Positions 1 to 50,417 of a stretch of DNA of 50,417 nucleotides are shown piece after piece. The stretch comes from Rhodospirillales bacterium (GTDB lineage: Bacteria > Pseudomonadota > Alphaproteobacteria > ATCC43930 > CGMCC-115725). Numbering within the stretch: position 1 is the stretch's first letter; each line of letters opens with the position of its first letter. The stretch spans positions 1 to 50,417 of the forward strand of contig JADGGZ010000003.1 of NCBI GenBank assembly GCA_019689675.1. Reading direction: 5' to 3'. A model generated the notes under the pieces. The model did not search any database. It worked only from the letters and a program-made list of their open reading frames with translations, and was not told where the DNA came from. Both the position numbers and the translations under genes were made by a program.

Positions 1-192
1 GGGCACGATCTCGGTCGTGGCTTCCGGATCGCCGCCGATCACGGACACGTCGCCGCCGGTCTGGGGAACGACGGCGATGGCGCGGCCGCGCACCATGATA
101 TCCCCTGCCGACTTGCCCTCGTCTGCGAGCGAGGGGGCAGCCATCATCCCGGCGAGCAGGCCGATGGCAACTCCTTGAAAAAGCTTCTTCAT
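1..192 (-). CDS. ompW: OmpW family outer-membrane protein, 5' end only
   Basis: The first 64 codons are present and the rest runs off the left edge of the window. The N-terminus is a clear Sec signal peptide (MKKLF, a hydrophobic run, then a site near SLA-DEG). It is followed by a stretch beginning GDIMVRGRAIAVVP, which matches the first strand of OmpW-type eight-stranded beta-barrels. OmpW proteins form small hydrophobic channels in the outer membrane. Two perfect FNR-type boxes lie 65 and 87 bases upstream of the start, which fits oxygen-dependent control as known for ompW in other proteobacteria. No strong ribosome binding site is visible. The family call rests on the short mature N-terminus only. 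Confidence 0.75.
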   Translation of the reverse strand, partial: MKKLFQGVAIGLLAGMMAAPSLADEGKSAGDIMVRGRAIAVVPQTGGDVSVIGGDPEATTEIVP

Positions 193-256
193 TTTCAGTG
201 TGAGCCTTGCTGGGTTTAGACGGCGCACAAAAGGCCGCGCCGGCAGGCTCACCACC

Positions 257-270
257 TTGATCAAAATCAA
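257..270. promoter_or_regulatory. FNR/FixK-type box 1
   Basis: The sequence TTGATCAAAATCAA is an exact match to the TTGAT-N4-ATCAA operator of Fnr, FnrL and FixK regulators. It lies 65 bases upstream of the ompW start codon. Binding would be expected under low oxygen. That inference comes from the motif and the gene it precedes. Confidence 0.8.
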
Positions 271-278
271 CGGTTGGC

Positions 279-292
279 TTGATCAGGATCAA
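279..292. promoter_or_regulatory. FNR/FixK-type box 2
   Basis: The sequence TTGATCAGGATCAA is a second exact TTGAT-N4-ATCAA match. Its centre is 22 bases, about two helical turns, from that of box 1, so two dimers could sit on the same face of the DNA. It could serve ompW on the minus strand, and in principle also the receiver gene on the plus strand. Confidence 0.75.
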
Positions 293-389
293 ATCGCGCG
301 CGTTCCCGCATCGGCCGAGCGGTTCACGAAATCAATGTCTTGTGCTGCGATATCCGCGCGCCGCTTGTGCGCCGCGCCGCAAGAGCTCA

Positions 390-414
390 GGAACCCCTCG
401 ATGCTTGAAACGTT
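390..414 (+). promoter_or_regulatory. EcfG-type general stress promoter
   Basis: GGAAC at 390-394 is followed after exactly 16 bases by CGTT at 411-414. This is the consensus for the alphaproteobacterial general stress sigma factor EcfG. It lies 42 bases upstream of the receiver gene start at 457, leaving room for a short leader. The match is exact, but function is inferred. Confidence 0.6.
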
Positions 415-456
415 TTCCAAAAGAACTTGGAATTGAGCCCGGGCGGGGGGACCCGA

Positions 457-885
457 ATGACCATGCCCAAGGCACTCTCACCCGAAGCGGGGTCGCGCAC
501 GGTCGAGGGAACGGTCAACCTGCTCATCGTCGAGGACGAGGCCCTGGTCGCATCCTATATCCAGGACGTGCTCGAGGAATCGGGATTTACCATTGCCGGC
601 GTCGCCTCGACGGGGCCGGAGGCGCTTTCCCTTGCCGGCGACGTCGCCCTCACCTTGGCCCTCGTCGACATCAAGCTCGCCGGGCCGATGGACGGGATCG
701 AAGTCGCCAAGCTCTTGCGCGAGCGGCACAGCGTCCCTTCGATCTTCCTTTCCGGGATGCACGATCCCGAGACGATGCGACGGGCTCAGACCGCCGACCC
801 GCTGGGCTTCCTTCAGAAACCCTTCCGCCCGAGCCAGGTGTTCAACGCGCTTGAAAAGGCGCGCGCCAAGCTCAAGCGCACGTGA
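457..885 (+). CDS. Single-domain response regulator (receiver only)
   Basis: This 142-residue protein is one CheY-like receiver domain preceded by about 20 disordered residues, with no output domain. The acidic pocket is at E26-D27-E28, the phospho-acceptor is Asp71 (LALVDIKL), the switch Ser is Ser99 (IFLSG) and the invariant Lys is Lys121 (LQKPF). The ATG at 457 is preferred over an upstream TTG at 427 because of the G-rich stretch just before it. An EcfG-type promoter lies directly upstream. Single-domain receivers of this kind act as phosphate shuttles or sinks, and several modulate the general stress response in alphaproteobacteria. The partner kinase is not in the window. Confidence 0.88.
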   Translation: MTMPKALSPEAGSRTVEGTVNLLIVEDEALVASYIQDVLEESGFTIAGVASTGPEALSLAGDVALTLALVDIKLAGPMDGIEVAKLLRERHSVPSIFLSGMHDPETMRRAQTADPLGFLQKPFRPSQVFNALEKARAKLKRT

Positions 886-955
886 CGGCGAAGGCGACCA
901 GCCAGCCCACCACGAGCACAATCACCATCTCGCGATCGATCGCCTGCTCGCACAT
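872..955 (-). CDS. 27-residue membrane microprotein under an apparent SOS promoter
   Basis: This short frame encodes MCEQAIDRE followed by one hydrophobic helix (about residues 10-27, containing VIVLVVGWLVAFAV) and then stops. An ideal ribosome binding site, AAGGAG at 968-963, sits 7 bases before the ATG. Upstream is a GTTC-N7-GTTC LexA box placed exactly between a -35 and a -10 element. Its 3' end overlaps that of the receiver gene by 14 bases in antisense. I recognise no sequence family. Size, topology and promoter recall SidA, the 29-residue SOS-induced division inhibitor of Caulobacter, but homology is not claimed. Confidence 0.65.
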   Translation of the reverse strand: MCEQAIDREMVIVLVVGWLVAFAVTCA

Positions 956-981
956 TTCCGATCTCCTTTTGTTCTGGTAAA

Positions 982-1011
982 TTTTTAGAACGTTCAGCGA
1001 ACGTCCGTCAA
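982..1011 (-). promoter_or_regulatory. Predicted LexA-controlled (SOS) promoter
   Basis: Reading the minus strand, TTGACG (1011-1006) serves as -35 and TAAAAA (987-982) as -10, with an 18-base spacer. The spacer holds GTTC-GCTGAAC-GTTC (1002-988), an exact match to the alphaproteobacterial LexA operator GTTC-N7-GTTC. LexA bound there would cover the promoter. The -10 starts 27 bases upstream of the microprotein ATG. Confidence 0.65.
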
Positions 1012-1075
1012 TCCCCAGGCTGAAATCCCGCGCCGGCGCAAGCAATCGTCAGCGGATCGGCGTTAGCGTGCGGCA

Positions 1076-1708
1076 ATGGCGACGACGGACTCGATCGGGC
1101 TTTCGCGCCGGGTCAATTATGCCGTGCTGGGCGCGACAGTAGCCTTCGCCGCGGGCGGCGCGGCGGCGTTGATTCCGCTTGCCGTAGATCTCCCGAGCCC
1201 GGGGTCGACGATCGCCATCCTCGTCTACGGGGCGACGCTCCTCGCATGCGCCCTCTGCTCGTTCCTCTACAACACGTTCGAAGGCTCCCGCCGGCGCCGT
1301 CTCCTTCGGAGACTCGACCACGCCTGCATCTTTCTCTTCATCGCCGGGACCTACACGCCCTTCGCCGCGATCGCGCTCGAGAACTGGGGAACCGGTCTCC
1401 TCGTCTTCGTCTGGTGCCTTGCGGTTCTCGGGGCCGGCCTCAAGGTCCGGGTGGGAGACGCCTGGGACCGGCCGTTCGTCTGGATCTACCTGGCGCTCGG
1501 GTGGGTCTTCCTCGCCTTCTTCGACGAGCTGATGCTCGCGCTCGACGCGACGGCGCTCGCCCTTCTCGTCGGCGGCGGGGCGGCCTACACGGTCGGCGCC
1601 CTCATCTATCACCGCGACATCGGGCATTGGACCGATCCGCTCTGGCACACCTTCGTCCTCGCCGGAACCGCAGCGCATTTCTTCGCCGTGATCGAGGTCG
1701 CGGCATAG
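1076..1708 (+). CDS. Hemolysin III / PAQR family membrane protein
   Basis: The 210-residue protein has about seven predicted membrane helices. It carries the family signatures SFLYNTF (63-68), LDHACIFLF (80-88), GTYTPF (91-96) and a final helix with His191 and His201. Ser62, Asp81/His82 and the C-terminal histidines match the metal-site pattern of the hemolysin III/PAQR superfamily. Bacterial members are integral membrane proteins linked to membrane-lipid homeostasis; direct haemolytic activity is doubtful. Length is typical. It stands alone between the microprotein promoter region and secA, and no strong ribosome binding site is seen before the ATG. Confidence 0.88.
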   Translation: MATTDSIGLSRRVNYAVLGATVAFAAGGAAALIPLAVDLPSPGSTIAILVYGATLLACALCSFLYNTFEGSRRRRLLRRLDHACIFLFIAGTYTPFAAIALENWGTGLLVFVWCLAVLGAGLKVRVGDAWDRPFVWIYLALGWVFLAFFDELMLALDATALALLVGGGAAYTVGALIYHRDIGHWTDPLWHTFVLAGTAAHFFAVIEVAA

Positions 1709-1730
1709 GGAAGGCGGCCGCCCGGCCAAA

Positions 1731-1759
1731 TTGACTTGCGGCGGCCCGACGCCTATCTC
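1731..1759 (+). promoter_or_regulatory. Sigma-70-type promoter for secA
   Basis: TTGACT (1731-1736) and TATCTC (1754-1759) are separated by 17 bases and lie about 40 bases upstream of the secA start. Placement and spacing fit a housekeeping promoter. Confidence 0.55.
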
Positions 1760-1800
1760 TCCCTCTCCGCCATCCCCGGCCGCCTCTGAGGTCCTCTTTA

Positions 1801-4491
<2,691 letters not shown>

Positions 4492-4511
4492 GCGGGCCGA
4501 GTTCGCGCTGA

Positions 4512-5315
4512 ATGGACGTGGCCGACGCCTCCGGGGTCGTCTGGCTGGGGTTCCTCGCCAGTCTCGGCACGGGCGTCCTCACCGGCGTCGGCGCGCTTCC
4601 GCTCGTCTTCTTCCGCAACGGCATTTCGCCGCGAACCGAGGACGTGTTTCTCGGCTTCGCCGCCGGCGTGATGCTCGGGGCCTCGTTCTTCTCGCTCATC
4701 ATTCCGGGGCTCGATGCGGCGGGGCAGCGCGGCTACGGCGAGGTCGGCGGCGCCGCGGTGGTGATCGGAGCGTTGCTGCTCGGCGCGCTCTGCCTCTGGT
4801 GGATTCACGACCGGACGCCGCACGAGCATTTCCTCGTGGGCAAGCAGGGCGATCTCGCGATGGCGGATCGGTTTCGCCGCGTCTGGCTCTTCGTCCTCGC
4901 GATCACGCTCCATAACGTGCCGGAAGGGCTGGCCGTGGGCGTCGGGTTCGGCGGCGGGGACATCGCGAACGGAATGAAGGTCGCGACCGGCATCGGATTG
5001 CAGAACATGCCAGAGGGCCTCGCCGTGGCGGCGTCCCTTGCCGGCGGGCTCGGCTACTCGCGCTGGAAGGCGGTGCTGGCGGCGCTCGGAACCGGGCTCG
5101 TCGAGCCGGTCGCGGGGCTCGCAGGGGTCGCGATCGTCAGCCTCGCCGAGTCGCTCCTCCCCTGGGGGCTGGGCTTCGCCGCCGGAGCGATGCTGTTCGT
5201 GGTGAGCCGGGAGATCATTCCCGAGACGCACCGGAAGGGCTACGAGAACGAGGCCACCGCCGGGCTCATGACGGGGCTCGCGGTGATGATCTTCCTCGAC
5301 GTGACGCTCGGCTGA
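4512..5315 (+). CDS. ZIP family metal transporter (ZupT-like)
   Basis: The 267-residue protein has about eight membrane helices. It contains two HNVPEGLAVG-like metal-site helices, at LHNVPEGLAVGVG and again at LQNMPEGLAVAAS, in which the His is replaced by Gln in the second copy. ZIP proteins move zinc, iron or other divalent cations into the cytoplasm. The loop residues DRTPHEHF could bind metal. The gene starts 20 bases after secA. Substrate cannot be told from sequence. Confidence 0.88.
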   Translation: MDVADASGVVWLGFLASLGTGVLTGVGALPLVFFRNGISPRTEDVFLGFAAGVMLGASFFSLIIPGLDAAGQRGYGEVGGAAVVIGALLLGALCLWWIHDRTPHEHFLVGKQGDLAMADRFRRVWLFVLAITLHNVPEGLAVGVGFGGGDIANGMKVATGIGLQNMPEGLAVAASLAGGLGYSRWKAVLAALGTGLVEPVAGLAGVAIVSLAESLLPWGLGFAAGAMLFVVSREIIPETHRKGYENEATAGLMTGLAVMIFLDVTLG

Positions 5316-5325
5316 CCGGCGCCCG

Positions 5326-5478
5326 TCACGCCGCGTCCGACATTCTTCGGTCGGCGGCGCGGATCTCCGCGAGCCCGTAAGGGTATTGCTCGAGGAACTC
5401 GCGCCACGTTACCGGGCAGTCCTGCCTCCAGCCGAGCCGGCGCGCCTCGCGCTCGCGCTCCACGCTGGGACGTGACAT
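5326..5478 (-). CDS. Small conserved-looking protein of unknown function
   Basis: This frame encodes 50 residues beginning MSRPSVERER. The C-terminal half contains WREFLEQYPYGLAEIRAADR, which looks like a folded amphipathic segment rather than a shadow frame. An in-frame ATG at 5493 would add five residues. The purine-rich stretch GAGAAGAG before the ATG at 5478 could act as a ribosome binding site. It is convergent with the ZIP gene, leaving 10 bases between the two stops. I do not recognise the family. Confidence 0.45.
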   Translation of the reverse strand: MSRPSVEREREARRLGWRQDCPVTWREFLEQYPYGLAEIRAADRRMSDAA

Positions 5479-5741
5479 CTCGTCTCTTCTCATCTCCCAG
5501 ACTCCGGAAAGGGGACCACGCTGACCGCCGCCTCGACTCGGCCAACGTCGCGCCCGTCCCTCGCGTCTCCGCCATCTCGTCTTGGTTGTCTTGCGATCCC
5601 TCCTCACAGCTCGAGTGCGCCGCCCTATTCTTGCCACCGGCTTTCTTCGGCACGATGTTTCCGCTAGCGTGCCATGAGGTTCCGCGGGCTGCGCCGCTCA
5701 TGGCTTCGCTCGACGGACGCGAAACGAAACGGGAGGATGCG

Positions 5742-6743
5742 ATGCCGAGGACTTTGCGACGGGCGTTTTCCGTCTTTTGCGCGCCGCTGGCGGCCGCAGC
5801 GGCGCTTTCTTTGACTCTGGTGCCGGGCGCGGCGCGCGCCGAGACGATCACCGTGACCCATTGGGGCGCGGCCTTCTACGGCGCTCCCTACGCCGTCGCG
5901 ATGGAGAAGGGCTTCTTCAAGAAGCACGGAGTCGACATCACCGGCGTCCTCACCTCGACCGGCGGCGGCACCTCGGTGCGCAACACGCTCGCCGGCGACT
6001 TGCCTTTCGGCGAGGTCGCGCTGCCCGCCGCGATCGAAGCGATCAACGCCGGCCAGCCGCTCAAGATCATCAGCGGCGGCGTCCAGAGCGTCGGCGACAT
6101 CGGCTGGATTCAGAAGGCCGACGGAAATCTGAAGGGGGTGAAGGACCTCGTCGGCAAGAAGGTCGGCTTCACCTCCCCGGGTTCGGTCACGAACATGCTG
6201 ATCCTGATGGCCTTCAAGGCACAGGGCGTCGACCCGAAATCGGTCCAGCTCGTGCCCGCCGGCGGCATCGGCGCCAATCTCTCCGCTGTGCTCAACGGCG
6301 CGATCGACGCAGGCATGACCGGCGAGCCCGTGTGGTCCCAGAACAAGGACAAGGTGAAGCCGGTGTTCTGGGCGAGGGACGTGCTGCCGGCTCAGATGAT
6401 GCAGACCGTCGGCATCACCACGACGGATTTCATGAAGACCGGCGGCGACAAGCTGCGCGCGATCATCGAGGGGCGGCGCGAGGGCGTGAAATATATCGAG
6501 GAACATCCGGACGAAGCGGCCGAGATTACCGCCAAGGCCTACAACGGCGACCCGAAGCTCTATCGCGAGGTCTTCAAGACCTTCCTTTCGATCAAGTACT
6601 GGGGCGACGGCCGCTTCGACCTCGATGCGATGAACCGGATGGTCGAAGGCCTCCAGATCGTCGGCAAGCAGAAGGGACCGGTCGACTGGTCGAAGGTCAC
6701 CGACGCCTCGTTCCTGCCGAGCGATCTGCAAGCGCGGAAGTGA
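5742..6743 (+). CDS. ABC transporter substrate-binding protein, NMT1/SsuA-like
   Basis: The 333-residue protein carries a signal peptide (MPRTLRRAF, then an alanine/leucine-rich core ending ARA-ETIT). The mature part has the two-lobed fold of NMT1/THI5-like and nitrate/sulfonate binding proteins: THWGAAFYGAPYAVAMEKGF at the start, then GKKVGFTSPGS and AIDAGMTGEPVW. It would capture a small organic solute in the periplasm for the downstream importer. GGGAGGA precedes the ATG at 5742. The family covers taurine, alkanesulfonates, nitrate, pyrimidine precursors of thiamine and aromatic acids, so the substrate is undetermined. Confidence 0.88.
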   Translation: MPRTLRRAFSVFCAPLAAAAALSLTLVPGAARAETITVTHWGAAFYGAPYAVAMEKGFFKKHGVDITGVLTSTGGGTSVRNTLAGDLPFGEVALPAAIEAINAGQPLKIISGGVQSVGDIGWIQKADGNLKGVKDLVGKKVGFTSPGSVTNMLILMAFKAQGVDPKSVQLVPAGGIGANLSAVLNGAIDAGMTGEPVWSQNKDKVKPVFWARDVLPAQMMQTVGITTTDFMKTGGDKLRAIIEGRREGVKYIEEHPDEAAEITAKAYNGDPKLYREVFKTFLSIKYWGDGRFDLDAMNRMVEGLQIVGKQKGPVDWSKVTDASFLPSDLQARK

Positions 6744-7594
6744 AGGCGGTTCGACCGGCCGAAGACGCGGCGGGCGCCGCCGCCCCGGCGGCAGCGGAGG
6801 CACGCATCCATGCGAGCCTCCGCGGCGTCACCCGCGTCTACGGCGGCGCCACCGGGGTGCACGCTCTCGGTCCGCTCGACCTCGATCTCGCGCGCGGAGA
6901 GTTTTTCGCCGTCGTCGGACCGTCGGGCTGCGGGAAGTCCACGCTGCTCGATGTCCTCGCCGGGCTCTCGCCGCCGACCGAGGGCCGCATCCTTTTCGAG
7001 GGTCAGGAAGTCTATGGCGAGGTGCCGGACGGGATCGGCGTCGTGTTCCAGGAGGACGCGTCGTTCCCCTGGCTCACCGTGCGCGACAACATCGCGTTCG
7101 GCCTCCGCCGCGCCGGCGTCGACGCCGCCGAGACGCGGCGGCGGGTCGACTACGCGATCGGCTTCATGGGGCTGCGCGATTTCGCCGACGCCTATCCCGC
7201 GCAGCTCTCGGGCGGAATGCGGCAGCGCGTCTGCATCGCGCGCACCCTCGTGATGCAGCCGAGGCTCATCCTTCTCGACGAGCCGTTCGGCGCGCTCGAC
7301 CAGCAGACGCGCCTCCTCATGGGCGACGAGCTTCTGCGGCTGTGGCGCGAGACCGGCGCGACGGTGCTGCTCATCACGCACGCGCTCGACGAGGCGGCGA
7401 TGCTCTCCGACCGGGTCGGGGTCATGTCGGCACGGCCGGGCGTCTTCATCGACCTCGTCGTCACCGGCTGGCCGCGCGAGCGCGACAGCCGCATCGTCTC
7501 GGAACCCTCCTTCGGCACGGTGACCGCGCGGCTCTGGTCGCTGCTGCGCGGAGAGTCGCTGAAGGCGATCGGCGCCGGCGAGGGAGGACGGTGA
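6740..7594 (+). CDS. ABC transporter ATP-binding protein (SsuB/TauB-like)
   Basis: The 284-residue ATPase starts at a GTG that overlaps the stop of the binding-protein gene (GTGA), so translation is coupled. It shows Walker A GPSGCGKST, the Q-loop VVFQEDASFPWLTV, the signature LSGGMRQR, Walker B LILLDEPFGALD and a switch His in LLITHALDEA. The FPWLTV Q-loop context is typical of the nitrate/sulfonate/taurine importer class. A 25-residue Ala-rich N-terminal extension precedes the domain. It powers the two downstream permeases. Confidence 0.93.
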   Translation: MKAVRPAEDAAGAAAPAAAEARIHASLRGVTRVYGGATGVHALGPLDLDLARGEFFAVVGPSGCGKSTLLDVLAGLSPPTEGRILFEGQEVYGEVPDGIGVVFQEDASFPWLTVRDNIAFGLRRAGVDAAETRRRVDYAIGFMGLRDFADAYPAQLSGGMRQRVCIARTLVMQPRLILLDEPFGALDQQTRLLMGDELLRLWRETGATVLLITHALDEAAMLSDRVGVMSARPGVFIDLVVTGWPRERDSRIVSEPSFGTVTARLWSLLRGESLKAIGAGEGGR

Positions 7595-8349
7595 GCCGCG
7601 CCGCCCGGATCGCTTGGTGGCGGGCCGGGGTGATCGTCGGCGCGGTCCTGCTGCTCGAGCTGCTCTGCCGAGCCGAGATCATCAGCCGGCTCGTGCTGCT
7701 GCCGCCCAGTGAAATGGCTGCGACGCTCTGGGAGCTGCTGCTCGCGGGCGAGGTGAACCAGCATATGGCGCAGACCTTCTCGACCGTCGCGATCGCCTTC
7801 GCGCTCGCCGTCGTGATCGGCTTTCTCGTCGGCGCCGCCATCCATCGCCTCCCGCGGATTCGCCGCGCGGTCGATCCGCTGCTCGCCTCCTACTACTCGA
7901 TCCCGTTCTTCGTCTTCTATCCGCTGCTCATCGCGCTTTTCGGGCTCAACACCGTGCCCCTCATCGTCATCGGCTTCGTTTTCGCGATGGCCGCGATGGT
8001 CATCGCGACCTTGAACGGGCTCGATCGGGTGCCGCGTGTCCTCTTGAAGACCGCGAAAATTCATCGTCTGGGGCGCGTGCGCTCGGTCCTCCTCGTGACG
8101 CTTCCGGCCGCCGCGCCCTATCTCTTCACCGGCCTCAAGCTCGCCCTCGCCTACTCCTTCATCGGGATCATCGCCGGCGAGTTCATCCTTTCCGGCGGCG
8201 GCCTCGGCTACTCGATCGCGTACGCCTACGAGAGCTTCGACAACCGGACGATGTACGCCCTCATGCTTTTCGTCCTGCTCATCGTCACGGTCATGAACAT
8301 GGCGCTGCACCTCTGGGAGCAGCGCCTTCTCAAGCGGCGGAGCCGGTAA
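7591..8349 (+). CDS. ABC transporter permease 1 (BPD type)
   Basis: The 252-residue integral membrane protein has about six helices. Its cytoplasmic EAA-type coupling loop lies around LLKTAKIHRLGRVRSVLLVTLPAAAPYLF. The GTG start overlaps the ATPase stop in a GTGA junction. It belongs to the SsuC/TauC-type permease family and probably pairs with the next gene product to form a heterodimeric channel. Confidence 0.9.
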   Translation: MSRAARIAWWRAGVIVGAVLLLELLCRAEIISRLVLLPPSEMAATLWELLLAGEVNQHMAQTFSTVAIAFALAVVIGFLVGAAIHRLPRIRRAVDPLLASYYSIPFFVFYPLLIALFGLNTVPLIVIGFVFAMAAMVIATLNGLDRVPRVLLKTAKIHRLGRVRSVLLVTLPAAAPYLFTGLKLALAYSFIGIIAGEFILSGGGLGYSIAYAYESFDNRTMYALMLFVLLIVTVMNMALHLWEQRLLKRRSR

Positions 8350-9122
8350 TGAGCCCGCGCGCCGCCTCCTCGACGGCCGGCGCGGATACGCGCCGCTTCG
8401 ACATGCTCGTTCTCCTCGCGCTGGCCGTCGCGGTCTGGCAGGGGCTTTACGAATACGCGGGAGAGGTCGCGATCACCCCGCCCCTGGCCACGGTCCGCTA
8501 CGCCGCGGAGCTGCTCGGAACGGCGGGTTTCTGGGATCATGTCGCCGAGACGGTGAAGGCGTTCGTCTACGCGCTCGTCATCTCTGCCGCGCTCGGCGTC
8601 GCGGTCGGAATGGTGCTCGGGCTGCGCCGTTTCGCCGGCGACGTCGCCGAGCCGATCCTCGTCGCCCTCTACACGATTCCCAAGGTCACGCTCTACCCGG
8701 TCATGCTGCTGATCTTCGGCCTCGGCCTCTCGGCCAAGGTCGCCTTCGGCGTCATCCACGGCGTGATACCGGTCATTCTCTTCACGCTCAACGCGGTGAA
8801 GAACGTCAACCCGGTCTATTTGCGGACCGCGCGCGTCCTGCGGCTCGGTCAATGGCGCACCGCGACGACGGTGCTGGCGCCGGCCGTCACGCCGGAAATC
8901 ATCACGGGGCTGCGCGTCGGCTTCTCGCTGACGATGCTCGGCGTCCTCATCGGCGAGATGTTCGCCTCCCAGCGCGGGCTCGGATTCCTCATCATCAACG
9001 GCATCAACTCTCATAACGTGCGGTTGACGACGGCCGTGATCCTCGTCGTGATCGTGTTCGCGATCGCCGCCAACACGCTCTTGCTCGCCCTCGACCATCG
9101 CCTGCACCGCGGCGCGAGGTGA
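8349..9122 (+). CDS. ABC transporter permease 2 (BPD type)
   Basis: The 257-residue permease starts with an ATG that shares one base with the TAA of permease 1. Its coupling loop is around YLRTARVLRLGQWRTATTVLAPAVTPEI. The two permeases are only distantly alike, so this importer uses a heterodimeric channel rather than the usual homodimer of the SsuC/TauC class. The operon ends here and is followed by a perfect 8-base hairpin. Confidence 0.9.
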   Translation: MSPRAASSTAGADTRRFDMLVLLALAVAVWQGLYEYAGEVAITPPLATVRYAAELLGTAGFWDHVAETVKAFVYALVISAALGVAVGMVLGLRRFAGDVAEPILVALYTIPKVTLYPVMLLIFGLGLSAKVAFGVIHGVIPVILFTLNAVKNVNPVYLRTARVLRLGQWRTATTVLAPAVTPEIITGLRVGFSLTMLGVLIGEMFASQRGLGFLIINGINSHNVRLTTAVILVVIVFAIAANTLLLALDHRLHRGAR

Positions 9123-9167
9123 CGGCGCGGCTTCGGCGCGTCGCAACCCCCCGTCCCTTCCTTTATC

Positions 9168-9188
9168 GTCCGTTCCTGCTGAACGGAC
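9168..9188. repeat. Perfect 8-bp inverted repeat after the ABC operon
   Basis: GTCCGTTC and GAACGGAC form a perfect stem with a 5-base loop. There is no T-run, so it may be an operator for the small gene that starts at 9255 or a mRNA 3'-end stem rather than a classical terminator. Confidence 0.5.
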
Positions 9189-9254
9189 ACTCTCGCGCAC
9201 TGTTCTCGGAGGAAGCGCCGCGACAGGCGTCGCTCACGCGAGAGAGGAGTCGAG

Positions 9255-9482
9255 ATGCAGCAGCTCATCCAGCAAGTCGCCGACCGCGCCGGCATTTCCG
9301 AAGATTCGGCGACGAGAGCCGTCGAGACCGTGATGAACTTCCTGCGCGACAAGCTGCCCGGTCCCATGGCGTCGCAGATCGAGAACTATCTCGGCGGCCA
9401 GGGCGAACCTTCCGAGGCGGGTACGGGCGAATCCTTGATGGCGCGTGCGGGTGCGATGCTGGGCGGCTCCAAGAAGGAGTAG
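9255..9482 (+). CDS. Small DUF2267-like helical protein
   Basis: The 75-residue protein begins MQQLIQQVADRAGISEDSA and continues with VETVMNFLRDKLPGPMASQI. This resembles one repeat of DUF2267/DUF2780-type helical proteins (NFLRDKLP) and ends with a Gly/Lys-rich tail. GAGAGGAG precedes the ATG. No enzyme motifs or membrane segments are seen. Function is unknown. It is convergent with leuD. Confidence 0.6.
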   Translation: MQQLIQQVADRAGISEDSATRAVETVMNFLRDKLPGPMASQIENYLGGQGEPSEAGTGESLMARAGAMLGGSKKE

Positions 9483-9528
9483 CCGCATCGAGGGGGCGCG
9501 GACGAGCCCCGCTTTCGGCCGGCAGAGC

Positions 9529-10134
9529 TCAGATCCAGGGGAACTCGCGTTCGTACGCGCGTTCGAACGCGGCGATCTCGTCCTGACAGCTCAGCGTGAA
9601 GCCGACGTCGTCGAGGCCCTCGAGAAGGAGGCGCTTGCGGAACGGATCGATCGCGAACGTATCCGTCACTCCGTCCGGCCCGACGACGCGCTGAGCCTCG
9701 AGGTCGACCGACATGCGCGCGCCGGGCGAGCGCTGGAGCGCGTCGAGGATCGTCCCGACGCGCGCCTCCGGCAGCACGACCGGCAGAAGACCGTGCTTGA
9801 AGCTGTTGTTGAAGAAGATGTCGCCGAAGCTCGGCGCGATTACCGCGCGGAATCCGTAGTCGTGGAGCGCCCAGACCGCATGCTCGCGCGACGAGCCGCA
9901 TCCGAAGTTGCGGCCCGCCACGAGGATGCGGGCCTGCCGGTACTCCGGGCGGTTGAGGACGAATTCCGGCTTCTCCGACCCGTCGTCGTTGAATCTGAGG
10001 TCGTGAAAGAGGATTCGCGCATAGCCGTCCCGGCGCGGCCGCCACAGGAAGCGCGCCGGCGTGATCTGGTCGGTGTCGACGTTGAGCATCGCGAGGGGCG
10101 CCGCCACCGCCTCGAGGCGTTCGAACTTCTCCAT
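9529..10134 (-). CDS. leuD: 3-isopropylmalate dehydratase small subunit (LeuD family)
   Basis: The 201-residue protein is the swivelling small subunit of an aconitase-family hydro-lyase. It shows NVDTDQITPARF near the start, GRNFGCGSSREHAVWAL (the substrate-loop SSR motif) and FGDIFFNNSFKHGLLPV. Length matches the proteobacterial LeuD type. In leucine synthesis it isomerises 2- to 3-isopropylmalate with LeuC. It follows leuC by one base. The partner lyase upstream makes a catabolic role with another hydroxy acid possible. Confidence 0.92.
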   Translation of the reverse strand: MEKFERLEAVAAPLAMLNVDTDQITPARFLWRPRRDGYARILFHDLRFNDDGSEKPEFVLNRPEYRQARILVAGRNFGCGSSREHAVWALHDYGFRAVIAPSFGDIFFNNSFKHGLLPVVLPEARVGTILDALQRSPGARMSVDLEAQRVVGPDGVTDTFAIDPFRKRLLLEGLDDVGFTLSCQDEIAAFERAYEREFPWI

Positions 10135-10135
10135 C

Positions 10136-11557
10136 TCACGCGTCTCCCATGAGGCGCCGAACGTCGGTGAACCGCCCCGTCACCGCCGCTGCTGCAGCCA
10201 TGATCGGGCTCAGGAGATGGGTGCGCGCGCCCTTTCCCTGCCGGCCGACGAAGTTGCGGTTGGACGTGGAGGCGCAGCGCTCGCCTGCCGCGACGAGGTC
10301 GCCGTTCATTCCGACGCACATGGAGCAGCCCGCATCACGCCACTCGAACCCGGCGTCGCGGAAGATCCGGTCGAGCCCTTCGGCCTCGGCCTGCGCTTTG
10401 ACGAGCCCCGACCCCGGCACCACCATCGCAGGGACCACCGCCCGCCTCCCGGCCACGATCTTCGCGGCCGCGCGCAGATCGGCGATCCGGCTGTTCGTGC
10501 AGGAGCCGATGAAGACGCGATCGACCGCTACCTCGCTCAACGGCATGCCCGGGGTCAGCCCCATATAGGCGAGCGCGCGCTCCATTCCCTCCCGCCGCTC
10601 CGCGCTTGGCGCCGCGGCCGGGTCGGGTACGCGGCCGGTGATCGGCGCCGCGTCCTCGGGGCTCGTGCCCCATGTCACCATCGGCGCGATCTCGGCTGCG
10701 TCGAGGACGACCTCGCGATCGAAGACGGCGCCCTCGTCCGAGGGAAGGCTGCGCCAATAGGCGACCGCCTTGTCCCAGTTCGCCCCTTTCGGCGCGTAAG
10801 GTCTGCCGGCGAGGTATTCGATCGTCGTGTCGTCGGGTGCGACCATCCCGGCGCGCGCGCCGGCCTCGATCGACATGTTGCAGATCGTCAGCCGGCCTTC
10901 GATCCCGAGGCTTCGTATCGCCGAGCCGGCATATTCGATGACGTGCCCGGTACCGCCCGCGGCGCCGATCTTCGCGATGATCGCGAGGATCACGTCCTTG
11001 GCGGTGACGCCCTTGCCGAGCCGTCCCTCGATGGAGATCCGCATCGTCTTCGGCTTCGCCTGCCAGAGCGTCTGCGTCGCCATCACGTGGCTCACCTCGG
11101 AGGCGCCGATGCCGAAGGCGAGCGCGCCGAGCGCGCCATGCGTCGCGGTATGGCTGTCGCCGCAGACGATCACCATGCCGGGCTGGCTGATGCCCTGCTC
11201 GGGGCCGACCACGTGCACGATTCCCTGCCGCGCGTCGCCGAGGTCGAAGAGCGTGACGCCGGCGGCGCGCGCATTCTTCTGGAGGTCCTCGACCATCTCG
11301 CGGCGGTGGGGCTCGGCGCGCGACAGGTCGCGGCTGGCGGTCGGCACGTAGTGGTCCGGCGTGCCGAAGGTGCGGTCCGGACGGCGCAACGGCAGCCCCC
11401 GCTCGGCGAGAAACTGGAACGCCGCACGCGAGCCGTCGTGAATGAGATGGCGGTCGATCGAGAGCAGCGTCGCGCCGTCCTCGCGCGTACGGATCGCGTG
11501 CCGGAACCAGATCTTCTCGAAAAGCGTGCGCGGCCTGCTCGTCTCGTTCGGGCTCAT
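10136..11557 (-). CDS. leuC: 3-isopropylmalate dehydratase large subunit (LeuC family)
   Basis: The 473-residue protein carries the [4Fe-4S] ligands: one Cys in [15 protein letters not shown] and two in [21 protein letters not shown] and [14 protein letters not shown] are further family signatures. I chose the ATG at 11557 ([13 protein letters not shown]) because it overlaps the upstream lyase stop in ATGA and gives the usual LeuC length. Together with LeuD it forms the hydro-lyase. Operon order lyase-leuC-leuD is unusual for leucine synthesis, where leuB or leuA would be expected nearby. Confidence 0.93.
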
Positions 11558-12435
11558 TCCGCGGCCCTCGCCGGCTGCGCGGCCGAGAAGCGCGCGCTTA
11601 CCGCGTCCCACTCGTCGGCGCCGACGCGGCGGAAGCCCTCGCGCACCGTCATCTCCTTGGGCGGCTTCGGATGGCGCCGCAGGCGCTTCGTCTCGGCAAG
11701 CATCTCGTCGCAAATCCCGATGACCGACATGAAGAGAAGGCCCGGCAGGATCGCCAGCCTGTAGCCCATCGCCTCGGCGTCATCGAGCCCGATCTCGGGC
11801 GTCTTGCCGCCGCGGACGACGTTGAGGAGACAGGGTCCCTTGACGAGGCGCGGCACCGCGGCGATCTCCTCCAGCGTCTGCGGGGCCTCGACAAAGGCCA
11901 TGTCGGCGCCCGCTTCGAGGGCGGCGTTCGCGCGCCGGACCGCCTCTTCGAGACCGGCCACGGCGCGGGCGTCCGTGCGCGCGATGAGGAGGAAATCGGG
12001 ATCACGCTTCGCCGACGCGGCGGCGCGTATCTTTCCGACGTACTCCTCGAGCGGCACGATCGTCTTGTTGTCGAGATGGCCGCATTTCTTGGGGAAGCCC
12101 TGATCCTCGATGTGCATCCCCGCGACGCCGCGGCGCTCGTACTCGCGCACGGTCCGCACTGCGTTGAGCTCGTTGCCGTAGCCCGTGTCGGCGTCGGCGA
12201 TCACCGGCACCGTTACCGCGCTCGCGATTCGTCCGGCGTTCTCGGCCATCTCCGTCATCGTGACGAGGCCGTAGTCGGGGTAGCCGAGCGTCGCCGCGGT
12301 GCCCGCGCCCGTCATGTAGACCGCGCTGAACCCGGCCTGCTCGATGAGGCGCGCGGTGATGCAGTCGTAGGCGCCCGGGGCGACGATCAGCTTCGTTTCA
12401 CGCAACTGTCTGCGAAGCTCGCGAGCGGCGCTCAT
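11554..12435 (-). CDS. Isocitrate lyase/PEP mutase superfamily lyase
   Basis: The 293-residue protein is a TIM-barrel enzyme of the PrpB, dimethylmalate lyase and oxaloacetate decarboxylase group. Markers are [18 protein letters not shown], a D-A-D-T-G-Y-G metal site (IADADTGYG), MHIEDQ and the catalytic-loop PKKCGH. Such enzymes cleave or decarboxylate 2-hydroxy diacids and triacids with Mg. GGAGGA precedes the ATG at 12435. Its stop overlaps the leuC start. Candidates are methylisocitrate lyase, 2,3-dimethylmalate lyase or a related citramalate-type lyase; sequence alone does not decide. Confidence 0.88.
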
Positions 12436-12575
12436 CGGCGGGTCCTCCTCCGAACAATTCTCATCCGCGTGATCATATCGCCGCTCTCGAAGGATCGGAT
12501 GCGATTTCGAGCACGGGCCTGGACTTTGCCCCCAGCGCACCGGCGCCGATAGGCCGGTCCGCGCTGACGGTCACT

Positions 12576-12849
12576 GTGCGGAACGTGATGCTGCTGGTGC
12601 TGAACCTGCCGCTGATCGGCCTTTGGGTGCACCTCATGCGCACGCCCTACGCGCTGCTTTTCCCGCTCATCCTCGTATTCTGCATCGTCGGCGTCTACGC
12701 CTCGTCGACGGCGTCTTTCGACGTCACCGATGTCCGTCGAGCGGCCGATCTCGCTCGCGTGCCTCGGACTCGCCGCCGCGATTCTCGCGATGACCGTGGT
12801 GCCGGTCCTCGCCCGGCGCCGGCGAGCGGTCGCGCTGGAGAAGGCCTGA
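12576..12849 (+). pseudogene. Decayed tctA (tripartite tricarboxylate transporter) remnant
   Basis: Frame one from 12576 encodes RNVMLLVLNLPLIGLW, then LLFPLILVFCIVGVY and a short tail ending SFDV. This is the conserved late segment of TctA membrane proteins. At about 12725 the frame is lost, and another frame (12730-12849) gives VERPISLACLGLAAAILA and a basic tail, which resembles the TctA C-terminus. The bulk of the 500-residue protein is missing upstream, and about 40-50 residues are deleted between the two pieces. No TctB or TctC is visible. It sits beside the lyase-leuCD operon. Confidence 0.7.
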
Positions 12850-13138
12850 TCGCGCTCCTCTTGCATCGAGAGCATGTTCCCGTTATGTTCCTTGGCGGGC
12901 CGAGTGCTGAAGGGCCGAGGCGGGACGACTTCCGCGGCAACTTCGGCGCGTGCGGCGCGACGGGAGGGGCCTGCATTTTCCCTGCATTTGCAGGGAATGG
13001 GATCGCGGCGGCGGTGTGTCGCGACAGCTTCCGACGAATCCGTTTGCCTCCTCCCCGGCTGCGCGCGACCATCCTTTCGGGAGGTGCCCGGCGGGCCTCG
13101 TCGGGCGTTGACGAAATTGCCTGAAGGAGGCGCTCCGC
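12850..13138. other. Non-coding stretch before the EF-G paralogue
   Basis: I see no convincing gene here. It holds a perfect 9-base palindrome (12978-12997), a direct repeat of CCTGCATTT (12970-12978 and 12981-12989) and, at its right end, the strong ribosome binding site GAAGGAGG of the EF-G paralogue. It probably contains that gene's promoter, and I cannot point to clear -35/-10 elements. Confidence 0.5.
12978..12997. repeat. Palindrome TTCCCTGCA-TT-TGCAGGGAA
   Basis: Two perfect 9-base arms flank a 2-base centre, about 140 bases upstream of the EF-G paralogue. The core CCCTGC/GCAGGG recurs in the hairpin after that gene at 15182-15209, so the two may belong to one family of intergenic palindromes. 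An operator role is also possible. Confidence 0.55.
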
Positions 13139-15169
13139 ATGGCAAACACACCCGCGGCCCCACGCTGCGCCGCGCTGGTCGGTCCCTACCTTTCCGGTAA
13201 GACGACTCTGCTCGAAGCCCTGCTCTCCGCGAGCGGCACGATCAACCGGCGCGGCGCTGTCAAGGACGGCAACTCGGTCGGTGACCATTCCGTCGAGGCG
13301 CGCACGCGCCAAATGTCGACGGAAATCAACGTCGCGACCACGAAATACCTCGGCGACCCCTGGACGATCCTCGACTGCCCTGGCGCGGTCGACCTCGCAT
13401 GGGAGACGCAGAACGCGCTGCTCGCCGCGGATGTCGCCGTGATCGTCACGGAACCCGACACGGAGCGGGCGCTGACCCTCGCCCCGCTCTTCAAGTTCCT
13501 CGACGACCACGGTATCCCGCATATGGTCTTCATCAACAAGCTCGACGCCTCGCCGCTGCGGGTGCGCGATGCGGTGGCGGCGCTCCAGAGCGTCTCGCAG
13601 CGCCCGCTCGTGCTGCGCGAGGTGCCGACCCGCGGGAAGGACGGCGAGGTGACGGGCTACGTCGATCTCGTCTCCGAGCGCTGCTACAAGTACAAGCCCG
13701 GCCAGCCCTCCGACCTGGTGCCGCTGCCGGAAGGGTTCTGGGATCAGGAAGGCACCACCCGCTCCACCCTCATCGAGAAGCTCGCCGACTACGACGACAA
13801 GCTTCTGGAGCAGCTTCTCGAGGATGTGGCGCCGTCGAAGGAGGAGATCTACCGCCACCTCGCCAACGACCTCGCGCGCGACCTCATCGTCCCGGTGTTC
13901 CTCGGCGAGGCGCTGCACGAGGGCGGCGTGCGTCGCCTCTGGAAGGCGCTCCGGCACGAGACGCCTGCGCCCGCCGAGACCGCCAAGCGCCTCGGGATCG
14001 AACCCGGCGCCGACACGATCGCGACGGTCGTCAAGACCTACCACGCGCCGCATAGCGGCAAGCTCAGCCTCGTGCGCGTCTGGTCGGGCCAGGTCGCCGA
14101 AGGCATGATCCTCAACGGAAGCCGGGTCTCGGGGGTGCTGCGCCTCCTCGGCGCGGCGCAGGAGAAGGTGCCGGCGGCGGGCGTCGGCGAGGTTGTCGCC
14201 CTCGCCCGTACCGAGGCGATCGCTACCGGCGACGTGCTGACGACCTGCGGCAAGGCGCCGACGGTGCCGCGCCCCGAGAAGCCGCAACCGATCTTCGGCA
14301 TGGCGATTCACGCCGAGAAGCGCAGCGACGACGTGAAGCTGTCGGGCGTCGTGCAGAAGCTGATGGAGGAGGACCCGACTCTTCAGATCGACCACAATCC
14401 CGATACCGGCGAGTTCGTGCTCCGGGGCCAGGGAGAAGTCCATCTCCAGATCGCGCTCGACCGCATGCGACAGAAGTACAATCTCCCGGTGGTCGGGCGG
14501 CGGCCGTCGGTCGCCTACAAGGAGACGATCCGGCGCGGCACCCAGCAGCACGCGCGTTTCAAGCGCCAGTCGGGCGGGCACGGCCAATTCGCGGACATCA
14601 CGATCGAGGTGAAGCCGCTGCCCCGCGGCTCCGGGTTCTCCTTCACCGACTCCGTCGTCGGCGGCGCGATCCCGCGCAACTACATCCCCTCGGTCGAAGA
14701 AGGGATCATCGAGTACTGCAAGCAGGGGCCGCTCGGCTTTCCGGTGGTCGATATCGCGGTCAACCTCGTCACCGGGCAGTTCCACAGCGTCGACAGCTCG
14801 GACATGGCGTTCAAGACCTGCGCCCGGATGGCGATGCAGGAGGCGCTTCCGAAATGCGAGCCGGTGCTGCTCGAGCCCATCCATCATGTCGAGATCACGG
14901 TGCCGAACGCGTTCACGAGCCGCGTCCAGCGGATCGTTTCGCAGCGCCGCGGCCAGCTCCTCGGCTATGACGCGAAGCCCGGCTGGGACGGCTGGGACGT
15001 CGTCGCCGCGCACATGCCTCAGGCCGAGCTGCACGACCTCATCGTCGAGCTGCGCTCGGCAACGCTCGGCGTCGGCACCTTCACCGAGCGGTTCGACCAT
15101 CTCCAGGAACTGACCGGGCGTCTCGCCGAGCGCGTCCTGGCCGAGCGGCAGCCGCACGCGGCACAGTGA
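13139..15169 (+). CDS. Elongation factor G-like GTPase (paralogue)
   Basis: The 676-residue translational GTPase has G1 (GPYLSGKTTL), G3 (DCPG) and G4 (NKLD), followed by domain II, III, IV and V segments. The domain IV/V region ends in QRRGQLLGYDAKPGWDGW and the FTERFDHLQELTGRLAERV tail. It is shorter than canonical EF-G (about 690-700 residues) and is not next to the str operon genes rpsL, rpsG or tuf. It therefore matches the second, non-essential EF-G-type proteins found in many bacteria. The strong Shine-Dalgarno GAAGGAGG supports the start. Its exact ribosomal role is unknown. Confidence 0.9.
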   Translation: MANTPAAPRCAALVGPYLSGKTTLLEALLSASGTINRRGAVKDGNSVGDHSVEARTRQMSTEINVATTKYLGDPWTILDCPGAVDLAWETQNALLAADVAVIVTEPDTERALTLAPLFKFLDDHGIPHMVFINKLDASPLRVRDAVAALQSVSQRPLVLREVPTRGKDGEVTGYVDLVSERCYKYKPGQPSDLVPLPEGFWDQEGTTRSTLIEKLADYDDKLLEQLLEDVAPSKEEIYRHLANDLARDLIVPVFLGEALHEGGVRRLWKALRHETPAPAETAKRLGIEPGADTIATVVKTYHAPHSGKLSLVRVWSGQVAEGMILNGSRVSGVLRLLGAAQEKVPAAGVGEVVALARTEAIATGDVLTTCGKAPTVPRPEKPQPIFGMAIHAEKRSDDVKLSGVVQKLMEEDPTLQIDHNPDTGEFVLRGQGEVHLQIALDRMRQKYNLPVVGRRPSVAYKETIRRGTQQHARFKRQSGGHGQFADITIEVKPLPRGSGFSFTDSVVGGAIPRNYIPSVEEGIIEYCKQGPLGFPVVDIAVNLVTGQFHSVDSSDMAFKTCARMAMQEALPKCEPVLLEPIHHVEITVPNAFTSRVQRIVSQRRGQLLGYDAKPGWDGWDVVAAHMPQAELHDLIVELRSATLGVGTFTERFDHLQELTGRLAERVLAERQPHAAQ

Positions 15170-15181
15170 CCTTCGGGCCGC

Positions 15182-15209
15182 GCCCCTCCCCTGCTTGCAG
15201 GGGAGGGGC
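15182..15209. repeat. 13-bp perfect GC-rich hairpin after the EF-G paralogue
   Basis: GCCCCTCCCCTGC and GCAGGGGAGGGGC are perfect arms around TT. No T-run follows, so it may act as a stable mRNA 3' end or be an intergenic palindromic repeat. It shares the CCCTGC/GCAGGG core with the palindrome at 12978. Confidence 0.6.
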
Positions 15210-15289
15210 CGGACGGAGGACATTCGGGGCGACATGAAGACGCGTTCCCTGGCCGTCCCGTCCCCGCGCGCCGGGGCGGGGTTTCCGCG

Positions 15290-15892
15290 ATGACCGCCTA
15301 CCTCCTCGGCTTCGCCCTCGCCTATCTCCTCGGCTCGGTCCCGTTCGGGCTCCTCCTGACCCGGATCGCCGGGCTCGGGGACATCCGTCGCATCGGCTCC
15401 GGCAATATCGGGGCGACCAACGTCTTGCGCACCGGCCGGAAAGGACTCGCGCTCGCGACCCTTCTCCTCGATGCCGGCAAGGGCGCGGCGGCGGTCCTCC
15501 TCGGTGCCGCTTGGAGCCCCGATCTGGCGCTCGTGGCCGGTGGCGGCGCCCTCATCGGCCACCTCTTCCCGGTCTGGCTCGAGTTCAAGGGCGGCAAGGG
15601 CGTAGCGACCGCCGCTGGCGTCCTTCTCGCGGTCTCCTGGCCGGTCGGGCTTCTCGCGGCCGCAACCTGGCTCGCTGTCGCCGTGGTGACGCGCTACTCC
15701 TCGGCCGCGGCGCTTTCGGCCTGCGCCCTCGCCCCGCTCTACGCCTGGGCGACGACGGACCTGCCCCGGACGCTTTTCATCGTCGCGATCGCGATCCTCG
15801 TCGTCTTCCGCCACCGGGACAACATCGGCCGGCTTCTCGCCGGTACCGAGAGCAAGATCGAACTCGGCAAGAAAGAGGCGGCGCGGCCTTGA
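15290..15892 (+). CDS. plsY: Glycerol-3-phosphate acyltransferase PlsY
   Basis: PlsY transfers the acyl group from acyl-phosphate to glycerol-3-phosphate, the first step of phospholipid synthesis. The 200-residue membrane protein has five helices and the family motifs [41 protein letters not shown] and [16 protein letters not shown]. It is followed after 7 bases by dprA, a common alphaproteobacterial pairing. Confidence 0.97.
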
Positions 15893-15899
15893 CCCTGCG

Positions 15900-17012
15900 A
15901 TGACCGGACGGCACCTCGGCCCCGAGGAGCGGCTCGACTGGCTGCGGCTCTGCCGGACGGACAGGGTCGGCCCCGTCACCTTCTACCAGCTCCTCGCCCG
16001 CTTCGGCTCAGCCGGCGCAGCGCTCGACGCGCTTCCGCGGCTTGCCGCGCGCGGCGGGGCGCGTCATCCGGCCGAGATCGTCTCGCGCGCCGCCGCGCAG
16101 CGGGAGCTGGAAACCCTCGACCGTCTCGGCGCCAGGCTCGTCTGCTGGGGCGAGCCGGATTATCCGCCGCTTCTCGCCGAGGCGCCGGACGCGCCTCCAG
16201 TGTTGGCGGTGAAGGGCGACCTCGCGCTGCTGCAGCGGCGGGCGATCGCGATCGTCGGCGCGCGAAACGCCTCGGCGCTCGGCCGTCGCTTCGCCGAGGA
16301 GCTCGCACGCGACCTCGGCCGCGCCGGGCTCGTCGTCGTCTCGGGCCTGGCGCGCGGCATCGACGCCGCCGCCCATCAGGGCGCTCTCGATACGGGCACG
16401 ATCGGGGTCGTCGCCGGAGGCATCGACGTCGTCTATCCGGAGGAGAACCGGAAACTGCACGAGGCCCTCGCCGCCTCCGGAGCCATCGTCGCCGAGCTGC
16501 CTCCCGGAACCGAGCCGCAGGCCCGCCATTTTCCGCGCCGGAACAGAATCGTTTCCGGAATGTCGCTCGGCGTGGTCGTAGTCGAGGCGGCGCTCCGCTC
16601 CGGCTCGCTCATCACCGCGCGCCTCGCCGCCGAGCAGGGCCGGCTCGTCTTCGCGGTTCCCGGCTCGCCGCTCGACCCGCGCGCCCAGGGCGCCAACGAC
16701 CTCATCCGAACCAAGGATGCGAGCCTCGTCCAGAGCGCCGCGGACATTCTGGAGGACCTTGCCGGAATGACCGGGGCGACGCTCCCGGCCCGGCCCCGCT
16801 TCACCGCTCCGGCGCCCTCGGTCCCCGACGATGCCGAGATCGACCTCTCCTACCGGACCGTTTTGGAGCTTCTCTCTCCCAGTCCGGTCTCGGTTGACGA
16901 ACTGGTGCGCCGATGCCATTTGTCGCCGGCGGTTGTGGCTTCCGTCCTGCTCGAGCTCGAGCTGGCCGGGCGCATCTCCCGTCATCCCGGAAACCGGGTC
17001 GCCCTCGCCTGA
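15900..17012 (+). CDS. dprA: DNA-processing protein DprA
   Basis: DprA loads RecA onto incoming single-stranded DNA during natural transformation. The 370-residue protein has an N-terminal SAM-like part (to about residue 80), the Rossmann-like DprA core with IVGARNASALGRR, SGLARGIDAAAH and GGIDVVYPEEN, RRNRIVSGMS, and a C-terminal winged helix (about 310-368). It starts 7 bases after plsY and precedes topA by 28 bases. Other competence genes are not in the window. Confidence 0.96.
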   Translation: MTGRHLGPEERLDWLRLCRTDRVGPVTFYQLLARFGSAGAALDALPRLAARGGARHPAEIVSRAAAQRELETLDRLGARLVCWGEPDYPPLLAEAPDAPPVLAVKGDLALLQRRAIAIVGARNASALGRRFAEELARDLGRAGLVVVSGLARGIDAAAHQGALDTGTIGVVAGGIDVVYPEENRKLHEALAASGAIVAELPPGTEPQARHFPRRNRIVSGMSLGVVVVEAALRSGSLITARLAAEQGRLVFAVPGSPLDPRAQGANDLIRTKDASLVQSAADILEDLAGMTGATLPARPRFTAPAPSVPDDAEIDLSYRTVLELLSPSPVSVDELVRRCHLSPAVVASVLLELELAGRISRHPGNRVALA

Positions 17013-17040
17013 CGCGAAGTAAGGTCTCGATCAGCACCGA

Positions 17041-19746
17041 ATGAACGTCGTCATCGTCGAATCGCCCGCAAAGGCGAAGACCATCAACAAGTATCTCGGC
17101 TCCGGGTACACCGTGATCGCCAGCTTCGGTCACGTGCGCGACCTCTGCCCCGAGGACGGAGCGGTCGACCCGGCGAACGACTTTTCGATGAAGTGGTGCA
17201 CGGAGGGGCGCGGCGAGAAGCGGATCAGGGAAATCGCCCAGGAGGTGAAGGGGGCGAAGCAGCTTTTTCTCGCCACCGACCCCGACCGGGAGGGCGAGGC
17301 GATCTCCTGGCACCTCCAGGAGGAGCTGCGCCGGCGCCGCGTCCTCAACGGAATCGAGGTGAAGCGCGTCGTCTTCAACGAGGTCACGAAGAAGGCGGTC
17401 GAGGAGGCGTTCCGGCATCCGCGCGACCTCGACGCCGATCTCATCGACGCCTATCTCGCCCGCCGGGCGCTCGATTACCTCGTCGGCTTCACCTTGTCGC
17501 CGGTCCTCTGGCGCAAGCTGCCGAAAGCCAAGTCGGCCGGCCGCGTCCAGTCGGTCGCCCTGCGCCTCGTCTGCGAGCGGGAAGCCGAAATCGAGGCCTT
17601 CCGCCCGCGCGAGTACTGGACCATCGAGGCGGAGTTCCGCACCGCCGAAGGGGCGACCTTCACCGCCCGCCTCACCCATCTGGACGGCCGGAAGCTCGAC
17701 AAGTTCGACCTCCCCGACGAAGCGGCGGCCAAGCGCGCGCTCGAGGCCATCACGGCGGCCGACGGCTGGAAAGTCGTCTCGCTCGAGCGCAAGCAGGTCC
17801 GCCGTCACCCGCCGCCGCCCTTCACGACCTCGACACTGCAGCAGGAAGCGAGCCGCAAGCTCGGCCTCGGCGCCAGCCGCACGATGCGGATCGCGCAAGA
17901 CCTCTACGAGGGCGTGGATATCGGCGGTGATACGGTCGGTCTCATCACCTACATGCGCACCGACGGCGTCAGCCTTTCGGACGAGGCGATCGGCGCCGCG
18001 CGGCGCCTCATCAACGGGGAGTACGGCGCGCGCTACGTGCCGCCGCAGCCGCGCGTCTACAAGAGCCCGGCGAAGAACGCGCAGGAGGCTCACGAAGCGA
18101 TCCGCCCGACCGACATGACGCGGCGTACGGAAGAAGTCGCCCGCTATCTCCATGAGGACCATCTTCGGCTCTACGACCTCGTCTGGAAGCGGGCCGTCGC
18201 GAGCCAGATGGAATCGGCCGTGCTCGATCAGGTGACGGCCGAGATCGCCAATGCCCGGGCGACCTTCCGCGCCGTCGGCACCACCGTCGTGTTCGACGGG
18301 TTCCTGCGGCTCTACCAGGAAGACCGCGACGACACGCCGGAAGAGGCCGAGGACGAGCAGGAACGGCGCCTTCCGCCCCTCGCCGAGGGCAACGCGGTCG
18401 AGCGCGGCACGGTGAAGCCGGAGCAGCATTTCACCCAGCCCCCGCCGCGCTACACCGAGGCGAGCCTCGTCAAGAAGCTCGAGGAGCTCGGAATCGGCCG
18501 GCCCTCGACCTACGCCTCGATCCTTCAGGTGCTGCAGGATCGGGAATACGTCCGGCTGGAGAAGAAGCGCTTCGTTCCCGAGGACCGCGGCCGGCTCGTG
18601 ACCGCGTTCCTCGCGAGCTTCTTCGAGCGGATCGTGCGTTACGACTTCACGGCCAAGCTCGAGGACCAGCTCGACGAGATTTCCGGCGGCCGCGCCGACT
18701 GGAAGCAGGTCCTGCGCGACTTCTGGCGCGATTTCTACGCCGCCGTCGAAGGCACCAAGGAGCTCCGGATCGCCGACGTCATCGAGAAGCTCGACGAGCA
18801 GCTCGGCCGCCATTTCTTCCCGGACGACGGCAGCGGCAAGGACCCGCGGCTCTGCCCCGGCTGCGGCAGCGGCAGGCTGTCGCTGAAGCTCGGCAAGTTC
18901 GGCGCCTTCATCGGATGTTCGAATTACCCGGAATGCCGTTACACGCGGCGGCTCGCGATCGAGGGTGCGAACGGCGACGCCGCCGAGGCCGAGTTCGCGA
19001 CAGGGCCGCGCGTGCTCGGCGAGGACCCGGCGACGGGTGAGCCGGTCACCGTGCGCAAGGGCCCTTGGGGGTTCTACGTCCAGCTCGGAGAGGGCGAAAA
19101 GCCCAAGCGCGTATCGCTGCCGAAGGGCATGAGCCCCTCGGAGATCGATCTCGAAACGGCCCTGAAGCTCCTTTCCCTGCCGCGCGAGATCGGACCGCAT
19201 CCCGACACCGGCGAGATGATCTATGCCGGTCTCGGCCGGTTCGGCCCCTATCTCAAGCACGGCAAGGTCTATCGGAACATCCCCCAGGACGAGCTCCTCA
19301 CGATCGGGCTCAATCGCGCCGTGGCGCTCCTCGCTGAGGCGCGCCCGTCGCGCGGACGCGGCAAGCCCGAGCCCTTGCGGGAGCTCGGCGCCCACCCTGA
19401 AACCGGAGAGCCGGTTCAGCTTTTCAGCGGGCGGTACGGGCCCTACGTCGCGCACCAGAAGGTCTACGCGACCCTGCCGAAGGATACGAAGCCGGAAGAG
19501 CTGACGCTCGAAGCCGCCCTTCAGCTGCTTTCGGCACGCGCGGCGAAGGCGAGCCCCAAACGCGCCTCGAAGCGCAAGGCCGGGAGCGGGACGGCGGCGG
19601 GCGAGCCGGCCGCCAAGAGCACGAGGAAGACCTCCGCGAAAGCTTCCTCCGCAAAGACGGCCGCCAAAAGCGCAAGCAAGACCGCCGCGAAAACCTCGTC
19701 CAAGACGCCCGCCAAGCGCGCCGGCAAGCGCGCCGCCTCGGGCTGA
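17041..19746 (+). CDS. topA: DNA topoisomerase I
   Basis: This type IA enzyme relaxes negative supercoils. The 901-residue protein opens with the Toprim signature MNVVIVESPAKAKTI and has a DPDREGEAI metal site. The catalytic Tyr is about residue 304 (TYMRTDG). One Cys4 zinc ribbon (LCPGCGSGR ... IGCSNYPECRY) is followed by two further C-terminal repeats whose cysteines are lost. The last 65 residues are a Lys/Ala/Ser-rich, histone-like tail that probably binds DNA, as in other high-GC alphaproteobacteria. The stop shares one base with the rnr start. Confidence 0.98.
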   Translation: MNVVIVESPAKAKTINKYLGSGYTVIASFGHVRDLCPEDGAVDPANDFSMKWCTEGRGEKRIREIAQEVKGAKQLFLATDPDREGEAISWHLQEELRRRRVLNGIEVKRVVFNEVTKKAVEEAFRHPRDLDADLIDAYLARRALDYLVGFTLSPVLWRKLPKAKSAGRVQSVALRLVCEREAEIEAFRPREYWTIEAEFRTAEGATFTARLTHLDGRKLDKFDLPDEAAAKRALEAITAADGWKVVSLERKQVRRHPPPPFTTSTLQQEASRKLGLGASRTMRIAQDLYEGVDIGGDTVGLITYMRTDGVSLSDEAIGAARRLINGEYGARYVPPQPRVYKSPAKNAQEAHEAIRPTDMTRRTEEVARYLHEDHLRLYDLVWKRAVASQMESAVLDQVTAEIANARATFRAVGTTVVFDGFLRLYQEDRDDTPEEAEDEQERRLPPLAEGNAVERGTVKPEQHFTQPPPRYTEASLVKKLEELGIGRPSTYASILQVLQDREYVRLEKKRFVPEDRGRLVTAFLASFFERIVRYDFTAKLEDQLDEISGGRADWKQVLRDFWRDFYAAVEGTKELRIADVIEKLDEQLGRHFFPDDGSGKDPRLCPGCGSGRLSLKLGKFGAFIGCSNYPECRYTRRLAIEGANGDAAEAEFATGPRVLGEDPATGEPVTVRKGPWGFYVQLGEGEKPKRVSLPKGMSPSEIDLETALKLLSLPREIGPHPDTGEMIYAGLGRFGPYLKHGKVYRNIPQDELLTIGLNRAVALLAEARPSRGRGKPEPLRELGAHPETGEPVQLFSGRYGPYVAHQKVYATLPKDTKPEELTLEAALQLLSARAAKASPKRASKRKAGSGTAAGEPAAKSTRKTSAKASSAKTAAKSASKTAAKTSSKTPAKRAGKRAASG

Positions 19747-21935
19747 TGGCGCGGAAGAGGGGATCCCGCCCGCTACCGAGCCGCGCCGAGCTGCTCGACT
19801 TCATTGCCACGAGCCCGACCCCGGTCGGCAAGCGCGAGATCGCCCGCGCCTTCAAGGTGGCCCCAGGCGACCGCGTCGCCCTCAAAGGACTTCTCAAGGA
19901 CATCGAGCGCGATGGCGATGCGGAGCGGGGCCGTAAGCGCAGGCTGCAGCCTCCCGGAGCGCTCCCCGAGATCTGCGTCGTCGAGATCACCGGCATCGAC
20001 GACGACGGCGAGCTCTTCGCGAAGCCGCTGGTCCCGGTGCGCGGGGAGCCGCCGATAATTCGGGTCCTGCCGGGGCCCCACGGCGGAGCTGCCGGTGTCG
20101 GCGAGCGGGTGGCGGCACGGCTCACGCGGATCGACGCCGGCCATTACGAGGCGCGCGTCATTCGCACCCTGGGTGCGGGGCCGGAGCGGATCCTCGGGAT
20201 CTTCCGGTCGACAGGCGAAGGCGGCATCATCGAGCCGACCGACCGCAAGGCAAAGGACAACTACCTCGTCCTCCTGGCCGATGCCGGCGGGGCGAGCGAC
20301 GGCGAGCTCGTCTTCGCCGAGGCGCTGCCTGCACGGCGCCTCGGCATGAAGCGCGCGAGAGTGATCGACCGCCTCGGCGACATGGCGGATCCGCGTTCGA
20401 TCAGTCTCGTCGCGATCCACACGCACGGCATCCCGGTCGATTTTCCGCCCGATGCGCTCGCCGAGGCCGCGGCGGCAAAACCCGTCGAGCTCGGATCGCG
20501 CGAGGATCTGCGCGACTTCCCGCTCGTGACGATCGACGGAGCGGATGCGCGCGATTTCGACGATGCGGTCTGGGCGGCGCGCGACGGGGAGCTCTGGCAT
20601 CTCATCGTCGCGATCGCCGACGTCGCTTGGTACGTGCGGCCGGGAAGCGCGCTCGATCGCGCCGCGCGCGAGCGGGGAAATTCCGTCTACTTCCCCGATC
20701 GCGTCGTTCCGATGCTGCCGGAGGCGCTATCGAACGATCTCTGCTCTCTCCGCCCGCACGAGGACCGCGCTTGCGTCGCGATGCATCTCTGGATCGAAGA
20801 CTCCGGCCGCCTCCACCGCCACCGTTTCGCGCGCGGGCTGATGCGGTCGGCCGCGCGCCTCACCTACGAAGAGGTGCAGGCCGCGATCGACGGGCGCCCG
20901 AGCAAGAAGACGCGGCCCCTCGTCGAGCCGGTGCTGCAGCCTCTCTATGCGGCCTGGCGCATCCTCGACCAGGCCAGGTCGAGGCGCGGCACCCTCGAGC
21001 TCGACCTTCCCGAGCGCAAGGTCGTCATCGGCAAGGACGGGCGCGTCGAGAAGATCGAGCCGCGACCCCGGCTCGACAGCCATCGCTTGATCGAGGAGTT
21101 CATGATCGCGGCCAACATCGCCGCCGCAGAGTCCCTCGAAGCTCTGCGCCAAGCATGCATGTACCGCGTCCACGATGCACCCGCCGCCGAGAAGCTCGCC
21201 GCCCTCGCCGATTTTCTGGAAGGCATCGGGATACCCGGCCTCAAGCTCTCGAAGGGGCAAGTTCCTAAGCCGCGCCACTTCAACCAGATCCTCGCCAAGG
21301 TCCGGGGGACCCCGTTTCAGGAAGTGGTGCACGAGCTGGTGCTGCGCAGCCAGGCGCAAGCGGTCTACAGCCCCGCCAACATCGGCCATTTCGGTCTTGC
21401 GCTGCGCAAGTACGCCCACTTCACCTCGCCCATCCGGCGTTATGCCGATCTCCTGGTCCATCGCGCCCTTCTCATGGAGCTGCCCGCGATGGAGCCCAAC
21501 GAGTTCGCCGAACTCGGCGAGCACATCTCGATGACCGAGCGCCGCGCGGCCGCTGCCGAACGGGACGCACTCAACCGCTACATCGTCGCTTTCCTGGCCG
21601 AGCGCACCGGGGCGCGGTTCAGCGCCCGCATCAACGGCGTCCAGCGCTTCGGCCTCTTCGTCACGCTCGACGAGACGGGGGCGGACGGGCTTGTGCCGAT
21701 GAGGCACCTGCCCGAGGACTATTACGTGCTCGAGGAAAGGCAGCAGCGCCTGGTCGGCCGCCGCTGGGGACGCACGTTTACCATGGGCGACCGCGTCGAG
21801 GTGCTGCTCCTCGAAGCCGATACGACCACCGGAAGCCTCGTTTTCGAGCTCGTCGCCGGGGGTGGCGAGGAAAAGCCGGCGGCGGACCGCGGCTCCCGCG
21901 CCCCGAAAAGAGGCAGGGCCAAGCGCCGACGCTAA
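19746..21935 (+). CDS. rnr: Ribonuclease R
   Basis: RNase R is a processive 3'-5' exoribonuclease that degrades structured RNA. The 729-residue protein has an N-terminal helix-turn-helix-like segment, cold-shock OB domains, the RNB catalytic domain with the aspartates of DGADARDFDDAV, and a C-terminal S1 domain (RFSARINGVQRFGLFV). A basic tail (KRGRAKRRR) ends the protein. The ATG overlaps the topA stop, so the two are translationally coupled. Confidence 0.97.
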   Translation: MARKRGSRPLPSRAELLDFIATSPTPVGKREIARAFKVAPGDRVALKGLLKDIERDGDAERGRKRRLQPPGALPEICVVEITGIDDDGELFAKPLVPVRGEPPIIRVLPGPHGGAAGVGERVAARLTRIDAGHYEARVIRTLGAGPERILGIFRSTGEGGIIEPTDRKAKDNYLVLLADAGGASDGELVFAEALPARRLGMKRARVIDRLGDMADPRSISLVAIHTHGIPVDFPPDALAEAAAAKPVELGSREDLRDFPLVTIDGADARDFDDAVWAARDGELWHLIVAIADVAWYVRPGSALDRAARERGNSVYFPDRVVPMLPEALSNDLCSLRPHEDRACVAMHLWIEDSGRLHRHRFARGLMRSAARLTYEEVQAAIDGRPSKKTRPLVEPVLQPLYAAWRILDQARSRRGTLELDLPERKVVIGKDGRVEKIEPRPRLDSHRLIEEFMIAANIAAAESLEALRQACMYRVHDAPAAEKLAALADFLEGIGIPGLKLSKGQVPKPRHFNQILAKVRGTPFQEVVHELVLRSQAQAVYSPANIGHFGLALRKYAHFTSPIRRYADLLVHRALLMELPAMEPNEFAELGEHISMTERRAAAAERDALNRYIVAFLAERTGARFSARINGVQRFGLFVTLDETGADGLVPMRHLPEDYYVLEERQQRLVGRRWGRTFTMGDRVEVLLLEADTTTGSLVFELVAGGGEEKPAADRGSRAPKRGRAKRRR

Positions 21936-21984
21936 TCCGTCGGGTCGACTTGCCGAAGTCTCGGAACCCACGCACACTTCAGCC

Positions 21985-23514
21985 ATGTTCTGGCGTGTCC
22001 TCCCGGTTCTTTTCGTCGTCGCCTGCACCTCGCCCGACGACGAGCGGTTCGTTGTCTCCGACGATACGGGTCGGGTCTTCTCACGCGCCTACGAACAGGT
22101 CGCCGACCTCTACATCGAGCCGAAGCTTCCCGCCGACGCGGCGTGGCCCGGGCTCGCCAAGCTGGTTGCCCTCGATCCGAGGCTGCAGCTGGAGCGGACC
22201 GGCGATTCCTTGCTCCTGAAGCGCGAGGGAACGGTGGTCGAGCGGCTGCCGCGGCCGGCCGACGCCGACGCGCGGGCCTGGGGCGCTGCAACCTCTGCCA
22301 TGATCGGCGCGGCGCGGCGCGTCTCGCCGACAATCGACGCGCTCGACAGGGACAAGCTCGAGCAGACCGTCTTCGAGGGGATCGTCGGGTCGCTCGACAA
22401 GTACTCGCGCTACGCGCCGCCGTCGGTTGCGCGGGATCAGCGCGCCTCGCGCGACGGTTTCGGCGGGATCGGCATTCAGCTCGACCGCGAAGACCTCACC
22501 CGCGTCGTCAAGGTAATGCCGGGGACGCCCGCCCACCGCGCCGGGCTCATGGCGGAAGACCGCATCGCGAAGATCGACGGCGTGCCGACCGACGCGATCG
22601 AGAAGGTGGAGATCACCCGTCGCCTGCGGGGGCCGGTCGACAGCTCCGTCGAGGTGACGGTCGCGCGGGCCGGCCTGCCGAAGCCGCTCGCGGTCACGAT
22701 GAAGCGTGCCTTCATCATCGTGCCGACCGTCGAGGAACAGCGCGAGGACGACATCGTCATCTTCAAGGTGTCGGGCTTCAACCACTCGACCGCCCAGCAG
22801 CTCGCCGACCGCGTCGCCGCGGCGCGCAGGGAGATGGGGCCGCGGCTGCGCGGGATCGTCCTCGATTTGCGCGGCAATCCGGGCGGGCTTCTCGACCAGT
22901 CGGTTTCCGTCGCCGACCTCTTCATCGGCGAGACGGGACCGATCGTCTCGACCCGAGGCCGCAACCCGGCGAGCCAACAGTATTTCAGGGCGGCGCCGGA
23001 CGACATCGCCGGGGGGCTTCCGCTCGTGGCGCTCGTCGACGGCGGCTCGGCCTCTGCCGCCGAGATCGTGGCCGCCGCGCTCCAGGATACCGGGCGGGCT
23101 GTGGTCGTCGGCAGCGCCTCCTATGGCAAAGGCACCGTGCAGACGGTGCTTCGCCTGCCGAACGACGGCGAGCTCACGATCACTTGGGCGCGCCTCATCT
23201 CGCCCGCCGGATATTCTCTCAACGAGCACGGCGTCGTGCCGACCGTCTGCACGAGCGGTCTCGGCTCGGGCGATGAGGAGGTCGCGCGCGCGGTGAAACG
23301 CGGCCTCGAGGCGAGCCTTCAACGCGCCTCGCTCGACGAGGATGCATGGATCGCCCTGCGCAAGACCTGTCCGGGGATGAACGGGGAGCCGCGGGATTTC
23401 GAGCTCCGCGTCGCGAAGCGGCTTCTTTCCGATCGGCGGCTCTATACGCGGGTACTCCACCCGCGCCCGCCCTCCTTCGCTTCTTCAAGGGCCGAATCGA
23501 CCGGAGCACCTTGA
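21985..23514 (+). CDS. S41 family C-terminal processing peptidase, lipoprotein
   Basis: The 509-residue protein starts with a short lipoprotein signal (MFWRVLPVLFVVAC), so Cys14 would be lipidated and the protease tethered in the envelope. A PDZ domain (about 150-235) precedes the S41 catalytic domain. That domain has LRGNPGGLLDQ, the serine motif GGSASAAE (353-360) and the lysine motif GSASYGKGTVQT. Such tail-specific proteases trim or degrade periplasmic proteins. I chose the ATG at 21985 because it gives a lipobox and no overlap with rnr. Confidence 0.9.
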   Translation: MFWRVLPVLFVVACTSPDDERFVVSDDTGRVFSRAYEQVADLYIEPKLPADAAWPGLAKLVALDPRLQLERTGDSLLLKREGTVVERLPRPADADARAWGAATSAMIGAARRVSPTIDALDRDKLEQTVFEGIVGSLDKYSRYAPPSVARDQRASRDGFGGIGIQLDREDLTRVVKVMPGTPAHRAGLMAEDRIAKIDGVPTDAIEKVEITRRLRGPVDSSVEVTVARAGLPKPLAVTMKRAFIIVPTVEEQREDDIVIFKVSGFNHSTAQQLADRVAAARREMGPRLRGIVLDLRGNPGGLLDQSVSVADLFIGETGPIVSTRGRNPASQQYFRAAPDDIAGGLPLVALVDGGSASAAEIVAAALQDTGRAVVVGSASYGKGTVQTVLRLPNDGELTITWARLISPAGYSLNEHGVVPTVCTSGLGSGDEEVARAVKRGLEASLQRASLDEDAWIALRKTCPGMNGEPRDFELRVAKRLLSDRRLYTRVLHPRPPSFASSRAESTGAP

Positions 23515-23538
23515 CTCGGCGCCGCTTGGGGCTATCTT
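23511..23538 (+). promoter_or_regulatory. Sigma-70-type promoter for rpmG
   Basis: TTGACT (23511-23516) overlaps the protease stop codon, and TATCTT (23533-23538) follows after 16 bases, 30 bases before the rpmG ATG. The elements resemble those before secA. Confidence 0.55.
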
Positions 23539-23568
23539 CGCCGCTTTCCGGAAATCGAGTTCCCCGTC

Positions 23569-23736
23569 ATGGCGAAGACCGCAACCGTCAAGATCAAGCT
23601 CGTCAGCTCGGCTGACACCGGTTTTTATTACGTGACCAAGAAGAATCCGCGGACGAAAACCGAGAAGCTCGAGCTCAAGAAATACGATCCGATCGCGCGC
23701 AAGCACGTCGTCTTCAAGGAAGGCAAGATCAAGTAG
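23569..23736 (+). CDS. rpmG: 50S ribosomal protein L33
   Basis: The 55-residue protein begins [19 protein letters not shown] and contains YYVTKKNPR and [15 protein letters not shown]. These are the hallmarks of the cysteine-free, proteobacterial form of L33, which sits near the ribosomal E site. Length is exact for the family. It has its own promoter and is followed by a GC-rich hairpin. The ribosome binding site is weak by eye. Confidence 0.97.
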
Positions 23737-23754
23737 CCCGCTCGCGGACGCGGG
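23737..23754 (+). terminator. Possible rpmG terminator hairpin
   Basis: CCCGC (23737-23741) and GCGGG (23750-23754) can pair right after the stop codon, followed by a T-rich stretch that is not a clean T-run. It may also serve the convergent pleD transcript. Confidence 0.4.
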
Positions 23755-23775
23755 TTGCGCTTCTTCGCGCCTTTC

Positions 23776-25182
23776 TCAGACCACTTCGCGAATGATGGCG
23801 GGAGCCTCGACCCCGCCCGCGCAGGCGACCCGATTGCGACCGCCTCGCTTCGCGGCGTAGAGCGCCTCGTCGGCACGGTTCAGCAATGCCGCCGGCGTCT
23901 CATGGTCGGTGCGCGCCGTCGCCACCCCGACGCTTATGGTTACCGGGATCTCGCCCGCCGCCGCCGAGATCCGGATCGGCTTTTCCGCCACGCCGCGCCG
24001 GAGCCGCTCCGCGACCGAGTAGGCGACGGCAAGCCCGGTCTCGGGCATCACGATCAAGAACTCCTCGCCTCCATACCGGGCAACGAGGTCGAAACTACGC
24101 ACGTCGCGCTGCGCCCGCCGCGCCACCTCGATCAGGACCTCGTCGCCGGCGGCATGGCCGTGCCCGTCATTGACGCGCTTGAAGTGGTCGATGTCGAAAA
24201 GGAGCACGGCGACGCCCTGGCCGCCCTCCTCGTGGCGCGCCAGCAGGCTGTCGAGATGCGCTGCGACATAGCGCCGGTTGTAGAGCCCGGTGAGCGGGTC
24301 TGTGAGCGCGAGGCTGAGGCTCCTGCGGTAATTGTCGCGCAGGCGGTCGCTGAGGCGCTTGCGGCGGATCTGCGTGCGCGCCCGGGCGAGCAGCTCGTTC
24401 TTCTCGAGCGGACGCAGGATGTAGTCGTTGGCGCCGAGGTCGAGCCCCTTGGCGAGGCGCGGGAGCTCGCATTCCTCGCCGACGAGAAGGATCGGCACCT
24501 GGCGCGTGCCTTCGGCGGCGCGAACCTGGCTGACGAGCCGGAGCGTATCGCCGCTGCCGAGCGACATGCCGGCGATGAGAAGGTCCGGCTCCGTCTCGAG
24601 CGCCCGCAGGGCCTCGCGGGGCTCCGCGTGGGTCGCGATGTCGGACGCGATCGGCGCCAGCATCTCGACGATCTTGGCGGCCGCGAAGCGGCTGTCCTCG
24701 ACGAGAAGAATGCGCGCGGGACGGTCGTCCTCAGCGCTCGCGAGATCCGCGCCCGGCAGCTCGGCGAAGCGGTTGTAGACCTCCTCGCGAAGTCGCCACT
24801 CGTCCATCATGCGCTTCAGCCGAGCGAGCGAGCGCACGCGGGCGAAGAGCGCGATATCGTTCACCGGCTTCGTCAGGAACTCGTCCGCGCCCACTTCGAG
24901 CCCGCGCAGACGGTCGGCGACGTCCGACAGCGCCGTGACCATGACCACCGGGATGGCGGCGGTCCGCGGATCCGCCTTGAGGCGCCGGCACACCTCGAAC
25001 CCGTCCATCTGCGGCATCATCACGTCGAGGAGAACGAGATCGGGCTGCTCCGCCTGCGCGATGCGCAAGGCGTCGATGCCGTTGCTCGCGGTGAGGACGT
25101 CGAAATACTCGGCGGTGAGCTTTGCTTCGAGGAGCTTTACGTTGACGTCGACATCATCGACGACGAGGACTCGCGCCGACAT
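23776..25182 (-). CDS. pleD: PleD-family diguanylate cyclase response regulator
   Basis: The 468-residue protein has a full receiver domain with Asp in LVLLDVMMP, a second receiver-like domain in which that Asp is absent (LLIAGMSLG), and a GGDEF domain with GGEEF. The inhibitory I-site RSFD stands five residues before it. This is the architecture of PleD, which makes cyclic di-GMP at one cell pole on phosphorylation and controls the swarmer-to-stalked transition. The degenerate second receiver is the dimerisation adaptor. It follows divK by 9 bases. Confidence 0.95.
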   Translation of the reverse strand: MSARVLVVDDVDVNVKLLEAKLTAEYFDVLTASNGIDALRIAQAEQPDLVLLDVMMPQMDGFEVCRRLKADPRTAAIPVVMVTALSDVADRLRGLEVGADEFLTKPVNDIALFARVRSLARLKRMMDEWRLREEVYNRFAELPGADLASAEDDRPARILLVEDSRFAAAKIVEMLAPIASDIATHAEPREALRALETEPDLLIAGMSLGSGDTLRLVSQVRAAEGTRQVPILLVGEECELPRLAKGLDLGANDYILRPLEKNELLARARTQIRRKRLSDRLRDNYRRSLSLALTDPLTGLYNRRYVAAHLDSLLARHEEGGQGVAVLLFDIDHFKRVNDGHGHAAGDEVLIEVARRAQRDVRSFDLVARYGGEEFLIVMPETGLAVAYSVAERLRRGVAEKPIRISAAAGEIPVTISVGVATARTDHETPAALLNRADEALYAAKRGGRNRVACAGGVEAPAIIREVV

Positions 25183-25191
25183 CGCCGTTCG

Positions 25192-25599
25192 TCAGGCGAG
25201 AAAGCGCTCGACCGTCTCGAGAAAATTGGCGACCGAGATCGGCTTTGCGATGTAGGCCTCGCACCCGCCCTCGCGGATCTTCTCCTCGTCGCCTTTCATC
25301 GCGAAGGCCGTGACCGCGATGATCGGAATCGAGCGGAGATCGTCGTCCTCCTTGATCCACTTCGTGACCTCGAGCCCTGAGACTTCAGGCAGCTGGATGT
25401 CCATGAGGATGAGGTCGGGGCGGTGATTGCGCGCCAGCTTCAGTGCTTCCATCCCGTCCTTGGTCTGCAGGGTTTCGTACCCGTGCGCCTCGAGGAGGTC
25501 ATGGAAGAGCTTCATGTTCAGGTCGTTGTCCTCGACGATGAGGACGGTCTTCGCCCCATGGCCGTTGGGCTGCTGTCCGTTGACGTTGCTCGCGGTCAT
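25192..25599 (-). CDS. divK: Cell-cycle response regulator DivK
   Basis: DivK is a stand-alone receiver that controls the DivJ/PleC/DivL-CtrA circuit. The 135-residue protein has [20 protein letters not shown], the phospho-acceptor in [10 protein letters not shown] and IAVTAFAM then IAKPI. It is about 12 residues longer than the usual DivK because of an Asn/Gln/Gly-rich N-terminus. The ATG at 25599 is preferred over an upstream start. The pair divK-pleD is a well-known alphaproteobacterial operon. Confidence 0.95.
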
Positions 25600-25647
25600 G
25601 GGTGGCGGTTTCCTACGGCGATTGGCCAACCACATAAGCTGTCCAGC

Positions 25648-25664
25648 GTTAAGAATTCGTAACC
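25648..25664 (-). promoter_or_regulatory. Weak CtrA-like site upstream of divK
   Basis: On the minus strand this reads GGTTACGAATTCTTAAC. One half, TTAAC, is perfect, and the other, TTAC, is off by one base and by one base of spacing from TTAA-N7-TTAAC. It lies 49 bases upstream of divK, which is a CtrA target in Caulobacter. The match is imperfect. Confidence 0.3.
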
Positions 25665-25690
25665 GGTACCGGCCCGGCTAGAATGTCCGA

Positions 25691-26569
25691 ATGCGTATCG
25701 GAGTCGATCTCGGCGGCACGAAGATCGAGGCCATTCTGCTCGATGACGAGGGGACCGTGCTGGCCCGCCGGCGTGTTCCGACGCCCGCAGGCAGCTACGA
25801 GGCGACGCTCGCGGCGATCCGCGGTCTCGTGACAGAGCTCGAAACCGGAATGGAGACGAAGGCGAGCGTCGGGGTCGGCATGCCCGGCGCGATCTCGCCC
25901 AAGACCGGGCTCGTCAAGAACGCCAACTCGACATGGCTCAACGGGCGCCCCTTCGACCGCGATCTGACCGAGCTGCTGGGGCGCCCCGTCCGGTTCGCCA
26001 ACGACGCGGATTGCTTCGCCCTCTCCGAGGCGACCGACGGCGCCGCGGCCGGGCTTCCGGTCGTGTTCGGCGTCATTCTCGGCACGGGAGTCGGCGGCGG
26101 GATCGTGATCGCCGGAAAACTTCTCTCCGGCGCCGATGCGATCGCGGGGGAATGGGGGCACAATCCGCTGCCATGGCCGAGCCAAGCCGAGCTTCCGGGT
26201 CCGCCCTGCTACTGCGGCAAGCGCGGCTGCATCGAGACTTGGCTCTCAGGTCCCGGCCTCGCGAGGGACTACGGCGGAGGCGCGGACGCGGCCGAGATCG
26301 CGGCGCGGGCGGAAGCGGGCGAGCCGGGCGCCGCCGCCGCGCTCGAGCGTTACGCCGATCGGCTCGCGCGGGGGCTCGCCAGCGTGATCAACGTCATCGA
26401 TCCGCACGCGGTGGTGCTCGGCGGCGGGCTTTCGAAGATCGCGGCTCTCTATGAGCGCGTGCCGGACCTTCTGACGCGCTACGTTTTCTCGGACCGGGTC
26501 GCCGCGCGGCTCCTCCCGCCGCTGCACGGCGATTCCTCGGGCGTGCGCGGCGCAGCATGGCTCTGGTGA
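25691..26569 (+). CDS. ROK family sugar kinase (fructokinase/GlcNAc kinase-like)
   Basis: The 292-residue kinase begins MRIGVDLGGTKIEAILLDD, the ATP-binding phosphate-1 motif. It has the ROK signature with GTGVGGGIVI, EWGHN and the zinc-site CYCGKRGCIE. ROK kinases phosphorylate fructose, mannose, glucose or N-acetylglucosamine. The substrate is not decided by these motifs; the overall pattern is like Mak/NagK. The 3' end overlaps dinB by 13 bases. Confidence 0.9.
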   Translation: MRIGVDLGGTKIEAILLDDEGTVLARRRVPTPAGSYEATLAAIRGLVTELETGMETKASVGVGMPGAISPKTGLVKNANSTWLNGRPFDRDLTELLGRPVRFANDADCFALSEATDGAAAGLPVVFGVILGTGVGGGIVIAGKLLSGADAIAGEWGHNPLPWPSQAELPGPPCYCGKRGCIETWLSGPGLARDYGGGADAAEIAARAEAGEPGAAAALERYADRLARGLASVINVIDPHAVVLGGGLSKIAALYERVPDLLTRYVFSDRVAARLLPPLHGDSSGVRGAAWLW

Positions 26570-27783
26570 GGCTCTGCCGCGATTGCGGCGCGGAACCGCC
26601 CGAAGTCGCACGGCGCTGCGCCCAATGCGGATCGACCCGGCTCGTCGCCCATCCCGAGCTCGGCGCGCTCGCGATCGCGCATATCGATTGCGATGCGTTC
26701 TACGCCAGCATCGAGAAGCGCGACGACCCGACGCTCGCGGACAAGCCGGTCATCGTCGGCGGCGGCAAACGCGGCGTCGTCGCGGCCTGCTGCTATGTCG
26801 CCCGCCTCTCCGGCGTGCGCTCTGCGATGCCGATGTTCAAGGCGCTGCGGCTCTGCCCCGATGCCGTCGTCATTCCCCCCGACATGGCGAAGTACAAGGC
26901 GGCCGGCCGCGAAGTGCGCCGGCTGATGGAAGAAACGACGCCCCTCGTCCAGCCGCTCTCGATCGACGAGGCGTTCCTCGACCTCACCGGGACCGACATC
27001 CTCCACAAGGGGCCGCCGGCGCGAACCCTGGGGCTCCTCGCGCGCCGCATCGAGCGCGAGGTCGGCGTCACCGTCTCGATCGGGCTGAGCTACAACAAGT
27101 TCCTCGCGAAGATCGCGTCCGACCTCGACAAGCCGCGCGGCTTCGCCGTGATCGGACGCGCCGAGGCGGAAAGCTTTCTCGCCCCCCGCCCGGTCGGGCT
27201 CCTCTGGGGCGTGGGCGCGGCCCTCCAGCGCCGGCTCGCCGCCGACGGCATCACCACGATCGGGCAGCTTCGGGCATACCGGGAGCAGGAGCTCGTCGGT
27301 CGGTACGGCTCGATAGGGCGCCGGCTCTATCGCTTCGCCCGCGGCGAGGACGACCGGCGGGTCGATCCCGACGCGCCGACGAAGTCGATCTCGTCCGAAA
27401 CGACGTTCGCGCAGGATACCGGCGATGGCGCGCTGATCGAGGCGGAGCTGCGCCCCCTCTGCGCCAAGGTCGCACAACGCCTCGTCGCCGCGGGGCTCGC
27501 GGGCACCACGGTGACGCTGAAGCTCAAGACCGCCGATTTCAGGATCCGTACCCGTGCGCACCGGCTCGATCGCCCGACGCAACGGGCGGAGGTCCTGCTC
27601 GAAACCGCGCTTCTTCTCTTGGCGCGCGAGCTCGACGGCACGCGTTTCCGCCTCGTCGGCATTGGCGCGGACGGGCTCGTGCCGGGACGCGAGGCCGATC
27701 CTCCCGGCCTCTTCGATCAGCAGCTGGGCTTGGGCAGCGCTTCGATCTCGTCGAGCCGGGCCTTGATCGTAAAGTCGCTGTAG
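26557..27783 (+). CDS. dinB: DNA polymerase IV with N-terminal zinc ribbon
   Basis: DinB is a Y-family translesion polymerase. The 408-residue protein has the catalytic motifs HIDCDAFYASIEKRDDP and PLSIDEAFLDLTG, the fingers and palm, and a little-finger domain. Cys7, Cys10, Cys21 and Cys24 form a rubredoxin-like zinc ribbon before the polymerase core, an alphaproteobacterial variant. It starts inside the ROK kinase gene and has no promoter or LexA box of its own that I can see. The last 67 bases overlap the convergent eipB gene. Confidence 0.93.
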   Translation: MALVRLCRDCGAEPPEVARRCAQCGSTRLVAHPELGALAIAHIDCDAFYASIEKRDDPTLADKPVIVGGGKRGVVAACCYVARLSGVRSAMPMFKALRLCPDAVVIPPDMAKYKAAGREVRRLMEETTPLVQPLSIDEAFLDLTGTDILHKGPPARTLGLLARRIEREVGVTVSIGLSYNKFLAKIASDLDKPRGFAVIGRAEAESFLAPRPVGLLWGVGAALQRRLAADGITTIGQLRAYREQELVGRYGSIGRRLYRFARGEDDRRVDPDAPTKSISSETTFAQDTGDGALIEAELRPLCAKVAQRLVAAGLAGTTVTLKLKTADFRIRTRAHRLDRPTQRAEVLLETALLLLARELDGTRFRLVGIGADGLVPGREADPPGLFDQQLGLGSASISSSRALIVKSL

Positions 27784-28511
27784 TCGAGCACCATATCGGC
27801 CGAGACGCCGTTATCGTGCAGGCGCATGCCCAGTTCGTATTCGGGCCGCTCCGAAGTGCTTCCGGCAGGGAAGAACGCGAGCCGCACGCGCCAGGAAGGC
27901 CGCTGGAGCAGCGGGCTCTTCGCGCCCGACTTCGCCGGAGAGTTCGGGTCGCTTGCGATGGCGGCCGTTATCTCGACCGCATTCTCCCCGCCCGAACCGT
28001 CGAAGACGTGACGCGCGAGGAACTGATCCCCTGCCATCGCCCGCTCGATGAGTTCGATCGTGTGCCGCGTGGGGAAGATCGTCCCGGGAGCGAGGTCGAG
28101 CCGGGACACGGAAGGACGGCTGAATTCCGCGACACCGCCCTTGCCGGGACCGTCCAACCGGGCGACGCCGCGAATCTCCTCGTCGACCTCCCCGTTGCGC
28201 AGCTTGCGCTCGTTGAACCGATAGCGGAGACCGTCCTTGGCTTCCCATGTGACGTAGTTCGAGCTGATCTCGACCTCGCCGTCCTCGGCGTACTGCATCC
28301 GGAGCCGATAGCGCTGCTGGACCGTCCAGCCGTCGCAAGTCTCGCCCCATTCGTAGACCATGGTGCCTCGGGCGCCGATGATGCCGCTGTTCGATTTCGC
28401 GCTGCCCAGGGTCATCGCATAAAGAGCCCGGTGCGGCGCGATCTCGACGGCCGAGGCGGCCACGGTAGACGAGGCGAGCACGAGGACGGCGAGGGTGAAC
28501 GCGGCTTTCAA
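27717..28511 (-). CDS. eipB: Cell envelope integrity protein EipB (DUF1849)
   Basis: EipB is a periplasmic beta-spiral protein needed for envelope integrity in Brucella and relatives. The 264-residue precursor has a signal peptide (ending near ASAVE) and the family segments PHRALYAMTL, SGIIGARGTMVYEW and CDGWTVQQRY. Cys59 and the C-terminal Cys264 match the conserved disulfide. The apparent start is a TTG with GGAG nine bases upstream. It diverges from a diguanylate cyclase gene. Confidence 0.88.
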   Translation of the reverse strand: MKAAFTLAVLVLASSTVAASAVEIAPHRALYAMTLGSAKSNSGIIGARGTMVYEWGETCDGWTVQQRYRLRMQYAEDGEVEISSNYVTWEAKDGLRYRFNERKLRNGEVDEEIRGVARLDGPGKGGVAEFSRPSVSRLDLAPGTIFPTRHTIELIERAMAGDQFLARHVFDGSGGENAVEITAAIASDPNSPAKSGAKSPLLQRPSWRVRLAFFPAGSTSERPEYELGMRLHDNGVSADMVLDYSDFTIKARLDEIEALPKPSC

Positions 28512-28656
28512 GGGACTGGGCTCCGGAAGCTCGAATCGCCTCCTAACGTAGTACGAGGCCGGGCCGCTCCCAACCCTTGCCGGTGAAGAGCTGCCGCGCG
28601 GCAGAACTTTCCTGCCCTCCGTTGCGGTTCAGGCACAAAATTCGCCTCTTCCGGAC

Positions 28657-28671
28657 TGGCACGCCCTTTGC
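28657..28671 (+). promoter_or_regulatory. Sigma-54 (RpoN) promoter for the diguanylate cyclase
   Basis: TGGCAC-GCCCT-TTGC is an exact match to the RpoN consensus, with the invariant GG and GC separated by 10 bases. Transcription would start near 28683, just ahead of the ribosome binding site. An enhancer-binding activator would be required; none is encoded nearby. Confidence 0.75.
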
Positions 28672-28698
28672 GGAGGCGATGTCGCCATGGAGGGAACA

Positions 28699-29343
28699 AT
28701 GACCGCGATGATCACTTCGCGTGCCGAAAACGTCGTGCATCTGCGACAGCCGAAAACCGCGGACCGGCAACGGCTCCTCGACTGGGCGCTGGCCGCGGTT
28801 GCCGAGGCCGAGGAGCGTGTCGCTCAGCTCCAGGCCCGCGTCACTTATCTCGAAGGAATCTCGGTGACGGACGAGCTGACCGGGCTCCTCAACCGCCGCG
28901 GCTTTCTCGCCGAGCTTCAGCGCGCGCTTGCCGTCGCCCGGCGCGGCGGAACGCGCGGCGTGCTCATGCTCTGCGACCTCGACGGGTTCAAGCTCGTCAA
29001 CGACCGCCACGGCCACAGCGTCGGGAACGAGGCGCTGAAGCAGTTCGCCGCCCTTCTCGCCAGCCGCGTGCGCCGTGCGGATGCGGTCGGCAGACTCGGG
29101 GGTGACGAGTTCGGCATCATTCTGACCGCCGCGACGCTCGCCAACGCGCGCAGACGCGCGCAGGCCTTGCGCCAGCTCGTCGCGGGCACGAGCTTCGTTG
29201 CGGCCGATACCTCGCTCCGCCTGGGCGCCTCGTTCGGCTTCGTGCCGTTCGACGGCACCGAAAACGAGGAAGATCTCCTGAACCGCGCCGATCTCGCGAT
29301 GTACGGCGAGAAGCGCCGGAATGCCGAGCTCGAGTCCGCCTAG
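28699..29343 (+). CDS. Diguanylate cyclase, GGDEF domain
   Basis: The 214-residue cytoplasmic protein has a short helical, coiled-coil-like N-terminus (about residues 20-52), then a GGDEF domain. The active site is LGGDEFG and the inhibitory I-site RRAD lies five residues before it, so it should make cyclic di-GMP and be product-inhibited. There is no recognisable sensory domain. The ATG at 28699 is chosen because GGAGGG lies just before it; an ATG at 28687 would have none. It sits directly behind a sigma-54 promoter. Confidence 0.92.
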   Translation: MTAMITSRAENVVHLRQPKTADRQRLLDWALAAVAEAEERVAQLQARVTYLEGISVTDELTGLLNRRGFLAELQRALAVARRGGTRGVLMLCDLDGFKLVNDRHGHSVGNEALKQFAALLASRVRRADAVGRLGGDEFGIILTAATLANARRRAQALRQLVAGTSFVAADTSLRLGASFGFVPFDGTENEEDLLNRADLAMYGEKRRNAELESA

Positions 29344-30047
29344 ACCTCGACCAGCTCGCCGTGCCGGGTGCAGTCCTCGGCCGCGAGCGCGACGAACGCA
29401 TCGGTGATCGCCTCGGGCGGGCGCAGCTTCTGCGGGTCCTCTCCAGGAAACGCCTGCGCTCGCATCCGCGTGCGTACGATGCCCGGATCGAGCAGGTTCA
29501 CGCGGACCGCCGTCTTGGAGATTTCGCCGGCCCAGGTCTTGACCATGTGCTCGAGCGCCGCCTTCGACGCGGCGTAGGCGCCCCAGTAGGGGAAGATCCC
29601 GCGTGCGACGCCGCTCGTGACGAAGATCGCGCGCCCGGAGTCCGACATTCGGAGCAAGGGGTCCATGGCGCGAATGAGGCGCCAGTTGGCGGTAAGATTG
29701 ACCGCGATCACCCGCTCCCATTCCTTCGGATCTATGTGCCCCATCGGCGATAGCGTCCCGAGGATGGCGGCATTCGCCACCAGCACGTCGAGCCGGGTGA
29801 AGCGCTGGTGCAAGGCAGCCGCCATCTGGTCGATCTTGGCGTAGTCGGCGAGATCCATCGGCACGAGCGTCGCCCGCCCACCTGCCTTCTGCACCTGGTC
29901 GTCGACCTCCTCGAGCCCGCCGACGGTTCGCGCCACGAGCACGACGTGCGCGCCTTCCGCCGCGAAGCGCACTGCGACAGCGGCGCCGATTCCCCGCGAC
30001 GCGCCCGTAATCAATGCGACCCGATCCGCCAGGCGCCTGCCTGTCAT
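29340..30047 (-). CDS. Short-chain dehydrogenase/reductase
   Basis: The 235-residue SDR has the cofactor motif TGASRGIGAAV, NAAIL, the active-site Ser in FVTSG and YAASKAALE. It follows purF by 24 bases on the same strand with a strong GGAGG before the ATG. That is a conserved neighbourhood in alphaproteobacteria, but the substrate is unknown. Its stop overlaps the diguanylate cyclase stop in antisense by 4 bases. Confidence 0.9.
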   Translation of the reverse strand: MTGRRLADRVALITGASRGIGAAVAVRFAAEGAHVVLVARTVGGLEEVDDQVQKAGGRATLVPMDLADYAKIDQMAAALHQRFTRLDVLVANAAILGTLSPMGHIDPKEWERVIAVNLTANWRLIRAMDPLLRMSDSGRAIFVTSGVARGIFPYWGAYAASKAALEHMVKTWAGEISKTAVRVNLLDPGIVRTRMRAQAFPGEDPQKLRPPEAITDAFVALAAEDCTRHGELVEV

Positions 30048-30071
30048 CGCACCTCCTTCCCGGAGGCGATC

Positions 30072-31526
<1,455 letters not shown>

Positions 31527-31566
31527 CCGCGCCTTAAGTAGTCTTCCCGAGACGCCCTGTCGAGTT

Positions 31567-31585
31567 CCCCGTCGCCGGCACGGGG
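31567..31585 (-). repeat. Inverted repeat in the purF leader
   Basis: CCCCGT and ACGGGG pair around a 7-base loop, 41-59 bases upstream of the purF start. It could be a leader hairpin or operator; no further evidence is visible. Confidence 0.35.
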
Positions 31586-31708
31586 CCGCCGGACGACGAT
31601 TCCACGAGAGGTAGAGCGAAATAATATCAAGACGTTACAAAGAATCGACGATGAACGCGCGCAATCCGGGTCCGTTCGCCTCGCAAAAGGGACGGGAGGG
31701 AGCGCGTC

Positions 31709-32076
31709 ATGGCTTCTCCAGGTCGAGGAGACTCGCCAAAAGTCGTGCTTGTGGTCGACGACGATCCGGATGTCCGGGAGACCATCGTCAGTATGCTCGA
31801 GCCCGCGGGGTTCACGGTGATCGACGTGCCGAGCGGCCGTCAGGCGCTCGACATCCTGGAGAGAGATTCGACGATCGACGTCCTCTTCACCGACGTGATG
31901 ATGCCCGGAATCAGCGGCATCACTCTCGCCAAGCGTGCGCTCGCGATCAGACCCGAGCTGCGGGTAGTGCTAACCTCGGCCTATTTCCGCGATGAATCCA
32001 ACGAGCTGCCATGCCTGCGCAAGCCCTTCCGCGGGGAAGAACTGCTGCAGGCGATCTCCGGCGAGCTCCACGTCCG

Positions 32077-32080
<4 letters not shown>
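31709..32080 (+). CDS. Single-domain response regulator
   Basis: The 123-residue protein is one receiver domain. Asp17-19 form the acidic pocket, Asp62 (LFTDVMMPG) is the phospho-acceptor, Thr89 the switch residue and Lys105 the invariant Lys. There is no output domain. GGGAGGGAG precedes the ATG. It diverges from purF and overlaps the convergent metalloprotease gene by 4 bases. Such receivers are often encoded apart from their kinases. Confidence 0.9.
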
Positions 32081-32928
<848 letters not shown>

Positions 32929-32939
32929 GGGCGGCTAAC

Positions 32940-33172
32940 GTCGGCGCCAGGAAGACTATCCCTTCGCTTTGCGCGCAAGCATGGACCGTCCGATCGCCGT
33001 CGACGATCACGGGAACCCGGCCCTCCCCGGAGAAGGCGATGGCCTCTTTCGCCGTGAACCGCCGAGGCACCGTCCCGGTCGGGATCCTCCCCGGCGAGCT
33101 CGCATAGGCGAATCGTCGTCGAAGAGGCGTACCGCTGTTGCGGGACGCCCCGCATTGCCATAGAGGATTGCC
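32940..33172 (-). pseudogene. Possible glutathione S-transferase N-terminal remnant
   Basis: On the minus strand three frames together recall a thioredoxin-fold start: MAILYGNAG in one frame, TIRLCELAG in a second and GRVPVIVDGDRTVH in a third. GST N-terminal domains have this order of motifs. No intact frame exists. The match is suggestive only, and the region may simply be the leader of the Crp/Fnr gene. Confidence 0.22.
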
Positions 33173-33889
33173 ATGGGCAAGGCTCCCGACTGGCGCAGCA
33201 AGGTAGATCCGGCACGGCTGGCCGGTCTGGAGCCATTCGCGGGTATCGACGAGGCGGGCCTTGCGGAGATCGCGGCGCGGGCTCAGCCGCGGCGGATTGC
33301 CAAGAATGAAGCGCTGTTCGAGCAGGGAGCGCCCGCGACCGGCTACTTCGTCCTGCTCGACGGCCGGCTCAAGATCGTGCAGGTCACCGAGGACGGGCAG
33401 CAGATCGTCGTGCGGTTCGTCGGTCCCGGCGAGCCTGCCGGCGCGCTCGCCGCTCTCGGAATCGAGTCCTACCCCGCGAGCGCCATCGCGGTCACCGACA
33501 GCCTCGCTCTCGCCTGGAACGCCGGGGAGGCGGCAAAGCTGATGACGCGGTTCCCGTCCTGGGCGATGTCGACGTCCCGCGCCGTCGGAGGCCGGGTCCA
33601 GGAGGCGCATGCCCGGATCCGCGAGATCTCCACCGAGCGGGTGGAGCGGCGCATCGCGCATGCGATCCTGCGCCTCGCTCGCCAGGCCGGAACCCCGATC
33701 GAGGAGGGCGGCGTCCGCATCGAATTTCCGCTCAGCCGACAGGACATAGCCGAAATGACCGGAACCACGCTCCACACGGTCAGCCGCACGCTGAGCGCGT
33801 GGGAAGAGGCAGGTTACGTCGAAGGCGGCCGGCAACGCATCGTGGTCAAGGACGCAGGCGCGCTCCGGCGCATCGCCGAGGAAGGCTGA
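33173..33889 (+). CDS. Crp/Fnr family transcriptional regulator
   Basis: The 238-residue protein has an N-terminal cyclic-nucleotide-like sensor (about 20-140, with ATGYFVLLDGRLKIV), a long dimerisation helix and a C-terminal winged helix with LSRQDIAEMTGTTLHTVSRT. The N-terminus lacks the Cys cluster of oxygen-sensing FNR, and cAMP-binding residues are not clearly kept. The ligand is therefore unknown; NO-, heme- or other-type sensing is possible. The recognition helix ends in TVSR, as in FNR-like proteins. It precedes an MFS gene by 9 bases, so the two probably form an operon. Confidence 0.9.
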   Translation: MGKAPDWRSKVDPARLAGLEPFAGIDEAGLAEIAARAQPRRIAKNEALFEQGAPATGYFVLLDGRLKIVQVTEDGQQIVVRFVGPGEPAGALAALGIESYPASAIAVTDSLALAWNAGEAAKLMTRFPSWAMSTSRAVGGRVQEAHARIREISTERVERRIAHAILRLARQAGTPIEEGGVRIEFPLSRQDIAEMTGTTLHTVSRTLSAWEEAGYVEGGRQRIVVKDAGALRRIAEEG

Positions 33890-33898
33890 GCCGCAATC

Positions 33899-35086
33899 GT
33901 GGACGGGACGTCGGCGCCGGATCGGCGCCCTTCCTGGGCGCGGCTTTTTCTGCCGTTCGCCGCGGGCTATTTCCTCTCCTATCTCTTCCGCACCGCGAAC
34001 GCCGTCGTCGCCGACGATCTCGCGGCCGAGCTCGACGCGGGCGGCGCGGCGCTGGGGCTTCTCACCGGCGCCTACATGATCGGCTTCGCGGCGATGCAGC
34101 TTCCGCTCGGCCTGCTGCTCGATCGTTACGGGCCACGACGCGTGCAGGCGGCGCTTCTGGTCGTGGCCGCCGTGGGCGCCGTCGGGTTCGCGGTCGGCGG
34201 CGACATCTATGCGCTCGCCGCCGCCCGCACGCTCATCGGGGTCGGCTTCGCCGGCTCGCTCATGGCAGCCTTCAAGAACAACGTGCTCTGGTGGCCGAAA
34301 GACCGGCTGCCCTTCGCCAACAGTCTGATGCTCGTGGCCGGCACGCTCGGCGCGTTCGCGGCGACGACGCCCATGGCGGCGCTGTCGGCGGCATATGGGT
34401 GGCGTGCGGCCTTCGCCATCCTGGCCGTGCTGACGCTCCTCGCCGCGCTCTACGTCCATCTCGCCGTGCCGGAACGGCCGGCGCAAGGAAAGCCCGAGCG
34501 GCTCGCCGCGCAGGTCGAAGGGCTCCTTACGATTTTCAAGGACCGCTTCTTCTGGCGTATCGCCCCCGCCGCCGTCGCGGTCCAGGCGGTCCAGCTCGCT
34601 TATCTCAGCCTTTGGGCCGCGCCATGGCTGCGCGACATCAGCGGTCTGGACCGCGCAGGTGTCGCCTCGCACCTCCAGGTCATCCCGTTGTCGATGATCG
34701 CCGGCTATCTCTTCACCGGCGCCCTCGCGGCAAGGCTGCCGCAGCTCGGGATCCCGCCCCTCGCTCTCGTCACCGTCGCGGTCGCGCTGTTCGTCCTCAA
34801 CGGCGCCCTTCTTCTCGTTCCCGTAATCGACGTGCCCTATGTCCAATGGGCGGCTTTCGGCTTTCTCGCAACGGGCGCGGTGCTGTCCTACTCGATTCTC
34901 TCTCAGGCCTTTCCCGCCGCGCTCGCAGGCCGCGTCAACACCGCGCTCAACCTCCTGACTTTCCTCGCCGCGTTCGTCGCGCAGTGGCTCATTGGGATCG
35001 GCGTCGACGCGTTGGGCCACCGCGCCGCGCTCGGCATCAGCGTCGGCGTGTGTCTTGCTTCGGGGTTGTGGCTCCTCCGCCGCTGA
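33899..35086 (+). CDS. MFS transporter
   Basis: The 395-residue protein has 12 predicted helices and the MFS loop motif LDRYGPRRVQ between helices 2 and 3. It starts at a GTG 9 bases after the Crp/Fnr gene and is probably controlled with or by it. The subfamily is not clear; weak similarity in layout to sugar-acid and nitrate-type permeases is all I can see. The 3' end overlaps the convergent second MFS gene by 50 bases. Confidence 0.85.
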   Translation: MDGTSAPDRRPSWARLFLPFAAGYFLSYLFRTANAVVADDLAAELDAGGAALGLLTGAYMIGFAAMQLPLGLLLDRYGPRRVQAALLVVAAVGAVGFAVGGDIYALAAARTLIGVGFAGSLMAAFKNNVLWWPKDRLPFANSLMLVAGTLGAFAATTPMAALSAAYGWRAAFAILAVLTLLAALYVHLAVPERPAQGKPERLAAQVEGLLTIFKDRFFWRIAPAAVAVQAVQLAYLSLWAAPWLRDISGLDRAGVASHLQVIPLSMIAGYLFTGALAARLPQLGIPPLALVTVAVALFVLNGALLLVPVIDVPYVQWAAFGFLATGAVLSYSILSQAFPAALAGRVNTALNLLTFLAAFVAQWLIGIGVDALGHRAALGISVGVCLASGLWLLRR

Positions 35087-36248
35087 GCCAGGGCGCGAGC
35101 GCCCAGGCGAGCGGCAGCGAAAGCAGGATCATCGCCGCCGTCGCGATCATCGACGGAACGACGCCGACCGCATCGCCGGCGGCGCCGAAGAGTATCGGCG
35201 CGAGCGCGCCGCCGCCGATCGTGCCCGTGTAGAAGATTCCGAATGCGCGCGCGCGGTGTTCGGGCCGCACGAGCTCCGGCACGGTGCCGTAAAGCACCGA
35301 CGAGGTGCCGTTGAGCGCGACTCCGATCAGGGGAAGAAGCGCGAGCGCGGGCACGAGCGGCAGCGCGACGAGCCCGACGATCGCCGCCGCCGTCAATCCC
35401 TCGGTGAGGAACACCGCGCCGATGACGCCGAACCGCGCGCCGAGCCAGCCGCAAGCGAGCTTGCCCGCGGCGCCGCCGAGCGCAAGCGTGGTCAGCGCGA
35501 TGCCGACGGACGTCATCGCCGCGCCTTTCCCGAGGAGAAGGAAGGGAAGGAAGGTGATGAACGCCATCCGGGTCGCGCTGTCGAGGACGCCGATCGCGAG
35601 CAGAAGCGGAAAGCCGCGCCCGCTTCCCTCGTGCGCGATGACGGGCTCGCGCCGCGTCCCCGAAGCGATCGCTGACGGCAGAAGAAAAACAGCGGCAGCC
35701 GCCACCACCCCGAGGAGCCCCAGACCGGCCGCGACCGGCCGCCAGGGCGCGAGCGTCAGGAGCAGGGCGGCGAGCGCGGGGAACGTCATCTTTCCGACAT
35801 CGCCCGCGAAGTTGTAGATCGCGAGCGCACCGCGCGATCGAGAGCCTTCGTAGGCCGCCGCGACCAGGGTCGATGCGATCGGATGCTGGACGCTGGCGCC
35901 GATGCCGCCGAGCAAGAGGACCACGACGAGCGCCGCAAGGGTTTCGCTCGAACCCGCTACGATGAAGCTCGCGCCGGCGACGGCGGTGCCCAAGCCGAGC
36001 ACGGCACGATGGCCGAACCGCGTCGTAAGCGCCGCGACAGGGATTTGGAAGAGGGCGAGCGCTCCGACATAGAGGGCGCGCATGACCCCGATCGCCGCGT
36101 AGCCGAGCGCGAACTCGGCCTGCCACAGCGGCAGGAACACGACGAGGAGGTCGGTGTAGCCGTCGTGGAGAACATGCGCGCCGCTCGACACCGCAAGCAC
36201 CCGTCGTTCAGACGGAAGGGAGCGGCCCTCAGCGGCGGAGATCGTCAT
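35037..36248 (-). CDS. MFS transporter (fosmidomycin-resistance-like)
   Basis: The 403-residue protein has 12 helices. Its start, SGAHVLHDGYTDLLVVFLPL, resembles the Fsr group, and the segment GASVQHPIASTLVA has the conserved His-Pro of that group. It lies 68 bases downstream of the nitrile hydratase-like alpha gene on the same strand and may move that enzyme's substrate or product. That link is inferred from position only. Confidence 0.85.
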   Translation of the reverse strand: MTISAAEGRSLPSERRVLAVSSGAHVLHDGYTDLLVVFLPLWQAEFALGYAAIGVMRALYVGALALFQIPVAALTTRFGHRAVLGLGTAVAGASFIVAGSSETLAALVVVLLLGGIGASVQHPIASTLVAAAYEGSRSRGALAIYNFAGDVGKMTFPALAALLLTLAPWRPVAAGLGLLGVVAAAAVFLLPSAIASGTRREPVIAHEGSGRGFPLLLAIGVLDSATRMAFITFLPFLLLGKGAAMTSVGIALTTLALGGAAGKLACGWLGARFGVIGAVFLTEGLTAAAIVGLVALPLVPALALLPLIGVALNGTSSVLYGTVPELVRPEHRARAFGIFYTGTIGGGALAPILFGAAGDAVGVVPSMIATAAMILLSLPLAWALAPWLSGGGATTPKQDTRRR

Positions 36249-36316
36249 CGCGCGACGCTACGCTCGCCTCGCGGCGGGGGACGGGCGCCGCCAGAGCGGC
36301 AGGCGGCACGGTCGGC

Positions 36317-36964
36317 TCACGACCCGGGCGGCTTCGTTTCGACAAGAGCGACGCCGATCATCGCGTCGCGCCCGACCAGGGATGCGAGCGTCGCCTCGTC
36401 CATGTTTTCCGTTCCCGCCGGCCGGCGCGGCAGCACGAGGTAGCGCATGTCGGCCGTGGAATCGTGAACGCGCACCTCGACGTCGTCGGGAAGAACGGTG
36501 CCGAACTCCGCGAGGACGGCTCGGGGCTCGCGCACCGCGCGGCTGCGATACTCGCGGCTCTTGTACCAGTCCGGCGGCAGGCCGAGCAGGAACCGCGGAT
36601 AGCAGGAACACAGCGTGCAGACGATCATGTTGTGGACACGCTCGGTATTCTCGACGACGACGAGCCTCGTCGGACCCATGTCGATGCCGAGCTCGGCGCA
36701 AGCGGCGCTGCCGTCCGCAAGGAGGCGCGCCTTGTAGGCGGGATCGGTCCACGCCCTCGCGACGACGCGTGCGCCCTGTGCGGGCGTGCGCGCATCCATC
36801 GCCTCCACGGCCATTCGCACGTCGGCAGGGGTGATGATGCCCTTCTCGATGAGGAGCTCGCGCACCGCGATCTCCATCGTCTGGTAGTATCCGAGTCGCT
36901 CCTCGGCGTCGGGCAGATGCTCGTGCGCGCCGCCCGGACCGTGCGCGTGATGCTCGTGGCTCAT
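36317..36964 (-). CDS. Nitrile hydratase alpha / thiocyanate hydrolase gamma-like subunit
   Basis: The 215-residue protein is the metal-binding subunit. Cys116, Cys119 and Cys121 form V-C-T-L-C-S-C, whose first-position Thr marks the cobalt type. The motif is followed by YPRFLLGLPPDWYKSREYR. The Arg after YP, in place of the Trp usual in nitrile hydratases, is the residue found in thiocyanate hydrolase gamma. The N-terminus is His-rich (MSHEHHAHG). The ATG at 36964 overlaps the preceding gene stop (ATGA). Expected reaction: hydration of a nitrile to an amide, or of thiocyanate to carbonyl sulfide and ammonia. Confidence 0.88.
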   Translation of the reverse strand: MSHEHHAHGPGGAHEHLPDAEERLGYYQTMEIAVRELLIEKGIITPADVRMAVEAMDARTPAQGARVVARAWTDPAYKARLLADGSAACAELGIDMGPTRLVVVENTERVHNMIVCTLCSCYPRFLLGLPPDWYKSREYRSRAVREPRAVLAEFGTVLPDDVEVRVHDSTADMRYLVLPRRPAGTENMDEATLASLVGRDAMIGVALVETKPPGS

Positions 36965-37260
36965 CGCACCTCCTCGAGCCAATGCTGGTAGATCTCGACG
37001 TCGATCGTGTCGTGCCCGGGGCCGGCATAGTCCGGCCAGACTTCGCGTTGCCTGAAGCGGACACGGTAGAGCGGCTGTGCAGGCAACCCGTCGCGATTGT
37101 AGGCGAGCTCCTCAGGATTCGGAAACGCGCCGCATAGACGCTCGACATGGCCTTCGCAGCCGCGGATGTACCACGGCGTGCGGACATGGCCGGGCGGAAA
37201 GGCGCGACGCACGCGCACGCGTTCACCCGGCGTGAACCTCGGCGCGATCGGGGTTGTCAC
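36961..37260 (-). CDS. Nitrile hydratase beta C-terminal domain as a separate subunit
   Basis: The 99-residue protein is the SH3-like half of a nitrile hydratase beta subunit, with FTPGERVRVRRAFPPGHVRTPWYIRG, YRVRFRQREVWPDY and DTIDVEI. A stand-alone domain of this kind corresponds to the alpha subunit of thiocyanate hydrolase. The GTG start overlaps the stop of the beta-N gene, and its stop overlaps the alpha ATG, so the three genes are tightly coupled. Confidence 0.85.
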   Translation of the reverse strand: MTTPIAPRFTPGERVRVRRAFPPGHVRTPWYIRGCEGHVERLCGAFPNPEELAYNRDGLPAQPLYRVRFRQREVWPDYAGPGHDTIDVEIYQHWLEEVR

Positions 37261-37571
37261 GGCGCCCCCCGCCGCGCTGCCGCGACCTCTTCCATCTTGC
37301 GGCCGAGCTCGTCGATCGTGATGACGCCGCGCTGGATGAGAGTCTGGCAGATGGCATGCATCCAGCGCTCGTAGTAGCCCATCGCGTCGTAGGCCTGCGG
37401 TCCCAGCGCCTCGATGTTGCGTCGCAGCTCGTCGACCTTGAGAAGCTGCCGCTGCGGCGAGGAGAGAAGCATCATCAAGGCATCCACGCGCTTCTCCCAG
37501 AGCGCGTAGTCGTGCTCGGTTCTTTTTACCGGCCCCGCCGGGAGGCCGCCCATGTCGTGATGGCTGCGCAT
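37257..37571 (-). CDS. Nitrile hydratase beta N-terminal domain as a separate subunit
   Basis: The 104-residue protein is the helical half of a nitrile hydratase beta subunit: HDMGGLPAGPVKR at the start, DELRRNIEALGP, then YYERWMHAICQTLIQRGVIT. It corresponds to the beta subunit of thiocyanate hydrolase; free-standing relatives also act as cobalt-insertion activators. It is the first gene of the three-gene operon and has no strong ribosome binding site. No separate activator gene is visible nearby. Confidence 0.85.
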   Translation of the reverse strand: MRSHHDMGGLPAGPVKRTEHDYALWEKRVDALMMLLSSPQRQLLKVDELRRNIEALGPQAYDAMGYYERWMHAICQTLIQRGVITIDELGRKMEEVAAARRGAP

Positions 37572-37637
37572 GGCGCGAGCGTAGCACGGGAACCATCCTC
37601 GGCGCCTCCCGGTTCAAGACCCGAAAGGAGGTGACCT

Positions 37638-38219
37638 ATGCCGCAGATTCCGCTCGAGATCGCGTTCCACAACTGCTCCCCCTCCGAAGCCGTCGAGGCG
37701 GCAATTCACGAGCGTGTGAGCAAGCTCGAGCGGATATACGATCGTCTGACGAGCTGCCGCGTTTCCGTCGAGGCGCTCCACCAACAGCATCGGAACGGCA
37801 ACGTTTACGAGGTTCATATCGACATGCTGGTCCCGGGCGGCCAGCTCGTGGTGAGCCGGGCGCCGCACAAGCCGAAAGAGCGCTATGCCAGCCCCGACGT
37901 CTACACGAGCATCCGCGACGCATTCGACGCCGCCGAGCGGCAGCTCATCGACTACAAGCAGCAGATCCGCGGCGAGGTGAAGACGAGCCCCGAGCAGAAT
38001 CTCTTCCATGGCCAGATCGCCGAGATCGACCCGAACGGCGAATTCGGTTTCATCCTGACTGGGGAGGGGACCCAGCTCTATTTCCACCGTAACGCGCTGC
38101 TGGAAGGCGAATGGGAGAAGCTCGCGCGCGGCACGGAGGTCCGCTACGTGCCGAAGGACGGCGATACCGGCCCCACCGCGGCCAAGGTGTGGCTCGTCTC
38201 CGAGCCGCCGTCCGAGTGA
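37638..38219 (+). CDS. HPF/RaiA ribosome-associated domain fused to a cold-shock domain
   Basis: The 193-residue protein joins a hibernation-factor domain (residues 1-105, with IPLEIAFHNCSPSE and YEVHIDMLVPGGQLVVSR) to a cold-shock OB domain (about 118-188). RNP-like motifs GEFGFIL and LYFHRNAL are intact. The first part would bind the 30S decoding centre, the second RNA. An almost perfect anti-Shine-Dalgarno match, AAAGGAGGTGA (37624-37634), precedes the ATG. A role in translation shut-down under stress is inferred. Confidence 0.9.
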   Translation: MPQIPLEIAFHNCSPSEAVEAAIHERVSKLERIYDRLTSCRVSVEALHQQHRNGNVYEVHIDMLVPGGQLVVSRAPHKPKERYASPDVYTSIRDAFDAAERQLIDYKQQIRGEVKTSPEQNLFHGQIAEIDPNGEFGFILTGEGTQLYFHRNALLEGEWEKLARGTEVRYVPKDGDTGPTAAKVWLVSEPPSE

Positions 38220-38294
38220 GCCGCCCGGTTCGCCGTCCATCGCGCCCCTGAATGGGCGTATAACCTTCGCGGGTTGGTCCTCCGGAGGTGACGG

Positions 38295-38897
38295 ATGATG
38301 GTCGCGAGGGCGCGGGTGCTGCGCCGTTTTTCGGTATGGTTCCTGATCGCGGGGCTCGTCTCCGGCTGCGGCGTCAACGAGGTTCCGCGGCTCGACGAGG
38401 AGGTGAAGGCGGCTTGGAGCCAAGTCCTCAATCAGTACCAGCGTCGCGCAGATCTCATCCCGAACCTGGTCGAGACCGTCAAGGGCTACGCCCAGCACGA
38501 GCAGGAGACGCTCACCGCCGTGACCGAGGCCCGGGCGCGCGCGACGCAGATGCAGATCCCGCCCGACATTCTCGAGAACCCCGAAGCGTTCCGCCGCTTT
38601 CAAGAGAACCAGGCGGCGCTGACCTCCGCCCTCGCTCGTCTCCTCGCCGTTTCCGAGCGCTATCCGGATCTCAAGGCGAACCAGAACTTCCTCTCGCTGC
38701 AGTCGCAGCTCGAAGGCACTGAGAACCGGATCGCGATCGCGCGGCGCGACTACATCACCGCGGTGCAGCGTTACAACACGGAGCTGCGAACCATCCCGGG
38801 GCGCTGGATCGCGGCGCTGCTTTACCCCGACGCAAAGGTAAGGGAGACCTTCACCATCGCCGAAACGGCCCAGGAGGCGCCGAGAGTGAAGTTCTGA
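38295..38897 (+). CDS. lemA: LemA family lipoprotein
   Basis: The 200-residue protein has a lipobox (GLVSGC, Cys25) after a signal helix, then the long helical LemA core. It has QVLNQYQRRADLIPNLVETV, the ATQ segment and the C-terminal YNTELRTIPGRW. LemA proteins are membrane-anchored helical bundles whose job is unknown, and they are regularly encoded with TPM-domain proteins, as here. The ribosome binding site GGAGGTGA is near perfect. It precedes the TPM gene by 3 bases. Confidence 0.93.
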   Translation: MMVARARVLRRFSVWFLIAGLVSGCGVNEVPRLDEEVKAAWSQVLNQYQRRADLIPNLVETVKGYAQHEQETLTAVTEARARATQMQIPPDILENPEAFRRFQENQAALTSALARLLAVSERYPDLKANQNFLSLQSQLEGTENRIAIARRDYITAVQRYNTELRTIPGRWIAALLYPDAKVRETFTIAETAQEAPRVKF

Positions 38898-38900
38898 CCC

Positions 38901-39644
38901 GTGCCGCGCGCCCTTTCTGCTTTCTACGCTCTCGCCGCACTTCTTCTCCTCGCGCTCGCGGCCGCCGCCGAGCCGCAATTCCCGGCGCTCACCGGCCGGG
39001 TCGTCGACGAGGCCGGTCTTCTTTCGCCGGCCGCCCGCGAAGGCCTTGCCGAGCGGCTCGCCGCCCACGAACAGGCGACGGGACAACAGGTGGTCGTCGT
39101 GACGCTCGCCTCCCTTCAAGGCTATCCGATCGAAGATTTCGGCTACCAGCTCGGCCGCCATTGGGGCATCGGCGAGAAGGACAAAGACACTGGCGCGCTT
39201 CTCATCGTCGCGCCGCGCGAACGGCAGGTGCGGATCGAAGTCGGCTACGGGCTCGAGGAGAGGCTCACCGACGCCGTGAGCCGCGCCATCATCGAGCAAG
39301 ACATCCTGCCCGCGTTCCGGCGTGGCGATTTCGAGGGGGGAATCGTCGCCGGCACCGCGGCGATGCTGAGCGTGCTGGGCGGCGAGGTGCGCCAGGGCGA
39401 AGCCGGACGCCGACCGGCGGCGCAGGACCCGCAGGACATGCTGACGGCTTTTCTCGTCCTGCTCGTCGTCTTCGTGGTCGTCTTCCGCGTGTTCGGCGGC
39501 CGCGGCGGGTACATGGTCGGCCCGCCTGTCGGTGGAATCTGGACGATGGGAGGCGGCCGTCGCTCGCGCGGCCGCGGCGGCTTCGGCGGCTTCTCGGGCG
39601 GCGGAGGCTCCTTCGGCGGCGGCGGCGCGACGGGCCGATGGTGA
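38901..39644 (+). CDS. TPM-domain membrane protein, YgcG type
   Basis: The 247-residue protein has a signal peptide, a TPM domain (about 28-150, with GRVVDEAGLLS, QQVVVVTLASLQGYPIEDF and RIEVGYGLEERLTDA), one transmembrane helix (about 182-197) and a Gly/Ser-rich tail ending in GFGGFSGGGGSFGGGGATGRW-like repeats. The domain faces the periplasm. Function of the family is unsettled (phosphatase activity and photosystem repair in plants). It starts at GTG 3 bases after lemA. Confidence 0.9.
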   Translation: MPRALSAFYALAALLLLALAAAAEPQFPALTGRVVDEAGLLSPAAREGLAERLAAHEQATGQQVVVVTLASLQGYPIEDFGYQLGRHWGIGEKDKDTGALLIVAPRERQVRIEVGYGLEERLTDAVSRAIIEQDILPAFRRGDFEGGIVAGTAAMLSVLGGEVRQGEAGRRPAAQDPQDMLTAFLVLLVVFVVVFRVFGGRGGYMVGPPVGGIWTMGGGRRSRGRGGFGGFSGGGGSFGGGGATGRW

Positions 39645-40291
39645 AGCGCCGTCTCTCCGGGGAGGACCGCGAGCGCATTCGCGACGCGGTCGTGCGCGCC
39701 GAGGCGCGCACAGGCGCGGAGCTCGTCGTGGCGGTCGCCGATTCCTGCGGCAGCTACGGCGTCTTCGGCATCCTCTGGGCGGCACTCGCCGCGCTTCTTG
39801 CCGGCGCAGTGACAGTGCTCGCCGCACCCGGGATCGGGGCGTCGCGCCTCATGCTGGTCGAAGGCGCCGTCTTCGCGTTCCTCGCCGCCGCGCTCGCATT
39901 CCCGCCGCTTCTGATGTGCGTCGTTCCGCCGAGCGTGCGCCGCGCCCATGCGAGGGCGACGGCCGAGCAGGAATTCGCGGCGCTGGTCGGCGGGCGCACC
40001 GAGGGGAATGTCGGCGTCCTCTTCTTCATCGCGCTCGCCGAGCGGCATGTCTTCATCCTGCCCGACCGCGGCATCGCCGCGGCAATCGACAGTGCGCGCT
40101 GGGAGGAAATCGTGACGCGGCTCACGGAAAAGGCGCATCACGGCGCACTGGCTGCGGCGATCATCACCGCAATCGACTCGGCGGCAGCGCTCCTCGAGCC
40201 GGTCTTTCCTCCCGAGATGCCGCCGGAAAACCCGCTTTCTGACGAGGTCTTCGAGGTCGGCCGGAAGTCGCCACCACCGCCGAACGTATGA
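39638..40291 (+). CDS. Second TPM-domain membrane protein
   Basis: The 217-residue protein starts inside the previous gene (7-base overlap). It begins with a TPM-like segment (RIRDAVVRAEARTGAELVVAVADS), has two membrane helices (about 44-92), then continues with GRTEGNVGVLFFIALAERHVFILPD and a helical end. lemA, TPM1 and TPM2 form one operon. No catalytic residues can be named. Confidence 0.82.
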   Translation: MVKRRLSGEDRERIRDAVVRAEARTGAELVVAVADSCGSYGVFGILWAALAALLAGAVTVLAAPGIGASRLMLVEGAVFAFLAAALAFPPLLMCVVPPSVRRAHARATAEQEFAALVGGRTEGNVGVLFFIALAERHVFILPDRGIAAAIDSARWEEIVTRLTEKAHHGALAAAIITAIDSAAALLEPVFPPEMPPENPLSDEVFEVGRKSPPPPNV

Positions 40292-40365
40292 CGGGTTAGG
40301 GTAGCGGGAGCGAGCCGGCTAAACTCGCGCGGCATCGCAAGGCATGACGGGAGGGAACAGGAACC

Positions 40366-41118
40366 ATGACGCTCGAGGGAAAGCTCGCCTGGGTCACCGG
40401 CGCCGGCAGCGGAATAGGACGTGCGGCCGCCGAGGCTCTCGCCGCCGGCGGGGCGCGCGTCGTTCTCTCCGGGCGGCGCGCGGCGCAGCTCGACGAGGCG
40501 GCTGCGGCGATCGGACGCGCCGGCGGCAAGGCCGAGGCGTGGCCGTTGGACGTCGCGGACCGACAGGCCGTCGAGCGCGTAGCCGCGTCGATCGGGCCGG
40601 TAGACATTCTCGTCAACAGCGCCGGCGTCAACACGCCGAAGCGGTTCTGGCGCGAGCTCCGCGGCGAGGAATGGGACCGTGTCGTGCGTACGAATCTCGA
40701 CGGCACAACGTACTGCATTCTCGCGGTTCTTCCCGGCATGCGCGCCAAAGGCTCGGGCGTCATCATCAACGTGTCGTCCTGGGCGGGGCGCTACGACACG
40801 CAGTTCACCGGTGCCGCCTACAACGCGTCGAAGTTCGGCGTCGGCGCGCTCACCGCCACCATCAACATGGAGGAAGGCGTCAACGGAATCCGCGCCTGCG
40901 TCGTCTGCCCCGGCGAGGTCGCAACGCCCATTCTCAAGACGCGGCCGGTGCCGCCTTCCGACGAGGAGATGGCGCGGATGGTGCAGCCCGAGGACATGGG
41001 CCGCATCATCCGCTTCATCGCCGAGACGCCGCCTCATGTCGTGCTCAACGAGATCGTCGTCAGTCCGACCTGGAACCGCATTTATCTCGGCGGCGCGGAT
41101 CTCAAGAGGGGCGAGTGA
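40366..41118 (+). CDS. Short-chain dehydrogenase/reductase
   Basis: The 250-residue SDR has TGAGSGIGRAA, NSAGV, the Ser in NVSSWAG, YNASKFGVG and the PG motif at CPGEVATPI. GGGAGGGAACAGG precedes the ATG. It stands alone after the lemA operon. The C-terminal end (VVLNEIVVSPTWNRIY) is typical of the clade with broad substrates, so I cannot say more. Confidence 0.9.
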   Translation: MTLEGKLAWVTGAGSGIGRAAAEALAAGGARVVLSGRRAAQLDEAAAAIGRAGGKAEAWPLDVADRQAVERVAASIGPVDILVNSAGVNTPKRFWRELRGEEWDRVVRTNLDGTTYCILAVLPGMRAKGSGVIINVSSWAGRYDTQFTGAAYNASKFGVGALTATINMEEGVNGIRACVVCPGEVATPILKTRPVPPSDEEMARMVQPEDMGRIIRFIAETPPHVVLNEIVVSPTWNRIYLGGADLKRGE

Positions 41119-41162
41119 TGCCGGCGGTGCAACCCTATTGCGAGGAATTTGCGTGAGGGTTT

Positions 41163-41187
41163 GGAACAGTCCTCGACTATCGACGTT
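41163..41187 (+). promoter_or_regulatory. EcfG-type general stress promoter
   Basis: GGAAC (41163-41167) and CGTT (41184-41187) are separated by exactly 16 bases. It lies about 95 bases upstream of the MucR-like/cold-shock fusion gene. Its -10 part sits inside the palindrome at 41179-41194. Confidence 0.6.
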
Positions 41188-41194
41188 CGTCGAT
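41179..41194. repeat. Palindrome ATCGACG-TT-CGTCGAT over the promoter
   Basis: The two 7-base arms are perfect and cover the CGTT -10 element of the EcfG-type promoter. That is the position expected of a repressor operator. The binding protein is unknown; autoregulation by the downstream MucR-like protein is one idea. Confidence 0.5.
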
Positions 41195-41281
41195 TAGCGC
41201 CGGGAGCATCCAACGACGTCATAACGATTGGCAAGACCGCTCTCGCCGCCGCTCACGAGAGTATCAGACCCGGTACGGTAA

Positions 41282-41974
41282 ATGCCTCAGAATGCTCCCT
41301 CGCCGGAGACTGTCCGTCTCATCGCCCGCATCCTTCGCGTCAGACCCACGCTTCAGAGCGAGGTTCCCGATCTCATAGGCTCGGTACATCGGGCGGTAGC
41401 CGGCTTGACCGCCGGGTTGGCGGTTGCCACGCGCATCGATGCGACGGACGAGAAGGTGACCGCCGCCGAAGCGCCAGTGCGCCGAGCACGCCGCTCGCGG
41501 ACGCGGACTGTGTTTGCGGCCGCCGCCGCACCGCAGCCGGTGGCCTCCGCGCCGCGCCTCATGCGGCGCGCCGAGGTGGCGGGGCCGGTGAGAGCCCCCG
41601 AAAGCAGTCCGCCGCGGACCCGTACCGGACTTCGCGGCATCGTCAAATGGTACGATCCGAAGGGCCGCGTCGGCGCGCTGCGCCTGCCCGGCCACGACGA
41701 TGTCGCCGTCGATGCCAACGCGCTCGAGCGCGCCGGCGTACCACGGCTTTTCAAAGGCCAGGAGATCGAGGCAAGCGTGGTGATCGAGCCCGACGGCGCG
41801 ACCCGGCTCCTCGCCGTCTCGCTGCCCGGCCGGCCCGAGACCGAGCCGCTCGGCGCGACCGGTCCGACGCGCCGGCAGCAGAAACCCGTCGTAATCGAGA
41901 TGAAGCGCGACGCGATGCGGCGCGTCGGCGCGCGGCTCGAAGCAGAGCATATCCTCGGCGGCGGTCGGCGATAG
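41282..41974 (+). CDS. MucR-like N-terminus fused to a degenerate cold-shock domain
   Basis: Residues 1-45 of this 230-residue protein (PSPETVRLIARILRVRP then LQSEVPDLIGSVHRAVAGL) resemble the N-terminal oligomerisation part of Ros/MucR regulators. The zinc finger that should follow is absent. A basic, Ala-rich linker leads to a cold-shock-like OB fold (about 118-175, GIVKWYDPKGRVGALRLPG). There the aromatic RNP residues are lost: KGRVGAL stands for the usual KGFGFI, and VAVD for VFVH. An EcfG-type promoter lies upstream. DNA or RNA binding in stress is inferred. Confidence 0.7.
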   Translation: MPQNAPSPETVRLIARILRVRPTLQSEVPDLIGSVHRAVAGLTAGLAVATRIDATDEKVTAAEAPVRRARRSRTRTVFAAAAAPQPVASAPRLMRRAEVAGPVRAPESSPPRTRTGLRGIVKWYDPKGRVGALRLPGHDDVAVDANALERAGVPRLFKGQEIEASVVIEPDGATRLLAVSLPGRPETEPLGATGPTRRQQKPVVIEMKRDAMRRVGARLEAEHILGGGRR

Positions 41975-42703
41975 TCAGTCACGCCAGGCGACGATGTCGA
42001 CGTGGCCGACGACGAGGCGCAAGCGCCCCGTGTCGGCTTGCCGGCATCGGCGCTCTTTCCACCCTTGGCCGCAGGGCGCGGCAGCGGCGAAGCTTTCGAT
42101 CATCGCGGCGAGCATGGGCTTGTCGCGTCCGTCGAGGACCCAGTCGCATTGTGCCGTGGCAAGGCGATAGCCGGCCTCGCGCAGAAGATTTTCCAGATAC
42201 TTCGGGGCCGCAGGACCGAGCGCCGGGCCGAACCCCTTGTCGCGACGTTGGTCGGCGGCAAAGGCAGCGAGGACTGCGCCGTCCTCAGCATCGCCGGGCG
42301 TGAAGCGGACCCGGCCGTCCACCGATAGGGCGGCAAGCAGGGGACGGCCGGCGAGCCATTTCACAAAGCGCTCGAGCCATGTCTTCGAGACGAGATCCAG
42401 AAAGGCGCTGCACGTCGCGCCATCGATCGCGTCAAGCGTCTCGAGGCCGGTCGAAAGGTCGACGAGCCGCGCATCCGGCACGCCGTCGATGAGCACGGAA
42501 TCATTGTCGACGAGGATCCAGCTCGTCGAAGACGGAAGGCGTGGCGCGAGCCAATCGCGATTGGCTCCCGCCCCGGCGGCGAGATCGAGTATGCGCGCAC
42601 GGGGCGGCAGCGCATCCGCGAAATGGCGCACGAGGGCGGCGCTCCTGGCGCGCGCATCGTAGGGCGCCCTGAGCTCCAGCCATTCGCGCGAGAAGCCGCT
42701 CAC
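41975..42703 (-). CDS. Class I SAM-dependent methyltransferase
   Basis: The 242-residue protein has the SAM motif ILDLAAGAGANRDWL (about 38-52), the acidic motif WILVDND and a later LDLVSKTWLERFV segment. It is the last gene of the five-gene minus-strand operon and overlaps the glycosyltransferase stop (GTGA start). The acceptor is unknown; from context it may methylate the pathway's pyrimidine/pterin or sugar product. Confidence 0.82.
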   Translation of the reverse strand: MSGFSREWLELRAPYDARARSAALVRHFADALPPRARILDLAAGAGANRDWLAPRLPSSTSWILVDNDSVLIDGVPDARLVDLSTGLETLDAIDGATCSAFLDLVSKTWLERFVKWLAGRPLLAALSVDGRVRFTPGDAEDGAVLAAFAADQRRDKGFGPALGPAAPKYLENLLREAGYRLATAQCDWVLDGRDKPMLAAMIESFAAAAPCGQGWKERRCRQADTGRLRLVVGHVDIVAWRD

Positions 42704-43737
42704 CTCGCGAGGCGGTCGAAAGCCGCCGCCCAGCCGGCGATCGCCTCCGGCCAGCTCGGAAGGGTTGCAGCATGGGAAGCGGCGCCCAGAGCGAGCTTCG
42801 CGCGAAGCGCCTCATCGACGATGATCTCGCGCAGGGCTTCGGCAAGCGCCGCGGCGTCGCCGGCGGGCACGAGCAGTCCCGCCTCGGCCGGAACAGTCTC
42901 CGGAATCGCTCCGGCACGCGTCGCCACGATCGGAAGGCCCCAGGCCATCGCCTCGGCAAACGCCATGCCGTATCCCTCGTGATAGGAGGGGAGAACGAAG
43001 ACGTCGGCCTCGCTGTAGACATCGCCGAGGCTGCCGGGCGGCCGCTCCCCGGCGAGTGCGACGCGATCCTGGATGCCGGATTGCGCGATTCGTCGCCGCA
43101 CCGACTCGGTTGTCGCCGGATCGCGGTCGAGACTTCCGATCAGCGTCAGGCGCCAATCGAGATCGAGCAGCCGCGCCAGTGCGTCGAGAAGCACGAGATG
43201 CCCTTTCCGCGGGGTGAGGGTCGCAACGCAGAGGAGCCGCAAGGGCCCTCGATGGCGGCGCTCCGGCACGCGTTCCGGACGGTCGACGCCTGGCGGCGCG
43301 ATCTCGACCTTCCGGACGCCGTAGGCGGTCACTTCCGCGGCGGTGCGCGGCGAGGGACAAATGACGCCGGCGAATGACGGCAGGAGCTTGCGCTCGAGCG
43401 CCGCATAACGCCGCGCCTCTTCCGCGCTGATTCCGGTTTCGAGCGCGAGCGGATGATGGATGAAAGCGACGAGACGGAGCCTTTCCGCCGCACGCGGCAG
43501 GAACGGCCCGAAAGCGGCGAGAGCAAGCCCGTCGGCGACCGCTCGGGCGCCGCGCGGGAGTCGCGCGAGAACGGCTCCGAGAGAATCGCAGGCCCGATCG
43601 TCGGCGTCGGGAAACCGCCCAGGCAGCTCGATGACCTCGACGTCTCGCCCCATCGCGCGGAGTCCCTCGACAACACGCCGGTCGAAGAGATAGCCGCCGG
43701 TAATCTGGTCGAGCGGCCCCGGAACGATGAAATGCAT
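42700..43737 (-). CDS. GT4-family glycosyltransferase
   Basis: The 345-residue protein has the two-domain GT-B layout. The N-terminal motif is PLDQITGGYLFDRRVVEGL and the second domain opens with LLCVATLTPRKGH. The retaining E-x7-E motif is in YHEGYGMAFAEAMAWGLPIV. It uses a nucleotide-sugar donor to glycosylate an unknown acceptor. The ATG at 43737 shares one base with the stop of the PTPS-like gene. Confidence 0.92.
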   Translation of the reverse strand: MHFIVPGPLDQITGGYLFDRRVVEGLRAMGRDVEVIELPGRFPDADDRACDSLGAVLARLPRGARAVADGLALAAFGPFLPRAAERLRLVAFIHHPLALETGISAEEARRYAALERKLLPSFAGVICPSPRTAAEVTAYGVRKVEIAPPGVDRPERVPERRHRGPLRLLCVATLTPRKGHLVLLDALARLLDLDWRLTLIGSLDRDPATTESVRRRIAQSGIQDRVALAGERPPGSLGDVYSEADVFVLPSYHEGYGMAFAEAMAWGLPIVATRAGAIPETVPAEAGLLVPAGDAAALAEALREIIVDEALRAKLALGAASHAATLPSWPEAIAGWAAAFDRLAR

Positions 43738-44141
43738 CACTCGAGCGGCCCTTCGAATGCCGCCCAGGCCTGCGGCGACTCGTGCAGGACGACACGGAGC
43801 CCCTCGAGCGCGCCTTTCGTGCCGGGGCCGAGGGCGCCTTCTCGCACTTTCGCCGCAAGGCGGCGCCAGATCTCCCCGGCGAGAAACTCCGTCGTGGTGT
43901 TCTGCCCCCGGAAGGCGGGTACCTCGTCCAGATTCCGGTAGTCGAAATCGGCAAGCACCGCCTCGAGCGCGGCGCCTGCGCGGCCGATGTCGCAGACGAG
44001 GCCGTCGCCGTCGAGCTGTGCGCGACGGAACTCGGTCTCGACCGTGTACGTCGCGCCGTGGAGCCGTTGCGCCGGCCCGAACACCTCGCCGACGAAGCTG
44101 TGCGCGATCATGAAATGACGGCGGACGGCGACGGAATACAT
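43737..44141 (-). CDS. 6-pyruvoyltetrahydropterin synthase/QueD family protein, divergent
   Basis: The 134-residue protein has the T-fold of PTPS/QueD, which acts on dihydroneopterin triphosphate-type substrates. His14 (MIAHSF) and His28 (LHGATY) are kept. The usual H-G-H is H-G-A, so one zinc ligand is lost, and no Cys stands at the catalytic position before the LHG motif (GPAQRLHG). The C-terminal His-Glu (LHESP) is kept. It is therefore unlikely to do the standard QueD reaction. It is coupled to the glycosyltransferase gene. Confidence 0.85.
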   Translation of the reverse strand: MYSVAVRRHFMIAHSFVGEVFGPAQRLHGATYTVETEFRRAQLDGDGLVCDIGRAGAALEAVLADFDYRNLDEVPAFRGQNTTTEFLAGEIWRRLAAKVREGALGPGTKGALEGLRVVLHESPQAWAAFEGPLE

Positions 44142-44170
44142 GCGAGCGCGGCTCCTCTATCGAAACGTTC

Positions 44171-45139
44171 CTATACGTAGCGCACGAGATGGCAGAGCGT
44201 GCCATCGGGCGCCTCCGCAAGACGTTGCATCGTCGCCGGCAGATCCTCGAAGCTGCCTTCGCTCGTGAGCAGGCGATCGAAGACGGGATCGCTGAGGAGA
44301 CGCAAAGCGAACGCGAGGCGGCGGGCCCGGGACCAGCGCGCGCGGCGGTCGGCCGGCACGTGCCCGACCTGAGACGCACGGAGAACGAGCCGCTGCGCGT
44401 GGAAGGCTTCGCCGAGCGGCGCGGCGACGGGGCGATCGCCGTACCAGGAGAGTTCGAGCACGGTCGCCTCGAACCCGGCGAGGCGAAGCGCGCTCGCGAG
44501 GCCTTCCGGAGTGCCGCTCGCGTGGATGACGAGATCGGCGCCGGGGGAGGCCGCCTCCGGAAGCGCGAAGCGGCAGCCGAGCGCGGCGGCGATGGCGGAA
44601 CGTCCCGGATCGACGTCGACGAGCTCGACCTCGGCTCCCGGGATCCGCGCCGCGAGGCCGGCGACGAGCGATCCCACCGTTCCGGCGCCGACCACGGCGA
44701 TGCGGTCGCCGGCCGTCGGACGCGCGTCCCAGAGGGCGTTGACCGCCGTTTCCATGTTGGCAGCGAGCGCCGCCCGCCCATCCGGCACGTCGTCCGGAAT
44801 GGAATGCAGCGCGTCGACCGGGACCACGTACCGGTCCTGATGGGGGTAGAGGGCGAAGACGCGCCGGCCGAGAAGGCCGGGCGGGCCGCTCTCGACGATG
44901 CCGACCGACGCGTAACCGTACTTGACGGGCGCCGGAAAGCGCCCCTCCTGGAAGGGCGCGCGCATGGCCTCGCGCTGGCTCGGCGGAACGCGGCCTTGGA
45001 AAACCAGCGCCTCGGTGCCGCGGCTGACGCCGCTCACGACGGCGCGGACCAGCGCTTCGCCATCCTCGGGCGGCCGCAGTATTTCCTCGCGCAGCTCGCC
45101 CTTTCCCGGGGCCGCGACCCAGAAGGCGCGCGCCCTCAC
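44171..45139 (-). CDS. Medium-chain dehydrogenase/reductase family protein
   Basis: The 322-residue protein has a GroES-like part ([14 protein letters not shown], then [18 protein letters not shown]) and a Rossmann domain with [18 protein letters not shown]. The four-Cys structural zinc lobe is absent. It would be an NAD(P)H-dependent oxidoreductase. I prefer the GTG at 45139, which overlaps the RibD-like stop, over a GTG at 45151. Its operon partners point to a sugar- or pterin-linked alcohol or ketone. Confidence 0.85.
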
Positions 45140-45936
45140 CGGAAGACGCACTCGACGAGGAGATCGCGCCCGAGCTCGATCCGCCGCATCTCCGGCCGGA
45201 GCCCGCGCGAAGGGTCGGAGATTTCCGGCATCGCGAGGCTCGGCCGCCCGGAGCCGAGGAGAACGGGAGCGATCGCGAGCTGGAGCCGGTCGAGCGCATT
45301 CTCGGCGAGAAAGCGCGATACGGTGACGCCGCCGCCTTCGACGAAAAGCCAGGCGAGATTCCGTCGGCGAAGGACCGCGAGGATAGCGCCGATCGGGATG
45401 CGCTTCTCGACCCGCGGCAGCTCGATCCGCTCGGCGGGATGAAACGGCCGGCGCGGAGCGTCATTTGCGACGATATGGAGCGCGCCCGGCTTGCCGTCGA
45501 ACACCCGGTGATCGCGCGAGAGCCGCGCGTCCGCGTCGATGACGACGCGGATCGGGCCCTCCCCGGGACACCGCCGGACGGTGAGGAGAGGATCGTCCGC
45601 CGCAACCGTTCCCGCGCCGACCACGACGGCATCGGCGAGCGCCCGCATCCGATGCGTATGAAGGAGGTCCTCTTCGCCCGTGATCCATTGCGAGGCGCCG
45701 GAGGCCGTGGCAATGCGCCCATCGAGGCTCTGCCCCAAATGAGCGACGACGAGGGTGCGATGCTCGGCGAAATGCCGCAGAAGCGGCAGGTAGAGCTCGG
45801 CGAGGTCCCCGCCGACCGCAGGAAGGGGAGGGGCGGCCCAGCGGCGGACGGCGGCACGCCAGGCGAGAATCGCTTCCCAGCCCGCACCCTCCGCCCCGGC
45901 GGATGCGGGGCTTCCAGTCGTCTCGATCGCGCGCAT
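45136..45936 (-). CDS. RibD C-terminal (reductase) domain protein
   Basis: The 266-residue protein has an N-terminal 60-residue segment of unknown type, then a DHFR-like RibD reductase domain. It contains [53 protein letters not shown] and [11 protein letters not shown]. The deaminase half of RibD is absent. Such enzymes reduce the ribosyl side chain of the GTP cyclohydrolase II product to ribityl. The ATG at 45936 is 37 bases from the divergent phosphatidyltransferase start. It is the first gene of the minus-strand operon. Confidence 0.88.
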
Positions 45937-45973
45937 GCCGCCTAGCAACGCCCCATCCTACCATTCTGCTCAG

Positions 45974-46657
45974 ATGGAGACGCTTCGGCGCCGGACCCTC
46001 TTCCCGCTCGGCCTAGTAACGGTCGGCCTCGCCCTCGTCGTGGCGACCTATGGCGGCTCTGCGCCGCTCGCCTTTTGCGTGTTCGCCTTCGTCGCCGCTG
46101 CCGTCTGGCGCGCCCTGCCGGCTCACGGCCACCCGCGGTTCGGGCCCGCCAATGCGGTGACGATGCTGCGCGCCGCGATTGCGGCGGCTCTCGCGGGGCT
46201 CGTCCTCGCCGAGGAGATCCCGGTGGGGGAGGCGGCGCTCGCCGCCGCCGCGGCCCTGGCGCTCGACGGCATCGACGGGCCGCTCGCGCGCCGGACGAAG
46301 CTTGCGAGCGATTTCGGCGCCCGGTTCGACATGGAGGTCGACGCCCTCCTCGTTCTCGTCCTCTCGGCCCTCGTCGCCGCCTCGGGCAGGGTCGGGTACT
46401 GGGTCGTGGCGCTCGGGCTCTTGCGCTATCTCTGGGTGGCTGCGGGCCGCCTCTGGCCTGCGCTCGCCCGACCGCTCGCGCCGAGCCGGCGCCGACGCGC
46501 CATCTGCGCCTTCACGATCGGAGCGCTGGTCGCAGCGCTCGCCGGCCCCGCATGGCTGGCATCGCCGGTCTGTGCGGCCGCGCTCATATCGCTTATCTAT
46601 TCGTTCGGGCTCGATCTCCTCCGGGTGATGCAGCCCGGGAGAGAGTTGCCAAGCTGA
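45974..46657 (+). CDS. CDP-alcohol phosphatidyltransferase family membrane protein
   Basis: The 227-residue protein has about six helices and the catalytic metal motif D-G-x2-A-R-x8-G-x3-D-x3-D, seen as LDGIDGPLARRTKL then GARFDMEVDA. Members transfer the phosphatidyl group from CDP-diacylglycerol to an alcohol, or phosphoalcohol to lipid. Its divergent start is 37 bases from the RibD-like gene, and its stop overlaps the ribA-like start. The alcohol is unknown; a ribityl compound is one guess. Confidence 0.9.
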   Translation: METLRRRTLFPLGLVTVGLALVVATYGGSAPLAFCVFAFVAAAVWRALPAHGHPRFGPANAVTMLRAAIAAALAGLVLAEEIPVGEAALAAAAALALDGIDGPLARRTKLASDFGARFDMEVDALLVLVLSALVAASGRVGYWVVALGLLRYLWVAAGRLWPALARPLAPSRRRRAICAFTIGALVAALAGPAWLASPVCAAALISLIYSFGLDLLRVMQPGRELPS

Positions 46658-47793
46658 TGCAAGGCTTGAACCGCATTTCCGCCGTCACGGCACCGCCGGC
46701 CGCGCTCATCGACATCGATCGCGCGATCACCGATCTGCGCCGTGGAGGGGTGGTCGCGCTCCGCGACGAAAAGCGCGCCTTCTTGGCCGAAGCGGCAGAG
46801 GCGATCACGGCCGAGAGCCTCGCCCGCCTCGCCTCGGCCGCGCGCGAGCGTCCCTCCCTGATCCTCACACGCCGCCGCGCCGCCGCGCTTCGTCTCGCCG
46901 GCCCGCCGCGCGGTCCCGCCGGCGCGATGCGGGTCGCTCTCCCGCCGGACGTCACCGCCGCCGAGCTGCGCGATCTTGCCGACCCGCAGGCGATCTCGGC
47001 CGTGACCGAGGGGCGTTTCACCGCCGTCGCGGTCGAGCCGCGCGGCGCCGAAGCCGCCGCGGTCGATCTCGCCAAGCTGGCCCGGCTTCTTCCGGCGGCT
47101 GTCGTCGTCGCCGTCGATCCCGCCGCTCTCGCCGGGGCGGCGGCGCGCCACCATGCGCTCGTCCTGGAGGCCGGGCATGTCTTCGCCTATCAGGCGACCG
47201 TCGCCCGCTCGCTCGTCCGCGTCGCCGAGGCGAAGGTGCCACTCGCCGATGCCGAAAGGACCCGGATCATCGCCTTCCGCCCGAGCGACGGGGGGATCGA
47301 GCATCTCGCCATCGTGATCGGCGACCCGCCCTCCGATCGGCCGGTTCTCGCGCGGATCCATTCCGAATGCTTCACAGGGGATCTTCTCGGTTCGCTGCGC
47401 TGCGACTGCGGCGACCAGCTCCGTGGAGCGATCCGCGAGATCGCGGCCGCGGGCGGGGGAGTCCTCCTCTACCTCGCCCAGGAGGGGCGGGGGATCGGCC
47501 TCGTCAACAAGCTCCGCGCCTATCAGCTCCAGGATGCGGGCTACGACACCATCGACGCCAACGAGCAGCTCGGCTTCGACGCTGACGAGCGCGTGTATCT
47601 TCCGGCGGCGGCCATGCTGCGTCAGCTCGGCTTCGGCTGCGTGCGGCTCCTGACCAACAATCCGGAAAAGGTCTCGGCGCTCCAGCGCTGCGGGATCGAG
47701 GTCGCCGAGCGCGTCCCGCACGTCTTCCCCGCCAACGGCCACAACGAGCGCTATCTCCGCACCAAGGCGACCCGAAGCGGCCATCTGCTCTGA
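46657..47793 (+). CDS. ribA: GTP cyclohydrolase II with a degenerate RibB-like N-terminus
   Basis: The C-terminal 200 residues are a full GTP cyclohydrolase II. They include the zinc Cys cluster SECFTGDLLGSLRCDCGDQL and the active-site run QEGRGIGLVNKLRAYQLQDA. It converts GTP to the 2,5-diamino-pyrimidinone riboside phosphate. The N-terminal 170 residues resemble a DHBP synthase fold that has lost its acidic active loop (RDEKRAFLAE in place of DDEDRENEGD). It therefore probably does one reaction only. It shares one base with the preceding stop. Confidence 0.9.
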   Translation: MQGLNRISAVTAPPAALIDIDRAITDLRRGGVVALRDEKRAFLAEAAEAITAESLARLASAARERPSLILTRRRAAALRLAGPPRGPAGAMRVALPPDVTAAELRDLADPQAISAVTEGRFTAVAVEPRGAEAAAVDLAKLARLLPAAVVVAVDPAALAGAAARHHALVLEAGHVFAYQATVARSLVRVAEAKVPLADAERTRIIAFRPSDGGIEHLAIVIGDPPSDRPVLARIHSECFTGDLLGSLRCDCGDQLRGAIREIAAAGGGVLLYLAQEGRGIGLVNKLRAYQLQDAGYDTIDANEQLGFDADERVYLPAAAMLRQLGFGCVRLLTNNPEKVSALQRCGIEVAERVPHVFPANGHNERYLRTKATRSGHLL

Positions 47794-47893
47794 TCTGCCG
47801 GGCAGGATTTGCCGGGTCGTCCCGGTCAGTCCACGGCCGCCGAGGAATCCGCACGAAAACCCTATGGCATGATGCTTGCGTGATCGGCGCCAG

Positions 47894-48652
47894 ATGGACC
47901 CGATCACGCCGACCCTTCCTTCGCCCGACGCACCCCGCATGCCGGCCGGCACCGGACCGGTGCGGCTCTGGCAGGATGAGGAGTTTTCGTTCGGCGACAT
48001 TCTCGACGCGATCAATCCGCTTCAGCACCTGCCCGTGATCGGGACGCTCTATCGCGCGATCACCGGCGACAAGATCGGGCCGGTGCCACGTCTCGTCGGC
48101 GACCTCGTCTTCGGCGGACCGCTCGGCTTCGTCAGCGCCATAATCGCGGTCGGCGTCGAGAACGAGACGGGCAAGGATCCGGGCGAGCATCTTCTCGCGT
48201 GGGCCGGCAACCTCTTCTCCGACCCGGCCTCTTCCGGACCGGTTTACGCGGAGGCGAAGCCGGAGGCCGCGCCAAGCATCTCGGGCCGCCCCGCCGAACG
48301 GGTCGAGGCGCCCTCGGAAAGGGTGGCGCTCGCAGAGCCGCGGCCGCCCGCCGCGGCCGGCTCAAAACCGGCAGCGCCGGGCCCGAAGGATGCCGCCGCC
48401 ATCCCGCTTTCGCGGCTCGGTGTCGACGTCAAGCCCGACCACCCGCCGATGCCGCTTGTCCGCACGGGCGGTTCTCTGCCCGTCAGCCAGACCGCCTACG
48501 TGCCGCTCCAGAGCGCCACGGTCGTCCCGCGGCCGGCGGTCTTCGCCGCCCGAGCGGAACCCGTAGACGTGCCGCGGCAGATGATGGAAGCTCTCGACAA
48601 GTACGCCAGGATGCAAACGGCGCGCGGCAGCCGCGTCGATCTCGAGCATTGA
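47894..48652 (+). CDS. Conserved-type hypothetical protein with a glycine-rich helical core
   Basis: The 252-residue protein has a core (about 33-105) with SFGDILDAINPLQHLPVIG, TLYRAITGDKIGP, LVFGGPLGFVSAI and ENETGKDPGEHLL. It looks like a membrane-associated or amphipathic hairpin region. The rest is Pro/Ala-rich and low in complexity. No enzyme motif is recognised. The ATG at 47894 is preferred over TTG at 47876. It overlaps the L,D-transpeptidase start by 4 bases. Confidence 0.75.
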   Translation: MDPITPTLPSPDAPRMPAGTGPVRLWQDEEFSFGDILDAINPLQHLPVIGTLYRAITGDKIGPVPRLVGDLVFGGPLGFVSAIIAVGVENETGKDPGEHLLAWAGNLFSDPASSGPVYAEAKPEAAPSISGRPAERVEAPSERVALAEPRPPAAAGSKPAAPGPKDAAAIPLSRLGVDVKPDHPPMPLVRTGGSLPVSQTAYVPLQSATVVPRPAVFAARAEPVDVPRQMMEALDKYARMQTARGSRVDLEH

Positions 48653-49152
48653 CCGATCTCCTCGTCACGCGACCCGATACCGCTTGGTGGAACGGCAAGC
48701 GCCTGCGCTGCGCCATAGGTCGCGGAGGCTTCTCCGCGACGAAGCACGAAGGCGATGGCGCGACGCCGGTCGGCACGTGGCCGATGCGCCGCCTTCTCTG
48801 GCGCGCCGACCGATTGCCGCGGCCGGCGACCGGGCTCGATGCGGCCCCGATCGGCCGCGACGACGGCTGGTGCGACGACCCGGGGAGCCCTTTCTACAAT
48901 CGGCCGGTCGCGCTTCCGTTCGGCGAACGGCACGAACGGCTCTGGCGGCGCGACCGCGTCTACGATCTCCTGGTCGTGCTCGGCTACAACGACGACCCGC
49001 CGCGGCCCGGACGCGGCAGCGCGATCTTCCTTCACGTCGCGCGACGGAATTACCGGCCGACGGAAGGCTGCGTCGCGCTCGCCCGCGACGATCTCCTCGA
49101 AGTGCTCGCCGGCGCCGGTGCCGGCTCGCGCGTCATCGTGGCGCCGGAGTGA
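48649..49152 (+). CDS. L,D-transpeptidase (YkuD family, COG3786 type)
   Basis: The 167-residue protein has CAIGRGGFSATKHEGDGATPVG, the WWRADR-like LLWRADRLPRP, and the catalytic segment FLHVARRNYRPTEGCVAL with its nucleophilic Cys. YkuD enzymes form 3-3 peptidoglycan cross-links or attach proteins. No signal peptide is visible from the TTG start at 48649, which overlaps the upstream stop (TTGA). It is either cytoplasmic, exported another way, or starts elsewhere. The call to this subgroup is firm. Confidence 0.85.
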   Translation: MTDLLVTRPDTAWWNGKRLRCAIGRGGFSATKHEGDGATPVGTWPMRRLLWRADRLPRPATGLDAAPIGRDDGWCDDPGSPFYNRPVALPFGERHERLWRRDRVYDLLVVLGYNDDPPRPGRGSAIFLHVARRNYRPTEGCVALARDDLLEVLAGAGAGSRVIVAPE

Positions 49153-49825
49153 GCTTCCGTTCGCCGAAGATCGCGCTGCCGACGCGCACGACCGTGGCGC
49201 CGAGGCGGACCGCGATCGCGAAATCGGCGCTCATCCCCATGCTGAGCCCGTCGAGCCCGTTGCGGCGCGCGATTTCGCGCAAGAGCGCGAAATGGGGCGA
49301 GGGCTCGTCCGCGACCGGCGGAATGCACATGAGCCCGCGGACCGGCAGTTCGAGCCGGTCGCGGCAGAGCGCGATAAGCCCATCGGCATCGCGCGGGAGC
49401 ACCCCGGCCTTCTGCGGCTCCTCACCGGTGTTGACCTGCACGTAGAGCTCGGGGCAGGTGCCCCTCCTCTCCCGCTCCGCCGCGATCGCCTCGGCAAGCC
49501 GCGGACGGTCGACCGTCTGAATGACGTCGAAGAGCTCCATCGCGGCGCGCACTTTGTTCGTCTGCAGCGGCCCGATGAGATGCAAGCGCAAGCCGTCGTG
49601 TTCGGCCTTGAGCGCGGGAAATTTCTGCTGCGCCTCCTGCACGCGGTTCTCGCCGAAGACGCGCTGCCCCGCGGCGATCGCGGCCTCGATCGCGGCGGCA
49701 GGGTGAGTCTTCGAGACCGCGACGAGCTCGATCTCTTCGGCCTGCCGCCCCGCGGCGGCGGCGCTGGCGGCGATTTCGGCGCGGACGGCGGCGAGACGGG
49801 CGGCGATCTCGGCTGTTTCCATCAT
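49133..49825 (-). CDS. PLP homeostasis protein YggS/PLPBP
   Basis: The 230-residue protein is a TIM-barrel PLP-binding protein without enzymatic activity that keeps PLP levels in balance. The PLP Lys is in LVAVSKTHP. Other markers are GENRVQEAQQKF, HLIGPLQTNK and LSMGMSADFAIAVRLGATVVRVGSAIFG. GAAGGA precedes the ATG pair at 49825/49822. The 3' end overlaps the L,D-transpeptidase gene by 20 bases in convergent orientation. Confidence 0.95.
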   Translation of the reverse strand: MMETAEIAARLAAVRAEIAASAAAAGRQAEEIELVAVSKTHPAAAIEAAIAAGQRVFGENRVQEAQQKFPALKAEHDGLRLHLIGPLQTNKVRAAMELFDVIQTVDRPRLAEAIAAERERRGTCPELYVQVNTGEEPQKAGVLPRDADGLIALCRDRLELPVRGLMCIPPVADEPSPHFALLREIARRNGLDGLSMGMSADFAIAVRLGATVVRVGSAIFGERKLTPAPR

Positions 49826-49871
49826 TCCTTCGGCGGTTGCGGGAAGCGGGCGCGGTTCATAAATTGAGCGC

Positions 49872-50417
49872 GTGGACGGGCGGCTGCTCAAGCTCAATCT
49901 CGGCTGCGGCAGCCACAAGCTGGCCGGATGGGTCAATGTCGACAAGGAGCCGGCCTGTGCGCCCGACCGCGTCGTCGATCTCGAGTCCCTGCCTTGGCCG
50001 TTCGAGAGCGACAGCGTCGGCGCCGTGATGTTCCGCCATTCGCTCGAGCATCTCGGACGCACGCCGGAGATCTATCTGGGGATTTTCCGCGAGCTCTATC
50101 GCGTCTGCGCCAGGAACGCCGAGGTGACGATTCTCGCGCCGCATCCGAGGCACGACGATTTCATCAGCGATCCGACGCATGTCCGCGCGATCACGCCGCA
50201 GGGGCTGGAGCTGTTCTCGAAGAAGAAGAACCGCGAATGGGCCGACGCCGGACACGCGAACACGCCGCTCGGGCTCTATCTCGACGTCGACTTCGAGATC
50301 GTGCGCGCGACGCTGCGCCCCACCGCCGTCTGGCGCGAGCGGCTGAAGAAGGGCCTCGTGCGCGAAAGCGAGTTCGCCGAGGCCGTGCGCCACTACAACA
50401 ACGTCATCCGCGAGATC
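49872..50417 (+). CDS. SAM-dependent methyltransferase-like protein, 3' end beyond the window
   Basis: The first 182 residues are visible from a GTG start. SAM motif I is LNLGCGSHKLAGWVNVD, followed by the segment DLESLPWPFESDSVGAVMFRHSLEHL. This is the pattern of small methyltransferase-domain proteins often linked to surface-sugar synthesis. It diverges from yggS by 46 bases. No acceptor can be named. Confidence 0.8.
   Translation, partial: MDGRLLKLNLGCGSHKLAGWVNVDKEPACAPDRVVDLESLPWPFESDSVGAVMFRHSLEHLGRTPEIYLGIFRELYRVCARNAEVTILAPHPRHDDFISDPTHVRAITPQGLELFSKKKNREWADAGHANTPLGLYLDVDFEIVRATLRPTAVWRERLKKGLVRESEFAEAVRHYNNVIREI

Follow-up and report, generated by a model that had tools for sequence, protein, structure and literature searches.

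A conserved microprotein gene behind a LexA-type box in uncultured Alphaproteobacteria: a possible SOS-controlled brake on cell division

Single-helix microproteins under SOS control have been found in few bacteria and largely lack a common sequence. SidA of Caulobacter crescentus, a 29-residue SOS-induced protein of the inner membrane, is described as interacting with FtsW (PMC4211646), and the LexA motif published for Caulobacter is GTTC-N7-GTTC (PMC12700426). The transmembrane part of YneA is reported to contact FtsW TM7 and its LysM domain to be needed for inhibition; the same source lists ChiZ, SosA, and SidA as predicted at low confidence to bind FtsW (PMC13396833). TisB is described as requiring its central K12 and Q19 together with a C-terminal lysine (PMC11449926). 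Both TisB, which has 29 residues, and DinQ are described as LexA-controlled membrane peptides of Escherichia coli. The length of DinQ is about 27 residues. To such microproteins we add a family defined from genomes alone, together with its regulatory site. To our knowledge, division control after DNA damage has been little studied in Alphaproteobacteria outside Caulobacter.

The locus described here lies near the start of a 50,417-nt stretch of a Rhodospirillales genome, referred to below as the window. A preliminary description, made from the letters alone, had proposed an SOS-type promoter with a LexA box between its hexamers, an AAGGAG ribosome-binding site, and a 27-codon frame, and each of these elements was located on the minus strand as proposed (Table 1). 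The gene is unannotated. Its frame overlaps the 3' end of a convergent response-regulator gene by 14 nt, and the two promoter hexamers, as read from the sequence, are separated by 18 nt. A consensus promoter scan of positions 700..1200 found no promoter and did not accept the TTGACG/TAAAAA pair. The GTTC-N7-GTTC pattern occurs twice in the window against an expectation of 1.26, so that the box by itself proves nothing.

Table 1. Positions of the microprotein gene, its regulatory elements, and the convergent gene in the window.
Feature	Position	Strand	Details
Microprotein gene, ATG to TGA	872..955	minus	27 codons, 27 aa, MCEQAIDREMVIVLVVGWLVAFAVTCA; ATG at 955, TGA 874..872
LexA-type box, GTTC-N7-GTTC	988..1002	minus	GTTCGCTGAACGTTC; inside the spacer between the -35 and -10 hexamers
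-35-like hexamer TTGACG	1006..1011	minus	Read from sequence
-10-like hexamer TAAAAA	982..987	minus	Directly after the box; read from sequence; weak
Ribosome-binding site AAGGAG	963..968	minus	7 nt before ATG; read from sequence
Convergent single-domain CheY-like response-regulator gene	457..885	plus	Receiver-domain matches in PDB; start 457 chosen, open frame begins at 427

The strongest evidence for the gene comes from its relatives. A first tblastn-type search with the 27 residues against the 39 genomes of the family returned eight further places at E values from 0.02 to 1.3; the open frames around three of these are no longer than 30-38 residues, and GTTC-N7-GTTC boxes occur in the nearby DNA. 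A nine-row profile run over the 43 genomes of the order then added three more members, and the resulting 12-row profile separated 12 members (E <=1.7e-9) from a next match at 0.0995 in the same 43 genomes. Homologues of 25-35 residues are thus present in 12 of the 43 genomes of the order, all 12 falling among the 39 of the family, and in 6 of 11 genera; of the 21 family genomes with a completeness of 90% or more and a contamination of 5% or less, 9 carry one. A blind profile built from the other 11 homologues recovered the window frame at E 2.5e-8 with a next best match at 2.7 (955 six-frame stretches), and with leave-one-genus-out profiles each of the 12 members scored better than all 1000 of its own shuffles.

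The way in which these sequences vary is that of a protein-coding gene. Length differs only before an invariant aspartate, and from this residue to the stop there are 21 residues in every member; DNA identity averages 63% over this core and 27% over the next 63 nt. Synonymous and nonsynonymous codon differences number 20 versus 7 in the three pairs of genus g9, 16 versus 17 in three g6 pairs, 9 versus 6 in the g7 pair, and 4 versus 12 in a divergent g4 pair, counts that indicate purifying selection clearly in the closest set and in blurred form in distant pairs. A protein family, its selection as protein, and a conserved promoter box are demonstrated at the level of sequence. We regard the microprotein gene and its SOS-type site as real beyond reasonable doubt, and the family as very probably real. 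The preliminary description had made its case depend on conservation of frame and box in relatives, and both are kept in the 12 gene-bearing genomes.

Control by LexA draws on a separate line of evidence. All 12 homologues carry GTTC-N7-GTTC in gene orientation, its first base 47-60 nt ahead of the start codon, and the promoter alignment has no fully invariant columns other than the eight that make up the two half-sites. Since the homologues were found by their protein, the conserved box constitutes independent evidence. Upstream of lexA the pattern recurs in reverse orientation at 30 of 30 loci (34 genomes have a match to the LexA domain), and upstream of recA it recurs at 11 of 30; it is lacking from the 240 nt examined at recA of the window genome. 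Together, the box in every homologue and at every lexA locus strongly supports the proposal that this family is under SOS-type control. The family also shows that a LexA box can tag very short genes of the kind that annotation tends to miss. Among the 20 stretches read around other box sites of the window genome few resemble classical SOS genes, which leaves its SOS regulon ill defined. Across 15 genomes of the order, GTTCYNNNTNTGTTC was counted 105 times and its backward reading 14 times, which makes the pattern a clean LexA-site probe for the order. The second box of the window, GTTCCCGTTATGTTC (12876..12890, plus strand), has a spacer, CCGTTAT, that ranks 6 of 77, better than that of the microprotein gene, and lies about 250 nt upstream of a gene starting at 13139 which we take to encode an elongation-factor-G-like protein. 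At another locus, on contig C396 of genome G000, a box overlaps the start of what is presumably a PdeM-like phosphoesterase gene.

The window copy is the least typical of the 12 members. Its spacer, GCTGAAC, scores -14, whereas the other 11 members, which themselves helped build the matrix, score between 5.1 and 12.5, and the window's box comes 62nd among the 77 sites of the genome; this copy may consequently respond weakly. It also departs from the family in that its box is followed by TAAAAA, where a TATGCTA-like stretch comes directly after the box in most homologues, and in a C-terminus that reads CA instead of L-T/S/I. The box is in addition a palindrome, ACGTTC-GCT-GAACGT (990..1004, minus strand), which none of the other members shows. 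These departures could mean that the gene is real and that its window copy has left LexA control wholly or nearly so, the palindrome serving another repressor or the copy drifting. We consider such an account unlikely: neither half-site is damaged, they stand at the distance kept throughout the family, a chance box at this place would be expected about once in 10,000 (77 sites in 4.22 Mb), and the frame itself is intact. LexA probably still controls the window copy. The question concerns regulation and overlaps with the readings of function that follow.

The protein itself is simple in outline. Its 15-residue mean hydropathy reaches 2.95, and charged residues are absent after position 9 in every member. 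D7, L14, W18, A21, and T25 are invariant, as is the start, and 11 of 12 members keep G17 and L26. On a helix of 100 degrees per residue the five invariant positions span 60 degrees, an arrangement matched by 0.06% of choices of 5 from 21, and the conservation moment, which peaks near 100 degrees, is significant over positions 7-27 (P 0.017) and over positions 12-27 (P 0.00075). The alignment suggests a single-pass helix with one docking face: the placement of D, L, W, A, and T on a single 60-degree face points to a docking surface, and conservation on one side favors a specific protein partner over a pore. Two NCBIfam families resemble these proteins weakly at the profile level, MmpA (NF046122; best E 0.01, 2 of 12 members) and a WLR motif membrane protein (NF053726; E 0.001, 1 of 12 members). 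Membership in MmpA was rejected, the window protein scoring 14.7 bits, far under the curated cut-off of 32, and both resemblances probably reflect generic helix similarity. Pfam and PHROGs gave weak matches only.

The function that we favor, with confidence about evenly divided between it and all else, is that of a LexA-controlled division brake, a single-pass inner-membrane protein of 27 residues made from behind a LexA-type box. LexA would sit between the -35 and -10 hexamers and block the promoter until DNA damage frees it. The protein would then be made from a short leader and insert as one helix; with D7 placed where the helix enters the membrane, its L14-W18-A21-T25 face would dock on a helix in some other membrane protein. 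The likeliest target appears to be the complex for septal wall synthesis (FtsW or its partners), because the known SOS-induced small membrane division inhibitors, SidA and YneA, converge on FtsW; division would pause during repair, and the job of SidA would be done by an unrelated sequence. The residues L14, W18, A21, and T25 offer an explicit surface for mutation. The microprotein shares small size, a predicted membrane location, and SOS-type control with YneA of Bacillus subtilis and SosA of Staphylococcus aureus, both SOS-induced small membrane division inhibitors; in contrast to YneA, it could not hold a LysM domain within 27 residues.

The comparison with SidA required that SidA be located first. 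The divK gene of the window (PDB match 1m5t) picked out a genus, g293, in which one genome was 100% identical, and which we infer to be Caulobacter. Of the 108 boxes in genome G457, 40 were examined, and exactly one leads a hydrophobic frame of 18-65 residues with a ribosome-binding site; this frame has 29 residues, and genome G485 has its counterpart behind the same box. As length and LexA-type control match those published for SidA, the two frames were taken as candidate SidA, an identity resting on length, control, and genus. The family profile gave both candidate copies -1.0 bits, a score equaled or bettered by 291 and 278 of 500 shuffles, respectively. Because candidate SidA scores like its shuffles, the family is similar to SidA in kind and by this test not homologous. 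The preliminary description had likened the microprotein to SidA, and the likeness stands for microprotein size (27 versus 29 residues), a single hydrophobic helix, control through GTTC-N7-GTTC, and occurrence in Alphaproteobacteria; it fails for sequence, in which candidate SidA is unrelated, and is an analogy only. Elsewhere in the window, divK adjoins what we take to be a pleD-like gene, and a presumably DinB-like polymerase gene lies nearby (23776..25635, minus strand, and 26557..27783, plus strand).

Nothing in the sequence itself points to FtsW over another membrane partner, and the main alternative partner is a linked sensor kinase. In all members but the window genome, 11 of 12, an OmpR-type response regulator is encoded downstream in the same orientation; in 6 of these its gene comes next, across gaps of 78-123 nt that contain no run of five T, and a sensor kinase gene follows it wherever the examined sequence reaches that far. 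Six of the 12 members have a convergent CheY-like regulator beside the microprotein gene. The kinase PhoQ is a target of small proteins, MgrB and SafA among them, which provide a model for a connector in which the microprotein would bind the membrane sensor kinase encoded downstream and couple DNA damage to its regulon. This synteny is the basis of the proposal, and a one-faced helix would suit a kinase helix as well as FtsW. Yet no such two-component system is found in the window, the CheY-like gene intervenes in 5 of 11 members, the regulator of genome G013 is about 2 kb away, and synteny alone is no proof of interaction. We hold a connector to be unlikely. It is slightly less probable still in its fullest form, a new LexA-controlled microprotein family that in most members grips the adjacent sensor kinase by its one-sided helix and switches a regulon upon DNA damage. 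We know of no alphaproteobacterium in which SOS is wired to signaling through such a microprotein.

Size, a single hydrophobic helix, and LexA-type control are also shared with TisB and DinQ, and the microprotein could accordingly be an SOS-induced membrane toxin of their type, which would lower the membrane potential and cause dormancy. The residues described as necessary for TisB, K12, Q19, and the C-terminal lysine (PMC11449926), stand against this assignment, for the microprotein family has neither a charged residue in its helix nor a lysine at its C-terminus. A search for antisense RNA at Rfam gathering thresholds, limited to RNAs that Rfam lists so that unlisted ones are possible, found no match in the window and the 11 homologue loci; the 47-60 nt between box and start would leave little room for a structured TisB-like leader; and conservation on one face argues for a specific partner. 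We consider a toxin quite improbable. That a chance frame stands beside a chance box, as the expected frequency of the pattern in the window would allow, is rejected as next to impossible, since frame and box are conserved in 12 homologues.

All carriers of the microprotein that were found belong to a single family of uncultured Alphaproteobacteria. No homologue turned up in the 4 genomes of the other family of the order, and nothing clear was detected beyond the carrier family among 387 genomes of the class, in a profile search that scored at most 20 candidates per genome and could have missed weak members. This search listed 20 genomes at E <=0.1, of which 3 belong to the family itself; the other 17 gave weak matches (E 0.009-0.097), mostly inside long frames, and were judged to be chance. 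In the collection genome_contigs a box-plus-core pattern returned 22 stretches. Ten are alphaproteobacterial members with exactly 21 residues from aspartate to stop, all of them already known and titled as Rhodospirillales or Alphaproteobacteria MAGs; the other 12, with other frame lengths, were judged to be chance. Viral contigs gave 0 matches, and plasmids queried with one member protein gave none. Short DNA matches of 24-34 nt in genomes G011 and G013 were set aside, those of G013 not lying at its family locus. A search of the literature on SOS microproteins, SidA, and LexA regulons found no description of the family, which is weak evidence of novelty given that most subscription journals lay outside the search.

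Even within the family the 12-row profile detects no homologue in 27 of 39 genomes. A survey of 102 of the 105 boxes in 15 genomes whose genera or species lack the gene found no SidA-sized hydrophobic frame with a ribosome-binding site behind them. As a positive control, the same filter recovered 11 of the 12 members with the strict box pattern, missing that of the window, and all 12 with the loose one. The lack of the gene in most family genomes and of a convincing substitute implies that the group does not depend on the microprotein as an obligatory division checkpoint. Loosened filters brought up some weaker frames of 32-61 residues behind boxes in the 15 genomes. At two loci of G011, which lacks the microprotein, similar frames of about 51-61 residues ending in ...VPVYRL... 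stand behind strong LexA-type boxes (L203 and L254), and these perhaps represent another small SOS family.

Follow-up and report, generated by a model that had tools for sequence, protein, structure and literature searches.

What does a bacterium make with a GTP cyclohydrolase II and a RibD-type reductase encoded beside a PTPS-fold protein, a dehydrogenase, a glycosyltransferase, a methyltransferase and a CDP-alcohol phosphotransferase? These seven genes lie at 41975-47793 of a 50,417-nucleotide stretch of Rhodospirillales DNA (GCA_019689675.1, contig JADGGZ010000003.1), hereafter the window. The analysis described here suggests that their product is probably a decorated pterin-like small molecule derived from GTP, made in many bacteria and perhaps in some haloarchaea.

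Organization of the locus

All seven open reading frames of the original prediction were found in place and in the order described:

41975..42703, minus strand: methyltransferase (MT), class I, SAM-dependent; GTG start, no Pfam family
42700..43737, minus strand: family 4 glycosyltransferase (GT4); EX7E motif EGYGMAFAE, GT4 domain at 4.1e-33
43737..44141, minus strand: PTPS-fold protein of the SCO6650 type; Pfam PTPS at 1.5e-25, match to 3d7j at 8.7e-43
44171..45151, minus strand: medium-chain dehydrogenase (MDR), BchC-like and polyol-dehydrogenase-like; catalytic zinc probably absent
45136..45948, minus strand: RibD_C reductase without a deaminase domain; RibD_C at 1.1e-37, probable start at ATG 45936
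45937..45973, no strand: divergent gap of 37 bases, provided that translation begins at the inner ATGs (a reading of the sequence)
45935..46657, plus strand: CDP-alcohol phosphotransferase (CDPAP); CDP-OH_P_transf at 1.8e-15, start possibly at ATG 45974
46657..47793, plus strand: GTP cyclohydrolase II (GCH II); GTP_cyclohydro2 at 4.3e-60, degenerate RibB-like N-terminal half

The genes are as tightly coupled as had been proposed, with overlaps of 1 base (GT4/PTPS and CDPAP/GCH II), 4 bases (MT/GT4) and 16 bases (MDR/RibD_C). The 37-base divergent gap holds with the RibD_C start at ATG 45936 and the CDPAP start at ATG 45974, but with the upstream starts the two genes overlap. At 69-74% GC the cluster is nearly indistinguishable from its flanks, and a recent foreign origin in this genome is therefore not supported, even though in a tree the neighbours of the window are a mixture of Betaproteobacteria, Rhodospirillales and one Bacteroidota bin.

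Conservation across genomes

The MDR and PTPS-like genes occur side by side in the identical 27 of 398 Pseudomonadota genomes sampled, placing the cluster in about 7% of the species sampled. Alpha-, Beta- and Gammaproteobacteria, Acidobacteriota, Gemmatimonadota and Actinomycetota all have members with the set MDR-PTPS-GT4-methyltransferase-RibD reductase, which recurs at about 100 loci across several phyla, with plasmid-borne copies in Thiodictyon, Methylosinus, Agrobacterium, Streptomyces and Microbacterium. This recurrence, together with the 27/27 co-occurrence of MDR and PTPS genes, indicates that the gene order is no accident. The genes thus stay together in other genomes rather than being scattered, although the part best kept among 26 sampled Pseudomonadota loci is MDR-PTPS-GT4-MT-RibD_C and not all seven: GT4 is present in 25 and MT in 24, whereas CDPAP is found in 12 and GCH II, counted up to a distance of about 9 kb, in only 11, these last two families being retained in some lineages only. 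Where GCH II is not nearby, the riboflavin pathway would have to supply DARP (see below).

Of about 114 loci, 43 have a flippase-like LPG_synthase_TM gene beside the cluster and 23 a sulfatase-like gene; cytochrome b561 genes recur nearby as well. Judged by record titles, in a list that is uncontrolled for habitat, the hosts often come from exposed or saline places; no cyanobacteria were among the loci found. Haloarcula carries a related gene set in which a GTP cyclohydrolase III, an enzyme unrelated to GCH II, takes its place. The Haloarcula proteins are distant (MDR 36%, PTPS 29%) and the PTPS among them has retained an HSH motif; the set may therefore belong to a different pathway.

Literature text searches returned no description of this cluster, in agreement with the original prediction as far as the pathway is concerned, but the Streptomyces proteins SCO6650 and SCO6655 have been studied singly. 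We know of no pathway or product for these proteins.

Separation from riboflavin, folate and queuosine synthesis

The same genome carries a complete ribD-ribE-ribBA-ribH operon on another contig and two GTP cyclohydrolase I (folE) genes elsewhere, so the cluster represents a pathway separate from riboflavin and folate. The seven genes are not replacements for riboflavin genes missing elsewhere, and ordinary riboflavin synthesis is as unlikely here as had been proposed. Pfam and NCBIfam domain searches of the cluster found no RibD deaminase, RibE or RibH, as predicted; the claim that RibB is missing too needs amending, since the N-terminal half of GCH II retains a degenerate RibB-like region (DHBP_synthase at 4.3e-05, below the cut-off). 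A spare or alternative pathway to riboflavin, folate or queuosine, to which the domain names RibA, RibD and QueD in annotations would point, is scarcely credible: besides the rib operon and folE genes elsewhere, the cluster encodes no deaminase, its PTPS protein has neither the CxxxHGH nor the ExxHGH motif of QueD and folate-type PTPS, and it occurs in so small a share of the sampled Pseudomonadota. These roles were rejected on the strength of the rib and folE genes and the PTPS motif losses.

GTP cyclohydrolase II and the creatininase-family gene

GCH II was judged by its zinc cysteines and catalytic tyrosine (Tyr105 of E. coli). The window protein has both, with the switch residue at Tyr289, and qualifies as a RibA. 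Of 43 loci with GCH II, 36 have Tyr at the switch position, and the other 7 have Met, His or Ile there. A creatininase-family gene lies beside all seven Tyr-less proteins, while none of the 22 loci lacking it has lost the tyrosine (one-sided Fisher test about 0.004, calculated by hand on loci that are not independent). Restriction of the creatininase gene to Tyr-less GCH II had been predicted and failed, as 14 Tyr-keeping proteins also adjoin one; the one-sided rule holds. The creatininase-family protein is a possible deformylase, and since its gene also lies beside Tyr-type enzymes it may have roles beyond deformylation. The window cluster has no creatininase gene, and its GCH II is of the Tyr type. 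The Met variant of the cluster enzyme matches SCO6655, which reportedly makes FAPy in work attributed to Spoonamore in 2006. The pairing of Tyr-less GCH II with creatininase, coupled with the Haloarcula GCH III, points to a diaminopyrimidine intermediate.

The same chemical logic is found in the archaeal-type start of riboflavin synthesis, where GCH III yields FAPy, the creatininase-family ArfB deformylates it and DARP is reduced without prior deamination; in contrast, the cluster would feed a second product and adjoins PTPS, MDR, MT and GT4 genes. In Streptomyces coelicolor, SCO6650 is the homologue of the cluster PTPS, and a Streptomyces locus of our set has the order PTPS, GT4, MT, flippase-like gene, creatininase, GCH II, which would fit the locus-tag spacing from SCO6650 to SCO6655. 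Unlike that region, the window carries RibD_C, has a GCH II of the Tyr type and lacks creatininase.

Reductase, dehydrogenase and PTPS-fold protein

A DARP reductase was defined by a RibD_C domain, a 2,5-diamino substrate and NADPH. The window protein has the domain, and its nearest solved structure is 6p8c, a 2,5-diamino-6-ribosylamino-pyrimidinone 5'-phosphate reductase (3e-28), so that DARP reductase activity is predicted from sequence and DARP is supported as an intermediate.

The MDR protein is weakly recognized by Pfam (ADH_zinc_N at 2.9e-4, under the cut-off), and its structure model is a confident MDR fold. The best NCBIfam match is BchC (46 bits, 3.7e-12), a bacteriochlorophyllide dehydrogenase that makes a ketone from a secondary alcohol; the score is far under the 291-bit cut-off, however, and the cluster has no chlorophyll genes. 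Cysteines occur only at 193 and 320, and an invariant SRGTE stands at what we take to be the zinc cysteine position of zinc-dependent MDR enzymes. The N-terminal catalytic Cys/His ligands of zinc-dependent MDR alcohol dehydrogenases being absent, the enzyme probably works without catalytic zinc.

The PTPS-fold protein matches SCO6650 (PDB 3d7j) at 8.7e-43 over 131 residues and shares its HGA motif, identifying it as SCO6650-type. HGA replaces the zinc motif HGH in 80 of 81 sequences, the remaining one having HGV. COG0720 enzymes (QueD/PTPS-I, PTPS-II and PTPS-III) carry CxxxHGH, CxxxxxHGH or ExxHGH (PMC5041015); the cluster protein shares their T-fold and pterin-anchoring glutamate but has none of these motifs. 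The CxxxHGH cysteine is missing, the third zinc histidine is Ala, and FDY stands at the place of the QueD-type LDH, so the protein lacks both the zinc ligands and the catalytic residues found in PTPS enzymes. E121, at the pterin-anchor place, is invariant across all aligned rows.

Proposed pathway and alternatives

We propose, at a probability of about 0.5, that the seven genes are a complete version of a widespread cluster, a separate branch from GTP in which a pterin ring is made and then decorated. GCH II would open GTP to 2,5-diamino-6-ribosylamino-4(3H)-pyrimidinone 5'-phosphate (DARP). RibD_C, having no deaminase, would convert the ribosyl to a ribityl side chain with the 2-amino group staying in place, and the zinc-less MDR would oxidise one of the chain's secondary hydroxyls to a ketone. 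The PTPS-fold protein would hold the 2-amino-pyrimidinone while the 5-amino group and ketone condense, closing the pterin ring, which the methyltransferase and GT4 would decorate; CDPAP, where present, would add a phospho-alcohol or join a lipid. We infer every reaction past DARP, as well as the identity of the product. The enzyme set, the cyclohydrolase/creatininase pattern and the invariant PTPS glutamate support the predicted GTP-derived diaminopyrimidine or pterin origin. A glycosylated and methylated product, also predicted, would fit the conservation of GT4 and of MT, whose cluster-wide profile matches SAM methyltransferases of solved structure (model pLDDT 96).

The predicted lipid joining fares less well. 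The CDPAP motif DX2DGX2ARX8GX3DX3D is intact, marking a CDP-alcohol phosphotransferase, and its relatives include phosphatidyltransferases; these features, with the LPG_synthase_TM and sulfatase-like genes that fit an envelope or lipid product, would suit an open diaminopyrimidine that never forms a pterin ring, leading to a glycosylated ribityl-pyrimidine or to a phospholipid with that head group, CDPAP joining CDP-diacylglycerol to ribityl phosphate. We regard this as a tentative possibility: in about half of the Pseudomonadota loci sampled, no CDPAP gene turned up close to the core, so that lipid joining is not a core function, and PTPS folds usually go with pterins. An unlikely variant keeps our proposed ring-forming route and gives its product, a pterin glycoside, a photoprotective or antioxidant role, as has been proposed for biopterin glucoside in cyanobacteria. 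The nearly universal GT4, the exposed or saline hosts and the nearby cytochrome b561 genes favor it, against which stand the uncontrolled habitat list and the lack of cyanobacteria among the loci. Very unlikely is an iminosugar made by the reductase and dehydrogenase, with GCH II and PTPS as accessories. In the galactosyrin (gsn) cluster a RibD-type reductase likewise acts before a PF00107 dehydrogenase, and the ketone that results condenses with an amine (PMC11844564), a precedent for the order of steps proposed here. That pathway, however, starts from phosphoribosylamine and ends in an iminosugar, and GCH II, PTPS, GT4 and methyltransferase are absent from it as described. By the gsn definition (RibD-type reductase, GsnA-type dehydrogenase, GsnC phosphatase and transporter) the cluster does not qualify, having GCH II and PTPS instead of a phosphatase or transporter, and its MDR has the PTPS gene as its most faithful partner.

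Implications

Were the proposed chemistry of the pterin branch true, it would represent a new way to the pterin ring. In its fullest and more speculative form this would be a GTP cyclohydrolase I-independent route in bacteria and some haloarchaea, in which cyclohydrolase II or III opens GTP, a DARP reductase and a zinc-less secondary-alcohol dehydrogenase jointly stand in for the Amadori step, and ring closure takes place on a zinc-free PTPS fold, yielding an undiscovered methylated pterin glycoside that is phospho-alcohol- or lipid-linked in some lineages. The database names 6-carboxytetrahydropterin synthase, zinc-binding alcohol dehydrogenase and RibD family are probably misleading for these proteins, and SCO6650 and SCO6655 of Streptomyces coelicolor gain a pathway context from this cluster.

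Gene content and conservation of the cluster

The seven-gene cluster at 41975-47793 of the window is real. The two divergent operons of the original prediction were borne out by the window sequence, with the overlapping gene ends and the 37-base divergent gap as claimed, the inner start codons lying at 45936 and 45974:

Within 41975-47793, minus strand: methyltransferase (MT), family 4 glycosyltransferase (GT4), PTPS-like protein, medium-chain dehydrogenase (MDR) and RibD-type reductase (RibD_C)
Within 41975-47793, plus strand: CDP-alcohol phosphotransferase (CDPAP) and GTP cyclohydrolase II (GCH II)

A hypothetical gene without Pfam or NCBIfam match (47876-48652, plus strand) adjoins GCH II, and its relatives flank GCH II in a number of the cluster loci from Alphaproteobacteria (L005, L013, L062, L063, L068). 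Convergent with the MT gene, and stopping one base short of its end, a plus-strand gene (41282-41974) encodes a 230-aa protein that matches nothing in Pfam or NCBIfam and whose stretch 'RGIVKWYDPKGRVGALRLPG' resembles a degenerate cold-shock domain. At 37638-38219 (plus strand), a ribosome-associated S30AE domain is fused to a cold-shock domain.

The MDR protein, used as a query against 84,980 species genomes, retrieved 380 relatives, and the neighborhoods of the best 80 loci were read. These 80 loci span Alpha-, Beta- and Gammaproteobacteria, Acidobacteriota, Gemmatimonadota and Actinomycetota, and nearly all retain the order MDR, PTPS, GT4, MT together with RibD_C, many adding CDPAP and GCH II. 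To avoid the bias of picking best matches, 398 evenly drawn Pseudomonadota genomes were searched; MDR was present in 27, the SCO6650-type PTPS was found in the same 27, adjacent every time, and neither occurred without the other among the 398. Within 12-18 kb of MDR in the 26 other MDR-bearing genomes lay GT4 (25/26), MT (24/26) and RibD_C (22/26), followed by CDPAP (12/26), GCH II and a flippase-like gene (LPG_synthase_TM; 11/26 each), cytochrome b561 (7/26) and a creatininase-family gene (6/26). The gene arrangement is therefore not the chance of one genome: MDR-PTPS-GT4-MT-RibD_C is the core, and particular lineages add genes for GCH II, CDPAP, a creatininase-family protein, LPG_synthase_TM or a sulfatase-like protein. 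The five-gene core is kept together across phyla, GCH II and CDPAP in only some lineages.

Cytochrome b561 recurs beside RibD_C or MT (L084, L087, L089, L117-L119, L122, L123, L125, L126), which may point to a redox- or membrane-related role. Among 198 Actinomycetota genomes, 7 carry a close PTPS homologue (>150 bits), while 17 further, weaker matches may belong to other subfamilies. In Microbacterium, a divergent form of the cluster lies beside recombinase and transposase genes on the mobilizable 59-kb plasmid pSGAir0570_2 (L088), showing that the cluster is able to move between hosts.

Separation from riboflavin, folate and queuosine synthesis

Ordinary riboflavin synthesis had been judged unlikely, and is rejected here, given that contig C112 of this genome carries a normal, complete operon (RibD, riboflavin synthase, RibBA, lumazine synthase, nusB). 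Folate can be supplied by two GTP cyclohydrolase I (folE) genes of near-equal score (G000, the genome of the window, C375:14414-14947 and C260:17014-17547). No COG0720 protein other than the window PTPS was found in the genome, and this PTPS lacks all three of the motifs CxxxHGH, CxxxxxHGH and ExxHGH that distinguish the queuosine, biopterin and folate types (PMC5041015).

At G000:C358:305-739 (L096:170-1426, minus strand) the genome encodes a third protein of GCH II type, distinct from the riboflavin-operon and window copies and bearing a GTP_CH_N domain (PF12471). GCH II of this type is associated with alternative pyrimidine catabolism.

Streptomyces relatives and the GCH II switch residue

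Among known proteins, those of Streptomyces coelicolor are the closest to cluster members. The window PTPS matches SCO6650 (PDB 3d7j) over its full length (8.7e-43), and no other solved structure matches at 0.001. SCO6650 reportedly lacks zinc and the catalytic triad, yet might be able to bind a pterin; in agreement, the cluster PTPS has Ala30 for the third zinc histidine and Tyr or another residue at the catalytic-histidine place, with Glu121 invariant. The gene order on one Streptomyces plasmid (PTPS, GT4, MT, flippase-like, creatininase, GCH II) fits the locus-tag spacing from SCO6650 to SCO6655. SCO6655 itself is a GCH II that, according to work by Spoonamore in 2006, reportedly halts at formylated FAPy owing to a switch residue that is Met, not Tyr.

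At the equivalent of E. coli Tyr105, which we take to be the published switch position, 36 of the 43 cluster GCH II proteins carry Tyr, three carry Met, three His and one Ile. The creatininase-family gene is present at 7/7 non-Tyr loci, and non-Tyr GCH II at 0/22 loci without that gene; the rule is one-sided, since the gene also occurs at 14 Tyr loci, and the lineages are non-independent. If the creatininase-family protein is a deformylase, as ArfB is in archaea, the Tyr function would become dispensable and this pattern would be expected. In a Haloarcula locus, GTP cyclohydrolase III, a FAPy-forming enzyme unrelated to GCH II, adjoins MDR, PTPS, MT and CDPAP; the proteins are distant, and a function shared with the bacterial cluster is therefore plausible at most. 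The RibD_C protein lacks the deaminase, and its nearest solved relative, 6p8c, is a reductase of DARP (2,5-diamino-6-ribosylamino-4(3H)-pyrimidinone 5'-phosphate). The creatininase/switch pattern and the Haloarcula GTP cyclohydrolase III together support DARP as a real intermediate.

Proposed chemistry

The modeled MDR protein has a confident MDR fold near polyol and alcohol dehydrogenases, lacks the N-terminal zinc cysteine, and has BchC as its nearest named family. We infer that MDR would oxidize a secondary hydroxyl on the ribityl side chain to a ketone, which would condense with the 5-amino group, the PTPS fold hosting ring closure, and that MT and GT4 would add methyl and glycosyl groups to the product. 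The galactosyrin pathway, in which a RibD-type reductase and a PF00107 dehydrogenase precede an amine-ketone condensation, is a published precedent for such a pairing and the condensation that would follow (PMC11844564). The CDPAP active site is intact, but only about half of the sampled loci were found to have CDPAP nearby, so the possible lipid joining of the original prediction is a variant at best.

Text searches, with subscription literature mostly outside their reach, found no paper on the cluster, and two Streptomyces members are already known at the protein level; on these grounds, we would place the cluster among the known GTP-derived pyrimidine or pterin pathways, with new chemistry as a minority possibility.
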